Assembly (NCBI GenBank): GCA_020832285.1
Contig: JAFIFB010000050.1
Location: 1-64,000 of the forward strand
Direction: 5' to 3'
Length of the DNA: 64,000 nt
Source: Balneolaceae bacterium
GTDB taxonomy: Bacteria; Bacteroidota; Rhodothermia; Balneolales; Balneolaceae
This document shows positions 1-64,000 of the stretch, piece after piece. A model generated the notes under the pieces. The model saw nothing but the letters and a program-made list of their open reading frames with translations. It was not told where the DNA came from and did no database searches. Each line of letters starts with the position of its first letter. Positions within the stretch are counted from its first letter, which is position 1. Both the position numbers and the translations under genes were made by a program.

Positions 1-83
1 ACGCAGATGTTTTCGCTGAGTCTCGCTGATCTTCTGCGTAAATCTGCGGATAACTCAGCGATAATCTGCGAGAAAGGGAACAG
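1..83. repeat. Interspersed palindromic repeat rich in CTGCG/CGCTGA words
   Basis: The first 83 bases are built from short words that recur in both orientations: CGCAGAT and ATCTGCG, CGCTGA and TCAGCG, TCTGCGT and AATCTGCGG. The outer arms (about 2-8 with 63-69, and 16-21 with 54-59) form an imperfect hairpin. Similar CTGCG-word repeats are common intergenic dispersed repeats in Bacteroidota-type genomes, which is my recollection rather than a search. It has no coding content and probably continues left of the window. Confidence 0.6.
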
Positions 84-143
84 ATGTCATTAGAGGTTGT
101 AAATTACTTTCTTTTTCACAAATCGTTTTGGACAGTATTGAAG

Positions 144-599
144 TTAAACCGTAATTCCGTGTCCTATCTGGTGGAGCGTTCGTTCCACAAGACGAGCCCC
201 GGGTTCGGTTTTCACCAGCTCGATGGGTGTTTTGTTTCCGAGAGCAAAATTGGGTTCTTTGAACCAAACAGATGCTTTTTCCATAGATCCGAAAATTTCT
301 GAAGCAAGATCGGTGAGACGTGCTATGCGAAAACTTCGCTCGGATTCATCGGCAGGGAGAATCGCCTCTTTTTTTCGGCGATCAAGGGTTCTGGGAGAGA
401 TCAAAAGAAGTTCGGAAAGATCTTTATTTGAAATTCCGAGGCGATCCTGGATTATTGACAAAATACCGGTTGCAAGGCCACTGCTGATTTTAGCAGATGC
501 TTTCGTAAGATCCCAGGCAATATATGGCTCTTCTACAAGGCTTTCTTTTTCCTCTTTCTGAAGTTCAGTGTACTTAAGTTGATTTTTTTTTGATTCCAT
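144..599 (-). CDS. Xre/MbcA/ParS-type antitoxin (DUF2384), apparently without its RES toxin
   Basis: This 151-residue protein has a charged N terminus, a helix-turn-helix region around residues 45-80 (ILSIIQDRLGISNKDLSELL, then SPRTLDRRKK), and a C-terminal toxin-binding domain with the typical W-x-PN-ALG-x-TP-E pattern (VWFKEPNFALGNKTPIEL). Proteins of this family neutralise RES-domain toxins that deplete NAD, and repress their own operon. The toxin gene normally follows directly or overlaps the antitoxin stop. Here the 143 bases downstream contain no RES start and end in a dispersed repeat. The antitoxin therefore looks orphaned, unless a displaced toxin lies outside the window. The family call is firm; the orphan status is inference. 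Confidence 0.85.
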   Translation of the reverse strand: MESKKNQLKYTELQKEEKESLVEEPYIAWDLTKASAKISSGLATGILSIIQDRLGISNKDLSELLLISPRTLDRRKKEAILPADESERSFRIARLTDLASEIFGSMEKASVWFKEPNFALGNKTPIELVKTEPGARLVERTLHQIGHGITV

Positions 600-823
600 A
601 GATTATGCCACTTTGCTTATATAATTACGCCAAATTACGCATTCTCTCTCGGATTTTCAAGTAACACACTCAGCAATACAGGTTTCCATTAATGATTCTC
701 GAATTATCCGGAACTTCCTCTCCTTTGAAAGTTTAAGTTAAACAGGCTTGAATGAATCAACTTTTTCAACATTTTGATTATCCGTACCTTTAGACGGGAC
801 TTTAACTGATTGACAAAATTAAT

Positions 824-1732
824 ATGAATGCAGTAACCATTCCCGACTTTCATCAAACTATACCGATCGACAAAGTCGGGGTTGAGGAGCGTATGGCACG
901 TCTCAATAAGAGAAGCATCAAAAAAGAGTCGAAACTTCAGGGATTGAAACTGGCGCTCAGCATGATCGACCTCACAACTCTTGAGGGCAAAGATTCCGAA
1001 GGAAAAATAATCCAGTTATGCAATAAAGCCCGGACCCCATACACCCCTATGCCCGATCTGCCAACAGTTGCCGCAGTTTGCGTCTACCCGAATCTTGTTG
1101 ATGCCGCCAAAAAAGCATTGAGAGGTACCACTATCAAAGTGGCGAGTGTAGCTGCGGCATTTCCCAGCGGTATGGCAAGATTAAAAGATAAACTCGAAGA
1201 CACACGTTATGCTATAGACCAGGGAGCAGATGAGATTGATATGGTGATCTCGCGCGGAGAGTTTCTGAAAGGCAACTACAGCTATATTTTTGATGAGATT
1301 GCCGCAATAAAAGAAGCTTGTGGTGAGGTTCATCTGAAAGTAATCCTCGAAACCGGTGAACTGGAAACATATGAAAATGTTAGAAAAGCCAGTGATATCG
1401 CCATGTATGCAGGAGCTGATTTTATCAAAACTTCTACCGGTAAAATTCAGCCCGCCGCTACACAGCCCGTTACAATGATAATGCTGGAAGCGATCCGCGA
1501 TTTTTACCGTAATACAGGTCAAATGGTGGGCATGAAACCCGCCGGAGGCATCCGCAAAGCTAAAGAAGCCTTGCAATACCTCGTTCTGGTAAAAGAAACA
1601 CTCGGAGCAGCCTGGCTTACACCACAATGGTTCCGGATCGGAGCCAGTTCACTCACCAATGATCTGCTCATGCAGATTGTGAAACAAGAAACCGGTGTCT
1701 ACCAAAGCATCAACTATTTTTCAAACGATTGA
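824..1732 (+). CDS. deoC: Deoxyribose-phosphate aldolase
   Basis: This class I aldolase cleaves 2-deoxyribose 5-phosphate to acetaldehyde and glyceraldehyde 3-phosphate in deoxynucleoside breakdown. The 302 residues cover a complete TIM barrel with an N-terminal extension, as in the longer DeoC form. Active-site landmarks are Asp139 in EIDMV, the Schiff-base Lys202 in FIKTSTGK and Lys238 in GMKPAGG; they correspond to Asp102, Lys167 and Lys201 of the E. coli enzyme. The next gene, an aldehyde dehydrogenase, starts 4 bp after the stop. That spacing suggests co-transcription and oxidation of the acetaldehyde product. The start codon lacks a clear ribosome-binding site, as do most genes in this window. 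Confidence 0.96.
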   Translation: MNAVTIPDFHQTIPIDKVGVEERMARLNKRSIKKESKLQGLKLALSMIDLTTLEGKDSEGKIIQLCNKARTPYTPMPDLPTVAAVCVYPNLVDAAKKALRGTTIKVASVAAAFPSGMARLKDKLEDTRYAIDQGADEIDMVISRGEFLKGNYSYIFDEIAAIKEACGEVHLKVILETGELETYENVRKASDIAMYAGADFIKTSTGKIQPAATQPVTMIMLEAIRDFYRNTGQMVGMKPAGGIRKAKEALQYLVLVKETLGAAWLTPQWFRIGASSLTNDLLMQIVKQETGVYQSINYFSND

Positions 1733-1736
1733 TTTC

Positions 1737-3269
1737 ATGTCTGAACAAACTCAGGAAAAATCCACCGATGAATCCGCCAACGGTTCTCCCAAACCAACTT
1801 CACCCAATGCCGACCTGAAACTCGATTTCGCTTCATTTTGGGAATACAGCGAAGCTCCTGAGAGCAGCGATCATGTAGAGATTACAGAACGATACGATCA
1901 TTTTATCAACGGTGATTTTGTGAAACCGGCAAAAGGCCGCTACATGAAATCGGTGAACCCTGCCACAGAGGAGGTTTTCACTGAATTTGCCGAAGGTACT
2001 TCTGAAGATGTAGACAGCGCCGTAAGAGCTGCCCGTAGAGCGTACGAAAAAAAATGGTCTAGGCTTTCCGGTAAAGAGCGTGGAAAATATCTGTTCAGAC
2101 TGGCCCGGATGATTCAGGAGCGGTCGCGTGAACTGGCCATCACCGAATCGATGGATGGAGGCAAGCCTATTCGCGAATCGCGCGATGTGGATGTTCCTCT
2201 TGCCGCAGCTCACTTTTTTTACTATGCGGGATGGGCCGACAAACTAAACTACGCTTTCCCCGGCAGAACACCAGAGCCGGTTGGGGTTTGCGGGCAGATC
2301 ATTCCCTGGAATTTCCCGCTGCTAATGCTTGCATGGAAGATTGCACCGGCACTTGCCACGGGGAACACCGTCGTGCTCAAGCCAGCTGAAACCACACCGG
2401 TCACCGCACTGAAATTTGCCGAAATCTGTCTGGATGCAGGCCTGCCTGATGGTGTTGTAAACATCATTACAGGAGCAGGACTCACCGGAGCCGAAATTGT
2501 GAATCACCCCGATGTGGATAAAATCGCTTTTACCGGCTCAACCGAAGTAGGAAAAATCATTCAGAGATCTCTTGCCGGATCAGAAAAAAAATACACCCTT
2601 GAGCTTGGCGGTAAAGGCCCGAACATCGTTTTTGAAGATGCCCCGATCGATCAGGCCGTTGAGGGAATTGTCAATGCTATCTTTTTTAATCAGGGCCATG
2701 TCTGTTGTGCAGGCTCCCGTCTGCTGGTTCAGGAAGGAGTCGCCGGCCGCCTCATCACCAAACTGAAAGAGCGGATGGAAACCCTGATTGTAGGAAACCC
2801 ACTGGACAAAAACACCGATATAGGTGCAATAAACTCAAAATCCCAGTATGACAGAATTAACAATTATCTGGAAATTGGTGTCAATGAAGGAGCTGAAATT
2901 TATCAAAGCTCAAACACCATTCCTGAAAAGGGTTTCTTTTGCCGCCCGACTCTATTTACCGGAGTGAGTCAAAGTAACCGCATTGTGCAGGAAGAGATTT
3001 TCGGCCCGGTGCTTACAATTCAAACATTCCGTACACCCGATGAAGCTGTGGAGAAAGCCAACAATACACCCTATGGCCTGGCAAGCGGTATCTGGACAGA
3101 TAAGGGCTCCAAAATATTCAAAATCGGCCGACAGGTGCGCTCCGGAGTGATATGGTCGAACACCTTCAATAAATTCGACCCAACCTCACCTTTTGGTGGT
3201 TACAAAGAAAGTGGCATCGGAAGTGAGGGCGGACTGCACGGGCTGCATCCATACGTAAAACTAAAATAA
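1737..3269 (+). CDS. NAD(P)-dependent aldehyde dehydrogenase, deoC-linked
   Basis: This full-length ALDH superfamily protein has about 510 residues counted from the ATG at 1737. A GTG 42 bp upstream would overlap deoC and is less likely. Motifs in order are IIPWNFPLLM near 188-197, the cofactor-binding FTGSTEVGK near 265-273, the general-base Glu289 in LELGGKGP and the nucleophile Cys323 in NQGHVCCAG. About 45 hydrophilic residues precede the usual ALDH start. Position directly after deoC suggests that it oxidises acetaldehyde from deoxyribose 5-phosphate cleavage. The enzyme class is certain; the substrate is inferred from context. Confidence 0.93.
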   Translation: MSEQTQEKSTDESANGSPKPTSPNADLKLDFASFWEYSEAPESSDHVEITERYDHFINGDFVKPAKGRYMKSVNPATEEVFTEFAEGTSEDVDSAVRAARRAYEKKWSRLSGKERGKYLFRLARMIQERSRELAITESMDGGKPIRESRDVDVPLAAAHFFYYAGWADKLNYAFPGRTPEPVGVCGQIIPWNFPLLMLAWKIAPALATGNTVVLKPAETTPVTALKFAEICLDAGLPDGVVNIITGAGLTGAEIVNHPDVDKIAFTGSTEVGKIIQRSLAGSEKKYTLELGGKGPNIVFEDAPIDQAVEGIVNAIFFNQGHVCCAGSRLLVQEGVAGRLITKLKERMETLIVGNPLDKNTDIGAINSKSQYDRINNYLEIGVNEGAEIYQSSNTIPEKGFFCRPTLFTGVSQSNRIVQEEIFGPVLTIQTFRTPDEAVEKANNTPYGLASGIWTDKGSKIFKIGRQVRSGVIWSNTFNKFDPTSPFGGYKESGIGSEGGLHGLHPYVKLK

Positions 3270-3383
3270 AAAAGTGTTATTCATGTATCTCACGTGATTT
3301 CGCTTAAACAGGAAATACCCTGAGCGGAATACTCACACTATCCATGAAAAATATTTAAACGGATTCCATAATATCTGAAAACT

Positions 3384-4247
3384 ATGTCAGACAGAATCGA
3401 AGTTTTAAAAACTTATAAAACATATGTTGGCGGTAAATTCCCGCGGAGTGAATCAGACCGCACTTATAAAATCACTGATCCAAAAGGGAAACAGATCGCC
3501 AATGCATGCCGCTGTACCCGAAAAGATGTGCGTGATGCCGTGGTTGCTGCTCGGTCAGCTTTTAACGAATGGTCGAACCGTTCGGCCTACAACCGCGGTC
3601 AGATTCTTTATCGCATTGCCGAAATGCTCGAGGACCGAAAAGATCAGTTTGTTAAGGAACTGGAAAAGTCTGGTACCAAATCAAAAGAGGCAATGAAACA
3701 GGTAGAAGCTTCCATCGACAGAATCATATATTTTGCCGGATGGACAGACAAGCTTAGCCAGGTATTTGGAACAGTGAATCCGGTGGCAAGCCCCCACTTC
3801 AATTTCAGCTCACCCGATGCAACCGGTGTGGCAGGCATAATTGCACCAGATGAAGCTCCGCTGCTTTCAGCCGTCTCACTGATAGCCCCTGTTCTCTCCG
3901 GTGGAAATACCTGTATTCTGCTCGCATCTGAAAAAAACCCTCTACCGCTCGTCAGTTTCGGTGAAGTGATTCATGCATCTGACGTTCCCGGCGGAGTGGT
4001 AAATATTCTTACCGGCCATCACAGCGAAATGGTTGATCATCTATCGGCCCACATGGACGTAAACGCTGTATTCAACACCACCGCAGAAAAAGAAACCCGG
4101 AAACTTATCGACGAAAACGCATCTATAAGCGTTAAAAGAGTTACACACTACCCGGAAACAGACTGGTTTAATGAAAAACACGAAAACCCGTACCTGATTC
4201 TTGAATTCATGGAAACCAAAACTACCTGGCATCCGGTCGGAAATTAA
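3384..4247 (+). CDS. Half-length aldehyde dehydrogenase-like protein lacking the catalytic domain
   Basis: This 287-residue protein matches only the N-terminal, cofactor-binding half of ALDH proteins. Recognisable stretches are YVGGKFP, the RxxILYRIAEML helix, IIAPDEAPLL (where active enzymes have IIPWNFPLL) and VPGGVVNILTG. The cofactor motif FTGSTEVGK is replaced by FNTTAEKET, and the domain carrying the catalytic cysteine is absent. The protein ends in a distinct tail containing EFMETKTTWHPVG. The reading frame is open throughout and stops cleanly, and I recall similar tails in other deoC-linked ALDH paralogues. It is more likely a conserved non-catalytic partner or scaffold than a fresh truncation. 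It lies 115 bp after the full-length ALDH and probably shares its operon. Confidence 0.8.
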   Translation: MSDRIEVLKTYKTYVGGKFPRSESDRTYKITDPKGKQIANACRCTRKDVRDAVVAARSAFNEWSNRSAYNRGQILYRIAEMLEDRKDQFVKELEKSGTKSKEAMKQVEASIDRIIYFAGWTDKLSQVFGTVNPVASPHFNFSSPDATGVAGIIAPDEAPLLSAVSLIAPVLSGGNTCILLASEKNPLPLVSFGEVIHASDVPGGVVNILTGHHSEMVDHLSAHMDVNAVFNTTAEKETRKLIDENASISVKRVTHYPETDWFNEKHENPYLILEFMETKTTWHPVGN

Positions 4248-4261
4248 TTTATAGTTCAAAC

Positions 4262-4873
4262 ATGAAATACTCCAGATTACTGATTCTTTTTTTAACACTG
4301 ATCCTCGTCAGTTGTGGTACTATCGAAACCGCTACGGAAGACGAGCCTGAAGTACCGCATTTTGATGTAGATGAGGAGATTGCAGAAGCGTATTTTGACG
4401 AAGAAGATGAAATGGACGAACTGGACATGTTTCTCTACGAATATCGCAGCCAGCTTACCGATCAGTTTGCATCATTGGAGCAAGATATACCCGAAAAGTT
4501 TCTCAGGGAAGTGGTGCGCGATGAAGGAGGAGCAGATCGCTATGCCGGATTTCGTGTTCAGATCATTTCCACCAGGGATGTGGCCCTTGCCGATTCTACA
4601 AGAGATGATTTCAGGGCATGGGCGGCTGACCACATCAGCGGATACGATGTGGAAGCATATGTCTATTTTCGCCAGCCTTATTACCGGGTGCGTGCAGGTG
4701 ATTTCAGGAACAGAAATAAAGCTATTGAATTTTCCCGGCTGCTGAAGGACCGCTACCCGGAGGCCTGGGTGGTTCACGATCGTATTGAGCCGGACAATGT
4801 GCCCTCAGATACCTCTGATATCCGGCTGACGGATCCCAGTGAGATTAATCTGATAAATATTGGCGTGGATTAA
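4262..4873 (+). CDS. SPOR-domain lipoprotein
   Basis: The protein has 203 residues. A signal peptide ends in the lipobox LVSCG, with Cys18 as the lipidated residue. An acidic linker rich in Glu and Asp follows (about 22-65), and a SPOR domain occupies about 95-172 (GFRVQIISTRD, then YYRVRAGDF and AIEFSRLLKDRYPEAW). SPOR domains bind glycan strands of peptidoglycan stripped of stem peptides, so the protein is probably anchored in a membrane and contacts septal wall. It starts 14 bp after the preceding ALDH-like gene, which implies co-transcription without any obvious functional link. The lipoprotein and SPOR calls are good; no specific role is known. Confidence 0.88.
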   Translation: MKYSRLLILFLTLILVSCGTIETATEDEPEVPHFDVDEEIAEAYFDEEDEMDELDMFLYEYRSQLTDQFASLEQDIPEKFLREVVRDEGGADRYAGFRVQIISTRDVALADSTRDDFRAWAADHISGYDVEAYVYFRQPYYRVRAGDFRNRNKAIEFSRLLKDRYPEAWVVHDRIEPDNVPSDTSDIRLTDPSEINLINIGVD

Positions 4874-4994
4874 ACCCCTCACCAGATGAACAGAACAAAA
4901 CAGCGAAACCAATGGCCTTGCATAAATGTAGTTAACAATTGAAGGTTTTTATTAAGCACTTATAAATTTCCGGTGATAGATAAGTCGTCTGCAT

Positions 4995-5534
4995 TTAAAA
5001 TCTTACAGATACTCTTCTTTCTGCACTCTTCTTAATCAAACTGAGTATTTTTCGGCGAATCAATCCGCTGAAGGGTCCCATCAAAAACCAATAAAACCTA
5101 AACTTGCGGTAGCTGCTGTAGTCGGTGCAAAAAATTCGGGTTTCGGTAGAAAGTTCCGTTTTATTGGCCTTGAGTTGTCTGACATTGAAATTCCATGCAG
5201 CTTTTGCAAATCCCGGCTTTCTGAACCGTACAAAAGTCTTCTCATCTGTTTTTAGAATCTCACCATTTATTTTCCAAAAACGTCCGATAAGCCCCAGCAG
5301 CAGTTCGTTCTCCGGGTCCTCTCCCAATAGCGCGAAACCAACCTCTTCTGACCCCTTCAAAGTCAGTGCCGTAGCGGGCAACCCCCTCATCTGGAAGAGT
5401 AAACGAATCACGGCAGAGCTGCTCATGTCCAATTCCTTTATCGCCGTGTAAACCTCAGGGACAGAAGCGTGAACGGTAATTGAGTGTACCTTGTTAAACT
5501 GAAAGTCCGGCAGAAAGTGGTCAATGAGTTTCAT
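4995..5534 (-). CDS. Uncharacterised SRPBCC/START-like protein
   Basis: This 179-residue soluble protein begins with a strand and helix pattern typical of the SRPBCC lipid-binding fold (HSITVHASVPEVYTAIKEL). The middle contains GEILKTDEKTFVRFRKPG, and near the end TELSTETRIFCTD precedes a long amphipathic helix. Its length and order fit small polyketide-cyclase-like ligand-binding proteins often annotated as hypothetical. It has no signal peptide and I see no catalytic residues. It is a monocistronic gene on the minus strand, divergent from the PAP2 phosphatase 73 bp away. The fold call is a pattern match only and no ligand can be suggested. Confidence 0.6.
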   Translation of the reverse strand: MKLIDHFLPDFQFNKVHSITVHASVPEVYTAIKELDMSSSAVIRLLFQMRGLPATALTLKGSEEVGFALLGEDPENELLLGLIGRFWKINGEILKTDEKTFVRFRKPGFAKAAWNFNVRQLKANKTELSTETRIFCTDYSSYRKFRFYWFLMGPFSGLIRRKILSLIKKSAERRVSVRF

Positions 5535-5606
5535 GACAGGTTAATACAGCTATTCCGGCAATTTTGTTCTGTTTTCTAAAAAATATACCAAACAAAACTA
5601 ATAACT

Positions 5607-6362
5607 ATGCCATTACTTGATAGTGCCAGCAAGCAATTTCCAAAATTGAAAAAGCTGCTGCGCAAAGAAATTCTGATCATGACAGGAACCCTATTTCTGC
5701 TGCTCTTTTTCTGGGGAGGGATTGAGCTCCGGGACGTGTTTATTGTGGACCGCGCCCAGCAATTTGATGAATGGCTGCTCGTTTCCGTTCGTGATGCGGA
5801 AAATCCTCAGTATTTATTCGGCCCGCACTGGGTGGATGAAGCTGTTCGCGATATCACGGCAATGGGCGGCCCTGCAGTTCTTACTTTTATGGTCATTGTG
5901 GTACTGGTTTATCTTCTGCTTCAAAAAAGTTATCGCGCAGCCACACTTGTACTTATTGCAACAGCAGGTGGCTTGCTCATTAGCCTTCTGCTGAAAGACT
6001 TTTTCCTCCGTGATCGTCCCGATATTGTTCCCGCACTGATGGTAGAAACTTCCCCCAGTTTTCCCAGCGGGCACTCCATGATTTCAGCTATTGTGTACCT
6101 TACTCTCGGTTCACTGCTAACCAGGCTTGAAACCAGTCCGCGTATCCGGGTTTATATCATTTCCATTGCCATTTTCGTTGCTGCTCTGGTAGGTATTTCC
6201 AGGGTGTTGCTTGGTGTACACTATCCAACTGATGTACTGGTCGGATGGATTGCAGGTTTTTTCTGGGCCACGCTCTGCTGGTTTTTCATGTTTGCACTAC
6301 AGGAACAGGGTGTAGTAGAGGAAAACGCTCTTTTACCCGAAGAAGAACCCGAACCTCTGTAA
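5607..6362 (+). CDS. PAP2-family membrane phosphatase
   Basis: This 251-residue integral membrane protein has about six predicted transmembrane helices. It carries the three acid-phosphatase motifs: KDFFLRDRP near 130-138, PSGH near 152-155 and SRVLLGVHYPTD near 199-210, with the catalytic histidines in the second and third. Members dephosphorylate lipid phosphates such as undecaprenyl pyrophosphate, phosphatidic acid or phosphatidylglycerol phosphate on the outer face of the inner membrane. The C terminus is short and acidic. Nothing in the neighbourhood fixes the substrate. The next operon encodes dTDP-rhamnose synthesis, so lipid-carrier recycling is plausible but unproven. Confidence 0.92.
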   Translation: MPLLDSASKQFPKLKKLLRKEILIMTGTLFLLLFFWGGIELRDVFIVDRAQQFDEWLLVSVRDAENPQYLFGPHWVDEAVRDITAMGGPAVLTFMVIVVLVYLLLQKSYRAATLVLIATAGGLLISLLLKDFFLRDRPDIVPALMVETSPSFPSGHSMISAIVYLTLGSLLTRLETSPRIRVYIISIAIFVAALVGISRVLLGVHYPTDVLVGWIAGFFWATLCWFFMFALQEQGVVEENALLPEEEPEPL

Positions 6363-6453
6363 TTTTCCTTTATGAATGAGAGATTTTGGCTAAATTAATC
6401 CAGATTCGGACATCATAAACAGCTTCAGGTTGTACACAGAATCAATCAAGTAT

Positions 6454-7455
6454 TCACGCTTCAAACTTTTTAACAAACCATTTCACTGTTTTGTGCAGCA
6501 GGGAAACAAAATCTTGTGAGGGGGCCCAGTTCAGTTCATTTTTGATTTTTGAGGCATCCACTGCATAGCGAAAATCATGCCCGGGGCGGTCGGTAACAAA
6601 ACTAATCAGATTTTTATAGTCACCATCCGGACCCTGCCCTTTTTCATCGTTCAAAATCTCACAAATGAGATTTACGAGTTCTATGTTTTGCCATTCGTTA
6701 TCTCCGCCGATATTGTATTGCTCACCTGCAGTTCCCTCATGGAATACTGTTGCAAGTGCCTGGCAGTGATCTTCCACAAACAACCAGTCGCGTACATTAT
6801 CTCCCTTTCCGTACACAGGAATTGGTTCACCGGCCAGGGCTTTCCGTATGACTGTAGGAATCAGCTTTTCATCGTGCTGGTGCGGACCGTAGTTGTTGGA
6901 GCAGTTGGTAATAACCGTGTTCATTCTATAGGTATGAAAGTATGAACGAACCAAAAAATCACTACCCGCCTTGGAAGCCGAATAGGGAGAATTGGGAGCA
7001 TACGGCGTGGTTTCACTAAACAGGCCGGTATCACCCAGGGTTCCGTACACTTCATCGGTGGATATGTGCAGAAAACGCATTGATTCCTGTGTACTGGCAT
7101 CATCAAACCATAGGAGGCGGCATTCATCCAGCAGATTAAACGTTCCTAAAACATTCGAATAGATAAAAGGCTCAGGCCCCTTGATAGAGTTATCCACATG
7201 CGATTCTGCGGCAAGATGAATCACTCCATCCGGCTTCCATTCCTGAATAATTTCTCTCACTGCAGTCCGGTCCACTATATCAATCTGTTCGAAGCGGTAA
7301 CGGTTTGAATCTTTAAGAGGGTCGAGATAACTCAGATCGGAAGCATAGGTAAGCTTATCTATATTGAGTAGCTCTGCATCAGGGTAATTTTTGTGAAGGT
7401 AAAGAATCAGATTTGAGCCGATAAAACCAGCCCCGCCTGTGACAATAATTTTCAT
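6454..7455 (-). CDS. rfbB: dTDP-glucose 4,6-dehydratase
   Basis: This second enzyme of dTDP-L-rhamnose synthesis converts dTDP-glucose to dTDP-4-keto-6-deoxyglucose with tightly bound NAD. The 333 residues form an extended short-chain dehydrogenase. The Rossmann motif GGAGFIG is at 7-13, the dehydratase residues Thr133-Asp134-Glu135 lie in STDEVYG, and the Tyr158/Lys162 pair is in YSASK. It is the last gene of a minus-strand operon in the order rfbA, rfbD, rfbC, rfbB, 43 bp after rfbC. Rhamnose from this pathway normally goes into O-antigen or other surface glycans, but no dedicated rhamnosyltransferase is seen next to it. Confidence 0.97.
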   Translation of the reverse strand: MKIIVTGGAGFIGSNLILYLHKNYPDAELLNIDKLTYASDLSYLDPLKDSNRYRFEQIDIVDRTAVREIIQEWKPDGVIHLAAESHVDNSIKGPEPFIYSNVLGTFNLLDECRLLWFDDASTQESMRFLHISTDEVYGTLGDTGLFSETTPYAPNSPYSASKAGSDFLVRSYFHTYRMNTVITNCSNNYGPHQHDEKLIPTVIRKALAGEPIPVYGKGDNVRDWLFVEDHCQALATVFHEGTAGEQYNIGGDNEWQNIELVNLICEILNDEKGQGPDGDYKNLISFVTDRPGHDFRYAVDASKIKNELNWAPSQDFVSLLHKTVKWFVKKFEA

Positions 7456-7498
7456 GTGTGAGTGAATTTTTGGTTATATGCTTATGGTGAATCAATAA

Positions 7499-8053
7499 TT
7501 AAAAAAGGTCTTCTTCCGGTAAATCCCTGAGAATCGGCAGCCCGGTGTCTTTATCGGAAATAATTGGTTCTTCAACCTGCCAGTCAATGTCCAGTGCAAG
7601 ATCATTCCACTTAACACCCCGCTCCGATGGCTGATGATAATAACTGCTGCATTTATAAAAAACCGTGGCTTCATCAGAAAGAACAGAAAAACCGTGGGCA
7701 AATCCCGGTGGAATATAGATCATATAACGATTTTCAGCGCATAGCTCCGCACAAATATGTTTGCCATATGTTGGCGAGTTTCGACGAAGGTCAACAGCCA
7801 CATCCAAAATTCTGCCATTTATTGCCATCAGAAGCTTAGCCTGGGCATGAGGCGGTTTTTGATAATGCAATCCCCGCACTGCACCCTTTCTGGAAGTGGA
7901 AATATTATCCTGCACAAACCGGTAAATCAAGCCTTCTTTTCTGAACACCTCTTCCCGGAACGCTTCCAGAAAATGTCCCCGCCGATCCCCAAAAACTCTG
8001 GGTTCAATCAAAAGCACACCTTCCAGCTCTGTAGGTTTGAATATGAAGTTCAT
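7499..8053 (-). CDS. rfbC: dTDP-4-dehydrorhamnose 3,5-epimerase
   Basis: This cupin-fold enzyme epimerises dTDP-4-keto-6-deoxyglucose at C3 and C5. The 184-residue length is typical. Landmarks are the N-terminal DRRGHFLEAF, the catalytic base His63 in RGLHYQ, GRILDVAVDLR, and the PPGFAHGF segment. A tyrosine-rich YKCSSYY segment later carries the probable acid. The gene lies between rfbD and rfbB on the minus strand with short gaps of 22 and 43 bp, consistent with a single transcript. Confidence 0.97.
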   Translation of the reverse strand: MNFIFKPTELEGVLLIEPRVFGDRRGHFLEAFREEVFRKEGLIYRFVQDNISTSRKGAVRGLHYQKPPHAQAKLLMAINGRILDVAVDLRRNSPTYGKHICAELCAENRYMIYIPPGFAHGFSVLSDEATVFYKCSSYYHQPSERGVKWNDLALDIDWQVEEPIISDKDTGLPILRDLPEEDLF

Positions 8054-8075
8054 AAATAAAATTTTTTAAATTGTT

Positions 8076-8933
8076 TCAGCCAATTTGCCGAAGCAGCCGG
8101 CCAAGACCACTTTTCCATTCGATCATTTGCAACCCGTATTCTTCAGCTTTACGGGTAGAAAGTAAGGAAAAAGAAGGGCGTTTTGCTGCAGTTTTAAACT
8201 CATCAGATGACACCCGGTTCATTCGAATATCGACACCTCTTTGCCTGAAAATCTCTTCGGCAAACCCGGCCCAGGTTACGGCTCCTTTGCTGGCAAGGTG
8301 AAATGTACCGGAAACCTCTTTTTGTAATAAAAACCAGGTTTTTTCCACCACATCAAACGTATATGTGGGGCTTCCAATTTGGTCATCCACCACATTGAGT
8401 TGATCTCTTTCAGCAGAAAGTTTAATCATGGTTTTAACAAAGTTTTTTCCATAACGGCCACAAAGCCATGAAACCCGGACCAACAGCCAATCAGCGGCAC
8501 TTTTTTCCAAGACCCTCTCCCCTGCCCGTTTTGATTCTCCATAAACATTAACCGGACCAATCGGGCCATTTTCGGAATATCCGTCGGGATAGGTATTTCG
8601 GTCATTCTGATGGCCGGGAAACACGTAATCCGTACTGTAGTGTACCAATTTTGCCCCGATTTCCATACAGCTATCGGTCAGGATTTTTACTCCGGTTTCA
8701 TTCACAAGAAAGGCTTTTTCCCGGTTTGCTTCAGCATCATCTACCCTGGTATATGCGGCACAATTAATCAATATATCCGGTTTCTCCCGACTCATCACAG
8801 TTTTTACTTGCTGGAGATCGGTGATATCCAGGTCAACTGAAGAAAAATCAGAAAACGGAACTTTCTGATTCTTTAAAAAATCCACCCATTCTCGTCCTAA
8901 TTGTCCGCCTGCACCGGTTACCAGATACTTCAT
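8076..8933 (-). CDS. rfbD: dTDP-4-dehydrorhamnose reductase
   Basis: This is the final step of dTDP-L-rhamnose synthesis, NAD(P)H-dependent reduction of the 4-keto sugar. The 285-residue protein is an extended short-chain dehydrogenase with GAGGQLG at 7-13, the conserved INCAAYTRVDDAE segment at 56-68, the STDYVFPG motif at 100-107 and the Tyr131/Lys135 pair in VYGESK. It starts 3 bp after the rfbA stop and ends 22 bp before rfbC, so translation within the operon is tightly packed. Confidence 0.96.
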   Translation of the reverse strand: MKYLVTGAGGQLGREWVDFLKNQKVPFSDFSSVDLDITDLQQVKTVMSREKPDILINCAAYTRVDDAEANREKAFLVNETGVKILTDSCMEIGAKLVHYSTDYVFPGHQNDRNTYPDGYSENGPIGPVNVYGESKRAGERVLEKSAADWLLVRVSWLCGRYGKNFVKTMIKLSAERDQLNVVDDQIGSPTYTFDVVEKTWFLLQKEVSGTFHLASKGAVTWAGFAEEIFRQRGVDIRMNRVSSDEFKTAAKRPSFSLLSTRKAEEYGLQMIEWKSGLGRLLRQIG

Positions 8934-8936
8934 AAA

Positions 8937-9644
8937 TCAGGAGAGTTTATAAGCGAGTTGATTGGCGATTTTGTACGATTCATGTGTTCCGGCATCGGTC
9001 CACCAGCCATCCAAAACGGAATATTTCATCGCCCTTTTTTTAATATAGTGGTTATTCACTTCTGTGATTTCAAGCTCTCCCCTCTTCGAAGGTTTAAGGG
9101 TTTTGATCAGCTCAAAAACTTCTGGATCGTACATGTAAATTCCAGTCACAGCATAGTCAGATTTAGGCTTTTTTGGTTTTTCTTCAATTCCGACGATATT
9201 CTCTCCGTCCAGCTCTGCCACACCAAACCGTTCTGGATCTTCCACTTTTTTGATGAGAATCTGAGCACCGCTGCCATGGTAATTTTTCAATGCTTTTGAA
9301 AGTCCTGTTTCAAAAATATTGTCACCCAGAATAACTGTCATCGGTTCATCTCCGGCAAAGTTTTCAGCCAGTCCGAGCGCCTGTGCTATGCCTCCTGCCT
9401 CATCCTGCACTTTATAAGTGAAACGGCATCCGAAATCTTTACCCGAACCCAACAGGTTCACCACATCACCCATGTGTTCAGTTCCCGTAACAATTAAAAT
9501 TTCAGAAATTCCTGCTCCGGTTAATTTTTCAATAGGATAAAAAATCATCGGTTTGCTTCCCACGGGAAGCAAGTGTTTGTTTGTAACTTTGGTAAGTGGA
9601 TATAATCTCGTTCCGGTCCCACCGGCTAAAACGATTCCTTTCAT
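8937..9644 (-). CDS. rfbA: Glucose-1-phosphate thymidylyltransferase, short form
   Basis: This nucleotidyltransferase would make dTDP-glucose from dTTP and glucose 1-phosphate. The signature GGTGTRLYPLT is at 8-18, followed by the conserved NKHLLPVG, the metal-site GDNIFE and EEKPKKPKSDYAVTGIYMYD. At 235 residues it is shorter than the roughly 290-residue enterobacterial RfbA. It lacks the C-terminal allosteric extension, as in the short subgroup also found in spore-coat and archaeal operons. It is the first gene of the rfbADCB operon, so the product assignment is well supported by context. Lack of the extension suggests altered or absent feedback by dTDP-rhamnose, which is inference. Confidence 0.92.
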   Translation of the reverse strand: MKGIVLAGGTGTRLYPLTKVTNKHLLPVGSKPMIFYPIEKLTGAGISEILIVTGTEHMGDVVNLLGSGKDFGCRFTYKVQDEAGGIAQALGLAENFAGDEPMTVILGDNIFETGLSKALKNYHGSGAQILIKKVEDPERFGVAELDGENIVGIEEKPKKPKSDYAVTGIYMYDPEVFELIKTLKPSKRGELEITEVNNHYIKKRAMKYSVLDGWWTDAGTHESYKIANQLAYKLS

Positions 9645-9783
9645 GTATGAATCCGCAAATTTATGAACACATCCGCATATCTCTCCGTCCCAGAAAACTT
9701 GAACAAAACAGACATCCGGAGCAGGTATTTTTTCCGATACAAGAATAAGAAAAAAATTACTGAAGCTTTAATTCAATTCCATA

Positions 9784-10704
9784 TCAGTTTTGAAGGCGTT
9801 CGTATTCAGATGAATGAGCAGGATCTACCTCCCTGAGAAGATTGTAAGCTTCAAGACGAGTTTCAACATCCGCATCTCTGAATAAGGCAACAATTTCGGT
9901 ATACTTCGAACTGAAAAAAATATCGAACAGGTAGTTATTACTGGTAACTCTTTTATTCTCTCTGAGAAGTTCCAATGCATTAAAAATCTGAGTTCTTGCA
10001 ATTTTATCATCAATGGTAAACTGATCTAATCCCAGGCGATGGTATCGGTAAATTGCCCTTCTCAGATCTTCATAGGCAGGATTGGACAGGTCCGTAATCA
10101 ATCCGTAGCGATTTCTTTGTGCTCCGATAGACCGCCCCCACCCTTGCACACCGGAATTTTGCCCCAAATCAAAAACGTTTTGTGCCTGATTAAAGTGGCG
10201 CGAACCGCCAAGTTCGGCAAATGTATCATAATCAAACCCAAGCATGATATAGGCATAAAAATCGATGAAACTGGTAAGATCATCGAACTGCATATCATCG
10301 TGAATTAAATTTTTATTGCGGGGATAATTAAACCGCCAGTTGTTATCGCTCAACACAATAGCGAGAGATTGCTGATTGGTGTTGTAAATGGGGCGACGCA
10401 TGGTAAACACCACTTCGGCCGTATAGTTAAAGTTGCTGTCAGCCCCGGTGAGTACCACCTGGATGTTGCATAAAATCCGTTCATGCTCCTCGAATCGGTC
10501 ATTTGTCCATCGGTGATTATTCAAATAATCCTGTATATCTCTCTCAAATTCTGAAATATAATCGTACGAAGAACCACTTATCTGACGGTCGTTTACAGAA
10601 ACCGAACAGTTAAACTCCTGTGCATAAACCCCCTTCCCCCAACTCACAAATAAAAATAGGAGAAGTATCATAAGTCCAGACCTGAAATCATTACGGTATT
10701 TCAT
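9784..10704 (-). CDS. porD: DUF4835 protein, PorD-like type IX secretion-associated factor
   Basis: The protein has 306 residues. A signal peptide ends at about VYAQ-EFNC (residue 28-29), followed by a mixed alpha/beta exported domain. It matches the DUF4835 pattern: an N-terminal section with RDIQDYLNNHRWTNDRF, the ILCNIQVVL strand, VVFTMRRPIYN near 130-140, and FIDFYAYIMLGFDYDTF. PorD in Porphyromonas gingivalis is required for type IX secretion, with an undefined role. No other core type IX genes (porK, L, M, N, sov) lie in this window. It is monocistronic on the minus strand. Confidence 0.8.
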   Translation of the reverse strand: MKYRNDFRSGLMILLLFLFVSWGKGVYAQEFNCSVSVNDRQISGSSYDYISEFERDIQDYLNNHRWTNDRFEEHERILCNIQVVLTGADSNFNYTAEVVFTMRRPIYNTNQQSLAIVLSDNNWRFNYPRNKNLIHDDMQFDDLTSFIDFYAYIMLGFDYDTFAELGGSRHFNQAQNVFDLGQNSGVQGWGRSIGAQRNRYGLITDLSNPAYEDLRRAIYRYHRLGLDQFTIDDKIARTQIFNALELLRENKRVTSNNYLFDIFFSSKYTEIVALFRDADVETRLEAYNLLREVDPAHSSEYERLQN

Positions 10705-10958
10705 AAAATGATGATAAAAAAATTTCTGTAAGATTTCTTTGCTTTTCGGTTCATACTTAAAAAGGCTTGGTCAAAACCCGGGAAATATAACCGGGTGGAA
10801 AAATGAGTTCTGCCTGAATATTCCGGGTACCTGATTCAGAACCATTGAACCAGGCACTTGACTTACATCTTGGGTTACCGTCGCCAGCTGAAAAACGGGA
10901 TCTGTGACTGGGTCAAGCACATGTTTCATTCATCATACAACAATCAGCAAAAGGAACC

Positions 10959-11783
10959 ATGACAAAGATTCAAATGAGCCAGCTGCGCATTTTATTTATT
11001 GCTTGTATACAACTCTTTCTCCAGGCTAATCCATCAGATGCACAGCATGTGATGGGTGCCAAGCATCTTGCAATGGGACAAACCGGTGTATCCGTACCTG
11101 CATCCAACTGGTCGGTTTTTTCAAATGTGGCTATGATGCCAACGGATCAGAACCGCGTTTCATTTTATGGATTTCGCTATATCGGAATTGCAGAAATTAC
11201 GGATATGGCGGCCTCCATCAACTTACAAACCTCCCGGGGCACACTGGGTGGCGGAATCCATCGATACGGTTTTAACCTCTTCAATGAAAATCGTTTTTTG
11301 ATGGGCTACAAAAACAATCTTGGAAACTTTCATTATGGTGCATCTTTCTCATACACACACGTTGTTCAGGGCGGAGCGTATGGATCGGCAGGAGCTGCCG
11401 GAATTGATCTTGGGCTGGCCGCCAAAATTACCGATGGCCTCTGGTTTGGAGCTCGTGCCACAAACATCAATCAGCCAGTGTATGGCGATACAGACGAAGA
11501 GCTGCCTCGAGAACTTGCTGCCGGTATCAGCTACCTGCTTACATCTGATGCTCTGGTAACCACTGAATTTGTAAAAGACGTGATGTTCCCGGTTTCGTTC
11601 AGGGCCGGGCTTCAGTTTGAGATTATCTCCTCTCTGTTTGCCCGGGCTGGTATTACCACCGAACCAGAAACCTATTCATTCGGATTCGGCTATCTGGCTT
11701 ATGCCTGGGAAGTGAACTTCGGGCTTCAACAGCATAACCCACTCGGCCTCAGTCCTGCACTTGATCTTGCAATCCGTTTCTAA
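10959..11783 (+). CDS. PorV/PorQ-like outer-membrane beta-barrel protein
   Basis: The protein has 274 residues with a signal peptide ending near ANPSDAQ. The mature part opens with the family-type segment MGAKHLAMGQTGVSV and continues as alternating hydrophobic/polar strands ending in LDLAIRF, a typical outer-membrane barrel terminus with a final aromatic residue. PorV/PorQ and related UPF0164 barrels include type IX secretion shuttle proteins and FadL-like channels. The next gene, a helix-hairpin-helix barrel protein, starts 2 bp after the stop, so the two are surely co-transcribed and may form a pair. Closeness to porD makes a type IX link attractive but not proven. Confidence 0.72.
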   Translation: MTKIQMSQLRILFIACIQLFLQANPSDAQHVMGAKHLAMGQTGVSVPASNWSVFSNVAMMPTDQNRVSFYGFRYIGIAEITDMAASINLQTSRGTLGGGIHRYGFNLFNENRFLMGYKNNLGNFHYGASFSYTHVVQGGAYGSAGAAGIDLGLAAKITDGLWFGARATNINQPVYGDTDEELPRELAAGISYLLTSDALVTTEFVKDVMFPVSFRAGLQFEIISSLFARAGITTEPETYSFGFGYLAYAWEVNFGLQQHNPLGLSPALDLAIRF

Positions 11784-11785
11784 TA

Positions 11786-13912
11786 ATGAATTATTATCCC
11801 CGGCAAACATACCGAAATTACTGTGTGGCGATGAGTCTTTTTCATCGGTTTTTTTGCGGAGTATTGATCAGCTTGGCCTTTCTGATGGCTAATCCAACTA
11901 CCCTATGGGCACAGGAGCAGGACACAGTAAGAGTTCTGATTGAGCACGATCTTGAGCGTGCCATCGAAGAGATCGACCCGGAAGAGTCAGATCTCGACCT
12001 TGAAGAGCTTGTAGAATTTCTCGAAGAGCTCGCCAACAATCCAATGAATGTAAACCGGGCTCCGACAGATGACCTGATGCAGATACCCGGCCTCAATTTT
12101 CGCCTGGCACAAAATATTGTACGGCACCGAAGCGAGAAGGCGCCGTTTACAACCATTGAAGAAATTGAAAACGTGAATGGAATTGGCCCGGCAACTGTCA
12201 GTCGCATCAGGCCATACATTACTGTGGGAACCGGACTTGAACGGGGACGTGATTTATATTTGAACCCGCGCTTCTGGACAAATAACAGCCGCTTTGAAGG
12301 GTTCTCGCGTTTTCAACAGGTGTTGCAGGAACAGGAAGGCTACACCCGGCCGGATACACTGGGAGGCTACCTGGGAAGCCCTATGAAATATTATCAGCGG
12401 TTTCGCTATACCAGTAATCATCTCTCACTGAATTTAACGCAGGATAAAGATCCCGGCGAACCACTGAGCGGACCCACCGACTTTGACTTCAACTCCTGGC
12501 ATATTGCCCTTCATGATCTTGGCCGCCTTCAAACCATTGTTATTGGTGATTATAGCGTGGCTTTTGGACAAGGCTTGTTACTCTGGAGCGGTGGTGCCTT
12601 TGGCAAGGGGCGCGATGTGATCAGCGGACCGTCAAAAAATGAACGGGGAATTCGTCCCTACACATCAGCACAGGAGGCACGGGGATTCAGCGGAGTGGCT
12701 GCTACTTTTGGGAACCGAATTCAACTGACAGGATTTTATTCAAACCGGCAGCGAACTGCATCTGTAGCTGATGCCGGAGAAGGTCTCGTAAACTTCCCCA
12801 CCGAAACCGGATTTCACCGGACTATTCATGAGAGAAACAGGAGAAATAATCTCGGCCAGGAAACTTATGGCGGGCGTGCAAGAGTACAGGTTCCGCATGG
12901 TTTTTTGGGAGTATCAGCCTTTCATAACCGGTTCGACCAGGAGATTGCACGAGGGAGTCAGCCCTATCAGAAATACAACTTTGCCGGCACCGATATTTCA
13001 GGCTACTCCGCAGATTACCGTCTGCTGCTCGGCAACACCATTCTGTTTGGAGAGGCGGCATACACAAATAATGGCGGTTTTGGAGTTTTGACAGGTTCGG
13101 AGTTTGATCTCGGAAGTCAGACCGATCTGCTATTTATCTATCGATATTACGAACCCGAACTCCAGGCATTTTTTGGCGCAGGCTTTGGTGAACAGTCGGG
13201 AAGGCCACGTAATGAAGAAGGATTTTATATTGGCATCCGGCATGCGATCAGCAGCCAGGTGCGCATTAGCGGGTATTTTGACCAGTTTCGGTTTCCTGCT
13301 CCAAGATTTCAGACACGCCAGACTACATCCGGTTATGATTGGCTTGGCCTTGTGGAATTTACACCGTTCAGAGAGCTGAATATGTATGCACTTTTCAGGT
13401 TTAAAGTACGCGATGAAGAGTACGCTGCCACTGATGATCTTGGCCGCAGTATAAGATTGCTTGATGATAACAAACGAACCGGGGCCCGCTTCCAGGCCGA
13501 TTACCAGGTACACCCGCGAATACGCCTTCGCACCCGGTTCGATATGGTCCGTGCCCGTGCTGCTGTAAGTGATCCAGGTTTGGGATACCTTGTGTTTCAG
13601 GATATCCGGCTTCAGGCAACCCAAAACCTTCGTATCGATGCACGAATTACCATGTTCGACACCGATGATTTTGAATCCCGGGTTTTCCAGTTTGAAAACG
13701 ACTTGCTATACGTCCTTTCCAACACAATGCTTTTCGACCAGGGGCAGCGCATGTACGCTCTGTTCTATTACCAGGCTGCAGACTGGCTCGATATATGGAT
13801 AAAAGCTGCAACTACCATATATGAAAATCGAAACGTTATTGGCAGTGGTCTCGCCCAAATTGATGGAAATCGAAGGAGTGATATAGGAATACAAGCTCGT
13901 ATTCGATTCTAA
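11786..13912 (+). CDS. Outer-membrane barrel protein with periplasmic helix-hairpin-helix (ComEA-like) domain
   Basis: The protein has 708 residues. The first good signal peptide starts at Met16 (11831; MSLFHRFFCGVLISL) and ends near LWAQ (residue 43), so translation may begin there. An acidic helical linker follows. Two helix-hairpin-helix motifs come next at about 94-117 (LMQIPGLNFRLAQNIVRHR) and 124-145 (the centre reads NVNGIGPATVSRIRPYI), resembling ComEA. Residues 150-708 are beta-strand-rich and end in IGIQARIRF, a barrel-type C terminus. ComEA domains bind DNA in the periplasm, so a role in DNA contact or uptake is possible. The domain may also act as a protein-binding module. The pair with the upstream PorV/PorQ-like barrel is tight. 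Confidence 0.75.
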   Translation: MNYYPRQTYRNYCVAMSLFHRFFCGVLISLAFLMANPTTLWAQEQDTVRVLIEHDLERAIEEIDPEESDLDLEELVEFLEELANNPMNVNRAPTDDLMQIPGLNFRLAQNIVRHRSEKAPFTTIEEIENVNGIGPATVSRIRPYITVGTGLERGRDLYLNPRFWTNNSRFEGFSRFQQVLQEQEGYTRPDTLGGYLGSPMKYYQRFRYTSNHLSLNLTQDKDPGEPLSGPTDFDFNSWHIALHDLGRLQTIVIGDYSVAFGQGLLLWSGGAFGKGRDVISGPSKNERGIRPYTSAQEARGFSGVAATFGNRIQLTGFYSNRQRTASVADAGEGLVNFPTETGFHRTIHERNRRNNLGQETYGGRARVQVPHGFLGVSAFHNRFDQEIARGSQPYQKYNFAGTDISGYSADYRLLLGNTILFGEAAYTNNGGFGVLTGSEFDLGSQTDLLFIYRYYEPELQAFFGAGFGEQSGRPRNEEGFYIGIRHAISSQVRISGYFDQFRFPAPRFQTRQTTSGYDWLGLVEFTPFRELNMYALFRFKVRDEEYAATDDLGRSIRLLDDNKRTGARFQADYQVHPRIRLRTRFDMVRARAAVSDPGLGYLVFQDIRLQATQNLRIDARITMFDTDDFESRVFQFENDLLYVLSNTMLFDQGQRMYALFYYQAADWLDIWIKAATTIYENRNVIGSGLAQIDGNRRSDIGIQARIRF

Positions 13913-14116
13913 AAATACTCACAAAGAAACAAAAAACAGAATCAAGCAGACTGTCATACTCTAAACAGTTTAGGCACTTAACTCATTAAATCTAATCTTT
14001 TTATTAAAAAGCGCTTCCACTAAAAATAATATTGCATAAAACTCAATTTATAGCATTATTAAGTAAGTGTCCGGCAAGACATATAAAAAGTTCTCGAACT
14101 CTTCTAAACCATCGAC

Positions 14117-17100
14117 ATGAATTCAAATTTTAAGGAAAAATCCTCCTGTGGTGTTGGATTTATCGCAAGTCGCAAAAATGAGTACTCCCATGATAATCTC
14201 AAGAAAGCCCTCCATGCACTAAGTTGTGTAGAGCACCGCGGTGCCTGCAATGCCGACCTGATCTCAAGTGATGGTGCCGGTATTATGGCTGACATTCCAT
14301 TTAAACTATTCGGTTATGAAAAAGGAGAAGTTGCTGTTGCTACCATTTTCGCCCCTCACGATGCACATCGTCGACGGAAAGCCCTGCGTGTTTTTGAAGA
14401 TACATTCCAATTTTACGGACTAAAAGTTCTTGAATACCGAACTGTACCCGTTGACCCGACCGTCTTGGGTGAAATCGCCAAAGAATCAATGCCATTCATC
14501 CTTCACGCTATCATCAAGCGGCCGGAATATTGCCGTACAGACAGTTCGTTCGACAAACTATTGTTCAACGCAAAACAGATGACGAGAACCAAAGAAAAAG
14601 CTGAGGGCATTGTTCGTGAATTTTTCTTTGCATCTCTTTCGGCAAGAACGATCGTTTATAAAGCGCTGACCAAAGCCGATACCCTGCAAAAATTTTACCT
14701 GGATCTTCAAAACCCAGACTTTAAAACCCGTTTCACTCTTTTCCACAGGCGCTTCTCAACCAACACGAAAACATCTTGGGACAAGATTCAGCCCTTCCGG
14801 ATTATTGCGCATAACGGTGAAATCAATACGATCACCGGAAACCGTTCCTGGGCAATCTCCAGGGAAAAATATCTTGGAGTTCCAAAAGATGAACTTTTAA
14901 CCCGGGAACAGATCAGCGACTCCGGATCGCTCAATGAGATGGTAGAATCTCTTACCTACCGAAGCAGTATACCATTTGTGGAAGATATTCTTGCCATCAT
15001 GATCCCCCCTGCCACACACGGTAACAGCTTCTACAAATTCTGGAGCCGGGCAATGGAACCCTGGGATGGTCCTGCATTTATCTCCTATTCTGATGGTTCT
15101 TCCATAGGCGGCCGCCTCGACAGAAACGGATTCCGCCCTTGCCGCTGGATTGCCACAGATGAACACCTGTTCCTAAGCTCCGAAGCCGGATCATTTGAGA
15201 TGGATGAAAGCCGTGTGGAAGCCAAAGGCTCGCTTCAGGCTGGTAATGGCATCAAGATGGATTTGAATACCGGGAAAATTCATTTCCGTGATCCAAGTTA
15301 TTCCCGTGAAAATTACGACGCCAAATTTGAACATCGACTTGAAAAACTGATTCCTGAAGTGCTGGACGAAGCTGATCAAAGTTTCGCAAACCTTCACCTT
15401 TTTAAATATACACGAGAAGATATCCAGAACCTTCTGATACCGATGATAACAGACGGAAAAGAACCGATTGGTTCAATGGGTGACACTGCCCGTCCTGCCC
15501 TCTTCTCAGACCAGCCGCGATCATTCTTCGATTACTTTTACCAGAATTTTGCCCAGGTTACCAATCCCCCGCTCGATTATATCCGGGAAAAAATGGTCAC
15601 CGATCTGAGCATGTACCTTGGCAAGCGTCCCAATATATTTGCTCCAAAAGAACTTCTGCCTCAATTTCCGGGCTTTGAAATTGAAAGCCCGCTGCTTTCT
15701 CTCGGCCAGATGAAAACCCTGCGCGGTATAAACGATTCGCCCTCAAGAATCAAAACTGCCGAGTTCGATATGATCTTCAACCGTGATCATGGTGAAGTGG
15801 GATTTCGGTCCGCTATCCGGGATATCACATCGAAAGCCCTGAAATCTGTACAGGAAGGGGCTACTATGCTGATTATTTCAGACAGAAATGCCACTTTCAG
15901 GCAGCCGCCAATACCAAGCCTTCTGATGCTCAGATCACTCGTGAATGTACTGAACGACTCCGGCCTGCGCCTGAATGCATCAATTGTGGTAGATACGGCT
16001 GAGGTAAAAAATACCCACCATTTTGCAGCAATGATCGGTTTCGGGGCTACGGCAGTTTGTCCCTACCTTGCTCTTGAATTTGCGCGCTTCAGTGACAACC
16101 GAAGCTTCCAGGATCTCTCTCCTGATGAACGTGAAGCAAACCTCATCAAATCGTTCAATACCGGATTGTTGAAGATAATGTCGAAATCGGGCATATCTGT
16201 AGCCCGAAGCTACCAAAGCTCAAAACTTTTTACCGCACTGGGTATTGGAAAAGAGCTCAAGGACCTTTTCTTCCCCGGACTTTTCTCTCCGATGGGTGGT
16301 ATTAATATAAAAGAAGTTGTACGTCAGATCCTTGAGCATACTCAGATTGCTGAGAAGATGGACGAAAGTGACAAGCCGATTCACACCTATCAGTATAAGG
16401 AACACAATCGTGGTCAAGAAGGTGAAAAACACTCCATGACCAACACACGATCGAAGATCATCCATAAACTGGTTCGTGATAACCAGCTCACCCTTCACGA
16501 TCTTGAACTCTACAACGAGTACCTCAAGCTCGGAGATGATTGCGACCCTGTGAACCTGAGACACCTTTTCACATTCAAGCCCACTAATAATGAAGTAAGC
16601 ATTGATGATGTTGAACACCGAAGCGAAATTACCAAACGTTTTGGTTCCGGAGCGATGAGTTTCGGCGCGATCAGTGCTGAATCCCAGCGCGATATTTTCC
16701 TGGCTATGAAAGAACTGGGTGGCCGATCCAACAGCGGTGAAGGTGGTGAAAATCCATTCTATTACACCCTCGGAATTACAGCATCCATAAAACAGGTAGC
16801 CAGCGGCCGTTTTGGCGTGACTGCTGAATACCTGATTGCGGGTGATGAGTTTCAGATTAAAATTGCGCAGGGAGCCAAACCCGGTGAGGGCGGCCAGTTG
16901 ATGGGTGTAAAAGTAGACGAAAATATCGCCTTTGCACGCCACAGTGAGCCGGGTTTCGACCTGATCTCTCCTCCGCCGCTTCACGACATTTACAGCATTG
17001 AAGATCTCAAGCAGCTTATTTATGAACTAAAGCAGATAAAACCGGAAGCCAGGGTAAATGTGAAGCTGGTATCCGGTGAAAATATCGGTACAATTGCTGT

Positions 17101-18541
17101 GGGTGTTGCGAAAGCAGGCGCCGATGTCATACACATTTCAGGAGGTGACGGCGGAACCGGCGCAGCCACACTAACTTCTATGAAGCACGCCGGACTCCCG
17201 TGGGAAATTGGCCTGCTTGAAGTTCACCGAACACTCTGTGAGCACGGTCTCCGTGAATTTGTAGAGCTGAGAACAGACGGAGGCCTCCACACCGGGTCCG
17301 ATATTGTAACTGCTGCACTTTTAGGCGCTGAAGGATTTGATTTCGGAAAACTTCTGCTCATAGCCGAAGGCTGCGTGATGGCGCGTATCTGTGAAAAAAA
17401 TACCTGTCCTACCGGCATCGCCACACACGACCCGAAGTTCAAAGCCAAGTACAAAGGCAACAAAGATCATGTGATCCGTATGATGGAATATCTCGCAGAA
17501 GATGTGAGAAGAAACCTTGGCAAAATCGGCGCTAAATCGATTGAGGAGATCATTGGGCGGATTGACCTGCTGACTCTGAAAGAAGAACATCAGGAGCTGG
17601 TAGGCAGCCGCCACATCGACCTGAGCTACTTTCTGGGTGATGCCCTCCACAGCTACAACCAGCAACCTAATCCATTCAACGAAGGTATTAGTGACTTCAA
17701 CAAAAAATATATTGACCTGTGCAAAACAGCTGTTGAAAAAGAGGGCAAATTCTCCGCTTCAGATAAAATCAATACGAGAGTCCGTGCGGCACTTTCCACT
17801 CTCAGCGGCATGATAGCCAAGAAGATATCGAACAAGCGCACGGCTGAAATCAAAGAAAAAGGCCTCGCTGAATCTGATCATCGCTTCAGCGGAAAAATCG
17901 ACCTGGAATTTGAAGGAAGCGCCGGACAAGGTTTTGGTGTATTTCTCACGGAAGGTTTGAATATAAAACTATGGGGTGAAGCAAACGATTCAGTCTGTAA
18001 AACTATGTCAGGCGGCTTTGTGGTGATTAATCCACCCAAAATCTCTACATTCGACCCTGCCGATAACGCCATTATCGGAAACTGTGCTCTTTACGGAGCC
18101 ACAGGCGGAAGACTCTACGTACACGGCCTTGCGGGTGACCGTTTTGCTGTAAGGAACAGCGGTGCTGTTGCAGTAGTGGAAGGCACCGGATTGCACCCTT
18201 GTGAGTATATGACCAACGGAACCATTGTAATTCTTGGCCCGGTATCGAGTAATGTGGGGGCGGGCATGACCGGCGGAATTCTCTATCTTAGAAAAGATCA
18301 GGTTCACCAGATCAACAATGAATACGTAACTCCTCTGAATGTGGACAGTTCTTCTTCGAAAGAACTGAAACGACTTCTTCTGGACTATCACAAACATACA
18401 GGAAGTGCCACGGCTGAGGAGTATCTTTCCGACTGGGAAAATGAAAAAAACAACTTCGTGAAGCTGATGCCAATTGGTGTGCTTGCCAAACAGCGAGAAA
18501 TTATGGAATTGAAAAAGGCTGGCAAAAAAGTGAAGAAGTAA
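14117..18541 (+). CDS. gltB: Glutamate synthase large (alpha) subunit
   Basis: The enzyme makes two glutamates from glutamine and 2-oxoglutarate in nitrogen assimilation. The protein has 1474 residues. A ten-residue propeptide precedes the N-terminal nucleophile Cys11 (SSCGVGFI) of the class II amidotransferase domain (to about 400). A central domain, an FMN-binding synthase domain (about 800-1200) and a C-terminal beta-helix domain (GGFVVINPP, then GNCALYGATGGRLYVHGLAGD) follow. The 3Fe-4S cysteines are at about 1086, 1092 and 1097 in the C-x5-C-x4-C arrangement. The usual partner gltD is not adjacent: the next 660 bp hold only decayed sequence. Electrons must come from a distant gltD or another donor. 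Confidence 0.96.
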   Translation: MNSNFKEKSSCGVGFIASRKNEYSHDNLKKALHALSCVEHRGACNADLISSDGAGIMADIPFKLFGYEKGEVAVATIFAPHDAHRRRKALRVFEDTFQFYGLKVLEYRTVPVDPTVLGEIAKESMPFILHAIIKRPEYCRTDSSFDKLLFNAKQMTRTKEKAEGIVREFFFASLSARTIVYKALTKADTLQKFYLDLQNPDFKTRFTLFHRRFSTNTKTSWDKIQPFRIIAHNGEINTITGNRSWAISREKYLGVPKDELLTREQISDSGSLNEMVESLTYRSSIPFVEDILAIMIPPATHGNSFYKFWSRAMEPWDGPAFISYSDGSSIGGRLDRNGFRPCRWIATDEHLFLSSEAGSFEMDESRVEAKGSLQAGNGIKMDLNTGKIHFRDPSYSRENYDAKFEHRLEKLIPEVLDEADQSFANLHLFKYTREDIQNLLIPMITDGKEPIGSMGDTARPALFSDQPRSFFDYFYQNFAQVTNPPLDYIREKMVTDLSMYLGKRPNIFAPKELLPQFPGFEIESPLLSLGQMKTLRGINDSPSRIKTAEFDMIFNRDHGEVGFRSAIRDITSKALKSVQEGATMLIISDRNATFRQPPIPSLLMLRSLVNVLNDSGLRLNASIVVDTAEVKNTHHFAAMIGFGATAVCPYLALEFARFSDNRSFQDLSPDEREANLIKSFNTGLLKIMSKSGISVARSYQSSKLFTALGIGKELKDLFFPGLFSPMGGINIKEVVRQILEHTQIAEKMDESDKPIHTYQYKEHNRGQEGEKHSMTNTRSKIIHKLVRDNQLTLHDLELYNEYLKLGDDCDPVNLRHLFTFKPTNNEVSIDDVEHRSEITKRFGSGAMSFGAISAESQRDIFLAMKELGGRSNSGEGGENPFYYTLGITASIKQVASGRFGVTAEYLIAGDEFQIKIAQGAKPGEGGQLMGVKVDENIAFARHSEPGFDLISPPPLHDIYSIEDLKQLIYELKQIKPEARVNVKLVSGENIGTIAVGVAKAGADVIHISGGDGGTGAATLTSMKHAGLPWEIGLLEVHRTLCEHGLREFVELRTDGGLHTGSDIVTAALLGAEGFDFGKLLLIAEGCVMARICEKNTCPTGIATHDPKFKAKYKGNKDHVIRMMEYLAEDVRRNLGKIGAKSIEEIIGRIDLLTLKEEHQELVGSRHIDLSYFLGDALHSYNQQPNPFNEGISDFNKKYIDLCKTAVEKEGKFSASDKINTRVRAALSTLSGMIAKKISNKRTAEIKEKGLAESDHRFSGKIDLEFEGSAGQGFGVFLTEGLNIKLWGEANDSVCKTMSGGFVVINPPKISTFDPADNAIIGNCALYGATGGRLYVHGLAGDRFAVRNSGAVAVVEGTGLHPCEYMTNGTIVILGPVSSNVGAGMTGGILYLRKDQVHQINNEYVTPLNVDSSSSKELKRLLLDYHKHTGSATAEEYLSDWENEKNNFVKLMPIGVLAKQREIMELKKAGKKVKK

Positions 18542-18826
18542 TGGTTATTAAATTCAAATTCTTTCCAGACTCAAATATAAAACCTTTCTGAAAAGCAGGG
18601 TATTTCATTAAGAAGCTGTGATATCTATAATTCTTTCGCACTCCACTGTAACTAACCATCGCTTTTTTCTGCGCATATTATACTTGTAAATACAGGTGTA
18701 TAACTTCCTGTTTTGATGTGATCTGTATAACCGCACAGTACACGTTTATTGAGCTGAAGAAGGTTTTCTGGTTAATTTAATTAATTAATATGCGGGAATC
18801 GTCAAAGATAATGTGAAAAAGCAGGG

Positions 18827-19161
18827 TTGATTTTTAAAGTATTTGGATTGCTGATTACCCTGTTTACAGGATTCTGGTACGATACAACAGAGAAAATTAT
18901 TTAGACTTAAACTGATAAAACCGGGATACGTTCAAAGTAGTAAAACCAAGAGAGTTGGAAGACCTTAGGCATTCAATAAAGAAAAATCTTGAACTTTCTT
19001 AAGCCGAAGAATCAGCAAAACCTAAAAAGCCAAATATCCTGGAAGAACTAATATATCTCGTAACATCGATTTGAATTATAGCCCAACTGATTGGATTTGT
19101 CGGTTTCAACAGCGGTGGAATCATCAATATTCTAATGGTTATTGCAGATTACTATCTGTAA
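18827..19161 (+). pseudogene. Decayed small membrane-protein genes (DUF3185-like and lmo0937/DUF5670-like remnants)
   Basis: The 660 bp after gltB hold no intact gene but show coding remnants. Bases 18827-18904 read LIFKVFGLLITLFTGFWYD followed by TTEKII and a stop, like the start of small one-helix membrane proteins that end in TTEKV. From 18925 to 19161 one frame reads VVKPRELEDLRHSIKKNLEL, a stop, EELIYLVTSI, a stop, then IAQLIGFVGFNSGGIINIL and VIADYYL. The last part strongly resembles the Lmo0937 family of tiny membrane proteins. Two in-frame stops mark decay. Such proteins often sit next to YtxH-domain genes like the one that follows. The Lmo0937 match is moderate and the other is tentative. 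Confidence 0.5.
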
Positions 19162-19201
19162 TTCTGAATAGAAGAGTTTTATAAAAAAAAATCATATTAA
19201 T

Positions 19202-19447
19202 ATGAAATCATTAATTACACTCACAGTAACGGTAGGCGCAACAGTAATCGGATTTGCTTTAGGTTTGTTATTTACATCCGGTAAAAGAGATATACATACT
19301 GATTATGTTGATGAAAACTTCAATGATATTTTTGATACAGTATCCCATTCTTTAAATAACATTGAAACCAAAATCGCACAACTTTCAAAACAGGGGAAAG
19401 CTGAAGCTAAAAAGAAGGCTGCTGATTTAAATTCAAAAAAGCATTAA
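19202..19447 (+). CDS. Small YtxH-like membrane protein
   Basis: The protein has 81 residues. One N-terminal transmembrane helix with small residues (TVTVGATVIGFALGLLFTSG, about 8-27) is followed by a charged amphipathic helical tail with many Lys and Glu ending in KKAADLNSKKH. This layout is that of YtxH-domain proteins, which are general-stress or envelope-associated small proteins of unknown mechanism. The gene sits directly after decayed relatives of other small stress membrane proteins, so it may be the survivor of such a cluster. An ATG with an A-rich upstream stretch starts it. Confidence 0.65.
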   Translation: MKSLITLTVTVGATVIGFALGLLFTSGKRDIHTDYVDENFNDIFDTVSHSLNNIETKIAQLSKQGKAEAKKKAADLNSKKH

Positions 19448-19639
19448 CTCGACTGGTATTTCGCCCAAATTGCCTATCCAAAAGCCTATATCTGTGAATT
19501 ATACAACACAGACGTTTTTATCTGTAACGCCTTTTTTACCCTGTATTTAGATATTACCATTCAGTGAATAAATCATGTTTACTGAATCGGGTCAAATAAC
19601 TATTAGCAATTTAACCCTAACTCATAAAGCAGGTACAAG

Positions 19640-20086
19640 ATGAAATCTATACGATTAATAATAACCTCCATATTTTTACTATTTGCCTTTTCCTCAATGG
19701 CTGTTGCACAATCAACAAACATTACGGAAACTTTTAAGAAACATTTTAACGAAACCGTTCAGAAGGTTCAGCAAACTGAGAGTGCCGATGAAAAACGATT
19801 GATTCTAAATGAATCATTTACAAAAATGATCACAGCCTTAGATCGCATCGAATCTGATGCAATCTTATCTAAAGATAAAATCGCACAGCTTCAATCATAC
19901 AAGCTTGGAATTACAGAAATGCAGAATGAACTAAACGGTTTGGATGGGTTTGATGAAATTCTGGATGAAGATCTTGATGACTTCTCCAATTTCTCCCAGG
20001 ATTTTATGGAACAGGCTAACCGCACAATTACCATTGGCCTGACTTCGGCTCTTTTGCTAATTATCATACTTATATTATTGGTTTAA
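19640..20086 (+). CDS. Exported helical protein with C-terminal membrane anchor
   Basis: I do not recognise a family. The 148-residue protein has a clear signal peptide (MKSIRLIITSIFLLFAFSS, cleavage near AVAQS, residue 24). A helical, charged middle (25-125) with heptad-like spacing follows, and then a hydrophobic C-terminal helix, TSALLLIIILILLV, that would anchor it in the inner membrane facing the periplasm. Its closing helix lacks positive residues after it. A hairpin terminator follows about 40 bp downstream. No partner is visible apart from neighbouring small membrane proteins. Confidence 0.7.
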   Translation: MKSIRLIITSIFLLFAFSSMAVAQSTNITETFKKHFNETVQKVQQTESADEKRLILNESFTKMITALDRIESDAILSKDKIAQLQSYKLGITEMQNELNGLDGFDEILDEDLDDFSNFSQDFMEQANRTITIGLTSALLLIIILILLV

Positions 20087-20122
20087 TAAGCGTGAGCTTT
20101 ATACATGAAAATGGTAAGGAAG

Positions 20123-20152
20123 ACTCCCTTCATTAAAGGAGGGGGTTTTTTC
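20123..20152 (+). terminator. Rho-independent terminator after the 19640 gene
   Basis: A stem formed by CTCCCTT and AAAGGAG (one internal mismatch, loop CATT) is followed by GGGG and a run of six T. It sits 37 bp after the stop at 20086, in the right orientation for that gene. Confidence 0.6.
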
Positions 20153-20198
20153 TGCCAAGTTCCATGATTTCAAGTCGTGCTCACGTTAAATCAGGGTT

Positions 20199-20528
20199 AT
20201 GCTCATCTCATCTTCAATATCTAAAATCCTGATCTGGTTAGCCATGATCAATGCATTTATTATTTCAGGGTGCAGCCACACTTCTGAACTCTACCGGGTG
20301 GATTCACCGGATGTAAAGGATCCCATGGACTATTCTATAATCTACTACATCCATGCAAATTCCGATTACCTTTATCATGATGGTACCGGGAAACCAATCC
20401 TATTCAAAAAGGGATTAAAAACATGGTATAAACCGGCAAGATTTGGCAAAAGGCCCAACACATCTCCTCACTCCGGCTGGGCATGCAAGCCGATTACAGA
20501 TCGAAGTTTCCCGCGTGTAAACTCATAA
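20199..20528 (+). CDS. Small putative lipoprotein, possibly truncated
   Basis: The 109-residue product has a hydrophobic signal ending in a lipobox (IISGCS, Cys25), then SELYRVDSPDVKDPMDYSII and YYIHANSDYLYHD, which reads like a conserved domain start. From about residue 68 the sequence becomes basic and irregular (KTWYKPARFGKRP, then PITDRSFPRVNS). That is unlike the first part and could be out-of-frame reading after an indel, although the other frames offer no obvious continuation. It lies in the same accessory-like stretch as decayed genes. I do not recognise a function. The lipoprotein start is plausible; integrity of the C terminus is doubtful. Confidence 0.5.
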   Translation: MLISSSISKILIWLAMINAFIISGCSHTSELYRVDSPDVKDPMDYSIIYYIHANSDYLYHDGTGKPILFKKGLKTWYKPARFGKRPNTSPHSGWACKPITDRSFPRVNS

Positions 20529-20767
20529 ATTATTAGAGTTCAAGGAATCTTTGTATGTTTTCCGCTTTCTTCTAAACAATTTCCAACAGCTGAAATGTAT
20601 GCCTCTGCACTAGATCATCTGCGATAACACCTGGCTAATAGTTACCAAATAAGGTTCCTATACTCACGAAGCTTGTAATTAAAATATTGGTAAGAAAGGC
20701 GTAGAACGAAATTCAGTAAATTCGATAATATGAATCTGCAGTAAATAGGCCGTCCAGAAATTATCTC
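20529..20767. other. Intergenic stretch without recognisable content
   Basis: AT-rich sequence between the small lipoprotein and the decayed 40-residue peptide gene. All frames are interrupted by frequent stops and I see no hairpin terminator, tRNA-like fold or repeat. Confidence 0.5.
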
Positions 20768-20889
20768 ATGTCAAAAATTAAACGACGGGCAGGTCATTCA
20801 TCGGATGAATTTATTTAAACTGAGCCAATTATGATGATTGGGATGATCCCGTATCAACTCGTCAGATGACTCTTCCACACTTTTACTGA
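20768..20889 (+). pseudogene. Decayed copy A of the 40-residue DDWDDP peptide gene
   Basis: The region begins ATGTCAAAAATTAAACGACG and reads MSKIKRR, then HSSDEFI and a stop. After a small deletion and frameshift it resumes as DDWDDPVSTRQMTLPHFY and a stop. This aligns end to end with the intact gene at 48707-48829. Homology stops at the start and end of the reading frame, as expected for a paralogous gene rather than a transposed block. Confidence 0.65.
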
Positions 20890-20936
20890 TGATAAGGCAC
20901 TTTCAATATAACCGATAATAGATACGTTTTTATACA

Positions 20937-21590
20937 ATGAGGATTTTTCAGGAAAAAAACCATTCAGAGCAGACCCGAAAAGAGGAGATCGCCAACGCGA
21001 TCAGTCACGGAGTTGGTGCGTTGGCGGCTATTGTGGCCGCTCCTTTCCTGATTTACTACACTGTTAATCATGGAGATCCACTTTCCGTTGCTGGGGTCAG
21101 CGTTTTTATTGCCTCAGCAATTTTACTCTACCTTTCATCTACTCTTTTTCATCTCTTACAGAATAAAAAAGCAAAAAACGTTTTTCAGATTTTTGATCAT
21201 GTAGCAATTTTTATCCTGATCGCCGGCACCTATACGCCGTTTACAGTTGGGATATTACATGGGCCCTTCGGCTGGTTTATGCTTGCGCTGATATGGTTCG
21301 TGGCGATTATCGGTATTATACTCAGGCTTTGGCTGGGCAAATCAAACATGAAAATTTACGTGGTCTTTTATCTGTTGATGGGATGGATGATTTTTATCGG
21401 TATTAAACCCCTAATTGAAAATATGGAACTTGCCGGCCTTCTTTGGCTGGCGGTCGGCGGTGCTGCGTATACACTGGGAATTATCTTTTATCTTCTTCCG
21501 CACCGAACCTACTCACATTTCGTATGGCATTTGTTTGTCCTGGCAGGAACTTCCACTCATTTTATGGCGGTGATGTATTACTCGTTTTGA
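20937..21590 (+). CDS. Hemolysin III / PAQR-family membrane protein
   Basis: The protein has 217 residues with seven predicted membrane helices. It carries the PAQR/hemolysin III pattern: EEIANAISHGVGA near 16-28, SSTLFHLL in the second helix, FDHVAIFILIAGTYTPF near 86-102, and the C-terminal metal-site histidines in SHFVWHLFVLAGTSTHF near 195-211. The conserved histidines, Ser and Asp form a putative zinc site, suggesting ceramidase-like hydrolase chemistry as in PAQR receptors. The bacterial function is unsettled, and the hemolysin name comes from expression in E. coli. The gene is monocistronic. Confidence 0.92.
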   Translation: MRIFQEKNHSEQTRKEEIANAISHGVGALAAIVAAPFLIYYTVNHGDPLSVAGVSVFIASAILLYLSSTLFHLLQNKKAKNVFQIFDHVAIFILIAGTYTPFTVGILHGPFGWFMLALIWFVAIIGIILRLWLGKSNMKIYVVFYLLMGWMIFIGIKPLIENMELAGLLWLAVGGAAYTLGIIFYLLPHRTYSHFVWHLFVLAGTSTHFMAVMYYSF

Positions 21591-21660
21591 TTATTAAAAC
21601 TTGAGTGATTTCATGATTTTTATTAAAAGAAATGCATATTCTGGCTGAAGAGTATTTTTT

Positions 21661-21690
21661 GTAAAAACCCCCTCATTTATGAGGTGCCCA
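21661..21690 (-). terminator. Rho-independent terminator of the 2-oxoacid dehydrogenase gene
   Basis: Read on the minus strand, CCTCA-loop-TGAGG (stem at 21671-21675 with 21680-21684) is followed by GG and five T. It lies 28 bp beyond the stop of the fused E1 gene in the correct orientation. Confidence 0.65.
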
Positions 21691-21717
21691 TATCTCCCGT
21701 CTGATACCCGACCTGCT

Positions 21718-24129
21718 CTAATTGATAGCGGGATATTTCGCAGGATTGACTTCATGCATGATAGAATACACACTTTCGATTACATCATCATGGCTGGGTT
21801 TGGAGAAGTAATCGCCATCGGAGGCGAATGAGGGTCGATGAGCTTTGGCACTCAGGCATCTTGCCTCACTGTCCAGATGATAGTATCCACCCTGTTCATC
21901 AATTACCTGTTGCATCATAAATGCAGTAGCACCTCCGGGAACATCCTCATCAATAAACAGAATACGGTTGGTTTTTTTGAGAGACTGCAAAATCATCTTC
22001 TTGCGGTCGAAAGGGAGCAGTGTTCGAGCATCTATCAGTTCTGCGGAGATTCCCAGCTCATCCAGATCGGTCAGAACCGACTCCACAAGGTTGCAAGTCG
22101 CCCCGTAAGAAACCAGCGTTATATCACTTCCTTCTCGTAAAATTTTCGGTATTCCCAGAGGCAGTGTAAATTCACCCAGATTCACCGGAAGCCTCTCTTT
22201 CATCCGGTACGCGTTCAGCGGCTCAATCACCAGAGCGGGATCATCACCCTTTATCAGTGTATTGTAAAAACCTGCGGCATCGGTCAGGTTTCGCGGTACA
22301 CATACGTGCACCCCCCTTATTCCATTTATTATCATACCCATTGGTGAACCAGCATGCCAAATCCCCTCCAGACGATGTCCTCTTGTTCGTACAATCAGCG
22401 GGTAAGCCTGGCCGCCTTTTGTTCGGTATCGCAAAGAGGCCACATCGTCACTAAGTAATTGAAAACAGTATAGCAGATAATCCAGATATTGGATTTCGGC
22501 AATCGGGCGCAATCCTCTCAACGAAAGGCCGATCCCCTGTCCCAAAATAGTGGCTTCACGAATGCCGGTATCACTCACCCGGAGCTCACCATACTTTTCC
22601 TGCATACCTTCAAGGCCAAGATTTACATCACCCAGTTTCCCCACATCTTCTCCAAAAACCAGTGCGTTCGGATATTTAGTAAAAAGTGCATCAAAATTGT
22701 TTCTGAGCACAACGCGGCCATCAACATTTTTTGAACTACCGTTATATACCGGTTCAGTTTCCTCAATATTCAGCGGTGAAAAAGGTGTTTCACTGTAGAG
22801 GTGGGAATTGTAGCGTTCTTTATTCAGCTTTTTCTGGTCTTCAATCCAGTCGAGCAGATTGCTCCTTGCATCCGATTCCTTTCCTCTTAAAAGCATAGCA
22901 GCGCGGCGTGCAGCAGAGATTACATCCCGACGAATCGGTTTACTTTTCCGTGATAGAGATGTCAGGATTTTTTGTAATCCATCCAGTTCGGAATGATTTT
23001 CAATGACATGCTCAAGAAGGGCCACGATTTCATCTTTTTCACGCAAAATCGGCTCCTGGAATTCCTTCCAGGCAGCTTTATGCTCTCGGCTCACCTCTTC
23101 TTTCGCCTCTTTATCCATTTCATCCAGTTCGGATTCTTCTGCAATACCTTCGTTTATAATCCACTCTCTGAAGTGAGTGATGCAGCAGTTTTCGATTTCC
23201 CATTCCAGACGTTCATCATTTTTGTACCGTTCGTGTGAACCTGATGTGGAATGGCCCAATGGCTGGGTTACATCCTCCACATGTATCAATACCGGAACGT
23301 GCTCCTCCCTGGCAATAGTAGCTGCTTCATTATAGACTGAAATTAACTCCTCGTAATTCCAGGCTTTCACCGTAAAAATTTCAAAACCGGGATCTTTCTG
23401 AGTTCGTTTAAACCCTCTCAGAGCTTTTGAAATACTTTCTTTTGTTGTCTGATACTTTTTAGAAACAGATATTCCATATCCGTCATCCCACACAGATATC
23501 ACCATCGGCACTTGAAGTACTCCGGCTGCATTGACAGTTTCCCAAAAATGCCCTTCCGATGTGCTGGCATCCCCAATGGTTCCCCAGGCTATCTCATTAC
23601 CGTTATTGGAAAAGTTTTTAAAATCTTTCAGCTCACTGCAGTGGCGATAAATTTTGGATGCCTGTGCAAGGCCCAGAAGCCTGGGCATCTGTCCTGCCGT
23701 GGGAGACAGATCAGCTGATGTATTTTTCATTTCGACCTGGTTGTACCAGGTACCGTCTTCTTTCAAAAGGCGACTTGCAAAGTGGGCATTCATCTGACGG
23801 CCACCAGAATTAGGTTCCACATTAATGTCGGTATTGGCATAGACCTGGGCAAAAAATTCACGAATTGTCAGTTCCTCTATTGCCAGCATAAAAGTCTGAT
23901 CTCGATAATATCCAGATCTGAAATCCCCTTTTTGAAAAAACTTTGCCATCACCAGCTGGGGGATCTCTTTGCCGTCTCCGAAAATTCCGAATTTAGCTTT
24001 TCCGGTAAGCACCTCTTTTCTTCCCCGAAGCGAAATCTCACGACTAATCCTGGCAATCCTGTAATCATTCAGAATTTCCCGTGTTTGTTGCTTTGAATAC
24101 GTTAGTTGTGTCACTTCGTTCGCTGTCAT
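21718..24129 (-). CDS. Branched-chain 2-oxoacid dehydrogenase E1, alpha and beta subunits fused
   Basis: The 803-residue protein joins an E1-alpha half (about 1-400) and an E1-beta half (about 460-803) in one chain. The alpha half carries the thiamine-diphosphate motif GDASTSEGH at 186-194 with Asn200, and WDDGYGIS soon after. The beta half starts near NVDGRVVLRNNFD, contains FGEDVGKLGDVN, and ends with the typical DEDVPGGATAFM and SFASDGDYFSKP segments. It decarboxylates branched-chain 2-oxoacids and passes the acyl group to a lipoyl E2. E2 and E3 are not in the window. Single-chain E1 proteins of this type are common in Bacteroidota. Fumarase lies upstream on the same strand, 171 bp away. 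Confidence 0.92.
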   Translation of the reverse strand: MTANEVTQLTYSKQQTREILNDYRIARISREISLRGRKEVLTGKAKFGIFGDGKEIPQLVMAKFFQKGDFRSGYYRDQTFMLAIEELTIREFFAQVYANTDINVEPNSGGRQMNAHFASRLLKEDGTWYNQVEMKNTSADLSPTAGQMPRLLGLAQASKIYRHCSELKDFKNFSNNGNEIAWGTIGDASTSEGHFWETVNAAGVLQVPMVISVWDDGYGISVSKKYQTTKESISKALRGFKRTQKDPGFEIFTVKAWNYEELISVYNEAATIAREEHVPVLIHVEDVTQPLGHSTSGSHERYKNDERLEWEIENCCITHFREWIINEGIAEESELDEMDKEAKEEVSREHKAAWKEFQEPILREKDEIVALLEHVIENHSELDGLQKILTSLSRKSKPIRRDVISAARRAAMLLRGKESDARSNLLDWIEDQKKLNKERYNSHLYSETPFSPLNIEETEPVYNGSSKNVDGRVVLRNNFDALFTKYPNALVFGEDVGKLGDVNLGLEGMQEKYGELRVSDTGIREATILGQGIGLSLRGLRPIAEIQYLDYLLYCFQLLSDDVASLRYRTKGGQAYPLIVRTRGHRLEGIWHAGSPMGMIINGIRGVHVCVPRNLTDAAGFYNTLIKGDDPALVIEPLNAYRMKERLPVNLGEFTLPLGIPKILREGSDITLVSYGATCNLVESVLTDLDELGISAELIDARTLLPFDRKKMILQSLKKTNRILFIDEDVPGGATAFMMQQVIDEQGGYYHLDSEARCLSAKAHRPSFASDGDYFSKPSHDDVIESVYSIMHEVNPAKYPAIN

Positions 24130-24300
24130 GATTCTTACATTTCAGTACATAATTGAACGTCTGTGTGCCCAATGAGCACTCAGAATAATAAGAGGTTAAG
24201 GCCTATTTACAAAATCAGGGACGCGTAAATTCCCATCAACCTACTGCACCTTTTAATTGTAAACTAATGCTTTTCAATACATTGCCTTTCACCGGATTTT

Positions 24301-25692
24301 TTATTCACTAAAGCCACCTTTGGTCATGTTCATCGGATTGAGTGCATTTTCCAGTTCTTCTTCCGAAAGATCAGTCATCTCTTTAGCTACATCAAAAACG
24401 GCCCGGTCTTCAGAAAATGCTTTTTTTGCAATTTGAGCGGCAAGGTCATAGCCGATCAGCGGATTAAGAGCTGTCACGAGAATCGGATTTTTTCCCACCA
24501 TTTGGTCGATCACCTCTTTCCGTGCGGTAAGTCCGCTTACAGACAGATCGGCAAAATTGCGTGCAGAGTTTGCCAGGATTTCAATAGACTGCAGCAGGTT
24601 GTGTGCTGTAACCGGCAGCATCACATTCAGCTCAAAATTACCCGACTGTCCCGCAATTGTAATGGCTGCATCATTTCCGATCACCTGTGCACAAGCCATG
24701 GTGAGGGATTCTTCTATGACCGGGTTCACCTTCCCCGGCATTATAGATGAACCCGGCTGCAGTGCTTTAAGCTGTACTTCACCAAGGCCGCTATTTGGAC
24801 CTGAATTCATCCACCGGAAATCATTGCCGATTTTCATCAGGCCAATGGCAAGGGTTTTGAGTTGCCCGGAAAGTTCCACCGGAGCATCGACCGTTGCCTG
24901 CGCTTCAAAATGATTTGTGGCTTCTTTAAAATCCACACCTGTTGCTGAAGCAACTTCTTTTGCAAATCTTACACCAAATTCCTTGTGTGTGTTGATTCCC
25001 GTTCCAACAGCGGTTCCGCCCTGAGGCAACTCTTTAATTCGTTTCATGGCCGATTCAACCCTCTCAATGGCCAGCTCAATCTGCCGGGCATAACCGCTGA
25101 ACTCCTGCTGAACTGTGACAGGCATAGCATCCATCAAATGGGTCCGGCCTGTTTTTACCACATCTTTCAACTCTTCACCTTTTTCCAGAATGGTTTTATG
25201 CAGATGCTTCAGAGCAGGAATTAAATTTTCTTTTACGGCCAGTACAGCAGAAATACGTATAGCCGTTGGAATTACATCATTGGAACTTTGCCCGAAATTT
25301 ACATGATCATTAGGATGGATCACAGTTTCCGTTCTCTCCTTAAGCTCATTGGCACGTTTTGCGATCACTTCATTTGCGTTCATATTGGTAGAGGTTCCCG
25401 AACCAGTCTGAAAAATATCCAGCACAAAATCGGAATCGAACTTACCTTCTATTATTTCTGAAGAAGCTTTTTGGATGGCATCGGCTACAGTGCGATCAAG
25501 CAACCCAAGATCGGCATTCACTTTGGCTGCAGCTTTTTTTATCTGTCCAACCGCGGCAATGAATTCTCGGCTGAACCGGATTCCACTGATCTGAAAATTT
25601 TCAAAAGCACGTTGTGTCTGAGCGCCGTAGTATGCTTTTGCAGGTACTTTTATTTCGCCCATGGAATCTTTTTCAATACGAAAATCTGACAT
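24301..25692 (-). CDS. fumC: Class II fumarate hydratase
   Basis: This iron-free enzyme interconverts fumarate and malate in the citric acid cycle. The protein has 463 residues, the usual length. The superfamily signature GSSIMPGKVNP is at 314-324 with the catalytic serine in its loop, TGSGTSTNMNANEV near 97-109, and the acid/base His185 in TGRTHLMD. SSNDVIPTA marks the substrate site. The close aspartase family shares this signature, but the PHPN-type HPNDHVN and the overall length fit fumarase. It is the upstream neighbour of the fused E1 gene on the same strand. Confidence 0.95.
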   Translation of the reverse strand: MSDFRIEKDSMGEIKVPAKAYYGAQTQRAFENFQISGIRFSREFIAAVGQIKKAAAKVNADLGLLDRTVADAIQKASSEIIEGKFDSDFVLDIFQTGSGTSTNMNANEVIAKRANELKERTETVIHPNDHVNFGQSSNDVIPTAIRISAVLAVKENLIPALKHLHKTILEKGEELKDVVKTGRTHLMDAMPVTVQQEFSGYARQIELAIERVESAMKRIKELPQGGTAVGTGINTHKEFGVRFAKEVASATGVDFKEATNHFEAQATVDAPVELSGQLKTLAIGLMKIGNDFRWMNSGPNSGLGEVQLKALQPGSSIMPGKVNPVIEESLTMACAQVIGNDAAITIAGQSGNFELNVMLPVTAHNLLQSIEILANSARNFADLSVSGLTARKEVIDQMVGKNPILVTALNPLIGYDLAAQIAKKAFSEDRAVFDVAKEMTDLSEEELENALNPMNMTKGGFSE

Positions 25693-26184
25693 AATTATGA
25701 GTTGGTTAATGATGATTCTTTTTATGAACTTTTTTCAACCAGTTTTATTCACAAATAATAGTTACTGGTTTTTTTGCAAAGTCCATCAACAAGATACATC
25801 AAACAAAGTTTAAAAATTTATTCAACAGAATATTACACACTGTGATTCGAGTGTAAGCGATTCCCGCATAATGAAATTTTTCTTGCAGGTTGCGTTGTCT
25901 CAAAAATGGCCATCTCAACGTACTTAAGCACGTTTTTGCCAACATTATCTCCCGGTCGCTGTCGGAATTGCATCAACCAAAATTCTTGGTAATTAATGCA
26001 GTTCAAGTATACAAATACTTTGCACCGACCTTCTGGAAGCACTTCCATGATCAACTTTACGAACAGTTACAATAACTGGCAAGTAGTTGTCAAATGGTTA
26101 GTAACACACTTGTTTGAATATCCTCTGAACTTATTATATAAGGTAGGATTTTTAAGGCAAAAATTGAAAAAACGAGGAGTGGTT
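25693..26184. other. 490-bp intergenic region, possibly carrying a degraded element
   Basis: The segment 25833-26060 is richer in GC than typical spacers here and contains the near-palindrome CGTACTTAAGCACG. Overlapping open frames on both strands lack any recognisable family, start signal or codon pattern, so I do not call a gene. The rest is AT-rich. A dispersed repeat or a remnant of a mobile element is possible, but only one copy is seen in this window. Confidence 0.4.
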
Positions 26185-27321
26185 TCAGGTAATCTTTTTG
26201 CTGTACATCCGATAACGTTTATCAATTGTTCCGCCGATTTTTTCTGCTACGCGAACCATTTGAACGTTATTCTCCAAAATCCAGCCCACTTCCGAAGAGT
26301 AGTAATTCCGGATAAGGCCGTTTTCAATCGCTTCGCGGTGAAGTAGCACATCGATTCCCCGTCCCTGGTATTCGGGAATTACACCCATCAGGGCCGTTCG
26401 GATTTTGTTTATTTTTTTTCTGTTCCAGAGAATTCTAAAAATACCAAACGGAAACAGCCGCCCGTTCATATCTTTAAAAACTTGATTATAATCTGGCAGT
26501 CCTACCGAAAATCCAACCGGTTTGCCATCTATTTCTGCAATGTGAGCAAAATCGGGGTCCACAATGGTTTTCAGGTCTTTGGCTAAAACATCGAATTCTT
26601 CGGTAGAGAGAGGAATAAAACCCCAGTTATTTTTCCATGCACTGTTAAAAATTTCACGTATAATTCTGACTTCATCCCGGATTTTTTTCAGATTAATCCT
26701 ACGCACATTTATTCCGGGTATACGTTTCTTTACAATTTCAATGGCACGGTTTGCGCGGTCGCGGTCCACACTGTCCTGTGTAACCAGATATGTAAGCAGA
26801 TCCATCTCTTTTCTGTAACCACAGCTTATGAGAAGTTTATCGTAAAACGGTTTGTGGTAAGGCATCATAATGGAAGGGTATTTATCAAATCCATCCACCA
26901 GAATACCGATTTCGTCCATCATTCCTGGATTTGCAGGTCCCAGGATATCTTCAATTCCTTTCTCGGCAAGCCACTCCTCTGCTGCTTTGAAAAGCCCTTC
27001 AGCAGTTGACAAATTGTCAATGCATTCAAAAAAACCGAAAAAGCCGGTTTTGGTTTTGTGATATTCGTTATAGCGATGATCGATAATTGCTGCAATTCTG
27101 CCTGCGGGTAACCCATTATGTGTTGCTGCAAACAGAGCAATTTCTGCGTTGTTGTAGAAAGGGTTATTTTTGGTGTCGAGCAGCTTTTTTTGTTCTATAA
27201 GAAGTGGTGCTACCCAGTACTTATCGTTTTTGTAGTGGCTGTAGGGAAAATGAATAAATGCTTTCTTCCCCTCTTTCGAGTTGATGAGTGTAACTTCGTT
27301 CGTATTTGATTTTGGCTCCAC
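26185..27321 (-). CDS. GNAT-like N-acyltransferase, candidate bacterial ceramide synthase
   Basis: This 378-residue soluble protein has a GNAT-type C-terminal half. IAEIDGKPVGFSVGLPDYNQ forms the core strands, and the acyl-CoA/phosphopantetheine loop is VIPEYQGRGIDVLLHREAIE near 315-334. The N-terminal half is less conserved but includes GPANPGMMDEIGILVDGFD. It starts 7 bp after the serine palmitoyltransferase stop and must be co-transcribed. In Caulobacter, bacterial ceramide synthase (bCerS) is an acyltransferase of this superfamily encoded near spt, so N-acylation of the sphingoid base is the best guess. The GNAT fold is reasonably certain; the ceramide role is inferred from the neighbour. 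Confidence 0.75.
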   Translation of the reverse strand: MEPKSNTNEVTLINSKEGKKAFIHFPYSHYKNDKYWVAPLLIEQKKLLDTKNNPFYNNAEIALFAATHNGLPAGRIAAIIDHRYNEYHKTKTGFFGFFECIDNLSTAEGLFKAAEEWLAEKGIEDILGPANPGMMDEIGILVDGFDKYPSIMMPYHKPFYDKLLISCGYRKEMDLLTYLVTQDSVDRDRANRAIEIVKKRIPGINVRRINLKKIRDEVRIIREIFNSAWKNNWGFIPLSTEEFDVLAKDLKTIVDPDFAHIAEIDGKPVGFSVGLPDYNQVFKDMNGRLFPFGIFRILWNRKKINKIRTALMGVIPEYQGRGIDVLLHREAIENGLIRNYYSSEVGWILENNVQMVRVAEKIGGTIDKRYRMYSKKIT

Positions 27322-27328
27322 TACTGCC

Positions 27329-28594
27329 TCATTCGATGTCTACCAGTGAACGGCCGTTCTCATCAATAATACCGTGTTTAATCCCAACTGTTCTGAATGC
27401 ATCCAGAATTTTATCGAGATGTTCATCGGTATGTGTTGCCATATAACTGGTTCTCACCAAGGCTTGCCCCTGCGGAACTGCTGGAGGTACCACTGCATTC
27501 ACGTACACACCTTCTTCGAAAAGGTCTTTCCAAAACTGGAAACAGTTCATCATATCACCAATTACAACAGGAATGATGGGAGTCTGGCTTGTCCATACAT
27601 TAAAACCGAGGTTCTTTAACTCTTTACGCATGTAATTCGAAATTTCTTCCAGTCTTTCAAGTCTCCAGGGTTCTGCCTGCAAAATCTCGAGTGATTTAAG
27701 CACTGTGGCTACATTGGCAGGCGGCATGCTTGCACTGAAAATATGTGCAGGAGATTTGTGACGGATATATTCAATTACAGCTTTATCTCCAACGATAAAA
27801 CCACCGAGTGATGCAAAAGATTTGGAAAATGTTCCGGTGATCATATCCACATCATCCATCAATCCAAATACTGAAGCAGAGCCTCTTCCGCCTTCTCCAA
27901 TAACGCCAATCGCATGGGCATCGTCCACATAAAGGCCGGAACCAAATTCCTCGGCCAGTTCTACCAATTCGGGAATCTTGGCAAGCGTACCCGACATGGA
28001 AAACACACCATCAGTTACAATAATTTTTCCTGCATCCGGATCAGAACGCTCCATTAGTGTACGCAGGTGATCCATATCATTATGGCGATAGCGAATGGTT
28101 TTTGCATTAGAAACCTGTGTCCCCACCACAATACAGGCATGATTATCTTTATCTGAAAAAATAATATCGTTGCGATCGGCAATGGTCTGAATAGAACCTT
28201 CATTTGTTTGATAACCAGTGCTGAAAAGAACACAGGCATCTTTTCTCATAAACACGGCAAGTTTCTCTTCAAGCTCAAGGTGCAGATCAAGAGTTCCGTT
28301 TAAATACCTTGAGCCAGTACAGCCAGTGCCATAAATATTGATAACATCCTGGGCTGCTTTAATGGTACGCGGGTCATTCGTCAGGCCGAGGTAATTATTC
28401 GACCCGGCCATGATAACATCAACACCCTCAATGTTTACAGTTGTACCGTCTGTTGCCTGAAGCGGTTTAAAATAAGGGTATAAACCAAGTTTTTTTACCT
28501 CATCCGCCATCGTAAAGTTGTAGGCTTTCTGAAAAACTTTGCGGTGTGAGGTTCCGGTTTTAATATCGCCCATTCTGATTAGGTTACATTTCAC
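27329..28594 (-). CDS. spt: Serine palmitoyltransferase-like alpha-oxoamine synthase
   Basis: This PLP enzyme condenses serine with a long acyl thioester to start sphingolipid synthesis. The 421 residues show His152 (cofactor stacking) in DNHACIV, Asp224 and His227 in VDDAHAIG, and the PLP lysine Lys258 in GTFSKSFASLGGF. The family also includes KBL, BioF and HemA; the TFSKSF-SLGGF context and the STGYQTN segment fit serine palmitoyltransferase best. The annotated start is a GTG; the ATG seven codons later (28573) is an equally good start. The downstream GNAT protein and the glycosyltransferases upstream support a sphingolipid locus. Confidence 0.87.
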   Translation of the reverse strand: MKCNLIRMGDIKTGTSHRKVFQKAYNFTMADEVKKLGLYPYFKPLQATDGTTVNIEGVDVIMAGSNNYLGLTNDPRTIKAAQDVINIYGTGCTGSRYLNGTLDLHLELEEKLAVFMRKDACVLFSTGYQTNEGSIQTIADRNDIIFSDKDNHACIVVGTQVSNAKTIRYRHNDMDHLRTLMERSDPDAGKIIVTDGVFSMSGTLAKIPELVELAEEFGSGLYVDDAHAIGVIGEGGRGSASVFGLMDDVDMITGTFSKSFASLGGFIVGDKAVIEYIRHKSPAHIFSASMPPANVATVLKSLEILQAEPWRLERLEEISNYMRKELKNLGFNVWTSQTPIIPVVIGDMMNCFQFWKDLFEEGVYVNAVVPPAVPQGQALVRTSYMATHTDEHLDKILDAFRTVGIKHGIIDENGRSLVDIE

Positions 28595-28635
28595 ATTAAA
28601 CAGGTAAATATACCGAGTATTAAGTTTCTATCAAA

Positions 28636-29769
28636 TTAAGAACCCGAACTCTTGTCGGATTCATTCAGTGTTCGCAAAAACAAAAGGTACCTTTCCACTA
28701 CTGTATCCCAATTGAAATGTTTCGTAACATATTCTTTTGCACTTATTGACAGTTTATCCAGCCCATTTTTTAATATTTCGTCAATCTTTTCTGCAAAAAT
28801 GTGAGGTTCTGCGTGCGGGACACGATATCCATTCAATCCCGGTTCAATTACATCACGAATACCTTCCAGATCAGACGCAATGGCAGGTACTCCGGCACGA
28901 TTTGCTTCAAGCAGGACGATACCAAACCCTTCCATGTCGCCTTTAACCGGTATGTTTGGCATCACAAAAAGATCGGCGGCAGCGTAACAGGTGTTAAGTT
29001 TTTCAGCTGACAATTTTCCGGCAAGAATTATTTTTTCTTTTACTTTTGAGGCATTTTTTGCCTTTTTAATGTTTTCATGTTCAGGGCCATCACCAACTAT
29101 CAGATAAATAACATCGGAATTGATTTTTCCCATCACTTCCTGAATGAACCATTGATGCCCTTTTCTTTTCACCTGCCGTCCAACAGTGAGCAGCAACCTT
29201 GACCGCCTGAGATCAACCTCGAATTCTTTTTCAATTTCTTTACGTGCGGTTTTTTTATCGGGAAGATTTCGCTGAACTTTTACATCATATCCATTTGGCA
29301 GTGCTACTCCTATTTCAGGATTCATTCCCCGCTCAATACATGCCTGCCTGGTGGCTGAAGATACTGATATAACACCCTGTAACCGGTTAAAAATATAAGG
29401 CAGATACCACTGATAAATCTTCACAGGAAGTGTTACATCCTGTCCGTGATTAATGGTAACACATGGAACCGATAGTTTTTTGATAAAAAATGGAAGAACT
29501 CCTGCTGTAACCATCGAAGAGAAAAGAATAACATCTGGCTTGAAAGATCGGATTTTACCCGGAATTTTCCATAAAAGTGTAGCCAGAAAAAAGAATGTCT
29601 TCAGGCCGATAAACTTCCAGGAAGAGTGTAAAATTAAAGTTTCAATTTGTACATCATCCCGCCGCCTTATGGCTTTCACCATTTGAACGCTTACATTTTG
29701 CATACCCCCGACATTCTGCAGCGGCTGGTCTTTGGGCGGATGTAGATGTGAAATATATAGTATTCGCAA
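28636..29769 (-). CDS. GT4-type glycosyltransferase
   Basis: The 377-residue protein is a two-Rossmann-domain GT-B enzyme. The N-terminal acceptor domain contains the glycine-rich loop PPKDQPLQNVGGMQN near 11-25. The C-terminal donor domain has LLTVGRQVKRKGHQWFI and the retaining E-x7-E motif in MEGFGIVLLEANRAG, near 281-295. It uses a nucleotide sugar to transfer a hexose, with retention, to an acceptor at the cytoplasmic face. It lies 41 bp before spt and 5 bp after a second GT4 gene on the same strand. Glycosylation of a ceramide or a related lipid is therefore likely, but sugar and acceptor cannot be read from sequence. Confidence 0.87.
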   Translation of the reverse strand: MRILYISHLHPPKDQPLQNVGGMQNVSVQMVKAIRRRDDVQIETLILHSSWKFIGLKTFFFLATLLWKIPGKIRSFKPDVILFSSMVTAGVLPFFIKKLSVPCVTINHGQDVTLPVKIYQWYLPYIFNRLQGVISVSSATRQACIERGMNPEIGVALPNGYDVKVQRNLPDKKTARKEIEKEFEVDLRRSRLLLTVGRQVKRKGHQWFIQEVMGKINSDVIYLIVGDGPEHENIKKAKNASKVKEKIILAGKLSAEKLNTCYAAADLFVMPNIPVKGDMEGFGIVLLEANRAGVPAIASDLEGIRDVIEPGLNGYRVPHAEPHIFAEKIDEILKNGLDKLSISAKEYVTKHFNWDTVVERYLLFLRTLNESDKSSGS

Positions 29770-29774
29770 GTTGG

Positions 29775-30914
29775 TTATTTTTTTAACTCCAGCACTTCTT
29801 TATAGTAGTTGAGAAGTTGTCCGTTCACATTGGCCCAACTATACTCTTTTGCTTTTTCGAGAGAAGCATACGCCATTTGTTTCCGCAGCTCCAAATCAAG
29901 AATCAGTTTTTCAATCAAATTAAAAAATTTATCCGGGTCATTTACAGAAACCAGATAACCGTTTTTTCCATGTTCTACCAAAGATTTACTTCCGGTGGCA
30001 TCGGCAACAACACAGGGCAAACCACTTGCCATCGCTTCCAGTGTAACATTTCCAAACGTTTCCGTATCCGAAGGGAAAAAGAAAATATCACTGTTAGCAT
30101 AAGCTTTAGACAATTCTTCACCTTCTAAAAAGCCGGTAAAAATGGTTTCCGGCATCAGGCGCATCATCTCTTCAGCTCCAGGCCCGTCGCCTACTACAAG
30201 ACTTTTTACTCGTTTGTGTTTAAATTGGAGCCTGTTGACCACATCAGAAAAAAGCTTCAAGTTCTTTTCCCAAACCAAGCGGGAAATAAAAGTTACAACA
30301 ATATCACCCTCCAAAAAACCCTTTTCTTGCCTCCACATTTCATCTCGTTTTGAAGGGTGGAACCGATCAAAATCAATTCCCCTTGCCCAGATCCTGAAAT
30401 CGGTTTTAATATTTTTCTCCCGGAGGGTTTCTGTCATTGAGGGCGATGGTACATATACATGCCGGCATTTGGCATAAAACCAGGCCAGGTATCTCCACAT
30501 CAGCGGTTCCAGAACCGAAAGTTTGTAATATTTCAGGTAGCTCGAAAAATGGGTATGGTAAGAAGCTACAACCGGTTTTTTGTTATTTTTAGCCCACTTC
30601 AGTGCTTTCAGGCCGAGCAGGTCAGGTGTGGCTATATGAACCAGGTCTGGATCAAACTCCTCAAGCTGAAGCTGCTGCTCTGATGGTAAACCAGTTGAGA
30701 TCCTGTATTCAGGCCTTCCGGGCATTTTCTTCGATGGCACGGCAATCAGTGTTCCGGCATGATCAAGAGCAGGTTTGCTAATGGTGGGCCCGAAAACCAC
30801 TACCTCTACTCCCTGCTCCATTAAAAAGGAAACCAGCCGGTTCAGTGTTAATGAAACTCCATCACGAATGTGGTTATAGTTACCCGTAAAAATTGCTACC
30901 TTGAATTGGCTCAT
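29775..30914 (-). CDS. GT4-type glycosyltransferase (SqdX/MgtA-like)
   Basis: The protein has 379 residues. The N terminus shows FTGNYNHIRDGVSLTLNRLV, the glycine-loop region typical of the lipid-acceptor subgroup that includes SqdX and mannosyltransferase MgtA. The donor domain has FISRLVWEKNLKLF and the E-x7-E motif in TETFGNVTLEAMASG. HTHFSSYLKYY near 141-151 matches the acceptor-site segment of that subgroup. It is the first gene of the minus-strand run GT4, GT4, spt, GNAT. Lipid glycosylation, probably of the sphingolipid made by its neighbours, is inferred from subgroup and context. Confidence 0.87.
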   Translation of the reverse strand: MSQFKVAIFTGNYNHIRDGVSLTLNRLVSFLMEQGVEVVVFGPTISKPALDHAGTLIAVPSKKMPGRPEYRISTGLPSEQQLQLEEFDPDLVHIATPDLLGLKALKWAKNNKKPVVASYHTHFSSYLKYYKLSVLEPLMWRYLAWFYAKCRHVYVPSPSMTETLREKNIKTDFRIWARGIDFDRFHPSKRDEMWRQEKGFLEGDIVVTFISRLVWEKNLKLFSDVVNRLQFKHKRVKSLVVGDGPGAEEMMRLMPETIFTGFLEGEELSKAYANSDIFFFPSDTETFGNVTLEAMASGLPCVVADATGSKSLVEHGKNGYLVSVNDPDKFFNLIEKLILDLELRKQMAYASLEKAKEYSWANVNGQLLNYYKEVLELKK

Positions 30915-31088
30915 ATTTTTTTAAATGCCATTTCCATCTTTGTATCTTGATGCGTTAATCGGGCCGGGTATATTTGCCCAGTCTGATATAATATCAACAA
31001 ATGCAAAGTATCCATTCAAATAAACCGTTCAACTTATTACTATGTCCGGCCTGACCGGACTCTTTAAAGCGCTTGAATATACAATTAA

Positions 31089-32063
31089 ATGAAAGCTTTT
31101 GTTACCGGAGGAACCGGATTTATCGGCAGTCACCTCACAGACGCACTTATTGAAAATCCTGAATGGGATGAAGTAAAATGCCTGGTACGAAGCAGTGAAA
31201 AATGGCTGGAGGATAAATACTACACAAAAGTTAATGGTGATCTGCACTCTATTAAAGTCATTGATGAAGCAATTGAGGATGTTGACATCATTTTTCACAT
31301 TGCGGCAATTGTGAAGGCCCCAACTCAAAATGAGCTCGACTTTTCGAATGTTGGAGCAACCGAGAACCTGGTGAGACTTGCCAAAAAAAAAGGAATCCCG
31401 AAAATGGTCATCCTCTCCTCCCTTGCCGCATCCGGACCAAGTAATGGAACACCGCGTACCGAATCCGATCCTCTTGAACCGGTGAGTATGTACGGGAAAT
31501 CGAAAAAAAAGATGGAGGAGATGGTTCATGAATTGGCAGACGATAATATCTCTATAACTATTCTGAGGCCCCCCGCTGTTTATGGCCCACGTGAAGACCA
31601 AATCTACACACTCTTTAAAATGATGAGTAAAGGAATCGCGCCTATCGTGGGAGACGGTGAACATCCCCGACTTTCTATTATATATGTAGAGGATTTGATC
31701 CAGGCTATTCTTAAAGCCGCTCAGCAGAAAGAAAAGGGTGTTCATACCTATTTTGTGAGTGGTGACCGTGATACAAACTGGAACCAGATCAAAGATATTG
31801 TTACCACCGTTCTTAACCGAAAAGTTGCATCAGTCAAAATCAAACCCGGATGGGTAAAAAAAATTGCAGGAGCCGTTGAAACAACGGCGTCATTTTTTGG
31901 TATTTATCCCGTTATTAACAGGGAAAAAGCGAACGAGATGGTGCTAGAATGGACCTGTTCCCATCAAAAAGCAATCAAAGAACTGCACTATCAACCCGAA
32001 TACTCTCTTGAAGAGGGTATTTCAAGAACTCTCAGATGGTATAAACAACACAAGTGGCTCTGA
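31089..32063 (+). CDS. NAD-dependent epimerase/reductase, candidate CerR-type ceramide reductase
   Basis: This 324-residue extended short-chain dehydrogenase has the Rossmann motif GGTGFIG at 7-13, the nucleotide-adjacent IFHIAAIVKAPTQNE, and a Tyr-Lys pair in SMYGKSKKKMEEM near 137-149. It is transcribed divergently from the glycosyltransferase-spt-GNAT operon, with 174 bp between. In Caulobacter, CerR reduces the 3-keto group of ceramide and belongs to this same family. That makes the third ceramide-pathway activity a plausible role. Sugar-nucleotide epimerases and hydroxysteroid dehydrogenases share the fold, so the exact substrate stays open. Confidence 0.75.
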   Translation: MKAFVTGGTGFIGSHLTDALIENPEWDEVKCLVRSSEKWLEDKYYTKVNGDLHSIKVIDEAIEDVDIIFHIAAIVKAPTQNELDFSNVGATENLVRLAKKKGIPKMVILSSLAASGPSNGTPRTESDPLEPVSMYGKSKKKMEEMVHELADDNISITILRPPAVYGPREDQIYTLFKMMSKGIAPIVGDGEHPRLSIIYVEDLIQAILKAAQQKEKGVHTYFVSGDRDTNWNQIKDIVTTVLNRKVASVKIKPGWVKKIAGAVETTASFFGIYPVINREKANEMVLEWTCSHQKAIKELHYQPEYSLEEGISRTLRWYKQHKWL

Positions 32064-32068
32064 AATTT

Positions 32069-33616
32069 ATGACCGAAAAAATTAACATAATTCTGCTTTT
32101 TTCTTTTCTGTTTTTCATCGGCTCACTGTCCTCGGCAGATGCACAGTTGCTCAAAGACCTCAGCCGTCAGATCGAAATTCCTAATATCAAAAATATAAAC
32201 AGCACCGAAACCCATCTCTATGCACTTTCAGACACTGAAGGCCTTGTTGTGTTTCGCGCATATAGCGATTCGCTACAATGGCTCTACTCCTCTACAGGCA
32301 TGCAGGAGCGGGGACACATACTCGAAAGCGACATTCGGTTTGCCTATCTTTACGGAAATAACCGCCGTCTCACTGTTATTGAACCAACTTCGGTTTTGGG
32401 GGTTTATTCATCCACAGTTCTTCCAGCGCAGCCAAGGTCCGTCAAGCGAATCGGCCTGCAGCTATTTATTGCGATGGGACAGAATGGACTCGGTAAGTTA
32501 AGCCTTGAAACGCCCGAAAGTGTCGATTCTGAGGTTACATTTTTAAGTGATGAAGCTAATGTGACTGACCTGGCCAGCGACCATCAGCAAACTCTCTATG
32601 TACTGAAAAATGACAGACAAATTTCCATCTATGAGGTGGATGATGACTACACAGAGAGGCGGGAACAGGTAAATATAGACCGCTCACTTGATCGCCTGTT
32701 CCTCGCAGGTAACGAGCTGATTGGCACCGACAGTAACGGCACTATTTTTCTGATCAATTCTGATGGTAATACGCGCACAGTGGCACGGGTTTCCGGACCA
32801 GTGGAACGGCTGAACATCTGGAACGATAAATTGTTTGTACGCACCAATGATGCTGAGCTCTGGACCGGCTCCATGAACAGTGATCTCGAATTGTGGAAAG
32901 CAGAATCAGAGGCTGGCAACTTCTTTAGCATTTCTGAAGGTGAGCTTTGGGTTTCTGAATATAATTCCATTGCACCGGTAATTCTCCGGGATGATTACAC
33001 TTCCGCCGCATCTGGTGAATCCGGCCGATTCTCGCTGCGATCCATCTCCGATGTGGTCTTGCCATCCGGACGGCCACTCATTCTGCCCCTCGAGTTCGAC
33101 GGCGATGTTGAACTCAGCCAGATATCATTTAGCTATAATGCATCTTTCGATAATGCACGCATTCGCGGAAAGACTTTTTTCTGGCAGCCTTCCGCCAATC
33201 AAACCGGCCGCCATCCGGTCACCATTACTGCAACTACTGCGGCAGGAGAAACGGACAATACATCTTTCACAATTGACCTGCGGTCCTTTAATGCGCCGCC
33301 CCGGTTTACACCCTCACGCCCTGTCACCGTTGCTGTAGGTGAAGAATTTGAACTTGAGATCACCGCTACTGATCCAGACGGGCGAGACCAGGAACTGATC
33401 CGCTATCTGGGAGTAGATATACCCAATGGTGCAGAAATTAATGAACAAACCGGGCTTTTTGTCTGGACACCCAATGTCCGTCAGGTGGGTGAGCACAAAT
33501 TTCAGGTGATTGCAACTGATCAATACGGAGCTGCCGCATCGCAGAATTTTACGATTAATGTGATTGAAATTGACGAGGGTGACCCCGATGCAGACGATAT
33601 TTTCGATTCCGAATGA
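32069..33616 (+). CDS. Secreted beta-propeller-like protein with C-terminal Ig-like (cadherin-type) domains
   Basis: About 515 residues from the ATG at 32069; an earlier GTG overlaps the upstream gene. The signal peptide (INIILLFSFLFFIGSLSS) is cut near ADAQ. Residues 30-290 are short repeated beta strands of propeller type (for example HLYALSDTEGLVVF and NRRLTVIEP). The C-terminal 200 residues hold two putative Ig domains with FNAPPRFTPSRP, ATDPDGRDQ, GLFVWTPNVRQVGEH and VIATDQYGAA, as in He_PIG/cadherin-like modules. The product is probably surface- or periplasm-exposed and may bind calcium through the DPDG loop. It ends in an acidic tail. The stop overlaps the mutY start by 4 bp, so translation is coupled. 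Confidence 0.75.
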   Translation: MTEKINIILLFSFLFFIGSLSSADAQLLKDLSRQIEIPNIKNINSTETHLYALSDTEGLVVFRAYSDSLQWLYSSTGMQERGHILESDIRFAYLYGNNRRLTVIEPTSVLGVYSSTVLPAQPRSVKRIGLQLFIAMGQNGLGKLSLETPESVDSEVTFLSDEANVTDLASDHQQTLYVLKNDRQISIYEVDDDYTERREQVNIDRSLDRLFLAGNELIGTDSNGTIFLINSDGNTRTVARVSGPVERLNIWNDKLFVRTNDAELWTGSMNSDLELWKAESEAGNFFSISEGELWVSEYNSIAPVILRDDYTSAASGESGRFSLRSISDVVLPSGRPLILPLEFDGDVELSQISFSYNASFDNARIRGKTFFWQPSANQTGRHPVTITATTAAGETDNTSFTIDLRSFNAPPRFTPSRPVTVAVGEEFELEITATDPDGRDQELIRYLGVDIPNGAEINEQTGLFVWTPNVRQVGEHKFQVIATDQYGAAASQNFTINVIEIDEGDPDADDIFDSE

Positions 33617-34710
33617 GCCACAATTTTTCTGACTCCATTCTGAACTGGTACCAAAAAAATAAGCGCGATCTTCCCTGGCGGGATACGGATGATCCTTACC
33701 TTATCTGGGTTTCGGAAATTATGCTTCAACAAACACGTGTGGATACGGTAATTCCCTACTATCACCACTTTATCGAAGCATTTCCAACCGTTTATAAACT
33801 TGCACAGGCCAATCAGCAGCAGGTTTTGAAATGCTGGGAAGGGCTGGGATATTACAGCCGGGGACGAAATCTTCATCAGGCAGCTCAAACTGTGGCAGAA
33901 CTGTTCTCTGGTGAAGTACCATCCACTTACGAAAAAATCACTTCCCTTAAAGGAATTGGCCCTTACACGGCCGCCGCAATCCTGAGTATCGCTTTTCAAA
34001 AAAATTACGCTGTGGTTGACGGTAACGTGATCCGTGTGATAACCCGATATTTCGGCATTCGTGATGACATTCGGAAATCAGCCACTAAAAAGCTTGTTCA
34101 GGATCATGTAGATGAGCTGATCCCCGAGAATCAACCCGGTGATTTTAACCAGGCAGTAATGGAACTTGGAGCATTAATATGCAAACCACAGAACCCGGAG
34201 TGTGAAAAATGCCCGGTTTCAGCTCATTGCATCGCCTACAGCAGAGTGGAAACCGAATCAATTCCCTACAAATCAGCAACTAAAAAAGTACCTCATCATC
34301 ACATTGCGGTGGGACTGATATTGAATAAAAATAATGAGCTCTTGATTGCACTCAGACCAAATGACAGCATGCTCGGTGGATTATGGGAATTCCCCGGAGG
34401 TAAAAAAGAGAAAAATGAGTCCCTCAAAAAAACCGTTCAAAGAGAACTCAAAGAAGAATTGGAGGTGGATGTGGAAGTATTTGATAAATACCGCGACCTG
34501 AAACACGCCTACTCCCATTTTAAAATAACCCTTCATGCCTACTGGTGCCGGATCTTGAATGGTAACCCCCGCCCAAAAACCAGCCAGAAACTGAAGTGGG
34601 TTTCCCTTGATGAAATTCGTGAATTTCCCTTTCCCAAAGCAAACAAAACCCTCATAGACAGCCTGAAAAAGCTTGATGACCAAAACCTGAGCAGATTTCT
34701 GAAACGATGA
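33613..34710 (+). CDS. mutY: A/G-specific adenine DNA glycosylase
   Basis: The enzyme removes adenine mispaired with 8-oxoguanine. The protein has 365 residues. The N-terminal HhH-GPD domain shows Glu35 in SEIMLQQT, the hairpin LKGIGPYTAAAI at 112-123 and the catalytic Asp136 in VVDGNVIRV. The 4Fe-4S cluster cysteines are Cys190, 197, 200 and 206 in the C-x6-C-x2-C-x5-C spacing. The C-terminal NUDIX-like domain that reads 8-oxoG contains GGLWEFPGGK. It overlaps both neighbours by 4 bp and so belongs to a translationally coupled trio with the Ig-like protein and the TIGR02757 gene. Confidence 0.96.
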   Translation: MSHNFSDSILNWYQKNKRDLPWRDTDDPYLIWVSEIMLQQTRVDTVIPYYHHFIEAFPTVYKLAQANQQQVLKCWEGLGYYSRGRNLHQAAQTVAELFSGEVPSTYEKITSLKGIGPYTAAAILSIAFQKNYAVVDGNVIRVITRYFGIRDDIRKSATKKLVQDHVDELIPENQPGDFNQAVMELGALICKPQNPECEKCPVSAHCIAYSRVETESIPYKSATKKVPHHHIAVGLILNKNNELLIALRPNDSMLGGLWEFPGGKKEKNESLKKTVQRELKEELEVDVEVFDKYRDLKHAYSHFKITLHAYWCRILNGNPRPKTSQKLKWVSLDEIREFPFPKANKTLIDSLKKLDDQNLSRFLKR

Positions 34711-35546
34711 ATCCAAGTCCGCCTCTCAGAAAACGCTCCCTAAAAGCTCTTTTTGAACTTAAACCTTACCTCGACCGAATCAATAATCAGGTTGAAGAAT
34801 CAGGCTATATTCAACATGACCCGGTTCAGTTTATGCACGCTTTCTCTGCTAAAAAAGATATGGAAATTGCTGGTTTCCTGGCTGCTACGATGGCTTGGGG
34901 ACGACGTGATATAGTTGTGGCAAAAGTCGACAATTTGCTAAGCCGCATGGATTATGCACCTTTCGATTTTATCATGAGCTACAGCCCGGCCCAATTCGAA
35001 CGTTTCCGGACATTCAAACACCGAACCTTCAAACCGATTGATGTTCATGGGTTGATTTCAGGGCTTCAGAAAGTTTACGCACAGTATGAAGATTTGGAGG
35101 CTTTTTGGCAGCAATGCTATCACAAAGGAGTGCAAGAAAAGCGTCCGTTTCTGGCTGTTTTTCACAATGATTTTTTTAGTCTGTGCGATGACCTTGCCAA
35201 TCGTACCAGAAAACATATTTCTAATCCCGAAAAAGGAAGCACTTGTAAACGTCTGTATATGTACCTGAGATGGGTCATTCGAAAAAACAGCCCTGTTGAT
35301 CTCGGTATCTGGAATTTTATTGAAAGTTCCGATCTTCTGATTCCATTTGACGTTCATGTAGCACGCCAGGCCAGAAAATATGGTCTGCTAACCCGCCGTA
35401 CTAACGATTGGAAGTCCGTTCAACAGCTCACCGAAACCCTGCGCATATTAAATCCAGATGATCCCGCCCGTTACGACTATGCACTTTTCGGAATTGGTGC
35501 ACTCAAATACAAACTACCCCAACGTTTTCTGCTGAATCGGATATAG
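34707..35546 (+). CDS. TIGR02757 family protein (DUF2400)
   Basis: This 279-residue protein of unknown function has the family hallmarks DPVQFMHAFS, AGFLAATMAWGRRD, the arginine-rich KRLYMYLRWVIRKNSPVDLG near 178-197, and PFDVHVARQARK with ALFGIGAL at the C terminus. The family is widespread in Bacteroidota and shows helix-hairpin-helix-glycosylase-like organisation (the LIPFDVHV...LG layout), so a role in DNA repair is sometimes proposed. Its start overlaps the mutY stop by 4 bp, in keeping with such a role, but no activity has been assigned from what I can see. Confidence 0.85.
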   Translation: MNPSPPLRKRSLKALFELKPYLDRINNQVEESGYIQHDPVQFMHAFSAKKDMEIAGFLAATMAWGRRDIVVAKVDNLLSRMDYAPFDFIMSYSPAQFERFRTFKHRTFKPIDVHGLISGLQKVYAQYEDLEAFWQQCYHKGVQEKRPFLAVFHNDFFSLCDDLANRTRKHISNPEKGSTCKRLYMYLRWVIRKNSPVDLGIWNFIESSDLLIPFDVHVARQARKYGLLTRRTNDWKSVQQLTETLRILNPDDPARYDYALFGIGALKYKLPQRFLLNRI

Positions 35547-36045
35547 TTTTCTTTTGATCACATTTTTGTTCCATTCAGTATTATAGTACAGAAGATTCTA
35601 AAAATACGACCCTTATTTGGTGCTGCTTCTCAGGCGAGGAACAGACGATGCTGATATGCAAATATTCCCGGATAAACTTTCATGACTTACCTCTGGAATT
35701 ACAGTAAGTGTTTGATCTTGTTAGCTTCTGAACTGCTGTGAAAAAATCGCTTGGTGAGTTAACAAGGTTAGGCAAAGCACACAAAATAAAAATTGCGCCT
35801 TTGTTTGTTCGTTAAGCATATTTTAGGCATTTTACACGTAAAGTTCGTTATAAAATACTTCTTTCAGGTTAACAAGAAACCATTATTCCGTTCGTTCTTT
35901 TTGACAGTTTCTTTAAACCATTACATCATTTCAATAAAATTAATAAAGCTCACTTTACGCAGTTTGAAGATAAAGAATGTGGAGTGTTCTGACGGGGCAA
36001 CATTCAGTTCTGTGAAAGCTAACAGATTACAGATAAACGAATTTT
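35547..36045. other. 500-bp upstream region of the pilus-like operon
   Basis: AT-rich spacer with no open frame of recognisable coding character, no tRNA fold and no strong hairpin. It very probably contains the promoter of the operon that starts at 36046, but I cannot place promoter elements with confidence. Confidence 0.4.
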
Positions 36046-37833
36046 ATGGAAACGGCTAATAAGAATATCACAGTAGCCAGGCGAAGACTAGGACAGGCTC
36101 TTGTTGACGAAGGAATTATCACCCCCTCGGAGCTTGAAAATGTGATGAAAATTCATCAGTCCGAACCGGCATCCATCCGCAGGAGAATAAGTACAATCGT
36201 AGTAGATGATTTAAAGGCCGATCGCCACCGGGTGATGAAAGTAATAAGCCGACTCTATGCATTCCGGGAGGTGATGAAAAATGAAACACCTTCCGATTCC
36301 CTGATCGATAACATCCAAAAATTGATGGATGAGCTTTCCGATGAGGTTGCGGATGAAATGATCCACCGCAAAACCATTCCTTACAAAGCAGATAAAGACC
36401 TGATTGTACTTGCCTGTGCCGATCCAACTGATCCTGAAGTTTCTGCACTTGCTGCGGGGCTCCCCTACAAGCTTTATGAGCTCACCTACTGCCGGTATGA
36501 AACGGTCGAAAAAATCATCAATAAAGTATATGAGCAGAAAAATGAATTTCTGCGAATTCTCGATGAGATAGAACTTGAAGACCCCGAACTGGATATACAG
36601 GAAGTTGACGAGGAAGAGCTCGATGCCGAAATCAACAAAAGCATGCTCAACTCTTTGGTTGAAGGAATGCTTGTTGAAGGAGTCAGAATGGGAGCCAGTG
36701 ATATTCACATCATTCCCGGCAAAAGAAATGTAACCGATATTCTTTTTCGGCTTGACGGACGCCTCAGGGTTTGGCATACTCAGCCCAATGTTAAACCAGA
36801 GGCCATTTCTGCAGTTGTGAAAGATAAAACACTGAATGTAGATCGCTTTGAAAGAGATTCCGCACAGGACGGTTACATTCAGCGAAGAATTGACAGTACG
36901 AACATCCGTTTCAGGGTTTCTATTTTGCCGATGGTAGGGGAAGAGTTTGAACGAAAGTTTGAATCGATCGTAATTCGGATTCTCGACGATCGTAAAGTGA
37001 TTACCGATCTTAACAAACTGGGTCTGCAGGAAAAAGCTCACGAAGATTTTTACAAAGCAATCACGAAGCCCTCGGGCATTGTAATTATTACCGGCCCAAC
37101 CGGATCAGGAAAATCCACTACACTTGTTGCTGCTCTGCATACGGTAATGAACCCGGAATTTAATGTGCTAACCATTGAGGAACCGGTAGAGTACCTGATT
37201 AAAGGTGCCCGTCAGCTTAAAATCTCTGAAAACATGACATTCGATCACGCTCTGCGGGGAATTTTACGCCACGATCCGGACATTGTTCTGGTGGGTGAGA
37301 TTCGTGATTTGAAAACTGCCGAAGTTGCCATTAAACTTGCTAATACCGGCCATCTCACATTCTCCACTCTTCACACTAATGATGCACCCAGTGCAGTAGC
37401 CCGCCTTTTTAAAATGGGTGTGGAACCATTTTTGATAGCAAATGCCATTAACCTTGTGATGGCTCAGCGACTTATCCGAAGGCTTTGTAAACACTGCAAG
37501 CGTCCCATCCGGGATGAGAGTAAACTGCATACCGCGATCGGCCTCGGTTTTTCAGAACAGGAACTAAGCGAAAATACTATTTACGAAGCTGTAGGTTGTG
37601 ACAAATGTACAAGCGGTTATGACGGACGGATAGCCATACACGAGGCACTCTATTTCGACAAAACCTTACAGAGGATGATTTTTGATGCAGGTGACGAAAT
37701 TGATGAAGATGCCATACGCCAGTATGCAATTAAAAACGGAATGCTGACTCTGCGGGCGTCAGGCAGGCTGCGTATCAAAAACGGCCTCTCTACTATAGAG
37801 GAGGTAATGGCCATTACGCTTGAAGATGCGTAA
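36046..37833 (+). CDS. pilB: PilB/GspE-type assembly ATPase
   Basis: The hexameric motor ATPase powers extension of type IV pili or pseudopili. The protein has 595 residues. Its N terminus carries one MshEN-type motif (RLGQALVDEGIITPSEL near 14-30), where c-di-GMP-responsive relatives carry two. A second N-domain follows. Then come the ATPase with Walker A GPTGSGKST near 350-358, the Asp-box TIEEPVEYL, Walker B HDPDIVLVGEIRD and the His-box STLHTNDAPSAVARL. A zinc-binding pair CKHC and CDKC near 481-523 is typical of GspE/PilB. It is the first gene of the operon, but 650 bp separate it from the next gene. Confidence 0.93.
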   Translation: METANKNITVARRRLGQALVDEGIITPSELENVMKIHQSEPASIRRRISTIVVDDLKADRHRVMKVISRLYAFREVMKNETPSDSLIDNIQKLMDELSDEVADEMIHRKTIPYKADKDLIVLACADPTDPEVSALAAGLPYKLYELTYCRYETVEKIINKVYEQKNEFLRILDEIELEDPELDIQEVDEEELDAEINKSMLNSLVEGMLVEGVRMGASDIHIIPGKRNVTDILFRLDGRLRVWHTQPNVKPEAISAVVKDKTLNVDRFERDSAQDGYIQRRIDSTNIRFRVSILPMVGEEFERKFESIVIRILDDRKVITDLNKLGLQEKAHEDFYKAITKPSGIVIITGPTGSGKSTTLVAALHTVMNPEFNVLTIEEPVEYLIKGARQLKISENMTFDHALRGILRHDPDIVLVGEIRDLKTAEVAIKLANTGHLTFSTLHTNDAPSAVARLFKMGVEPFLIANAINLVMAQRLIRRLCKHCKRPIRDESKLHTAIGLGFSEQELSENTIYEAVGCDKCTSGYDGRIAIHEALYFDKTLQRMIFDAGDEIDEDAIRQYAIKNGMLTLRASGRLRIKNGLSTIEEVMAITLEDA

Positions 37834-38482
37834 CCATTGAATAAATTATGATTTATCAATCGCTGAATAAGTTATTAACCCGAATTCGATTATTGAAAAA
37901 GTCTCCCTGTTTCCCCTTTTTTCAGGAGGCCTTTCATTAACAAATTCATTAATCGAACTCAGGTTATTAGCCATTTTTTAAATCGTTCTGTTAAATGATA
38001 GGCATTGGGTGCACTTTTACGAATTAGTGATAAAAACCTTATCAGAAATGCAACCTGCAATTGCGCACTATTTGGTTTCGGTCTCGATTAGAGGTGGATT
38101 TTTATTATAACTTTGAGTATTAAAATATTTTAATATTTTTTATATTTAATAATCAGGGTGCTGCAGATCGGAATGCCCGGGCAAATTTTTTTAAGAGTTT
38201 GAATTTGTTAGTCAACTGATTTTATGCTTTGGAAAAATCCATTTCCAAAAAACATAAAAATCTTAGTTTTCAAATTCAGTTTAAATGACCTTTCAATTTC
38301 GACAGGTTTTTGCTGCCTTGGCTCCTGTTTACAGCTTATGGCTTATTTTGGGATGTAATTTACACTTTAGCGCTGGCCTCAGAAAGGTTCATGCAGGTTG
38401 TAGCACTTACAATTCAAAAAAGTACAGAACAAAACCACAAACTACGGGTGCAGTATGCATCAAGGTGTGAAATAATAAATAC
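37834..38482. other. 650-bp gap inside the pilus-like operon
   Basis: The spacer is very AT-rich around 38100-38160 (runs of T and A) and frames are interrupted. Short open frames at 38285-38470 show no family resemblance. A gene that would be expected here, such as a PilC platform protein, is not present even as a remnant that I can recognise. A second promoter for the downstream genes is likely. Confidence 0.4.
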
Positions 38483-38986
38483 ATGGAACATCAAAACAGC
38501 GATATGCTGCAAAATGCACGTGTTCAGAAGATACTCGAGGAAGTACCTTTACTATTCCGAAAATTTTCACCGGATGATATCAGGGCGTTTATTCTCTGTG
38601 GTGATCTTGAAGAATACCGTCACGGGGATGTTATTGTATCTGAAAATGGTGGATTGATCGAATATGGATGTTTGATTACTGAAGGTTCGGCATCTCTGTA
38701 TAGGGAAGATGTTTATTTCGGGACACTGAAACCGGGTGATTTTTTAGGTGAAACTTTCCTTTTCAGAAAAATTATTCCTGCAGGCACCCTTGTTGCCTCT
38801 GAGTCAACGGCTGTTATTAAGTTCGACCGGAAGGAGGTTCTTCATTTTTTTGAAACACGACCCGACAGGCTTTTTAAGCTTTTTATCGTAAATCTTCTGG
38901 AACTTCAGAATCAAAAACTTATACAGGCTGGAAAAAAAATTCTCTACATTCATAAAAAGCTGATGCAAAATTCACAAAAAGATTAA
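38483..38986 (+). CDS. Cyclic-nucleotide-binding (Crp-type sensor) domain protein
   Basis: The 167-residue protein consists of a single cNMP-binding beta-roll domain without a DNA-binding helix-turn-helix. The signs are FSPDDIRAFILCGDLEEYRH, GDVIVSENG, GCLITEGSASLYRE, the phosphate-loop region LKPGDFLGETFLF near 93-105, and SESTAVIKFDRKEVLHFFE. The canonical phosphate-binding R-A of Crp (GE-x-ALL-x-x-x-x-RxAT) is only partly kept: GETFLFRKIIPAGT. Ligand binding is therefore uncertain. It sits directly before the PilT-like ATPase gene, 6 bp to its ATG. That suggests a regulatory subunit for the pilus motor, which is inference. Confidence 0.8.
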   Translation: MEHQNSDMLQNARVQKILEEVPLLFRKFSPDDIRAFILCGDLEEYRHGDVIVSENGGLIEYGCLITEGSASLYREDVYFGTLKPGDFLGETFLFRKIIPAGTLVASESTAVIKFDRKEVLHFFETRPDRLFKLFIVNLLELQNQKLIQAGKKILYIHKKLMQNSQKD

Positions 38987-38992
38987 GTGCAA

Positions 38993-40216
38993 ATGGAAGC
39001 TGTGGCAACCCAAACTGTAAAATCCGCTTTAGACCGATACCTGTCTGATGTCCCCGAAGAGCTTAACAATATTGATCTGGCTCAATACCTGATCAATATT
39101 TTATTTGAAATGCCTTCTGAAGACCGGAAGATGTTTCGAAAGTATCTTGAAACCTTTCTTAAGCAAATGGATCAACTGGAGGCCTCAGATATTGATCTTG
39201 GTGGAGAAGGTTGTCAGGGCAAAATATGGTATCGTATACACGGAGTTAAAAGGCCCTGGCAACACAGTGAAGACTATTCATTTAACGAAACGAACCTTCT
39301 GCTTTTAAATTTAATGAGTGACGATCAGATGGAAAACCTGATCGTTAAGCGAAGTATCGATTTTTCTTTCTCGCTATTATCAGACAGGCACCGCCGTTTT
39401 CGTGGAACCATCTACTTCGACATGGACAATCTGGCCATGAATATGCGGCAAATCAGCAATGAAATCCGTCCATTTAAAGATCTTAACCTGCACCCCGAAG
39501 TAGCCCGCCATCTCAGCCTTAAATATCTTAAATATGGCCTCACATTGGTTACAGGTATTACCGGTTCAGGTAAGTCCACTACATTGGATACAATCATTGA
39601 TGCCAACAATCGCTCGGTTCGTGGTCACATTGTAATTGTCGCCTCTCCGATAGAATTGATTCACAAACCTCAAAAGTGTATTATCCGCCACAGGGAAGTC
39701 GGTCGTGATGTTGCTACGTTCCGGGATGGAATTGTTCAAGCTATGCGACAAGACCCGGATATTGTTGTAATCGGAGAACTTCGGGATGATGTTGCCATAC
39801 GAAATGCTCTTGAAGTTACTGACTCGGGCCACAAAGTATTTTCAACACTTCACACTGCGTCTGCGATGGAAAGTGTAGACAGAATAATCGGTGAAACCCC
39901 GCTGAATGAACAGGAGCGTGTACGTAATCGTCTTGCTGATGTTTTAACCTGTGTAATAAGTCAAAAACTTGTTAATACCCGAGAGGGCAACAGGGTTCTT
40001 GCGAAAGAAGTTCTGGTTGCTACGCCTCCGGTTCGTGCGGCTATCCGCAATAATAATATTGCAGAAATCTATCAGATGTTAAATGAAGGCGGACAACACG
40101 GGATGCACACAATGGAACAGGATTTAACAAGGCTTGTAAAGCAACGTATCATTACCCCGGATGAAGCCGTTAACCAGGCTAATAACAAAACCAGAATTAA
40201 ACAACTTCTTCGCTGA
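38993..40216 (+). CDS. pilT: PilT-like retraction ATPase
   Basis: About 407 residues from the ATG at 38993; a GTG at 38987 touches the previous stop. The N-terminal PAS-like region (to about 150) precedes the ATPase. Walker A TGITGSGKSTT is near 187-197. The Asp-box reads VASPIELIHKP where typical PilT proteins have IEDPIEFVH. Walker B is QDPDIVVIGELRD and the His-box is STLHTASAMESVDRII. The HREVGRD segment and the long C-terminal helices fit PilT. The zinc-binding cysteines of PilB are absent, as expected. The altered Asp-box is the one odd feature and may weaken hydrolysis. Confidence 0.88.
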   Translation: MEAVATQTVKSALDRYLSDVPEELNNIDLAQYLINILFEMPSEDRKMFRKYLETFLKQMDQLEASDIDLGGEGCQGKIWYRIHGVKRPWQHSEDYSFNETNLLLLNLMSDDQMENLIVKRSIDFSFSLLSDRHRRFRGTIYFDMDNLAMNMRQISNEIRPFKDLNLHPEVARHLSLKYLKYGLTLVTGITGSGKSTTLDTIIDANNRSVRGHIVIVASPIELIHKPQKCIIRHREVGRDVATFRDGIVQAMRQDPDIVVIGELRDDVAIRNALEVTDSGHKVFSTLHTASAMESVDRIIGETPLNEQERVRNRLADVLTCVISQKLVNTREGNRVLAKEVLVATPPVRAAIRNNNIAEIYQMLNEGGQHGMHTMEQDLTRLVKQRIITPDEAVNQANNKTRIKQLLR

Positions 40217-40258
40217 TTTGGTTATTAACCTGCAGTAATTTTTTACAAATAATCTACA

Positions 40259-42619
40259 GTGGCAAAAAAAGAATACATAGGAATAACCCATGAATATGAC
40301 AAGCTGAGAATTGCAAGGCTCCGTGTAGTAAAGCATGGCCTTGAGCTTGTTGAGGTTGAAGCACTTGATCTGCCCACACCGCTCACCACAGGCATGGATC
40401 AGGGTATGGATCTGTTCGATTCATTCGATGATTCTGATGATCTCGGTTTTTTTGAAACCGGCAGTGAGGGAGAACCGCTTGACGCCGGAGATAATCTTCT
40501 TGATGATTTAGACGACCCTTCTGCCCCATCCTCACCAGGCAGTGAATCTGCCCTGGAGGATAGCTTCGACATGACCAAAATAGACGATGATGTTGAAGTA
40601 GCCGCTGACAATGAACGCTTGCTCGCCGAATATTTTACAAAAGAAGGCAAAAAAAAGATTTACGCAGGCCTGCATATTCCATTTGGGAAAACCACATTTC
40701 ATTTCCTGAAAAATGTGGATCCCGCAAAAATGAAAAAAAATGCTCGGCATGAATTTTTCAGGGAAAAACTGCAACCTATTGCAGACCGTGACATTTCACC
40801 CGACCATTACTCCTGGGTTAAAATTGGGGAAAATAATTGCCTGCTTGCTTATAATCCGGATGAGTCAGAGCTGATTAACCTCATTGAACTTGCTGAAACC
40901 TACTATAACGGCAAAGTTCACATCAATGAACTGCTCCCGGAAGAAAGTATCTGGGCAGGGCTTGCAAGAGCAAACTATAACCTGCAGGAAGATGATATTA
41001 CCGGCCTGATCGGACTGGGTGAATCTTCAAGCCGAATCGTTTTTATGAAGGGGCAGGAAATTGTAAATACACTCCCTATAATTACGGAGGGAGAAAGTTC
41101 AGATGATGTACTCAACACCGTTTTCAGTAAAATTCTCTTCGAAATTGACAAAGGTAATCTGCCCAAAATCACCCGGCTTTTGGTGACGCGCTCCTCAAGA
41201 CTTAAAGAAACCGTCACTTCTTACCTGAAAAAGCAGTTTGAAGATGTAGAAGTTGACTACCTAACACCACATCCAGACAATCTTAGTTACTCTAATGAAC
41301 TGTTGAATTCACCGGTTTACCTTCAACCCTATCTCACAGCGATTGGAGCTGCCTGGGCTGCAAGTAAGGTAAATGAGAAGGAATTTTCACAACTCTCACT
41401 CCTGCCGGAATATATTCTGGAAAAACAGCGTATGCTTAAACTAGAGTGGCATGGAATTATAATATTAGTACTGATTGCCCTCACCCCTCTTTTTATTAAT
41501 ACACTGTACAACTCAAAAGCCTCTGAACTGCAGGAACTTCAACGGGAAAACACCCTTATCTCCAGCCAGATTGAAGATTTAAGGCCTATTGCTAGCATGA
41601 CCGAAAGCCTGATGGCAGACCTCCAAGAACTTCAAGCTGAAAATGACCGTATTCTCGAACTCGCACGCTACAGCCAGCAGTGGTCAGAAACACTTATAAA
41701 GTTGAACCAGGGCGTTGGGGATATTTCGAACATCTGGCTTACTTCGGTTCGATCATCTGATGCTCATGTAAATATTACCGGGTATTCTCTTACAAGACAG
41801 CAGGTGCCCATGCTTGCAAACCTGTTCAGTGATGCGAATATCCATCAGGTAAATGAAACTGAAATTCGCGGTCAGGATGTTTATAACTTCTCCATGCAGG
41901 TGAACAGCATTCGGCAGGATCTTGACGAATTTTTGCTTGAAATGCCCGATGCCAACTTTGAAATTGAGCTACCCGAAGAATATCAGCTTGAACTTAGTCA
42001 CCTCCGTGAACATCTGCCCGCGAATCAATCTGATGTACCGCAAGCCACTCATCAACAACCTGAAGAGCCAGCAGAGCCTGCAGCTACACAGGATCCTTTA
42101 CAGGATATGCCTGTTTCGACAGACCAGCCTGTACAAACGAAAACCCCTGAAGAGAGGGAAGCCGTTAACCAAACACCTGAACCTGAAACCAATACCGAGC
42201 CGGTACCAGAGCCTGCAGAACAAACAGAACTTCCATCCCCAACTACGACGGCCGAAACAGATACACCCCAAACTGAAAATCATCTACCCGAAGAAATAGA
42301 ATCGGTTTCGCAATTAGCGTTTACAGAAAAACCGGATGAGTCTTCCTACGGCGTGATGGAACCAGAACCAGTTCAGCTTATTGGTGCATATACTATTGTT
42401 TTGGATTTTATTGAACAGAAAGAAGAGGCTTTCACAAAATATCAGTCACTAGCGAAAGAGGGGTATAAAGCAACTCTTTGGGAAGCAGAAATGACACCCG
42501 GACGCAAAGTGTGGCGTGTAGGTATAGGCCAGTTTGAAACACTGAACCACGCACTTACAGCCGCTCAGGAGCTCCCTGAAGTATATGCAAAAAATAATTT
42601 TATAATACGCATTCGATAG
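40259..42619 (+). CDS. PilM-PilN fusion protein with C-terminal SPOR domain
   Basis: The protein has 786 residues from a GTG; no nearby ATG is in frame. Residues 1-390 form an actin-like PilM/GspL-type cytoplasmic domain whose phosphate loops are degenerate (IGITHEYDKLRIARL; GLIGLGESSSRIVF), so ATP hydrolysis is unlikely. An Asp/Ser-rich insert lies at 45-110. One membrane helix (IIILVLIALTPLFINTLY, near 400-417) leads into a coiled coil and a PilN-type periplasmic domain (NIWLTSVRSSDAHVNITGYS). A Pro/Glu/Thr-rich linker follows (590-700), then a SPOR domain near 708-786 (AYTIVLDFIEQKEEA, WRVGIGQFETLNHAL). The SPOR domain would tie the apparatus to peptidoglycan. Such a fusion is GspL-like in principle, but with an added wall-binding module. 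Confidence 0.8.
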   Translation: MAKKEYIGITHEYDKLRIARLRVVKHGLELVEVEALDLPTPLTTGMDQGMDLFDSFDDSDDLGFFETGSEGEPLDAGDNLLDDLDDPSAPSSPGSESALEDSFDMTKIDDDVEVAADNERLLAEYFTKEGKKKIYAGLHIPFGKTTFHFLKNVDPAKMKKNARHEFFREKLQPIADRDISPDHYSWVKIGENNCLLAYNPDESELINLIELAETYYNGKVHINELLPEESIWAGLARANYNLQEDDITGLIGLGESSSRIVFMKGQEIVNTLPIITEGESSDDVLNTVFSKILFEIDKGNLPKITRLLVTRSSRLKETVTSYLKKQFEDVEVDYLTPHPDNLSYSNELLNSPVYLQPYLTAIGAAWAASKVNEKEFSQLSLLPEYILEKQRMLKLEWHGIIILVLIALTPLFINTLYNSKASELQELQRENTLISSQIEDLRPIASMTESLMADLQELQAENDRILELARYSQQWSETLIKLNQGVGDISNIWLTSVRSSDAHVNITGYSLTRQQVPMLANLFSDANIHQVNETEIRGQDVYNFSMQVNSIRQDLDEFLLEMPDANFEIELPEEYQLELSHLREHLPANQSDVPQATHQQPEEPAEPAATQDPLQDMPVSTDQPVQTKTPEEREAVNQTPEPETNTEPVPEPAEQTELPSPTTTAETDTPQTENHLPEEIESVSQLAFTEKPDESSYGVMEPEPVQLIGAYTIVLDFIEQKEEAFTKYQSLAKEGYKATLWEAEMTPGRKVWRVGIGQFETLNHALTAAQELPEVYAKNNFIIRIR

Positions 42620-42622
42620 ACC

Positions 42623-43480
42623 ATGAAATACAGTATACGAAATTCACTCATACTGATATTTACACTATTGCTGATGGTAGGTGGCGGATGGCTGTATGTT
42701 CAGAACAAATTCAATGATGACATAGAAGCGGCAATTATTGAACAGGAGCAGCTTTCGATTGAACTTGAGGAGGTTGAACTTGCAGCAGAATTCTTCGAAG
42801 AAACCCAGGCACACTATAACCAGGCATTATATGTCAGGCTGAACCATCCCAAAGAGTTATTCCCAACACACAACTCAAGTCACTTTTATAATTACCTGCA
42901 AGAACTGAACCGGGGTATTTCTTTTACCAATTTGAACTTCGCATTCAGGGACTCTGTACGAAACAGTGACCACGGAATTGTTAATGTAGAAATACGTGGA
43001 GAAGGTCGTTATGAAAATCTGGTTAATTACTTATACAGGATTGAATACAGCAGGCCACTTGTAAAGTTACAATCTGTACAGCTTGAAAATATCACCAACT
43101 ATGAACGGCTGGATCGTGTAAATTTTCAAATCAATCTGGGTGCTTATTATCGTCGCGGAGAATGGAGTAACTACATTGCTCAGTTACAATCTGCCGGGCC
43201 TTTAGGTAACATCACCCACAACCCTTACTTTCCTCTCATTCACGAAGTACCGCCAAATGATGATAATCTTCCCGAAGTTGAAAACAGCAGACTTGTGGTG
43301 CTCACTGGCAACCGCGCCCACATTGTCGATCAAACCGGGAGCCTGATACGGCTAAATATTGGAGACAGAGTATATCTTGGAAGGCTTTCAGATATTAACC
43401 TCGACCGTGGAGAAGCGGTGTTTCAACTGAATCGCGGAGGGATCAGAGACAGAGTGAAACTGGCTCTCCGTCAAGAATAA
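42623..43480 (+). CDS. PilO-PilP-like fusion protein
   Basis: The 285-residue inner-membrane protein has one N-terminal helix (SLILIFTLLLMVGGGWLYV, 8-26) and a coiled coil (about 32-65). A PilO-type ferredoxin-like periplasmic domain follows, with ELNRGISFTNLNFAF, VEIRGEGRYENLVNYLYRIE and VNFQINLGAYY. Residues about 200-285 look like a PilP/GspC homology-region domain: HNPYFPLI, then VVLTGNRAHIVDQTG, RLNIGDRVYLGRLSDI and AVFQLNRGG. PilP normally links the inner-membrane ring to the secretin. It starts 3 bp after the PilM-PilN gene. The fold assignment of the C-terminal part rests on motif pattern and context. Confidence 0.72.
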   Translation: MKYSIRNSLILIFTLLLMVGGGWLYVQNKFNDDIEAAIIEQEQLSIELEEVELAAEFFEETQAHYNQALYVRLNHPKELFPTHNSSHFYNYLQELNRGISFTNLNFAFRDSVRNSDHGIVNVEIRGEGRYENLVNYLYRIEYSRPLVKLQSVQLENITNYERLDRVNFQINLGAYYRRGEWSNYIAQLQSAGPLGNITHNPYFPLIHEVPPNDDNLPEVENSRLVVLTGNRAHIVDQTGSLIRLNIGDRVYLGRLSDINLDRGEAVFQLNRGGIRDRVKLALRQE

Positions 43481-43495
43481 CAGACAGGAACAGAC

Positions 43496-44704
43496 ATGAA
43501 AAATCTTAGCATTTTCACAGTATTTTTATTCATTGTATTATTAAATATCCAAACTTTACTTGCTCAAGACCGGCTGCCATTCAGGGAGTATACCAATCCT
43601 GATGAAATGATTGTTCTTTCTGCGGATGTTAACTTTCACGATGTTCTGGATATTATAGAAGAACTCTCGATTGAATTCAGAGATAAAATCTTTGTTAACC
43701 GGTCAACATACGAAGGCCCCATTGGAATTGATATTCCACGTATGCACTGGGAGGATGCACTTAATCAAATCCTTGCACACAATAATATGTACATGATCGA
43801 AGCACCCCGCTACTTTGAAATCATGGATATACCAGAACATGAACTTCCCGAAGAAGAACGAATTACAGAGCGTGAAGAACGTCCGGTACGTTTCGATTCC
43901 CGAGAAATTGAAATTTCAGCAACTTTTTTCCAGGGTGACAAACGGCTCATTCGGGAACTGGGTATAGACTGGAACAGTATTCAGAACGATAGAGTACGTG
44001 TTTCCAACTTTGGCGCTGCAAGTGTGGGACAGGATGTATTTGAAGTGGAGGTAAACTGGACTGATATTTTCAACTCCGGATGGGATATAAATGCTCTTTT
44101 CAGTGCATTCGAAACCAGTGATAAAGGAGAAATCTTATCCTCACCACAAATTAAAGTACTTGACGGAGAAACCGGATCCATTCAGGTTGGCCAGGATTTT
44201 TCTATCAAACAAAGGGATTTTGCCGGAAACATTACCGATCAGTTTTTCAGCACCGGCACCATTTTACGGGTCACACCTCAGGTACTTTATCATGAAGGGC
44301 AGCCATTTATTTATATGACCATTAATGCAGAACGCAGTACAGCTCAACCCGATCCGATAAGCACTATTGTTAATAAACAGGAGGCCGCTACAGAAATTCT
44401 TTTATTGAGTGGTGAGAGCACCGTTATTGCAGGATTATATGAAACTGAAGTCCAAACTACCCGAAGAGGAATCCCTATTTTAAAAGATTTGCCCGGATGG
44501 TTTCTTGGCCTGCGTTATTTATTCGGATACGAATCGCATGAAAACGTTGTGCAAGAATTGGTAGTACTCATTAAAGCAACCCTTGTTCCTACCCTCGAAG
44601 AACGCTTAGCACAGCCGATGAGATCTATGCCGGAATTACTGGAACAACAAAGACAGACATTTCAGGAAGAAATTCATCAGATACAGCGGGATGATGAAGA
44701 ATAA
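43496..44704 (+). CDS. Short PilQ/GspD-type secretin
   Basis: The protein has 402 residues. A signal peptide ends near TLLAQ, an STN/N0-type domain lies at about 35-115 (VNFHDVLDIIEELSIEF, HWEDALNQILAHN), and a secretin core follows from about 140 to 375. The core has VEVNWTDIFNSG, KGEILSSPQIKVLDGETGSI, GTILRVTPQV and the signature VIAGLYETEVQTTRRGIPIL followed by KDLPGWFLGLRYLFG. Typical PilQ proteins are 600-800 residues and carry AMIN and several N domains; these are missing here. It is the last gene of the operon, 15 bp after the PilO-PilP gene, and ends in a Gln/Glu-rich tail. Confidence 0.85.
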   Translation: MKNLSIFTVFLFIVLLNIQTLLAQDRLPFREYTNPDEMIVLSADVNFHDVLDIIEELSIEFRDKIFVNRSTYEGPIGIDIPRMHWEDALNQILAHNNMYMIEAPRYFEIMDIPEHELPEEERITEREERPVRFDSREIEISATFFQGDKRLIRELGIDWNSIQNDRVRVSNFGAASVGQDVFEVEVNWTDIFNSGWDINALFSAFETSDKGEILSSPQIKVLDGETGSIQVGQDFSIKQRDFAGNITDQFFSTGTILRVTPQVLYHEGQPFIYMTINAERSTAQPDPISTIVNKQEAATEILLLSGESTVIAGLYETEVQTTRRGIPILKDLPGWFLGLRYLFGYESHENVVQELVVLIKATLVPTLEERLAQPMRSMPELLEQQRQTFQEEIHQIQRDDEE

Positions 44705-44752
44705 TTTTATGGTTTACACATTGTTTATGATGATAAACTACTATCGAGTTAT

Positions 44753-44867
44753 ATGATAAAGCGACAGGGAAATCATCGGACAAGATTTTGTAAAATTAGC
44801 CCTACATGATGATTGGGATGATCCCAATTCGACTCGTCTTTTGACTCTCCCTCACTTTTACAGTTAA
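44753..44867 (+). pseudogene. Decayed copy B of the 40-residue DDWDDP peptide gene
   Basis: The 3-prime half reads DDWDDPNSTRLLTLPHFYS and a stop in one frame. The 5-prime half retains KR-GKSSDKI-like coding in other frames, with a short deletion after the ATG and a stop after KIL. It aligns with the intact copy at 48707-48829 over its whole length. Confidence 0.6.
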
Positions 44868-44976
44868 AACGGTTTTACGTAATATCAACTCTTATAAGAC
44901 GGGTAAAAGTGCAATTCAATACACTTATAGCATCACTTCCTTCTTCCTTTATTAGTCAATGAAAATGAATTGGAAT

Positions 44977-45010
44977 CTGCGAGATTCTGTCGGTCGACAG
45001 AATCACGCAG
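44977..45010. repeat. 34-bp palindrome
   Basis: Arms CTGCG-a-GATTCTGTCG and CGACAGAATC-a-CGCAG surround a GT centre; the only mismatch is the single A facing A. There is no T run on either side, so it is not a standard terminator. It lies 52 bp beyond the stop of the actin-like gene and may be a protein-binding site or a folded RNA 3-prime end. Confidence 0.7.
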
Positions 45011-45061
45011 TAATATCATACGTTAAACTGAACCACTAAATGCGTCAATCTTATAATTTTA

Positions 45062-46084
45062 CTAATCTTCAGACGACTTTACGCTAACACAGGTATGAGC
45101 ATTTCCAATATCCAGCCCTACAGCTCTCGTGCCTGGATACTCAATTTTCTGAGAGGCATGTAAACAATAACCCGTACTTGCCATTTCCATAGGATTATCA
45201 GGTATTTCGATTTTCAGTAATCCTTTAAATTCATCGTAAAAAGATTCAACCAATTCCCGATAATAAGCACCTCCTCCTACCAATACGAGGGTACTGGTTT
45301 TACTGAAATCATCATCATTCCAAGTGTTTTTGATTAAAGGAGATATTACGTTTTCATAATATTGCCTGAGTACACTTTTTCGAAGATCTGAAAGGTCAAT
45401 CCTCCTTCTGTTGAGAATAATGTTTCCTTGTTTCAGTGCGGTATCGAATTGATGTTCGTTTCTAAGACCCAAATAGTGAGTATTTGAAAGTTCTTTCATT
45501 GCAGAGTCAATTGCATATCTCAGCCCATTACCGCTGCTTAAAGTTCTTTGAACAAATCCATCTTCAGTAGTTAGTCCAAACTCAAGAGTTCCATAACCGA
45601 GGCTCACTACAAACATGCTTCCTCTGATTCCCATTTCTCCTTCACGTGCAGCAACAATAGCACCAAAGATTTCCGGTATAAGATTAATTCTTTCAATATT
45701 TATGGGAATGTCCTCATAACCACTGCCGCCAAATGGCCTTGTATCACGGGTTACACTTTTAATTTTACTGATGAGTTCAGAAGCAGCTTCTTTATTCAGG
45801 TTATAGGTAGAATGCGGAAATCCGGTTGTTATAGATATAGGTTTCGTTCCCACATCTTCCGCAGCAATTAAAAGTCCCGCTTTTAATAATAACTGATAGT
45901 CCAGATCATCAGGTGAACTATTGATTCCTTTGTGAGGAGATTTACCTTCAGCTAATGCCAAATTACCTATGATATAATCTTCATTGTTGTGTTTTATTTT
46001 TATAGCATCAGTTGTATCTGTCGTTACGTTCAACAGTGAAGAATTATAACTTTCTAATACACTTGGAAAAGTCGTGGTTTTCAT
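45062..46084 (-). CDS. Actin-like ATPase (ParM/StbA-like) with a circularly permuted motif order
   Basis: The 340-residue protein carries the actin-superfamily motifs in an unusual order. Phosphate-2 (FVVSLGYGTLEFGL) is at 158-171 and the adenosine loop (TLVLVGGGAY) at 265-274. A connect-2-like segment (DNPMEMASTGYCLHAS) lies at 296-311, and only then comes phosphate-1 (AVGLDIGNAHTCVSV) at 321-335. In ParM, MreB and actin, phosphate-1 is at the N terminus. Here the N terminus begins with TTTFPSVL, the strand that normally follows phosphate-1. The in-frame upstream codons reach a stop at once and encode no DIGN motif. The aspartate of phosphate-2 is Ser161. ParM-type proteins form filaments that move DNA or organise cells; this one has no visible plasmid-partition partner. 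Confidence 0.82.
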   Translation of the reverse strand: MKTTTFPSVLESYNSSLLNVTTDTTDAIKIKHNNEDYIIGNLALAEGKSPHKGINSSPDDLDYQLLLKAGLLIAAEDVGTKPISITTGFPHSTYNLNKEAASELISKIKSVTRDTRPFGGSGYEDIPINIERINLIPEIFGAIVAAREGEMGIRGSMFVVSLGYGTLEFGLTTEDGFVQRTLSSGNGLRYAIDSAMKELSNTHYLGLRNEHQFDTALKQGNIILNRRRIDLSDLRKSVLRQYYENVISPLIKNTWNDDDFSKTSTLVLVGGGAYYRELVESFYDEFKGLLKIEIPDNPMEMASTGYCLHASQKIEYPGTRAVGLDIGNAHTCVSVKSSED

Positions 46085-46480
46085 GTGGGATTATCAGGTT
46101 ATTTAGTGTTGTATTTTTAAGATAAAAAAGCAGTAAATAGAATCCAGTTGATTATTACACTTATAAATGTTGCTTATCTGCAGAAGTCAAACAACCATAC
46201 TGCCAACGTTTATTAAAATACTATTTTTTATCTGATATTAAGAAATAAGTACAGATCATTTTGTAAGGTTTTATCATATCGATAAAAAATATAAAACTTA
46301 AAACCGTTGTCAAAAGAAGTATGATAACTCTTTGGAAAATTCTTCTCATTTGGTGAAAGTATCTAACAAATCCTTTCCACAAGTAATTTTCACCATTTCT
46401 GTGAATCATACCTGATTAAGATATCAATCGTGGCCAAATTATTATTTTTAAAAAATATTATTCACAGCACACATTATTCT
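46085..46480. other. Intergenic region upstream of the actin-like gene
   Basis: About 400 bp of AT-rich sequence between the actin-like gene start and the ompA terminator, both on the minus strand. It should hold the actin-like gene promoter. A 62-codon open frame at 46221-46409 with a hydrophobic stretch has no family resemblance and is not called. Confidence 0.4.
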
Positions 46481-46523
46481 TACAAAAAAAAAGGGTTGCC
46501 GCTATAGAATAACGGCAACCCTT
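46481..46523 (-). terminator. Rho-independent terminator of the OmpA-family gene
   Basis: A perfect 11-bp stem, AAGGGTTGCCG with CGGCAACCCTT (46491-46501 and 46513-46523), has an 11-base loop. On the minus strand it is followed by a run of T. It sits 27 bp beyond the ompA-like stop in the right orientation. Confidence 0.93.
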
Positions 46524-46549
46524 ACCTGTGTTAACAGATTTTCAACTAA

Positions 46550-47800
46550 TTATTCGATAACCATCTCAACTCTTCTGTTGAGCTGACGTGCGGCATCTGT
46601 TTCGTTTGGTACAAGCGGCCTTGTTTCGCCATAAGCTTCAGTTCGGATTCTGTCTGCAGAAATACCGGAATTAGTAAGAAACTGTCTTACGGAAGCTGCT
46701 CTTCTTTCAGATAAACCCTGATTATATTCTTCAGTACCGATATCACATGTGTGTCCGGCTACAGTAATATTCTTTTCAGGATTTCGTGCAAGAGCACGAA
46801 CTACTCTGGCCAGTATTGGCCTTGCTTCATCACGTATTACCGAAGAGTCAAATGCAAAGAGTACATCACTGTCAACAGTTAACTCAACGCGGTCCATTTC
46901 GGCAACGAGTCGTTCAAGATCATTAAGTCTTCTTTCAAACTCATCCATTCGTTCTTGCAGTGCGCGAATGTGTGCTTCATTCTCGTCAATTCTGGCGGTG
47001 TTATCGTGTACCCGCTCATCCAGCCCGTCAACTCTGTCTACAAGTCTTTGGAAAGCTGCAGGATCAACACCAGGAGTATACCGATGCCAGTCTCCATCTC
47101 TGTCGCTGCTGCCAAACTTAATTTGCAAACCAGCAGTCAAACTGCTCCAATTGTCCGGAGTTCTCCGATGGAGGTCGATAGTTCTTTCAGGGCGTGTTCT
47201 GTGCCCGTCAATGATATCTGAATTGGATATGTGATAATCATACTGAGCAAAAATATCGATTCTGTGAGCAAGATTAAACCTTACACCTGAGCCAAAAACT
47301 GCAAAAAATGCTGGTTCAGAGTGATCCTCACCGATATATTCATCAGAGTGGTTCAATTGTGGGTTCCCCATTGAGGTTTCCACATCATTAAAAATAAGCC
47401 CCAAACCTGCTGTTGCATACCAGTTCACGGTTTCAGAGTTTGAACCGAGTATTCTCAACAAGTTAAACTGAGTTGTCAATGAAGTGGTAAAATAACTGTT
47501 TTCAAAATGGCGGTCATAATAATTGCCCGTATCTTGAAATCCGTCTTCATCACTTGAGGTAAATGTACCTAAAGAGAAATTAGATTGAACTGCAACAAAA
47601 GGGCTTGCCGCATATCTGATATTGAAACCAAATGTGGGATCATACTCAGTCCCAATATTCATATGGCCCTGTGTTACTCCACCAAAAAGTCCAATACTTA
47701 GTCGGTTGGGCTCTTGATTATTATCCTGCGCAAGTGCCGGGGACGCCGTAACAAACGTTACAACAAGCGCAGTAATTAATAGTTTAGAAATTGTTTTCAT
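46550..47800 (-). CDS. OmpA-family outer-membrane protein
   Basis: The protein has 416 residues. A signal peptide ends near SPALAQ (residue 25). An eight-strand-type barrel domain follows (about 30-230), starting LSIGLFGGVTQGHMNIG. A coiled-coil stretch with heptads (about 250-305; RVDGLDERVHDNTARI) comes next. The C-terminal OmpA peptidoglycan-binding domain begins near VLFAFDSSVIRDEA and has AGHTCDIGTEEYNQGLSERR and ending RRVEMVIE. In the classic motif Asp follows GHT; here it is Cys-Asp, as in many Bacteroidota members. It links the outer membrane to the cell wall. Long untranslated flanks and a strong terminator suggest a highly expressed single gene. Confidence 0.93.
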   Translation of the reverse strand: MKTISKLLITALVVTFVTASPALAQDNNQEPNRLSIGLFGGVTQGHMNIGTEYDPTFGFNIRYAASPFVAVQSNFSLGTFTSSDEDGFQDTGNYYDRHFENSYFTTSLTTQFNLLRILGSNSETVNWYATAGLGLIFNDVETSMGNPQLNHSDEYIGEDHSEPAFFAVFGSGVRFNLAHRIDIFAQYDYHISNSDIIDGHRTRPERTIDLHRRTPDNWSSLTAGLQIKFGSSDRDGDWHRYTPGVDPAAFQRLVDRVDGLDERVHDNTARIDENEAHIRALQERMDEFERRLNDLERLVAEMDRVELTVDSDVLFAFDSSVIRDEARPILARVVRALARNPEKNITVAGHTCDIGTEEYNQGLSERRAASVRQFLTNSGISADRIRTEAYGETRPLVPNETDAARQLNRRVEMVIE

Positions 47801-48706
47801 AATTCTGATTGGTTAGGGTTCGTGTTACTATTGTTTCGGCATACATTTATATGGCTGGAAGAGTCTGTTGTTCCCTTCCAATTAGCATTTATTTTTAGAT
47901 TAGAAAGTTTAACAGCCTTTATTCGTCCCTGCGTTAACTTTATTCATAACAATTAAAAATAAATAAATAATTCCATATTTGGAATGTTTTCAATGTGCTT
48001 AACAATCTTTTTTTCTTTTTTTAAAAAATTTAAATAAGCATGTATCAAACTACCATTCGGTCATTCCTCCAATTTGCCGGATTGTGGCTTAAATTATTCT
48101 ACATATAACTAATATAAACAAAATTCATAGTACTTTCTGTTTTATAACATATCATACTCTTTTTCAAACGATTCTAAAGATAATTGAGTGGAACAATCAA
48201 TAGCGTAATATAGCTTCTTTTTTATGAAAAGAAAAAAAGGCGTTCGTAGACTGAACCTTATAAAAATAAAATGGTTGAACCGGTGAAATTGACAACCTGA
48301 AAAGTTCATATGACAAGGCTAAGATAGTAACTTTAACACCTTTCTTCTCCACTCGGCAGATGAATACACAGGCCTGCTTACATGAAACATCATATCTGTC
48401 ATTAACAAACAGCAATGTACTGAAATGATGATGGAGAGAACTTATTTTAAAAGGATCAGCAATTTTTCACAATCATTAAGGAAATGCATGTAAATATTAT
48501 CTGTGACTTCTTAACAAAGGCTGGCTGTTGAGCATATTATCTTTGAGTTTCTGATTTAGAATAATTTTTTATGCCCAAAATAAGTCACTTCAAACTCTCT
48601 GTGTTACATCCCAGGTTGGCAGCATAAACGTTTGTCGAGTTGATTTTCAACGAAATCCATGAACCGAAAAGTGACCTCCTCTTAATAAAAATATCACTCT
48701 AGTGTT
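47801..48706. other. 900-bp AT-rich region upstream of the OmpA-family gene
   Basis: The longest gene-poor stretch of the window. The part next to 47800 should hold the ompA promoter. Elsewhere frames are interrupted; an open frame at 48197-48415 on the minus strand shows no coding character or family match. I found no tRNA-like fold, tandem repeat or transposase remnant. Confidence 0.4.
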
Positions 48707-48829
48707 ATGTCAAAGATAAAACGTCGGGTTAAGTCATCTGACGAGTTTTTCAAAAAATATACCAATGTAGATGATTGGGATGATCCCGGAACGACTCGTC
48801 TGATGACTCTCTCTCACTTTTACAGTTGA
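48707..48829 (+). CDS. Intact 40-residue peptide gene of a three-copy family (copy C)
   Basis: The frame encodes 40 residues: a basic start (MSKIKRRVKSSDEFFKKY), an acidic core (TNVDDWDDPGTTRL) and MTLSHFYS. There is no signal peptide or membrane helix. Two degraded copies exist at 20768-20889 and 44753-44867, both on the plus strand. Conservation is confined to the reading frame and is strongest in DDWDDP-x-x-T-R and HFY. That indicates a real short gene rather than a non-coding repeat. I do not recognise the family and cannot assign a function. The stop is 20 bp from the convergent lipoprotein gene. No Shine-Dalgarno sequence is seen. Confidence 0.6.
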   Translation: MSKIKRRVKSSDEFFKKYTNVDDWDDPGTTRLMTLSHFYS

Positions 48830-48848
48830 CACGACACTAGTTTCTGAA

Positions 48849-49394
48849 TTATTCCAACTCCTGAAGTTTCTCTAAAAAGCGTTCGTCGGCAAGATGAGAT
48901 TCAAATATACCGGGTAGCTGATCCCGGTCTAAGACTGCCCTTGTATAAACATAATGGACACCTGTATCGGACTCTTCATGTTCATGATTGAGCTCATAGA
49001 CATCAAGTTCCATTTCCCGAACTGCATTTCGAAGGTTAACAATAAAGCCGGGTTGAGAATATTCTCCATCTGCATCTTCTTCAACCAACAATATACGGGT
49101 ATTTTCAGCATGGCGGTCAATTTCGAAACGCAGGTTTTGCAAAGCAGTTTCAACAGAAAGTTCTGCGGCTTCGGAAGAATCAGAGGAAGAAGCCATTGAA
49201 AAACCGAAGAATGAAACACTGTCTGCCTTAGAAAACACCTGCCCGTCATACCAATCAGGTGTTTCAGTAACCTCTTCTTCAGGTGCTGGTATCTCCTCCT
49301 CTTCCCCTGGTACGGTTTCCTCCTGAATGCTTTCAGTGGGTGAACACGCTGCGAATAAAAAGATAAGCAGCAATCCTGCTGATAAATATCTCAT
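48849..49394 (-). CDS. LPP20-like lipoprotein
   Basis: The protein has 181 residues. A signal peptide with lipobox FAACS (Cys17) is followed by a very acidic Glu/Pro linker (about 22-45). A globular domain then begins PDWYDGQVF, with FFGFSMASSSDSSEAAELSV and VETALQNLRFEI. The pattern P-x-W-Y near the start, then a G-x-S-x-S strand and an alanine-rich helix, is that of LPP20-type lipoproteins found in many Gram-negative envelopes. It is the last gene of a minus-strand operon after htrA (9 bp gap). The fold is a moderate-confidence call and the function is unknown. Confidence 0.68.
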   Translation of the reverse strand: MRYLSAGLLLIFLFAACSPTESIQEETVPGEEEEIPAPEEEVTETPDWYDGQVFSKADSVSFFGFSMASSSDSSEAAELSVETALQNLRFEIDRHAENTRILLVEEDADGEYSQPGFIVNLRNAVREMELDVYELNHEHEESDTGVHYVYTRAVLDRDQLPGIFESHLADERFLEKLQELE

Positions 49395-49403
49395 AAGATG
49401 AAG

Positions 49404-50942
49404 TTATTGCAATTTATAGAAGCCTATAGCTCCTTCTTCGGTTTTCACTTTCAATTCCAAAGATCCGTTGTTTTTCAGAGAGTTCGAAATTTCTTTTTCG
49501 ATCACAGTAAGGTCGTTTGCCTCAACTCCATTCACCTCGAGCAGTTCGGACCTGTCACGAATACCACGATTCCAGGCTTCGGAATAGGGCTGAATACGGT
49601 AGATGTAGATGTTAAATTTGTCAGGATCTTCGGGAGTTGAAAGTGCACGAAGTGTAAAACCCATTTCTTCAAATTCCTTTTGCTCAACACCACGTTCCCT
49701 TCCATCTTCAGGAATCTCCTCCCAAAACTGTTCCTCTTCTTCATTAAACTCCTCAATCCTCGATGCAGCTGGAACAGTTACTTCTCTCTCCTTCAATCTT
49801 AAAGATTGTTTAAATGTGTCCCCTGACCTCCAAATGGTAAGTTCAATATCATCATGTGGCCGAAACATCGCTACTTTCTCCTGAAGCAGGTTCGATTCGT
49901 TCACAGTTTCACCGTTCACGGCCAGAATAACATCATCCGGCCGCAGATTTGCCTCTTCGGCAGCACTATTATTGCCAATTCCTGTAATTGCAACTCCCTC
50001 AATCTTGTCCATCCCAATGCGGCGCGCAATCCGATTGTCCACGGTTTGAATAGCCACTCCCATCATGCCGCGCTGAACTTCACCAAATTCAATAATATCG
50101 CTTGCCACTTTTAAGGCAAGGTTACTGGGAACAGCAAAACCATAACCCTGATAACTTCCACTTTGTGTTGCAATTGCTGTATTGATTCCGATCAGTTCGC
50201 CGCTCGTATTAACAAGTGCACCACCACTGTTTCCGCGATTAATGGCTGCATCGGTCTGGATAAAACTTTCAATCCTGTAATCATCATTAATTATCTGTAC
50301 ATCGCGGCTCAGTGCTCCAACAATACCCGCCGTAACGGTAGATCGCAGACGAAATGGATTTCCAATTGCCATTACCCACTCCCCTACTTCTACTGTGTCG
50401 GAGTTTCCGATAGTTGCAGGCATCAAATCGTCAGCATCAATTTTAAGGACGGCAAGGTCTGTACTTGGATCACGTCCTACTACACGGGCATCAAACATAC
50501 GCTTATCATCCAGCGTTACTGTAATGCCATCGCGCATGGCCTCTTCAATTACGTGATTGTTAGTGAGAATGTAGCCATCAGAAGTAATAATCACACCAGA
50601 GCCAACCGAGCGGGAACGAGGTGGCATAAAACGTTCCCAAAAACCGTCCTCTTCACCCTGTTCTCCGCGAATGTCCCTGTTGCGGTTCGAAATTACCGTT
50701 TCGATATAAACCACTGTTGGAGTAACCGATTTGGCTACAGAGCGAAACAGAAAGCGGTCATCAATTCTTTCCAGGTCTTCGTGGCTCCATAATGGGGTGG
50801 CACTGCGATTCACCTCGGTTACGCGAACTTCGGCCAGGTCAAATGAGAAAGACCCCTGACGGAAGAGCATCAGAATCATTCCGAGCATAACGCCGATGAG
50901 CAGTACAAGTATTGCGGAAAGTATTTTGTCTCGAAGTTTCAT
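49404..50942 (-). CDS. HtrA/DegP-type periplasmic serine protease
   Basis: This protease/chaperone handles misfolded envelope proteins. The protein has 512 residues. An N-terminal membrane anchor (ILVLLIGVMLGMILMLF, 11-27) is followed by a trypsin-like domain with the triad His130 (ILTNNHV), Asp162 (STDLAVL) and Ser239 (RGNSGGAL). Two PDZ domains come after it, the first near 290-385 (RGMMGVAIQTVDN, RPDDVILAVNGE) and the second near 420-510 (IQPYSEAWNRGIRDRSELL). A charged Glu-rich linker separates them. It starts 1 bp from the recO stop and should be co-transcribed with the MMPL transporter, recO and the LPP20-like lipoprotein. Confidence 0.93.
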   Translation of the reverse strand: MKLRDKILSAILVLLIGVMLGMILMLFRQGSFSFDLAEVRVTEVNRSATPLWSHEDLERIDDRFLFRSVAKSVTPTVVYIETVISNRNRDIRGEQGEEDGFWERFMPPRSRSVGSGVIITSDGYILTNNHVIEEAMRDGITVTLDDKRMFDARVVGRDPSTDLAVLKIDADDLMPATIGNSDTVEVGEWVMAIGNPFRLRSTVTAGIVGALSRDVQIINDDYRIESFIQTDAAINRGNSGGALVNTSGELIGINTAIATQSGSYQGYGFAVPSNLALKVASDIIEFGEVQRGMMGVAIQTVDNRIARRIGMDKIEGVAITGIGNNSAAEEANLRPDDVILAVNGETVNESNLLQEKVAMFRPHDDIELTIWRSGDTFKQSLRLKEREVTVPAASRIEEFNEEEEQFWEEIPEDGRERGVEQKEFEEMGFTLRALSTPEDPDKFNIYIYRIQPYSEAWNRGIRDRSELLEVNGVEANDLTVIEKEISNSLKNNGSLELKVKTEEGAIGFYKLQ

Positions 50943-50943
50943 A

Positions 50944-51687
50944 TCAATGATTTAGTATCTTTTCAAAAATCTCATCCGATTTCCTGGGCTGAACTCCTTC
51001 CACATGATAACGAATATACCTGTCTAAATATTCAATTAACTCACTTAGTTCACTGTTGGGCAAGTTTTTTTCAAAAATTGACGTTTTTTTTGATGTTACA
51101 GCCTGCTTCAGATATTCAAACTGGTTATCCGAGAGCAAAACTGCCTGATCCCCCTCCGGTTCTGCCGAAAAAGATCCTGTCTGAATGTTGATATAACCTT
51201 TGGAACGTACTTCTGACAAAAGTGTTTCATCAGTCTGAAGCCCGATTCCAATCCGATCCAGAATCCGAAGCTGAATATACGGGAACATCTTTCTGGATAC
51301 TTCAGCCCTGCCATTCATCCACTGCAGTAAATTTAGTAAAAAGTCGAAAAGTTCCTCGTTTACTTCATTTTCATGCAGTACCTGCCCGGACAGTTCCATC
51401 ACTGTTACGGCAAGTGCCATTTTTTCAATGTCGTGACGAAGTGAATCCAGTTTTACTAATGGAGTTGCATCCGATAGTGTTTGTACACTTCGGGTTGTTT
51501 TCAGGTAGAAAACCACTTCAAGAGCCTGGGCGGGAACCAGAAGAGCGGCAAACTTGCTTTTGGGCCGCCTCGCTCCTTTGGCAATCACTGCCACGGTACC
51601 ATGTTTCCTTGTAAAAAGAGTCGCGATAAGACTCGACTCTTTAAAGTCAACAGTTCTTAATACAATGGCCTGGGTTTTTGTGATCAT
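50944..51687 (-). CDS. recO: DNA repair protein RecO
   Basis: RecO anneals single strands and, with RecR, loads RecA in gap repair. The 247-residue protein starts with the OB-fold segment TQAIVLRTVDFKESSLIATL and FTRKHGTVAVIAKGARRPKS (about 4-45), which is highly typical of the family. The helical C-terminal part contains FDFLLNLLQWMN and ends in EIFEKILNH. The four zinc-binding cysteines of many RecO proteins are not seen. It lies between the MMPL transporter and htrA on the minus strand, an arrangement without an obvious functional reason. Confidence 0.93.
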   Translation of the reverse strand: MITKTQAIVLRTVDFKESSLIATLFTRKHGTVAVIAKGARRPKSKFAALLVPAQALEVVFYLKTTRSVQTLSDATPLVKLDSLRHDIEKMALAVTVMELSGQVLHENEVNEELFDFLLNLLQWMNGRAEVSRKMFPYIQLRILDRIGIGLQTDETLLSEVRSKGYINIQTGSFSAEPEGDQAVLLSDNQFEYLKQAVTSKKTSIFEKNLPNSELSELIEYLDRYIRYHVEGVQPRKSDEIFEKILNH

Positions 51688-51755
51688 GTTGGATCGAGAC
51701 TAATACAATTGACTGACTGAAGATTCATTGATCTTCAGACGGATCGAAAAATTGA

Positions 51756-54263
51756 TTATTCGTGAAGCATCTTTTTGTCTTCAAGTACCTGAACACTGGA
51801 TGGCAGGAATGTAAGGGCCGTTATCAGGGTCATCCCGATACCCACAACCGCCATAATTCCAATGGACTGCAATCCCGGGTGAGTTGTAAACAATAGCCCG
51901 GAAAAGCCCATCATGGTAGTTAGTGAGCCAACTGTAATATGCTGTCCCGTACTCGATAATACTTCCCACATATTTTTTCTGCCTTCATCACGGAAACGGT
52001 GTGCAAGATGAACGCCATTATCGCATCCGATACCAAGTATGGCCGGCAGAACTACAAGGTTGTAAAAATTAAATTTTAAACCGAAAATGAGCATGATTCC
52101 AAATAGCCACAAAAGGCCGATGATAAGAGGAATCAGTGCAATCAATGCCCAGCGCAGATTGCCAAATGAGAAAAGAATAAAGAAAAATACGATGATAAAC
52201 GTAGCAATCACCATGTAAGGGCTCTCGTCCCGCATTAATTCCAGCATCGATGCAGCTACTATGGATGTACTTGCAGCGTGATAAGTTTTCCCGCTTGCCA
52301 GTGTTATGTCTGAAAGCTCTTCTTTAAAAGCAATAGAGTTTCGCCCGTCTGACAGTCCCCGATTCGGATACACAATAACAAACCTGCCAATCTCCCCATC
52401 GCGTGTCATGAACCTGTTTTTCAGGAAATCTGGAATCAGGTCTTCATCCAGTGGTTCAGTTGTTTGAGTACCGCGCCGAAGTATATCAAGTGTTTCGCTC
52501 TCCTGATCGACAAGGAATGTATTTCCAAGTAATTGACGGACTGTAGAAATTTTATCAAGTTTTTCATTGGCCAGTTCCTGGTCTGGCGGAAACCGTTCCT
52601 GCAAAGCCTCCACTTCCTGAATCATGGTATCCGGATTATCTCTTTTTCGCTCTCTCAAAATTTCAAGAATCTCGAACACATCATCATCATTTTCAGCCAC
52701 AATATAGGCCGGGTTTCTGCGGCTGCTTTCATCCACTCCTCTGGAAAATTCCCGGAACTGTTCATATTCTTCAAATACAGGCTCCAATTCACCGAACTGA
52801 TATTCAAACCGGAGATTGCCCGACAGAGTAATCACAATTACCGAAATCAAAACTCCAAATATGACAATTGTTCGTGCAAACGGGAAACGGCGAATCAAAG
52901 GATTGATTTCAGCCTTTTCAGATCGTTTAATAAGCAAAATCCAGTGCCAGCGGTCGAAAATCACAAGCAGGGCAGGCAAAATAAAAAGCATACAGAATAA
53001 GGCCAGAAGAATCCCAATACCGGCAATAAAACCAAACTCTGAGAATCCTCTGAAGTCGGCAAACATCAAAACAAACAGGGCGGATGCAGTGGTTACAGCA
53101 CTTACAAAAATTGCCGTACCTGTTTTCTGATAAGCCTGAATGATACTGCTTTCAACTTTTCCGCCCGAAGCCCGAAACTCTATATATCGTGCATAAAAAT
53201 GAATCCCGTAATCGATTCCCAGGCCAAACAGGATCACAAATAGAACGGAGGTCATCGTGTTGAGCACGCCAAGGTGAAAATAAGTGATACCAAACGTCCA
53301 CATTAAACTGATCAAGAGCGGAATACCGATAACGAGTACCGGTATTGGCATACGAATAACATGCTGGAAGAAGGTATGGCGCTGTTTACTCCGGTCTCCC
53401 CTTCTGTAATTGATATATTTTTTCCCGGCAAAATAAAACATCACCAGAAGAATGACGCTGGTAATTCCGAGGGCGAAGCTATTAAAGACATCATCCATAA
53501 TCGATTCGAACTCATTCAGATGACGCTTAAGCCGTCCGCCATACTGAACTTCCATTTCGGGGTGATAGGAAGCCGGATCCATCGACGTGATCAGTTCGCC
53601 GTAGGTTTCGAACATATCTTCAAGATAACGGATATCACTCTGAGAACCTGTTGGAAAGAGAGTCAGAATTACCAGTGTACTGTCTTCGCTGACAGGATAT
53701 TCAGGTGGGATAAGTTCATCATAGGAGTCTTGAAACCGGTCGATATTCCGCTCTTCTACCTCTTCATCGTCATCAAAATCATCAAAATCCACAAAAAACG
53801 GGTTAGCCTCCTGCCGGGCCTGTTCAATTTCATCTTCCAAAAACTGGATTATTTCGTCTAGTTCGGTGGGTGTGGCAAGATAGAGAGCATTGTCTTTCAG
53901 TATCTCAGTATCCCGGCGAAATTCAGCACGATTAAAATAATTGAATCCCCTGCGCGGATAGTAGAGCTCCAGACTTTTCTCGACAAGTTCTTCAGCAAAT
54001 CGCACGTTTGCATCAAAATCGGGTGATTTGATAGCCACCTGCATTCCTGTTTCACCGCCCGAAACCTCCTGAAGGTTATTCAGGGCGATCACATTTGGAT
54101 GTGTTGGCGGCAACAAGTTCGCGATATCGGTATCTACGGTAAGCTTCAGAGCGAAGTTACCGGCTAATACAGCGATTATAACTGATATTATGATCACCCA
54201 AAAAGGATGGCGAATATTGAACTCTACAAGAGGTTGTAAAAAACGAATTATTTTTTGCATCAA
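51756..54263 (-). CDS. MMPL/RND-superfamily exporter
   Basis: The 835-residue protein has two repeats of a membrane helix, a large periplasmic loop and five helices, the standard RND layout with 12 helices. The first helix (HPFWVIIISVIIAVLAGN) precedes a loop rich in acidic residues. The first sterol-sensing-like bundle contains GLGIDYGIHFYARYIE and the second GIGCDNGVHLAHRFRDEG. These GxxxD(Y/N) motifs provide the proton-relay aspartates. Members of this subgroup move lipids such as hopanoids (HpnN) or lipopeptides. It heads the operon with recO, htrA and the LPP20-like lipoprotein. The substrate cannot be inferred. Confidence 0.9.
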   Translation of the reverse strand: MMQKIIRFLQPLVEFNIRHPFWVIIISVIIAVLAGNFALKLTVDTDIANLLPPTHPNVIALNNLQEVSGGETGMQVAIKSPDFDANVRFAEELVEKSLELYYPRRGFNYFNRAEFRRDTEILKDNALYLATPTELDEIIQFLEDEIEQARQEANPFFVDFDDFDDDEEVEERNIDRFQDSYDELIPPEYPVSEDSTLVILTLFPTGSQSDIRYLEDMFETYGELITSMDPASYHPEMEVQYGGRLKRHLNEFESIMDDVFNSFALGITSVILLVMFYFAGKKYINYRRGDRSKQRHTFFQHVIRMPIPVLVIGIPLLISLMWTFGITYFHLGVLNTMTSVLFVILFGLGIDYGIHFYARYIEFRASGGKVESSIIQAYQKTGTAIFVSAVTTASALFVLMFADFRGFSEFGFIAGIGILLALFCMLFILPALLVIFDRWHWILLIKRSEKAEINPLIRRFPFARTIVIFGVLISVIVITLSGNLRFEYQFGELEPVFEEYEQFREFSRGVDESSRRNPAYIVAENDDDVFEILEILRERKRDNPDTMIQEVEALQERFPPDQELANEKLDKISTVRQLLGNTFLVDQESETLDILRRGTQTTEPLDEDLIPDFLKNRFMTRDGEIGRFVIVYPNRGLSDGRNSIAFKEELSDITLASGKTYHAASTSIVAASMLELMRDESPYMVIATFIIVFFFILFSFGNLRWALIALIPLIIGLLWLFGIMLIFGLKFNFYNLVVLPAILGIGCDNGVHLAHRFRDEGRKNMWEVLSSTGQHITVGSLTTMMGFSGLLFTTHPGLQSIGIMAVVGIGMTLITALTFLPSSVQVLEDKKMLHE

Positions 54264-54553
54264 ATCAGTCTGATATGTCCAGATAAATCGCGTAACTTAA
54301 CGATTTTAGGGTAAATAAAAGGAATAAATAATGAATTATTACACTTCCTTTTCTGCTGTCCCCGGCATTTTGTAAATGCGGTTGTAAAATTTTTCACTAA
54401 CTCAGGTTAGCCTGAAACTAAAATAGAATCAGGTATGTGATGATAGTTTATTATTCATTTTTATCTTGTTAAGGTTAACTTTTTTTTCACGATTTTAGTG
54501 TCAAATCTGTATCATTTTATTCAACTTTTTCGAATCAACACTAATTTTTATAT

Positions 54554-55060
54554 ATGAATCTGCCTGAGAGCCGCAGAAGAATGAAAATTATCGGTATTAC
54601 ACTGCTGATTTACGCGATGCTGGTTGCATCACACGAAGGTGAGTTTTGGCCATTCAGTATCTACCCGATGTTTTCTCAGGCGGGTAATCCGTGGACCCGT
54701 GCAATGGTTATGGATGTGACCGATCTTCCGGATGAAGAAATCTGGCTAAACCAGCCCCTTGAAAGTAAAGCAGGGACACCCGTGGCACTCAGAGAAATCG
54801 GGGTTGATCAGATCGACTACTCAAATTTTATCTCAAAAACCGAAAACTGGACAGATTCTCGCCGGGATGCAGTACGTACGATGTTTGGACCTGAAAACAT
54901 AGGCGAAGCACGATGGATGGCTGCAAAGGTTCACGGGCGAATGATCGGGGAAGATTCTGTGGCAGTCCAGATTCAGCCATTCCTACTTGTTACTGCCGAT
55001 TCGGTTTATATGAACCCTCTTCTCGATGAATCGGACTATTTCCTGGAGGAGAACCCATGA
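54554..55060 (+). CDS. Small membrane-anchored protein paired with an HTTM-like gene
   Basis: I recognise no named family. The 168-residue protein has one N-terminal membrane helix (MKIIGITLLIYAMLVASHEG, about 10-29). It is followed by WPFSIYPMFSQAGNPW, a motif seen at the start of proteins that accompany HTTM or gamma-carboxylase-like membrane enzymes. The rest is a soluble, probably periplasmic domain with WTRAMVMDVTDL and VQIQPFLLVTADSV. It overlaps the following membrane gene by 4 bp (ATGA), so the two products are made together and probably form a complex. Confidence 0.7.
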   Translation: MNLPESRRRMKIIGITLLIYAMLVASHEGEFWPFSIYPMFSQAGNPWTRAMVMDVTDLPDEEIWLNQPLESKAGTPVALREIGVDQIDYSNFISKTENWTDSRRDAVRTMFGPENIGEARWMAAKVHGRMIGEDSVAVQIQPFLLVTADSVYMNPLLDESDYFLEENP

Positions 55061-55947
55061 AGTGGCATGAACGAATCGGGCAGCAGCTATTTGAACCTGA
55101 GCGGGACCAATCTCCCGGTGAATTGATTTTCTTTAAATGTTTTGAGCTATTTGTGCTCGTTTGGGCCATCAGTTATGCCTGGGATTGGGGTATCTACTCA
55201 CAGCTCCGGAATGTTGAGGTTGTATTGCCGCTGGGCATGGCTAATTATATTGATGTATCACTTTTTTTTGATCATAACCTGGCCTTAATCAATGCCGCAC
55301 TGATCACCGTTCTGGCACTTTTCAGTTTTTTCCGGGCCGGTCCAAAATGGCTCTACATGGTGGTTCTCGTGCTCTTTCACATGCAGTACGTTATTCGATA
55401 TTCTCAGGGTGAAATCCCCCACAGTCAGAATCTGATTGGCATGTCGGTGCTCTGTTTTGCGATCGGAGCGTGGTTTTTTCCCGGCAAAAAAGAGATGCCC
55501 CGCTTTGTAATGGGCTCCATCATCTTTTTTATTGGACTGGGATATACTTCGGCCTTTTTTGCAAAACTGATAGGAACCGGCATCAATTGGTACGACGGCC
55601 GCCACCTCTGGCTTTGGATCAGTGAGAAAAGTATCGACATTTTATCGAGAGAGGGTGTGTATAATCCCAATTTTCTGCAACAGATGGCACTGGGCAGCAC
55701 AGCCGTAGCATCGGTCATTCTTCTGATCGGGTGGTTCACGGAACTGATCGGGTTCACAATGTGGTGGAAAAAACTGCGCCCCTACACCACTACACTGATT
55801 ATCGGGATGCATTTTGGAATCACTCTAACGATGAACATCCGGTTTGATGCTTTTGTGATGCAGCTCATTCTGGTCGGCTATCCCTGGTACAGATTGATTG
55901 ACCGGTACATTGAATCAGCCCCTGTATTAATAAAAAGATGGGTTTAA
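55057..55947 (+). CDS. HTTM-like polytopic membrane protein
   Basis: The 296-residue protein has about seven membrane helices. Several segments resemble the horizontally-transferred transmembrane (HTTM) family related to vitamin K-dependent gamma-glutamyl carboxylase: FKCFELFVLVWAISYAW, the third-helix LYMVVLVLFHMQYVIRY, and FIGLGYTSAFFAKLIGTG. WYDGRHLWLWI and IIGMHFGITLTMNI follow, where the conserved His in the last segment matches the family pattern. Function in bacteria is unknown. Coupled translation with the upstream single-helix protein suggests a two-component membrane assembly. The assignment is a pattern judgement and should be read as HTTM-like only. Confidence 0.65.
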   Translation: MKWHERIGQQLFEPERDQSPGELIFFKCFELFVLVWAISYAWDWGIYSQLRNVEVVLPLGMANYIDVSLFFDHNLALINAALITVLALFSFFRAGPKWLYMVVLVLFHMQYVIRYSQGEIPHSQNLIGMSVLCFAIGAWFFPGKKEMPRFVMGSIIFFIGLGYTSAFFAKLIGTGINWYDGRHLWLWISEKSIDILSREGVYNPNFLQQMALGSTAVASVILLIGWFTELIGFTMWWKKLRPYTTTLIIGMHFGITLTMNIRFDAFVMQLILVGYPWYRLIDRYIESAPVLIKRWV

Positions 55948-55974
55948 ATGAATAAAGCTTGTTGTATTATAATA

Positions 55975-56176
55975 GAGGCTGTCCAAAAAGACTAAATGAT
56001 CTAAAACCTGCCTAAATTATTTAGGAATTAACAAGATCCGATCTTTTCTGGCCCACCCCCCCGTCCCCTCCCTCCGGTGAAAACACGCCGCAAGGAGGGG
56101 TGCTCCTTTTCAATGCCTTGACAAACTTAAAAATTTTATGTTTTAAGATCTTGAAAATCACTTTTTGGATAGCCTC
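55975..56176. mobile_element. MITE-like element with 16-bp terminal inverted repeats
   Basis: GAGGCTGTCCAAAAAG at 55975-55990 faces its inverted copy at 56161-56176 (15 of 16 identical), giving a 202-bp non-coding element. The interior carries a perfect 7-bp hairpin arm pair, CCCCTCC (56065-56071) and GGAGGGG (56094-56100), in a GC-rich patch unlike the surroundings. Termini beginning GAGGCTGTCC are typical of insertion-sequence ends. No target-site duplication is evident, and no transposase is present. Confidence 0.65.
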
Positions 56177-56237
56177 AGCCAGTTAGGAACGCACAATCGA
56201 GGCACTTGTGCCAGCAAAAGCCAGCCAAGTTTGCCGA

Positions 56238-56714
56238 TCAGATTCTATCATATTTTATAAACGAAAAATCTTCGTAATCTTCGCGCCAGGTTTCTTTCCA
56301 GGTTTTGCCGATCTGATCGCGGTATTCCGGAAAGAATGTATCCCCTTCATATTTGTTTTTAATTTGGGTGATGATCAGCTCATCAGCAATGCCCAGGGTC
56401 TGCCGGTAAATTTCACCGCCGCCGATAATGAACACCTTATCATGATCATGGCCATTTAAATGTTCAATAGCTTTTTCAACAGAAGAAAAGGTTGGAACAT
56501 GACCGTAGTTTTTCGACCGGCTGAGCACTACATTTTCACGGCCTGGCAGCGGTTTTTCATCAAGCTCTTCAAAAACACCTCTCCCCATCAGCAGAGGAGA
56601 ACCCATTGTCGTTTTTTTGAAGAATTTAAGATCCTCACTGTAGTGCCAGGGCAACGTGCCGTCTTTACCTATAACAAGATCAGGATCGTGGGCAACAATA
56701 ATTTTCAGCTTCAT
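56238..56714 (-). CDS. folA: Dihydrofolate reductase
   Basis: The enzyme reduces dihydrofolate to tetrahydrofolate with NADPH. The 158 residues fit the family. Landmarks are LVIGKDGTLPWHYSEDLKFF (the Met20-type loop, the conserved Trp and the substrate-binding acidic Glu near residue 27), LLMGRGVFEEL, NVVLSRSKNY and the cofactor loop FIIGGGEIYRQTL. It overlaps the upstream thyA by 4 bp on the same strand, a common pairing because thymidylate synthesis consumes the tetrahydrofolate that FolA regenerates. Confidence 0.96.
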   Translation of the reverse strand: MKLKIIVAHDPDLVIGKDGTLPWHYSEDLKFFKKTTMGSPLLMGRGVFEELDEKPLPGRENVVLSRSKNYGHVPTFSSVEKAIEHLNGHDHDKVFIIGGGEIYRQTLGIADELIITQIKNKYEGDTFFPEYRDQIGKTWKETWREDYEDFSFIKYDRI

Positions 56715-57559
56715 ACAGCTACCGGAAATCGGATAACAGGATACGGGTCATAGTTTTTCAGCTCAAAATCATCGAAATCGAGTTCATCAATCGGTTTCTT
56801 TTTGATATGGAGAGTGGGCAGCGATTTTGGCTCGCGCTTCATCTGCTCTTTAAGTCCTTCCACATGGTTTTCGTAAATATGTGCATCCACAATTGTGTGA
56901 GCGAATGTACCGGGTTTCAATCCGGTTTCCTGGGCAACGGCAAGCGTGAGAGCCGAATAGCAGGCGAGATTAAAGGGAATACCAAGTGCAATGTCTCCCG
57001 ATCTCTGGGTTAAATGGCAGTTCAGGCGACCGTCGGCTACGTTAAAAATATACATCAGGTGGCATGGTGGAAGCCCCATTTCTCCGAGCAGTCCGGGATG
57101 CCAGGCCGATACCACAATCCGTCTGCTGTTCGGATTGGTTTTGAGCATGTGAATAGCATTTTTCACCTGGTCAAACTCATCGTAACGCCACTCCTTTTCA
57201 TGTTTGTCACCAAGCTTTTTATATACCGCCCCATCTGCTGCTTTTGCCATTGGGAAACGGCGCCAGAGCACCGGGTAGATCGGCCCTACATAGCCGTCTT
57301 CATCAGCCCAGGCATCCCAGATGTGGCAATCTTTTTCATCGCGAAGCCATTTGATATGGTCTTCCCCTCTCAGGTACCAGAGCAGCTCCAGAATTACCGA
57401 CCGGAAAAAAACTTTTTTTGTAGTTAAAAGCGGGAATCCTTCCGAGAGATCAACTTTATAAAATTCAGCAAAATTTGAGAGCGTCTTTACACCGGTCCGG
57501 TTTTCTTTCCACACTCCGTTATCCAGTACATTCTGAACCAGGTCTAAATATGCTTTCAT
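56711..57559 (-). CDS. thyA: Thymidylate synthase
   Basis: The enzyme methylates dUMP to dTMP using methylenetetrahydrofolate. The 282-residue protein shows the phosphate-binding RTGVKTLSNF at 21-30, PLLTTKKVFFRS, the active-site Cys166 in LPPCHLMYIF, the QRSGDIALGIPFNL segment and the C-terminal YPVIRFPVAV. The length is close to the 264-residue E. coli enzyme plus a small insert (AAWADEDGY-type region near 84-105). It lies upstream of folA with overlapping stop and start, and 50 bp after mgtE. Confidence 0.97.
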   Translation of the reverse strand: MKAYLDLVQNVLDNGVWKENRTGVKTLSNFAEFYKVDLSEGFPLLTTKKVFFRSVILELLWYLRGEDHIKWLRDEKDCHIWDAWADEDGYVGPIYPVLWRRFPMAKAADGAVYKKLGDKHEKEWRYDEFDQVKNAIHMLKTNPNSRRIVVSAWHPGLLGEMGLPPCHLMYIFNVADGRLNCHLTQRSGDIALGIPFNLACYSALTLAVAQETGLKPGTFAHTIVDAHIYENHVEGLKEQMKREPKSLPTLHIKKKPIDELDFDDFELKNYDPYPVIRFPVAV

Positions 57560-57609
57560 AAATAGTTGTTTTTATCTGTTTTTTTAAACTCATATAGTGG
57601 ATATTCTAA

Positions 57610-58956
57610 TCACACCGTTTGCAATATAGCGGCTGCAATACTAAAGTAAATAAGCAGTCCTGTAACATCAGCTATGGTGGTTATCAGAGGGCTGCTGGCA
57701 ACAGCAGGGTCGATGTTGACTCTTGTGAGGATAAAAGGAAGCAAAGCCCCTATCAGATTTGCCACCAGTACAATACAAACCATCGAAAGTCCAACCACCA
57801 GGCCAATTTCCCATCCGCCTCTGAATAGTCCAAGTACTCCGCTTGCCAGGCCCATTGCAAGTCCAAGCATTATCCCAACAAAAATTTCTTTCCCTGCTGT
57901 TCTGATCCAGTGAGATAGTTTAACATCACCTATGGCTATCGCTCTAACCATAATAGTTGCAGACTGCGCGCCGGTATTTCCACCACTGTCGATCAACAGC
58001 GGAATAAAAAAAGCAAGTGCAATCGCCGAAGCGAGAACTTCTTCGTAATATTCAATTACCCCGGATGAGAGCAGGTTTACGATTACAAGAATCAGCAGCC
58101 AGCTTACACGTTTGGAAAAGAGACTTAAGATACTGGTTTCGCGGTAGGTTTTCTTCAGCGGAGCAACGGCAGCACCTTTATGAAAATCTTCTGTGGCCTC
58201 TTCCTGTGCAATATCAATAATGTCGTCAATCGTCACAATTCCGATCAGAATTCCGTCACTATCAACCACGGGCATTGCCACACGATCATATTTACTGAGC
58301 ATTTCCACAGCGTGTTCCTGGTCATCAAATGCACTTAGTGCCACAAACGTATCATCGGTTATGTCGGCAATTTTATCCTGAGGATCAGCAAGTATCAACT
58401 GGTTAAGCCGCAAATCATCAATCAGCTTTTCTTTATCGTCTACAACGTAAAGCACATTTACCGTTTCTGCACTGAACCCGAACTTTCGCACGTGGTTCAT
58501 AGCTTTATCCACAGTCCAGTCGGCCTTAACTTTCACATAGCGGGAAGTCATTTGCCGGCCCACACTTTCGGGTGGATACCCTAGCATCTTTTTTACTTCG
58601 AGCTGTTCTTCAGGCCCAAGGGAACCGAGTACTTTTTGAGTTAAGTGACCTGGTAATTCTTCAAGAATGGCCACACGATCATCTGGTTCAAGATTGGACA
58701 GAACTTCCTGTAGCTGCTGTTTGCTTAACAGATCTAAAAGTTCAACCTCCTTGGCATTACTAAGATGAGTAAAAACCTCAGCGGCTTTCTGTTTTTTTAA
58801 AAGCCTGAAAACCACCACTCCAACTTTAGAATCAATTCCCTCGATAAGCTCAGCAACATCTACTGCAGGAACATCCTGCATGGATTCCTTGAGGGTAATC
58901 CAATCCTTTTTTTCAATTAATTCATCAAACTCGGGTTTGAGTAAATGTGAAATCAT
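57610..58956 (-). CDS. mgtE: MgtE-family magnesium transporter
   Basis: The 448-residue protein has the full MgtE layout. An N-terminal helical domain that senses magnesium ([30 protein letters not shown]) comes first. Two CBS domains follow (about 135-260, with [18 protein letters not shown]). The membrane part has five helices and carries the signature [18 protein letters not shown] near 318-335 that lines the ion pore. MgtE dimers are Mg2+-selective channels whose gate closes at high internal magnesium. The gene is on the same strand as the thyA-folA pair but separated from rnc by 130 bp, so it may begin that transcript. Confidence 0.95.
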
Positions 58957-59085
58957 AGCAGGTATAAGGTAAAAAAAGTGGCAGTCTCTGTTTATTGAAA
59001 ATCAGACTGTTCGAAAATATCAAAAATAAGCAAAAGCTTTACCTTTATTTAGAATTAAATTACCGCAGTTCGGCTGAATGCCTTT

Positions 59086-59841
59086 TTATATTCCGATGTT
59101 CTTGAGAGCATTTTTTGCGGCAATCTGTTCGGCTTGTTTCTTGCTTTTTCCAGTGCCTTCGCCCAGTTTATCATCTTCTACATAAACGGCCACGTGAAAG
59201 GTTTTGTCGTGTCCTGGCCCTTCTTCTTCAAGAACAACATATCTCGGCAAATTCAGCTTTGCTGCCTGAGAGTGTTCCATCAAAAGACTTTTATAGTTAT
59301 CAATATTATTTACGATTTGATCAAAGTCCAGAAACTCATCGAGATTCCATTGAACAAATTCATGTGCTTTCTGGTACCCTTTTGAGACATAAATGGCTGC
59401 AATCAGAGCTTCATAAACATCTGAAAGAACACTTTTTGATAGTTCTATTCCCTGGCCTGCGGCACGATCGCCAATTTCAAGAAGATCGTTCAGTTCTAAT
59501 TTTATGGCAAGTTCATAGAGTGTATCTCCCCGAACTATTTTTGCACGCAACTTGGTGAGAAAACCTTCATTTTCTGTTGGAAATCTCTCAAACAAAATTT
59601 CGGTAACAATCAGATCAAGTACGGCATCTCCCAAAAATTCGAGCCGTTCGTAGGTTTCGAACGACTCGTACTTTTCATTATCAACAATGGATCGGTGCCG
59701 CAATGCTCTTTGGAATAGCTGAAGGTGCTCCGGTGCTATTTGAAACCGGAGCTTTTTTTCGAGAAGTATTAATCGGCCGGTTGGCTCTTTGATGTTTGGA
59801 TCAGGCTGTATCCTGAACCACTTTTTGAGCCGGTCAATCAT
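59086..59841 (-). CDS. rnc: Ribonuclease III
   Basis: The enzyme cleaves double-stranded RNA in rRNA and mRNA processing. About 251 residues from the ATG at 59841; a TTG one codon earlier abuts the fabF stop. The signature ERLEFLGDAVLDLIVTE is near 64-80, the second metal-site region is LSDVYEALIAAIYVSKG, and the C-terminal double-stranded RNA-binding domain ends in GTGKSKKQAEQIAAKNAL. It is the last gene of the fabH-fabD-fabG-acpP-fabF-rnc order, which is conserved in many bacteria. Confidence 0.96.
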   Translation of the reverse strand: MIDRLKKWFRIQPDPNIKEPTGRLILLEKKLRFQIAPEHLQLFQRALRHRSIVDNEKYESFETYERLEFLGDAVLDLIVTEILFERFPTENEGFLTKLRAKIVRGDTLYELAIKLELNDLLEIGDRAAGQGIELSKSVLSDVYEALIAAIYVSKGYQKAHEFVQWNLDEFLDFDQIVNNIDNYKSLLMEHSQAAKLNLPRYVVLEEEGPGHDKTFHVAVYVEDDKLGEGTGKSKKQAEQIAAKNALKNIGI

Positions 59842-59844
59842 CAA

Positions 59845-61089
59845 TTATTTTTCAAATTTCTTGAAGATGAGAGTGGTATTATGTCCTCCGAAACCAAACG
59901 CGTTATTCATCGCGTAAGTGATTTCTCTCTCCACAGGTTCATTCGGTGTGTAATTGAGATCACATTCAGGATCGGGATTTTCCTGGTTAATAGTGGGTGG
60001 AATGGTGCTGTGATAAATAGCCAGTACTGTTGCCAGAGATTCGGCCGCACCTGCAGCTCCCAGCATATGACCAGTCATCGACTTTGTAGAGTTCAGGTTG
60101 ATTTTATATGCATGGTCTCCAAAAACCTTTTTGATCGAATTGGTTTCAGCGATATCTCCCAATGGAGTGGAAGTTCCGTGCATATTAATGTGATCAATGT
60201 CATTAGCTGTGATCCCAGCCATTTTAAGTGCACCATTCAGTGCAAGAATTACGCCGCTGCCATCCGGGTCGGGTGCAGTAATATGATGGGCATCAGCCGA
60301 AAAACCGTATCCAACAATTTCGCCGTAAATCCGTGCATTTCTTTCAAGGGCTGAATCGAGTGATTCAAGAAAGAACATCGTAGCACCTTCACCAAGAACA
60401 AAACCATCGCGATCTTTATCGAACGGACGGGATGCACGTTCGGGGTCGTCATTTCGGCGTGAAAGTGCCCTCATCGCCGAAAAACCGGCTACACCAATTC
60501 TCCATACAGGTGCTTCGGTACCACCACAAACCGCCATTTCAGACTGTCCGTAGCGAATGGAGTCATATGCCAGGCCAATATTATGGGACCCGGTGGCACA
60601 AGCTGAAACAGCACAGTAATTCGCTCCTCTGAAGCCATATTTTATGGAAATTTGACCAGCAGGAATATCCGGAATCAGCATCGGAATAAAGAAAGGTGTT
60701 ACCCCTCTTGATCCGTTTTCATGCAATGAAACCGATTGTTCATAAAATGTATTCATTCCGCCGATACCTGTACCTACAATGACAGCTACCCGGTCTTTAT
60801 CGATACTATCCAGGTCAACATTACTGTCTGCAATGGCTTCATCAGCGGTAATCATCGCATATTGTGTAACCGGATCGAGCCGCCGTGCTTCTTTCCGGTC
60901 AAAGTAATTATTGGAATCATAATTTTCGATCTGCCCTGCAAATTTTGTGGGTAAATCACTTGTGTCAAAATGCTCAATAGGGCGTACTCCGCTCTTACCG
61001 GAGATAAGACCGTTCCAAAAGTCGGGAGCGGTCTTCCCCAAAGGTGTAAGTGCGCCGATTCCAGTAATTACTACTCTTCTTCCGGCCAT
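59845..61089 (-). CDS. fabF: Beta-ketoacyl-ACP synthase II
   Basis: The condensing enzyme elongates fatty acyl-ACP with malonyl-ACP. The 414-residue protein shows the nucleophile Cys164 in VSACATGSHN and the catalytic histidines in HINMHGTSTPLGD (about 305) and STKSMTGHMLGAAG (about 340). The GFGGHNTTLIF loop lies near the C terminus. It directly follows acpP and touches rnc, so translation of the two is coupled. Confidence 0.97.
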   Translation of the reverse strand: MAGRRVVITGIGALTPLGKTAPDFWNGLISGKSGVRPIEHFDTSDLPTKFAGQIENYDSNNYFDRKEARRLDPVTQYAMITADEAIADSNVDLDSIDKDRVAVIVGTGIGGMNTFYEQSVSLHENGSRGVTPFFIPMLIPDIPAGQISIKYGFRGANYCAVSACATGSHNIGLAYDSIRYGQSEMAVCGGTEAPVWRIGVAGFSAMRALSRRNDDPERASRPFDKDRDGFVLGEGATMFFLESLDSALERNARIYGEIVGYGFSADAHHITAPDPDGSGVILALNGALKMAGITANDIDHINMHGTSTPLGDIAETNSIKKVFGDHAYKINLNSTKSMTGHMLGAAGAAESLATVLAIYHSTIPPTINQENPDPECDLNYTPNEPVEREITYAMNNAFGFGGHNTTLIFKKFEK

Positions 61090-61135
61090 AAAAATTAGGT
61101 TACTTTCTTAAGTGTGTACTTTAAATCTTAACTGC

Positions 61136-61372
61136 TTATGATTTTTCTTGAATATATTTAACAGCATCGCCAACAGTTGCAATATTCTCTGCATCTTCAT
61201 CGGGAATGCTCATGTCAAACTCTTTTTCGAACTCCATAATGAGTTCAACAGTATCGAGAGAATCAGCTCCCAAATCGTTTGTAAAGTTAGCATCAGTAGT
61301 TACTTCTGATTCATCAACTCCAAGTTTGTCTACAATAATTGATTTGATTTTTGCTTCTACGTCTTGTGACAT
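61136..61372 (-). CDS. acpP: Acyl carrier protein
   Basis: The protein has 78 residues, strongly acidic, with the phosphopantetheine attachment Ser38 in [12 protein letters not shown]. Helix II follows ([20 protein letters not shown]). It shuttles growing acyl chains between the enzymes encoded by its neighbours fabG, fabD and fabF. Gaps of 46 bp to fabF and 126 bp to fabG suggest separate strong expression of this abundant protein, possibly from an internal promoter. Confidence 0.98.
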
Positions 61373-61498
61373 ATTTAGACCTATGTTTGATTATGAGTTT
61401 AAATAAAAGTTAGTTAATTAATTTTTTTATCCCTGAGAAAATACAACATCTCTGTATAAAATAACACGCATAACTAAATGCATTCAGGCATTTGCAGC

Positions 61499-62242
61499 TT
61501 ACATGGCCATTCCGCCATCTACGCGTACTACTTCACCGGTAATATACGAACTCAGATCAGATGCAAGAAATGCAACTACATTTGAGATTTCCTCAGGGTC
61601 GCCGGCCCGGCCCAGTGGTGTTTCTTTTTTAATGGTGTCGAGTACTTTTTCACTCAGTTTTTCTGTCATTTCCGTTAGAATATAACCAGGAGCAACAACA
61701 TTGGCACGGATATTCCGGCTTGCCAGCTCTTTTGCAAACGATTTGGTAAAACCGATTATTCCGGCTTTGGATGCAGCATAATTGCTCTGTCCTGCATTTC
61801 CGGAGATTCCAACTACAGAACTGATATTGATAACAGAACCGCCTCTTGCCCGCATCATCGGTTTTGCCGCAGCTTTGCTGTAATTAAAAATACTTTTCAG
61901 ATTTGTGGTAATCACATCATCCCATGCTTGCTCGTCCATTCTGAGGATGAGGTTATCCTTTGTGATTCCTGCATTGTTTACAAGCACATCGAGTGTACCC
62001 CACTCTTTTACAATCTCGCTGATTACTTCTTCGGCTCTTGCAAAATCAATTGCGTCGGCCTGAAATGACATTCCTTTTACACCTTTAGCTTCAATTTCAC
62101 TGACCACTTCAGCAGCTGCTTCAACCGATCGGGCATACGTAATGGCCACATTTGCACCGAGCTGAGCCAGCGTTAACGCTATTGATTTTCCAATTCCCCT
62201 GCTTCCGCCTGTTACAAGGCAGTTTTTTTCTTTCAAATTCAT
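61499..62242 (-). CDS. fabG: 3-oxoacyl-ACP reductase
   Basis: This NADPH-dependent short-chain dehydrogenase reduces beta-ketoacyl-ACP. The 247 residues show TGGSRGIG at 11-18, NNAGITKDNLILRM near 86-99, and the catalytic Ser, Tyr and Lys in INISSVVGISG and SNYAASKAG. It ends in the substrate-loop region ILTEMTEKL and GEVVRVDGGMAM, the usual FabG C terminus. It lies 12 bp after fabD in the fatty-acid operon. Confidence 0.97.
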   Translation of the reverse strand: MNLKEKNCLVTGGSRGIGKSIALTLAQLGANVAITYARSVEAAAEVVSEIEAKGVKGMSFQADAIDFARAEEVISEIVKEWGTLDVLVNNAGITKDNLILRMDEQAWDDVITTNLKSIFNYSKAAAKPMMRARGGSVINISSVVGISGNAGQSNYAASKAGIIGFTKSFAKELASRNIRANVVAPGYILTEMTEKLSEKVLDTIKKETPLGRAGDPEEISNVVAFLASDLSSYITGEVVRVDGGMAM

Positions 62243-62254
62243 TGTAATAAAATT

Positions 62255-63142
62255 CTATTCGTATCCTTCTATGTTTGCATTTTTTAGCGTTCGCTTTACA
62301 AGACCCTGCAATACTTTACCAGGCCCCACTTCAATAAACGAAGTTGCGCCGTCTTTTTCCATATTTAAGAGGGTTTGCGTCCAGCGCACGGGATTGATAA
62401 GCTGATAAAGCAAATTGTGCTTTATTTCTGAGGGATCGGTAGTTGCTTCTGCTGTATAGTTACTATAAACCGGGCAAGTGGGTTCCGAAAATTCCGTTTC
62501 ATCAAGTTTTACCTGCAGTGCATCAAAGGCAGGTTTCATCAATGGTGAATGGAAAGCACCACTAACAGGCAGCATTTTAGCGAGCCTGCATCCTTTTTCT
62601 TTGGCAAGCTCCACTGCTTTTTTTACAGCATCTTCATCGCCGGAAATGACAAGCTGACCCGGACAGTTGTAATTGGCAGGAACTACTGGTTTCTGAATGC
62701 TTTCTGTGGCAATTTCGCAGATCTCATCAACCACATCATCATCCATTCCGATAATAGCAGCCATCGTTCCGGTATGAACCTCTCCTGCATTCTGCATCAG
62801 TTTTCCCCGGAGGGAAACCAGTTCCAGAGCCTTTTCGAAATCAAGCACGTCTGCAGAAGCCAGTGCCGTAAACTCTCCAAGGCTGTGCCCGGCAACCATA
62901 TCAGGTTTTTGCCCAAGTGTTTTAAAGAGAGCAAAAGAGTGAAGAAAAATTGCAGGCTGGGTGTATTGTGTTTGTGTGAGTGTCTCAGCCGGCCCCTCGA
63001 ACATAATATCACTCACAGGATAGCCAAGCAATTCATCTCCTTTAGTTAAAAACTCTTTAAAGGGTACCTTTTGCTCGAAATGATCCTTTCCCATTCCAAC
63101 TTTTTGCGATCCCTGTCCGGGAAAAATAAATGCTTTCATCAT
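62255..63142 (-). CDS. fabD: Malonyl-CoA:ACP transacylase
   Basis: The enzyme moves malonate from CoA to ACP. The 295-residue protein begins AFIFPGQGSQKVGMG, has the nucleophile Ser87 in AGHSLGEFTALAS, the conserved Arg in SLRGKLMQ, and the catalytic His in SGAFHSPLMKPAF near 191-203. It ends with FIEVGPGKVLQGLVKR. It lies 3 bp after fabH, so the two are tightly coupled. Confidence 0.97.
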   Translation of the reverse strand: MMKAFIFPGQGSQKVGMGKDHFEQKVPFKEFLTKGDELLGYPVSDIMFEGPAETLTQTQYTQPAIFLHSFALFKTLGQKPDMVAGHSLGEFTALASADVLDFEKALELVSLRGKLMQNAGEVHTGTMAAIIGMDDDVVDEICEIATESIQKPVVPANYNCPGQLVISGDEDAVKKAVELAKEKGCRLAKMLPVSGAFHSPLMKPAFDALQVKLDETEFSEPTCPVYSNYTAEATTDPSEIKHNLLYQLINPVRWTQTLLNMEKDGATSFIEVGPGKVLQGLVKRTLKNANIEGYE

Positions 63143-63145
63143 TTT

Positions 63146-64000
63146 TTATTTATTCCATTCCAGGTAAACTGCTCCCCATGTAAGTCCGCCCCCAAATGCC
63201 GACAATATAAGTTTGTCACCATTATTCAGTTTATCTTTCCAGTCGTAAAGGCAAAGCGGAATGGTTGCTGCTGTGGTATTTCCATATTTATCAATGTTAA
63301 CCATCACTTTATCTGTACTGAGACCCATTCTGCGGGCTGTGGCATTGATAATTCTTAAATTAGCCTGGTGAGGAACGAGCCAGGCAACATCATCACCTGT
63401 AAGATTGTTTCGCTCCATAATTTCAAGGGAAACATCGGCCATTCCTTCGGTTGCTTTTTTAAATACGGATCTTCCGTCCTGCCGCAAAGAATGCATTCTA
63501 TTTTGAACGGTTTCAATCGATGCAGGCCTGAGACTGCCCCCTGCAGGCTGGTAGAGCATGCACTCCTCATCACCTTCCGTATGGTGAACAAAATCTATCA
63601 AACCTCCGCTATCGGCCTCTTCAAGCACAACAGCACCCGCAGCATCTCCGAATAATATACAAGTTGTCCGGTCGGTGTAATCTACAATTGCACTCATTTT
63701 GTCGGCACCCACCACCAGTACTTTCTTTGCCCGACCCGATTCGATCATCATGCCACCCGTTGAGAGAGCATACAAAAATCCGGAACAAGCCGCAGACAGA
63801 TCAAAACCATACGCTTTGTTTGCACCAATTCGTTTTTGAACAAGTGCCGCTGTTGCGGGAAATATATAGTCGGGTGTAACGGTTGCTACTACAATTGCAT
63901 CAATCTCGGAAGCGTCAACGCCGGCCTCTTCAAGAGCTTCACGTGAGGCTTTTTCAGCCATAAATGCAGTAGCTTTTTCCGGGTCTTTTAAAATTCTTCG
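63146..64000 (-). CDS. fabH: Beta-ketoacyl-ACP synthase III, 5-prime end outside the window
   Basis: The enzyme starts fatty-acid synthesis by condensing acetyl-CoA with malonyl-ACP. The frame stays open to the window edge; the ATG at 63961 is internal, because the 13 codons before it (RRILKDPEKATAF) match the family. About 284 residues are visible. The catalytic triad is the Cys in LSAACSGFLYAL, the His in WLVPHQANLRII and the Asn in YGNTTAATIPL. About 45 N-terminal residues must lie beyond base 64000. It is the first visible gene of the fab operon. Confidence 0.96.
   Translation of the reverse strand, partial: RRILKDPEKATAFMAEKASREALEEAGVDASEIDAIVVATVTPDYIFPATAALVQKRIGANKAYGFDLSAACSGFLYALSTGGMMIESGRAKKVLVVGADKMSAIVDYTDRTTCILFGDAAGAVVLEEADSGGLIDFVHHTEGDEECMLYQPAGGSLRPASIETVQNRMHSLRQDGRSVFKKATEGMADVSLEIMERNNLTGDDVAWLVPHQANLRIINATARRMGLSTDKVMVNIDKYGNTTAATIPLCLYDWKDKLNNGDKLILSAFGGGLTWGAVYLEWNK

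Follow-up and report, generated by a model that had tools for sequence, protein, structure and literature searches.

The locus and its surroundings

The DNA analysed, referred to throughout as the window, is a stretch of 64,000 nucleotides from a contig of a Balneolaceae bacterium (JAFIFB010000050.1), and the gene under study is an actin-like open reading frame on its minus strand (Table 1). The frame starts with an ATG codon, has an in-frame stop two codons upstream and shows a GC content of 37%, vs 43% for the window. The phosphate-1, phosphate-2, adenosine and connect motifs are all present, phosphate-2 without its Asp, and are found in the order phosphate-2, adenosine, connect-2-like and phosphate-1. 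This order had been claimed in an earlier note on the window, and the ORF translation places every motif where the note had put it: phosphate-1 (AVGLDIGNAHTCVSV) corresponds to residues 321-335 and the stop comes five residues further on. For comparison, 38 full-length loci from 35 genomes, belonging to nine families of the phylum Bacteroidota, were used.

The plus strand of the window carries a type IV pilus/type II secretion-like cluster (36046-44704), in which the 786-aa protein matches PilN and SPOR and has an N terminus that resembles PilM by eye; PilM, PilN and SPOR fused in a single chain would be an unusual arrangement. In related loci, these pilus genes were not seen as neighbours of the actin-like gene. 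The secretin and actin-like genes converge, and the inverted repeat lying between them (GATTCTGTCG-GTCGACAGAATC, about 44979-45008) is probably a two-way terminator.

Table 1. Features of the actin-like gene and of the neighbouring cluster (positions in the window)
Feature	Position	Strand	Remarks
Actin-like gene, putatively permuted	45062..46084	minus	ORF, 340 aa; same motif order among homologues of 35 genomes; actin fold predicted by AlphaFold2/Foldseek
C-terminal phosphate-1 hairpin RAVGLDIGNAHTCVSV, residues 320-335	45080..45127	minus	invariant residues; model strands; matches profile start once moved to front
Connect-2-like segment ASTGYC, residues 302-307 (segment 298-307)	45164..45181	minus	G305 invariant, 38 loci
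Adenosine segment VLVGGGAYY, residues 267-275 (VGGGA = 269-273)	45260..45286	minus	GGG invariant, 38 loci
Phosphate-2 segment MFVVSLGYGTLEF, residues 157-169 (FVVSLGYGTLE = 158-168)	45578..45616	minus	S161 replaces the usual Asp
Connect-1 segment LIPEIFG, residues 135-141	45662..45682	minus	E138 in 38/38 loci
New N terminus FPSV, residues 6-9	46058..46069	minus	segment found after phosphate-1 in canonical relatives
T2SSE ATPases	36046-37833, 38987-40216	plus	
786-aa protein	40259-42619	plus	PilN and SPOR matches; PilM-like N terminus by eye
PilO-like protein	42623-43480	plus	
Secretin	43496-44704	plus	

Evidence for a circular permutation

The central proposal of the earlier note, that a partition-type actin has undergone a natural circular permutation, is sustained by three rotation tests, by the actin fold seen in two AlphaFold2 models and by the occurrence of the same order in 35 genomes, and can, as far as sequence comparison reaches, be regarded as very nearly certain.

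For rotation, the last ~20 residues were transferred to the front of the chain. In all three tests (ALP_N, PHROG_691 and hhalign) this shifted the start of the match from profile positions 16-28 to positions 1-9, with a gain of 5-15 score units or with a match emerging from nothing. Pfam ALP_N (PF17989) was undetected at E<=1 in the native window protein, and matched the protein rotated by 20 residues at 3.6e-12 and 47.2 bits (cut-off 26.3), over profile positions 1-148 of 148. With PHROG_691, annotated as 'partition protein', the native match (69.4 bits, 5.9e-19, from position 25) rose to 84.4 bits (1.6e-23, from position 6), and in three other members rotation added 5-10 bits, the match then starting at 6-7. 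Furthermore, the hhalign score against four canonical plasmid ParM/StbA proteins increased from 90.5 to 105.4 and its start moved from 28 to 9; the E-value against canonical ParM/StbA was 4.9e-12, and in this alignment the connect-2-like ASTGYC faces the RGYYR of these proteins. The rotated sequence covers the whole N-terminal part of the canonical profiles (ALP_N from 1, PHROG_691 from 6, hhalign from 9). PDB sequence searches gave weak matches for the native and the rotated chain, and the top match lent no support either way.

The new N terminus had been read in the note as the segment normally following phosphate-1, and this reading holds: FPS or YPS also comes after phosphate-1 in canonical ParM/StbA, and ALP_N matches ten further members, taken in their native order, above cut-off from profile positions 16-21, at residues 2-7, from which it can be deduced that it is specifically the phosphate-1 segment that the N terminus lacks.

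AlphaFold2 models were obtained for the window protein (pLDDT 86.6, pTM 0.88) and for L052, a member from another family (pLDDT 89.0, pTM 0.89). Both show confident C-terminal hairpin strands (residues 320-326 and 330-335 in the window model; pLDDT about 92 for the hairpin region of L052); the Foldseek alignment follows chain order, and the hairpin is not superposed on ParM beta1-beta2. Foldseek gave the two models a probability of 1.00 to Ta0583, ParM, MreB and Hsp70. The best PDB neighbour of both was Ta0583 (1.2e-14 and 1.7e-16), the chain order of which is presumably conventional, and pCBH ParM, Dh-cParM1 and CorM were among the other top neighbours, with TM-scores of about 0.65-0.72; identity to filament-forming actins was low (15-20%). 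On these predicted structures, the window protein has the fold of the actin/Hsp70/ParM superfamily.

The alternative to a permutation would be an assembly error, a frameshift or wrongly called gene ends, the main doubt named in the earlier note, and practically no likelihood is left to it. The same order is kept in 35 genomes, the single-contig G189 and G357 included, which removes assembly error as a refutation. Moreover, in-frame stops lie close upstream in most loci, and the claim that no phosphate-1 is encoded upstream was borne out, none being present within 450 nt, in any same-strand frame, at the window gene and at 20 homologous loci. Finally, dN/dS between the window gene and its 97%-identical relative is 0.05, and none of the three codons that differ in the hairpin changes an amino acid, so that the gene is, as judged by this comparison, under purifying selection. 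Homologues with the same order, upstream stops, the absence of an upstream motif and dN/dS have together ruled out the artefact.

No prior description of a permuted actin, ParM or MreB was found in open-licence papers, a description elsewhere not being excluded, and the window protein matched no curated Pfam or NCBIfam family above cut-off; the claim of novelty rests on these two results.

Conservation, distribution and relation to known actins

Phosphate-1 stands at the C terminus in all 38 loci, at identities down to about 39%, and the motif order read in these translations is shared far beyond chance. All 38 proteins have the C-terminal pattern G-[LIMV]-D-[ILMV]-G-N-[AS]-x-T, followed in nearly all by a short tail. 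There are 40 invariant positions, including E138, G270-G272 and the phosphate-1 residues G323, D325, G327, N328 and T331, and the N-terminal P7-S8 is likewise invariant.

The nearest named relatives of the window protein come from a Balneolaceae MAG (97%) and from Rhodohalobacter sulfatireducens (73%), and tblastn detected 12 further carriers among 92 genomes of the same bacterial family; in two of these carriers the gene is partial and lies at a contig end. Profile searches, which were confined to the window's phylum (the scan of genome contigs with one protein reaches close relatives only), found carriers in 23 of 394 genomes of the phylum (6%), in 31 of 245 genomes of the class and in 5 of 79 genomes of another family. 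A distribution as sparse as that among the sampled phylum genomes shows that the function can be dispensed with, which counts against the joint reading given below. Three genomes (G220, G258 and G511) have two permuted-actin copies, and a bactofilin of its own follows each copy; the copies fall into separate clades, as do their bactofilins, in family trees which have open forks and long branches.

At the position of the phosphate-2 Asp, the 38 proteins carry Ser (32), Gly (4) or Asn (2) and in no case Asp, which is the residue at the aligned position in DnaK, MreB, plasmid ParM/StbA, phage G gp506 and a canonical ParM-like gene of genome G264. The earlier note does not mention this replacement. 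The position is taken here to correspond to D170 of ParM. The D170A exchange in ParM leads to static filaments without dynamics (PMC5539076). From the lost Asp it is inferred that ATP hydrolysis is probably slow or absent and that filaments would be static, hydrolysis and filaments being untested; another residue may compensate for the loss.

By its sequence matches, the family belongs to the plasmid-partition ParM/StbA/ALP group, and it is chromosomal. With the partition actins (ParM/StbA/Alp; PHROG_691, ALP_N PF17989) it shares the actin fold, a near-full-length sequence match and the phosphate-1, adenosine and connect motifs, but it differs from them in the C-terminal position of phosphate-1, the replaced phosphate-2 Asp, its chromosomal location and a bactofilin neighbour, or none conserved, instead of a DNA adaptor. 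No ParR-like conserved neighbour was seen in the loci compared, and no direct-repeat array was found beside the window gene, with weak matches of 2-3 copies in two of three other upstream regions. Within the phylum, the rotated profile and ALP_N recovered permuted members only, and no cousin in canonical order. The PHROG_691 search gave one canonical ParM-like gene (L173, 1489-2370, minus strand, G264:C42), which has its phosphate-1 at the N terminus, keeps the phosphate-2 Asp and is followed by a small gene (115 aa), and which is too distant for dating the permutation event.

A mobile origin was also considered, and was rejected as no relative of the window protein was found on plasmids and the family profile found no match on IMG/VR contigs. 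Searches with L053 gave only distant plasmid ParM/StbA proteins (E about 0.7) and phage G gp506 (2e-4), which has phosphate-1 at the N terminus.

The cyanobacterial FcmB is also a chromosomal relative of the partition-type actins with a partner gene and a cell-shape role, and illustrates that an actin of this type can take over cell shape; its partner is FcmC, the word bactofilin is absent from the paper and no permutation is described there (PMC12645912). It is a precedent for domestication and for a shape role, but not for permutation. The NCBIfam FcmB model (NF052678) did not match the window protein at E<=1, and one member reached 18.9 bits vs a cut-off of 300. CorM (cyanobacterial; PDB 9rmi), another relative of the partition type, is among the top structural neighbours, whereas the archaeal Ta0583 (PDB 2fsj), although the best of them, shares 16-18% identity and comes from a different organism group. 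MreB is likewise a chromosomal bacterial actin with the actin fold; the window protein scored 11.1 bits with Pfam MreB_Mbl, below the cut-off of 27, and ordinary MreB is present in all of the 18 genomes tested for it, which include 13 carriers.

Linkage to bactofilin and possible function

A bactofilin gene (Pfam PF04519; 2e-22 for one example neighbour) lies downstream on the same strand in 30 of the 38 loci, in 24 of them within 280 nt. As each genome has 1-4 bactofilin genes, we put the odds of an adjacency by chance at ~1 in 1000 per locus. On the family tree, the eight loci without an adjacent bactofilin fall into two clades, one being the window's genus and the other family f6; no significant bactofilin remnant was found beside the gene in these loci, the window included, and the window's genome has an unlinked bactofilin (G000:C15). 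Adjacency is not proof of interaction, and the window's own genome is without the linkage, which could not be noticed in the earlier note for this reason.

Most neighbouring bactofilins group apart from the housekeeping bactofilin of the same genomes. In G138, G288 and G396, the actin sits by a housekeeping-type bactofilin instead; a TPR-like gene stands between the two, and an M23 peptidase gene lies upstream. In three genomes of family f24 (L054, L055 and L058) the actin-like gene is flanked by the genes of an M23 peptidase and a TPR-like protein, next to a bactofilin; the upstream peptidase was tested in L054, with orthologues in the same place in L055 and L058, and the genes beside loci of this type are apparently an ATP synthase operon, by gene sizes and order. 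Linkage to two different kinds of bactofilin favours function over hitch-hiking. Bactofilins and M23 peptidases constitute a known shape module, for which no actin-like gene is reported in the parts of the source available (PMC10945521); here, bactofilin adjoins the gene in most loci and M23 in one arrangement.

The joint reading, inferred without experiment and given roughly even chances, is that of a domesticated, permuted partition-type actin, slow or unable to hydrolyse ATP, which works with bactofilin at the envelope. A partition-type actin would have become chromosomal and lost its DNA adaptor, and its chain would have been opened after the beta1-beta2 (phosphate-1) hairpin and the old termini joined, an order that is read directly from the translation within a fold that is predicted. 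The nucleotide-binding parts would have been retained, as observed for the phosphate-1 Asp, the adenosine GGG and the connect-1 Glu, while the phosphate-2 Asp, observed to be lost, could leave ATP-bound filaments with little or no hydrolysis, static rather than dynamic. As inferred from gene linkage, the actin may pair with the bactofilin encoded just downstream in most genomes to make up a cytoskeletal element of two components at the envelope, which would most likely serve cell shape or the local synthesis of peptidoglycan; for the window's genus, where the two genes are apart, the actin would presumably act with the unlinked bactofilin or alone. A composite cytoskeleton, with hydrolysis-poor filaments of the permuted actin built on or templating membrane bactofilin, and with the permutation freeing ParM-type termini for a new contact, can only be put forward tentatively.

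The same loss of the phosphate-2 Asp, together with new termini near subdomain Ia and the 15-20% identity to filament-forming actins, would also fit a non-polymerising actin-fold switch, comparable to FtsA-like or Hsp70-like adaptors, that recruits or regulates bactofilin without a filament of its own. This is judged somewhat unlikely, since filament-forming ParM and CorM are among the best structural neighbours, although the present data do not distinguish monomer from filament. Quite unlikely is a protein which still moves or positions DNA, as in a chromosomal ParM-like segregation, with bactofilin as an anchor or an incidental neighbour. The nearest profiles are indeed those of partition proteins (PHROG_691, ParM/StbA), and bactofilins can anchor chromosome-partition proteins in Myxococcus; however, neither a conserved ParR-like neighbour nor, beside the window gene, a direct-repeat array accompanies the gene, and the family is chromosomal, with searches of plasmids and IMG/VR contigs finding no member of it. 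The phosphate-2 Asp, on which filament dynamics depend, is absent as well, and the one canonical ParM-like gene in the phylum does have an N-terminal phosphate-1 and is followed by a small gene.

A permuted actin with a bactofilin neighbour suggests an undescribed cytoskeleton. If the permutation is true, the actin fold would have been circularly permuted in nature and kept in this form across widely diverged members of a single bacterial phylum; actin chain order would not be required for conserved function, and the family would provide a natural test of the effects of termini on polymerisation. The linkage, in turn, connects bactofilin with an actin-like protein, although these two filament systems are mostly considered apart, and it supplies concrete gene pairs for testing.

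Among the bactofilins that are not beside a permuted actin, two short divergent ones (L139, G014:C12; L140, G020:C4) group with the actin-linked bactofilins of genus g3, and are possible relics of a lost actin-bactofilin pair.
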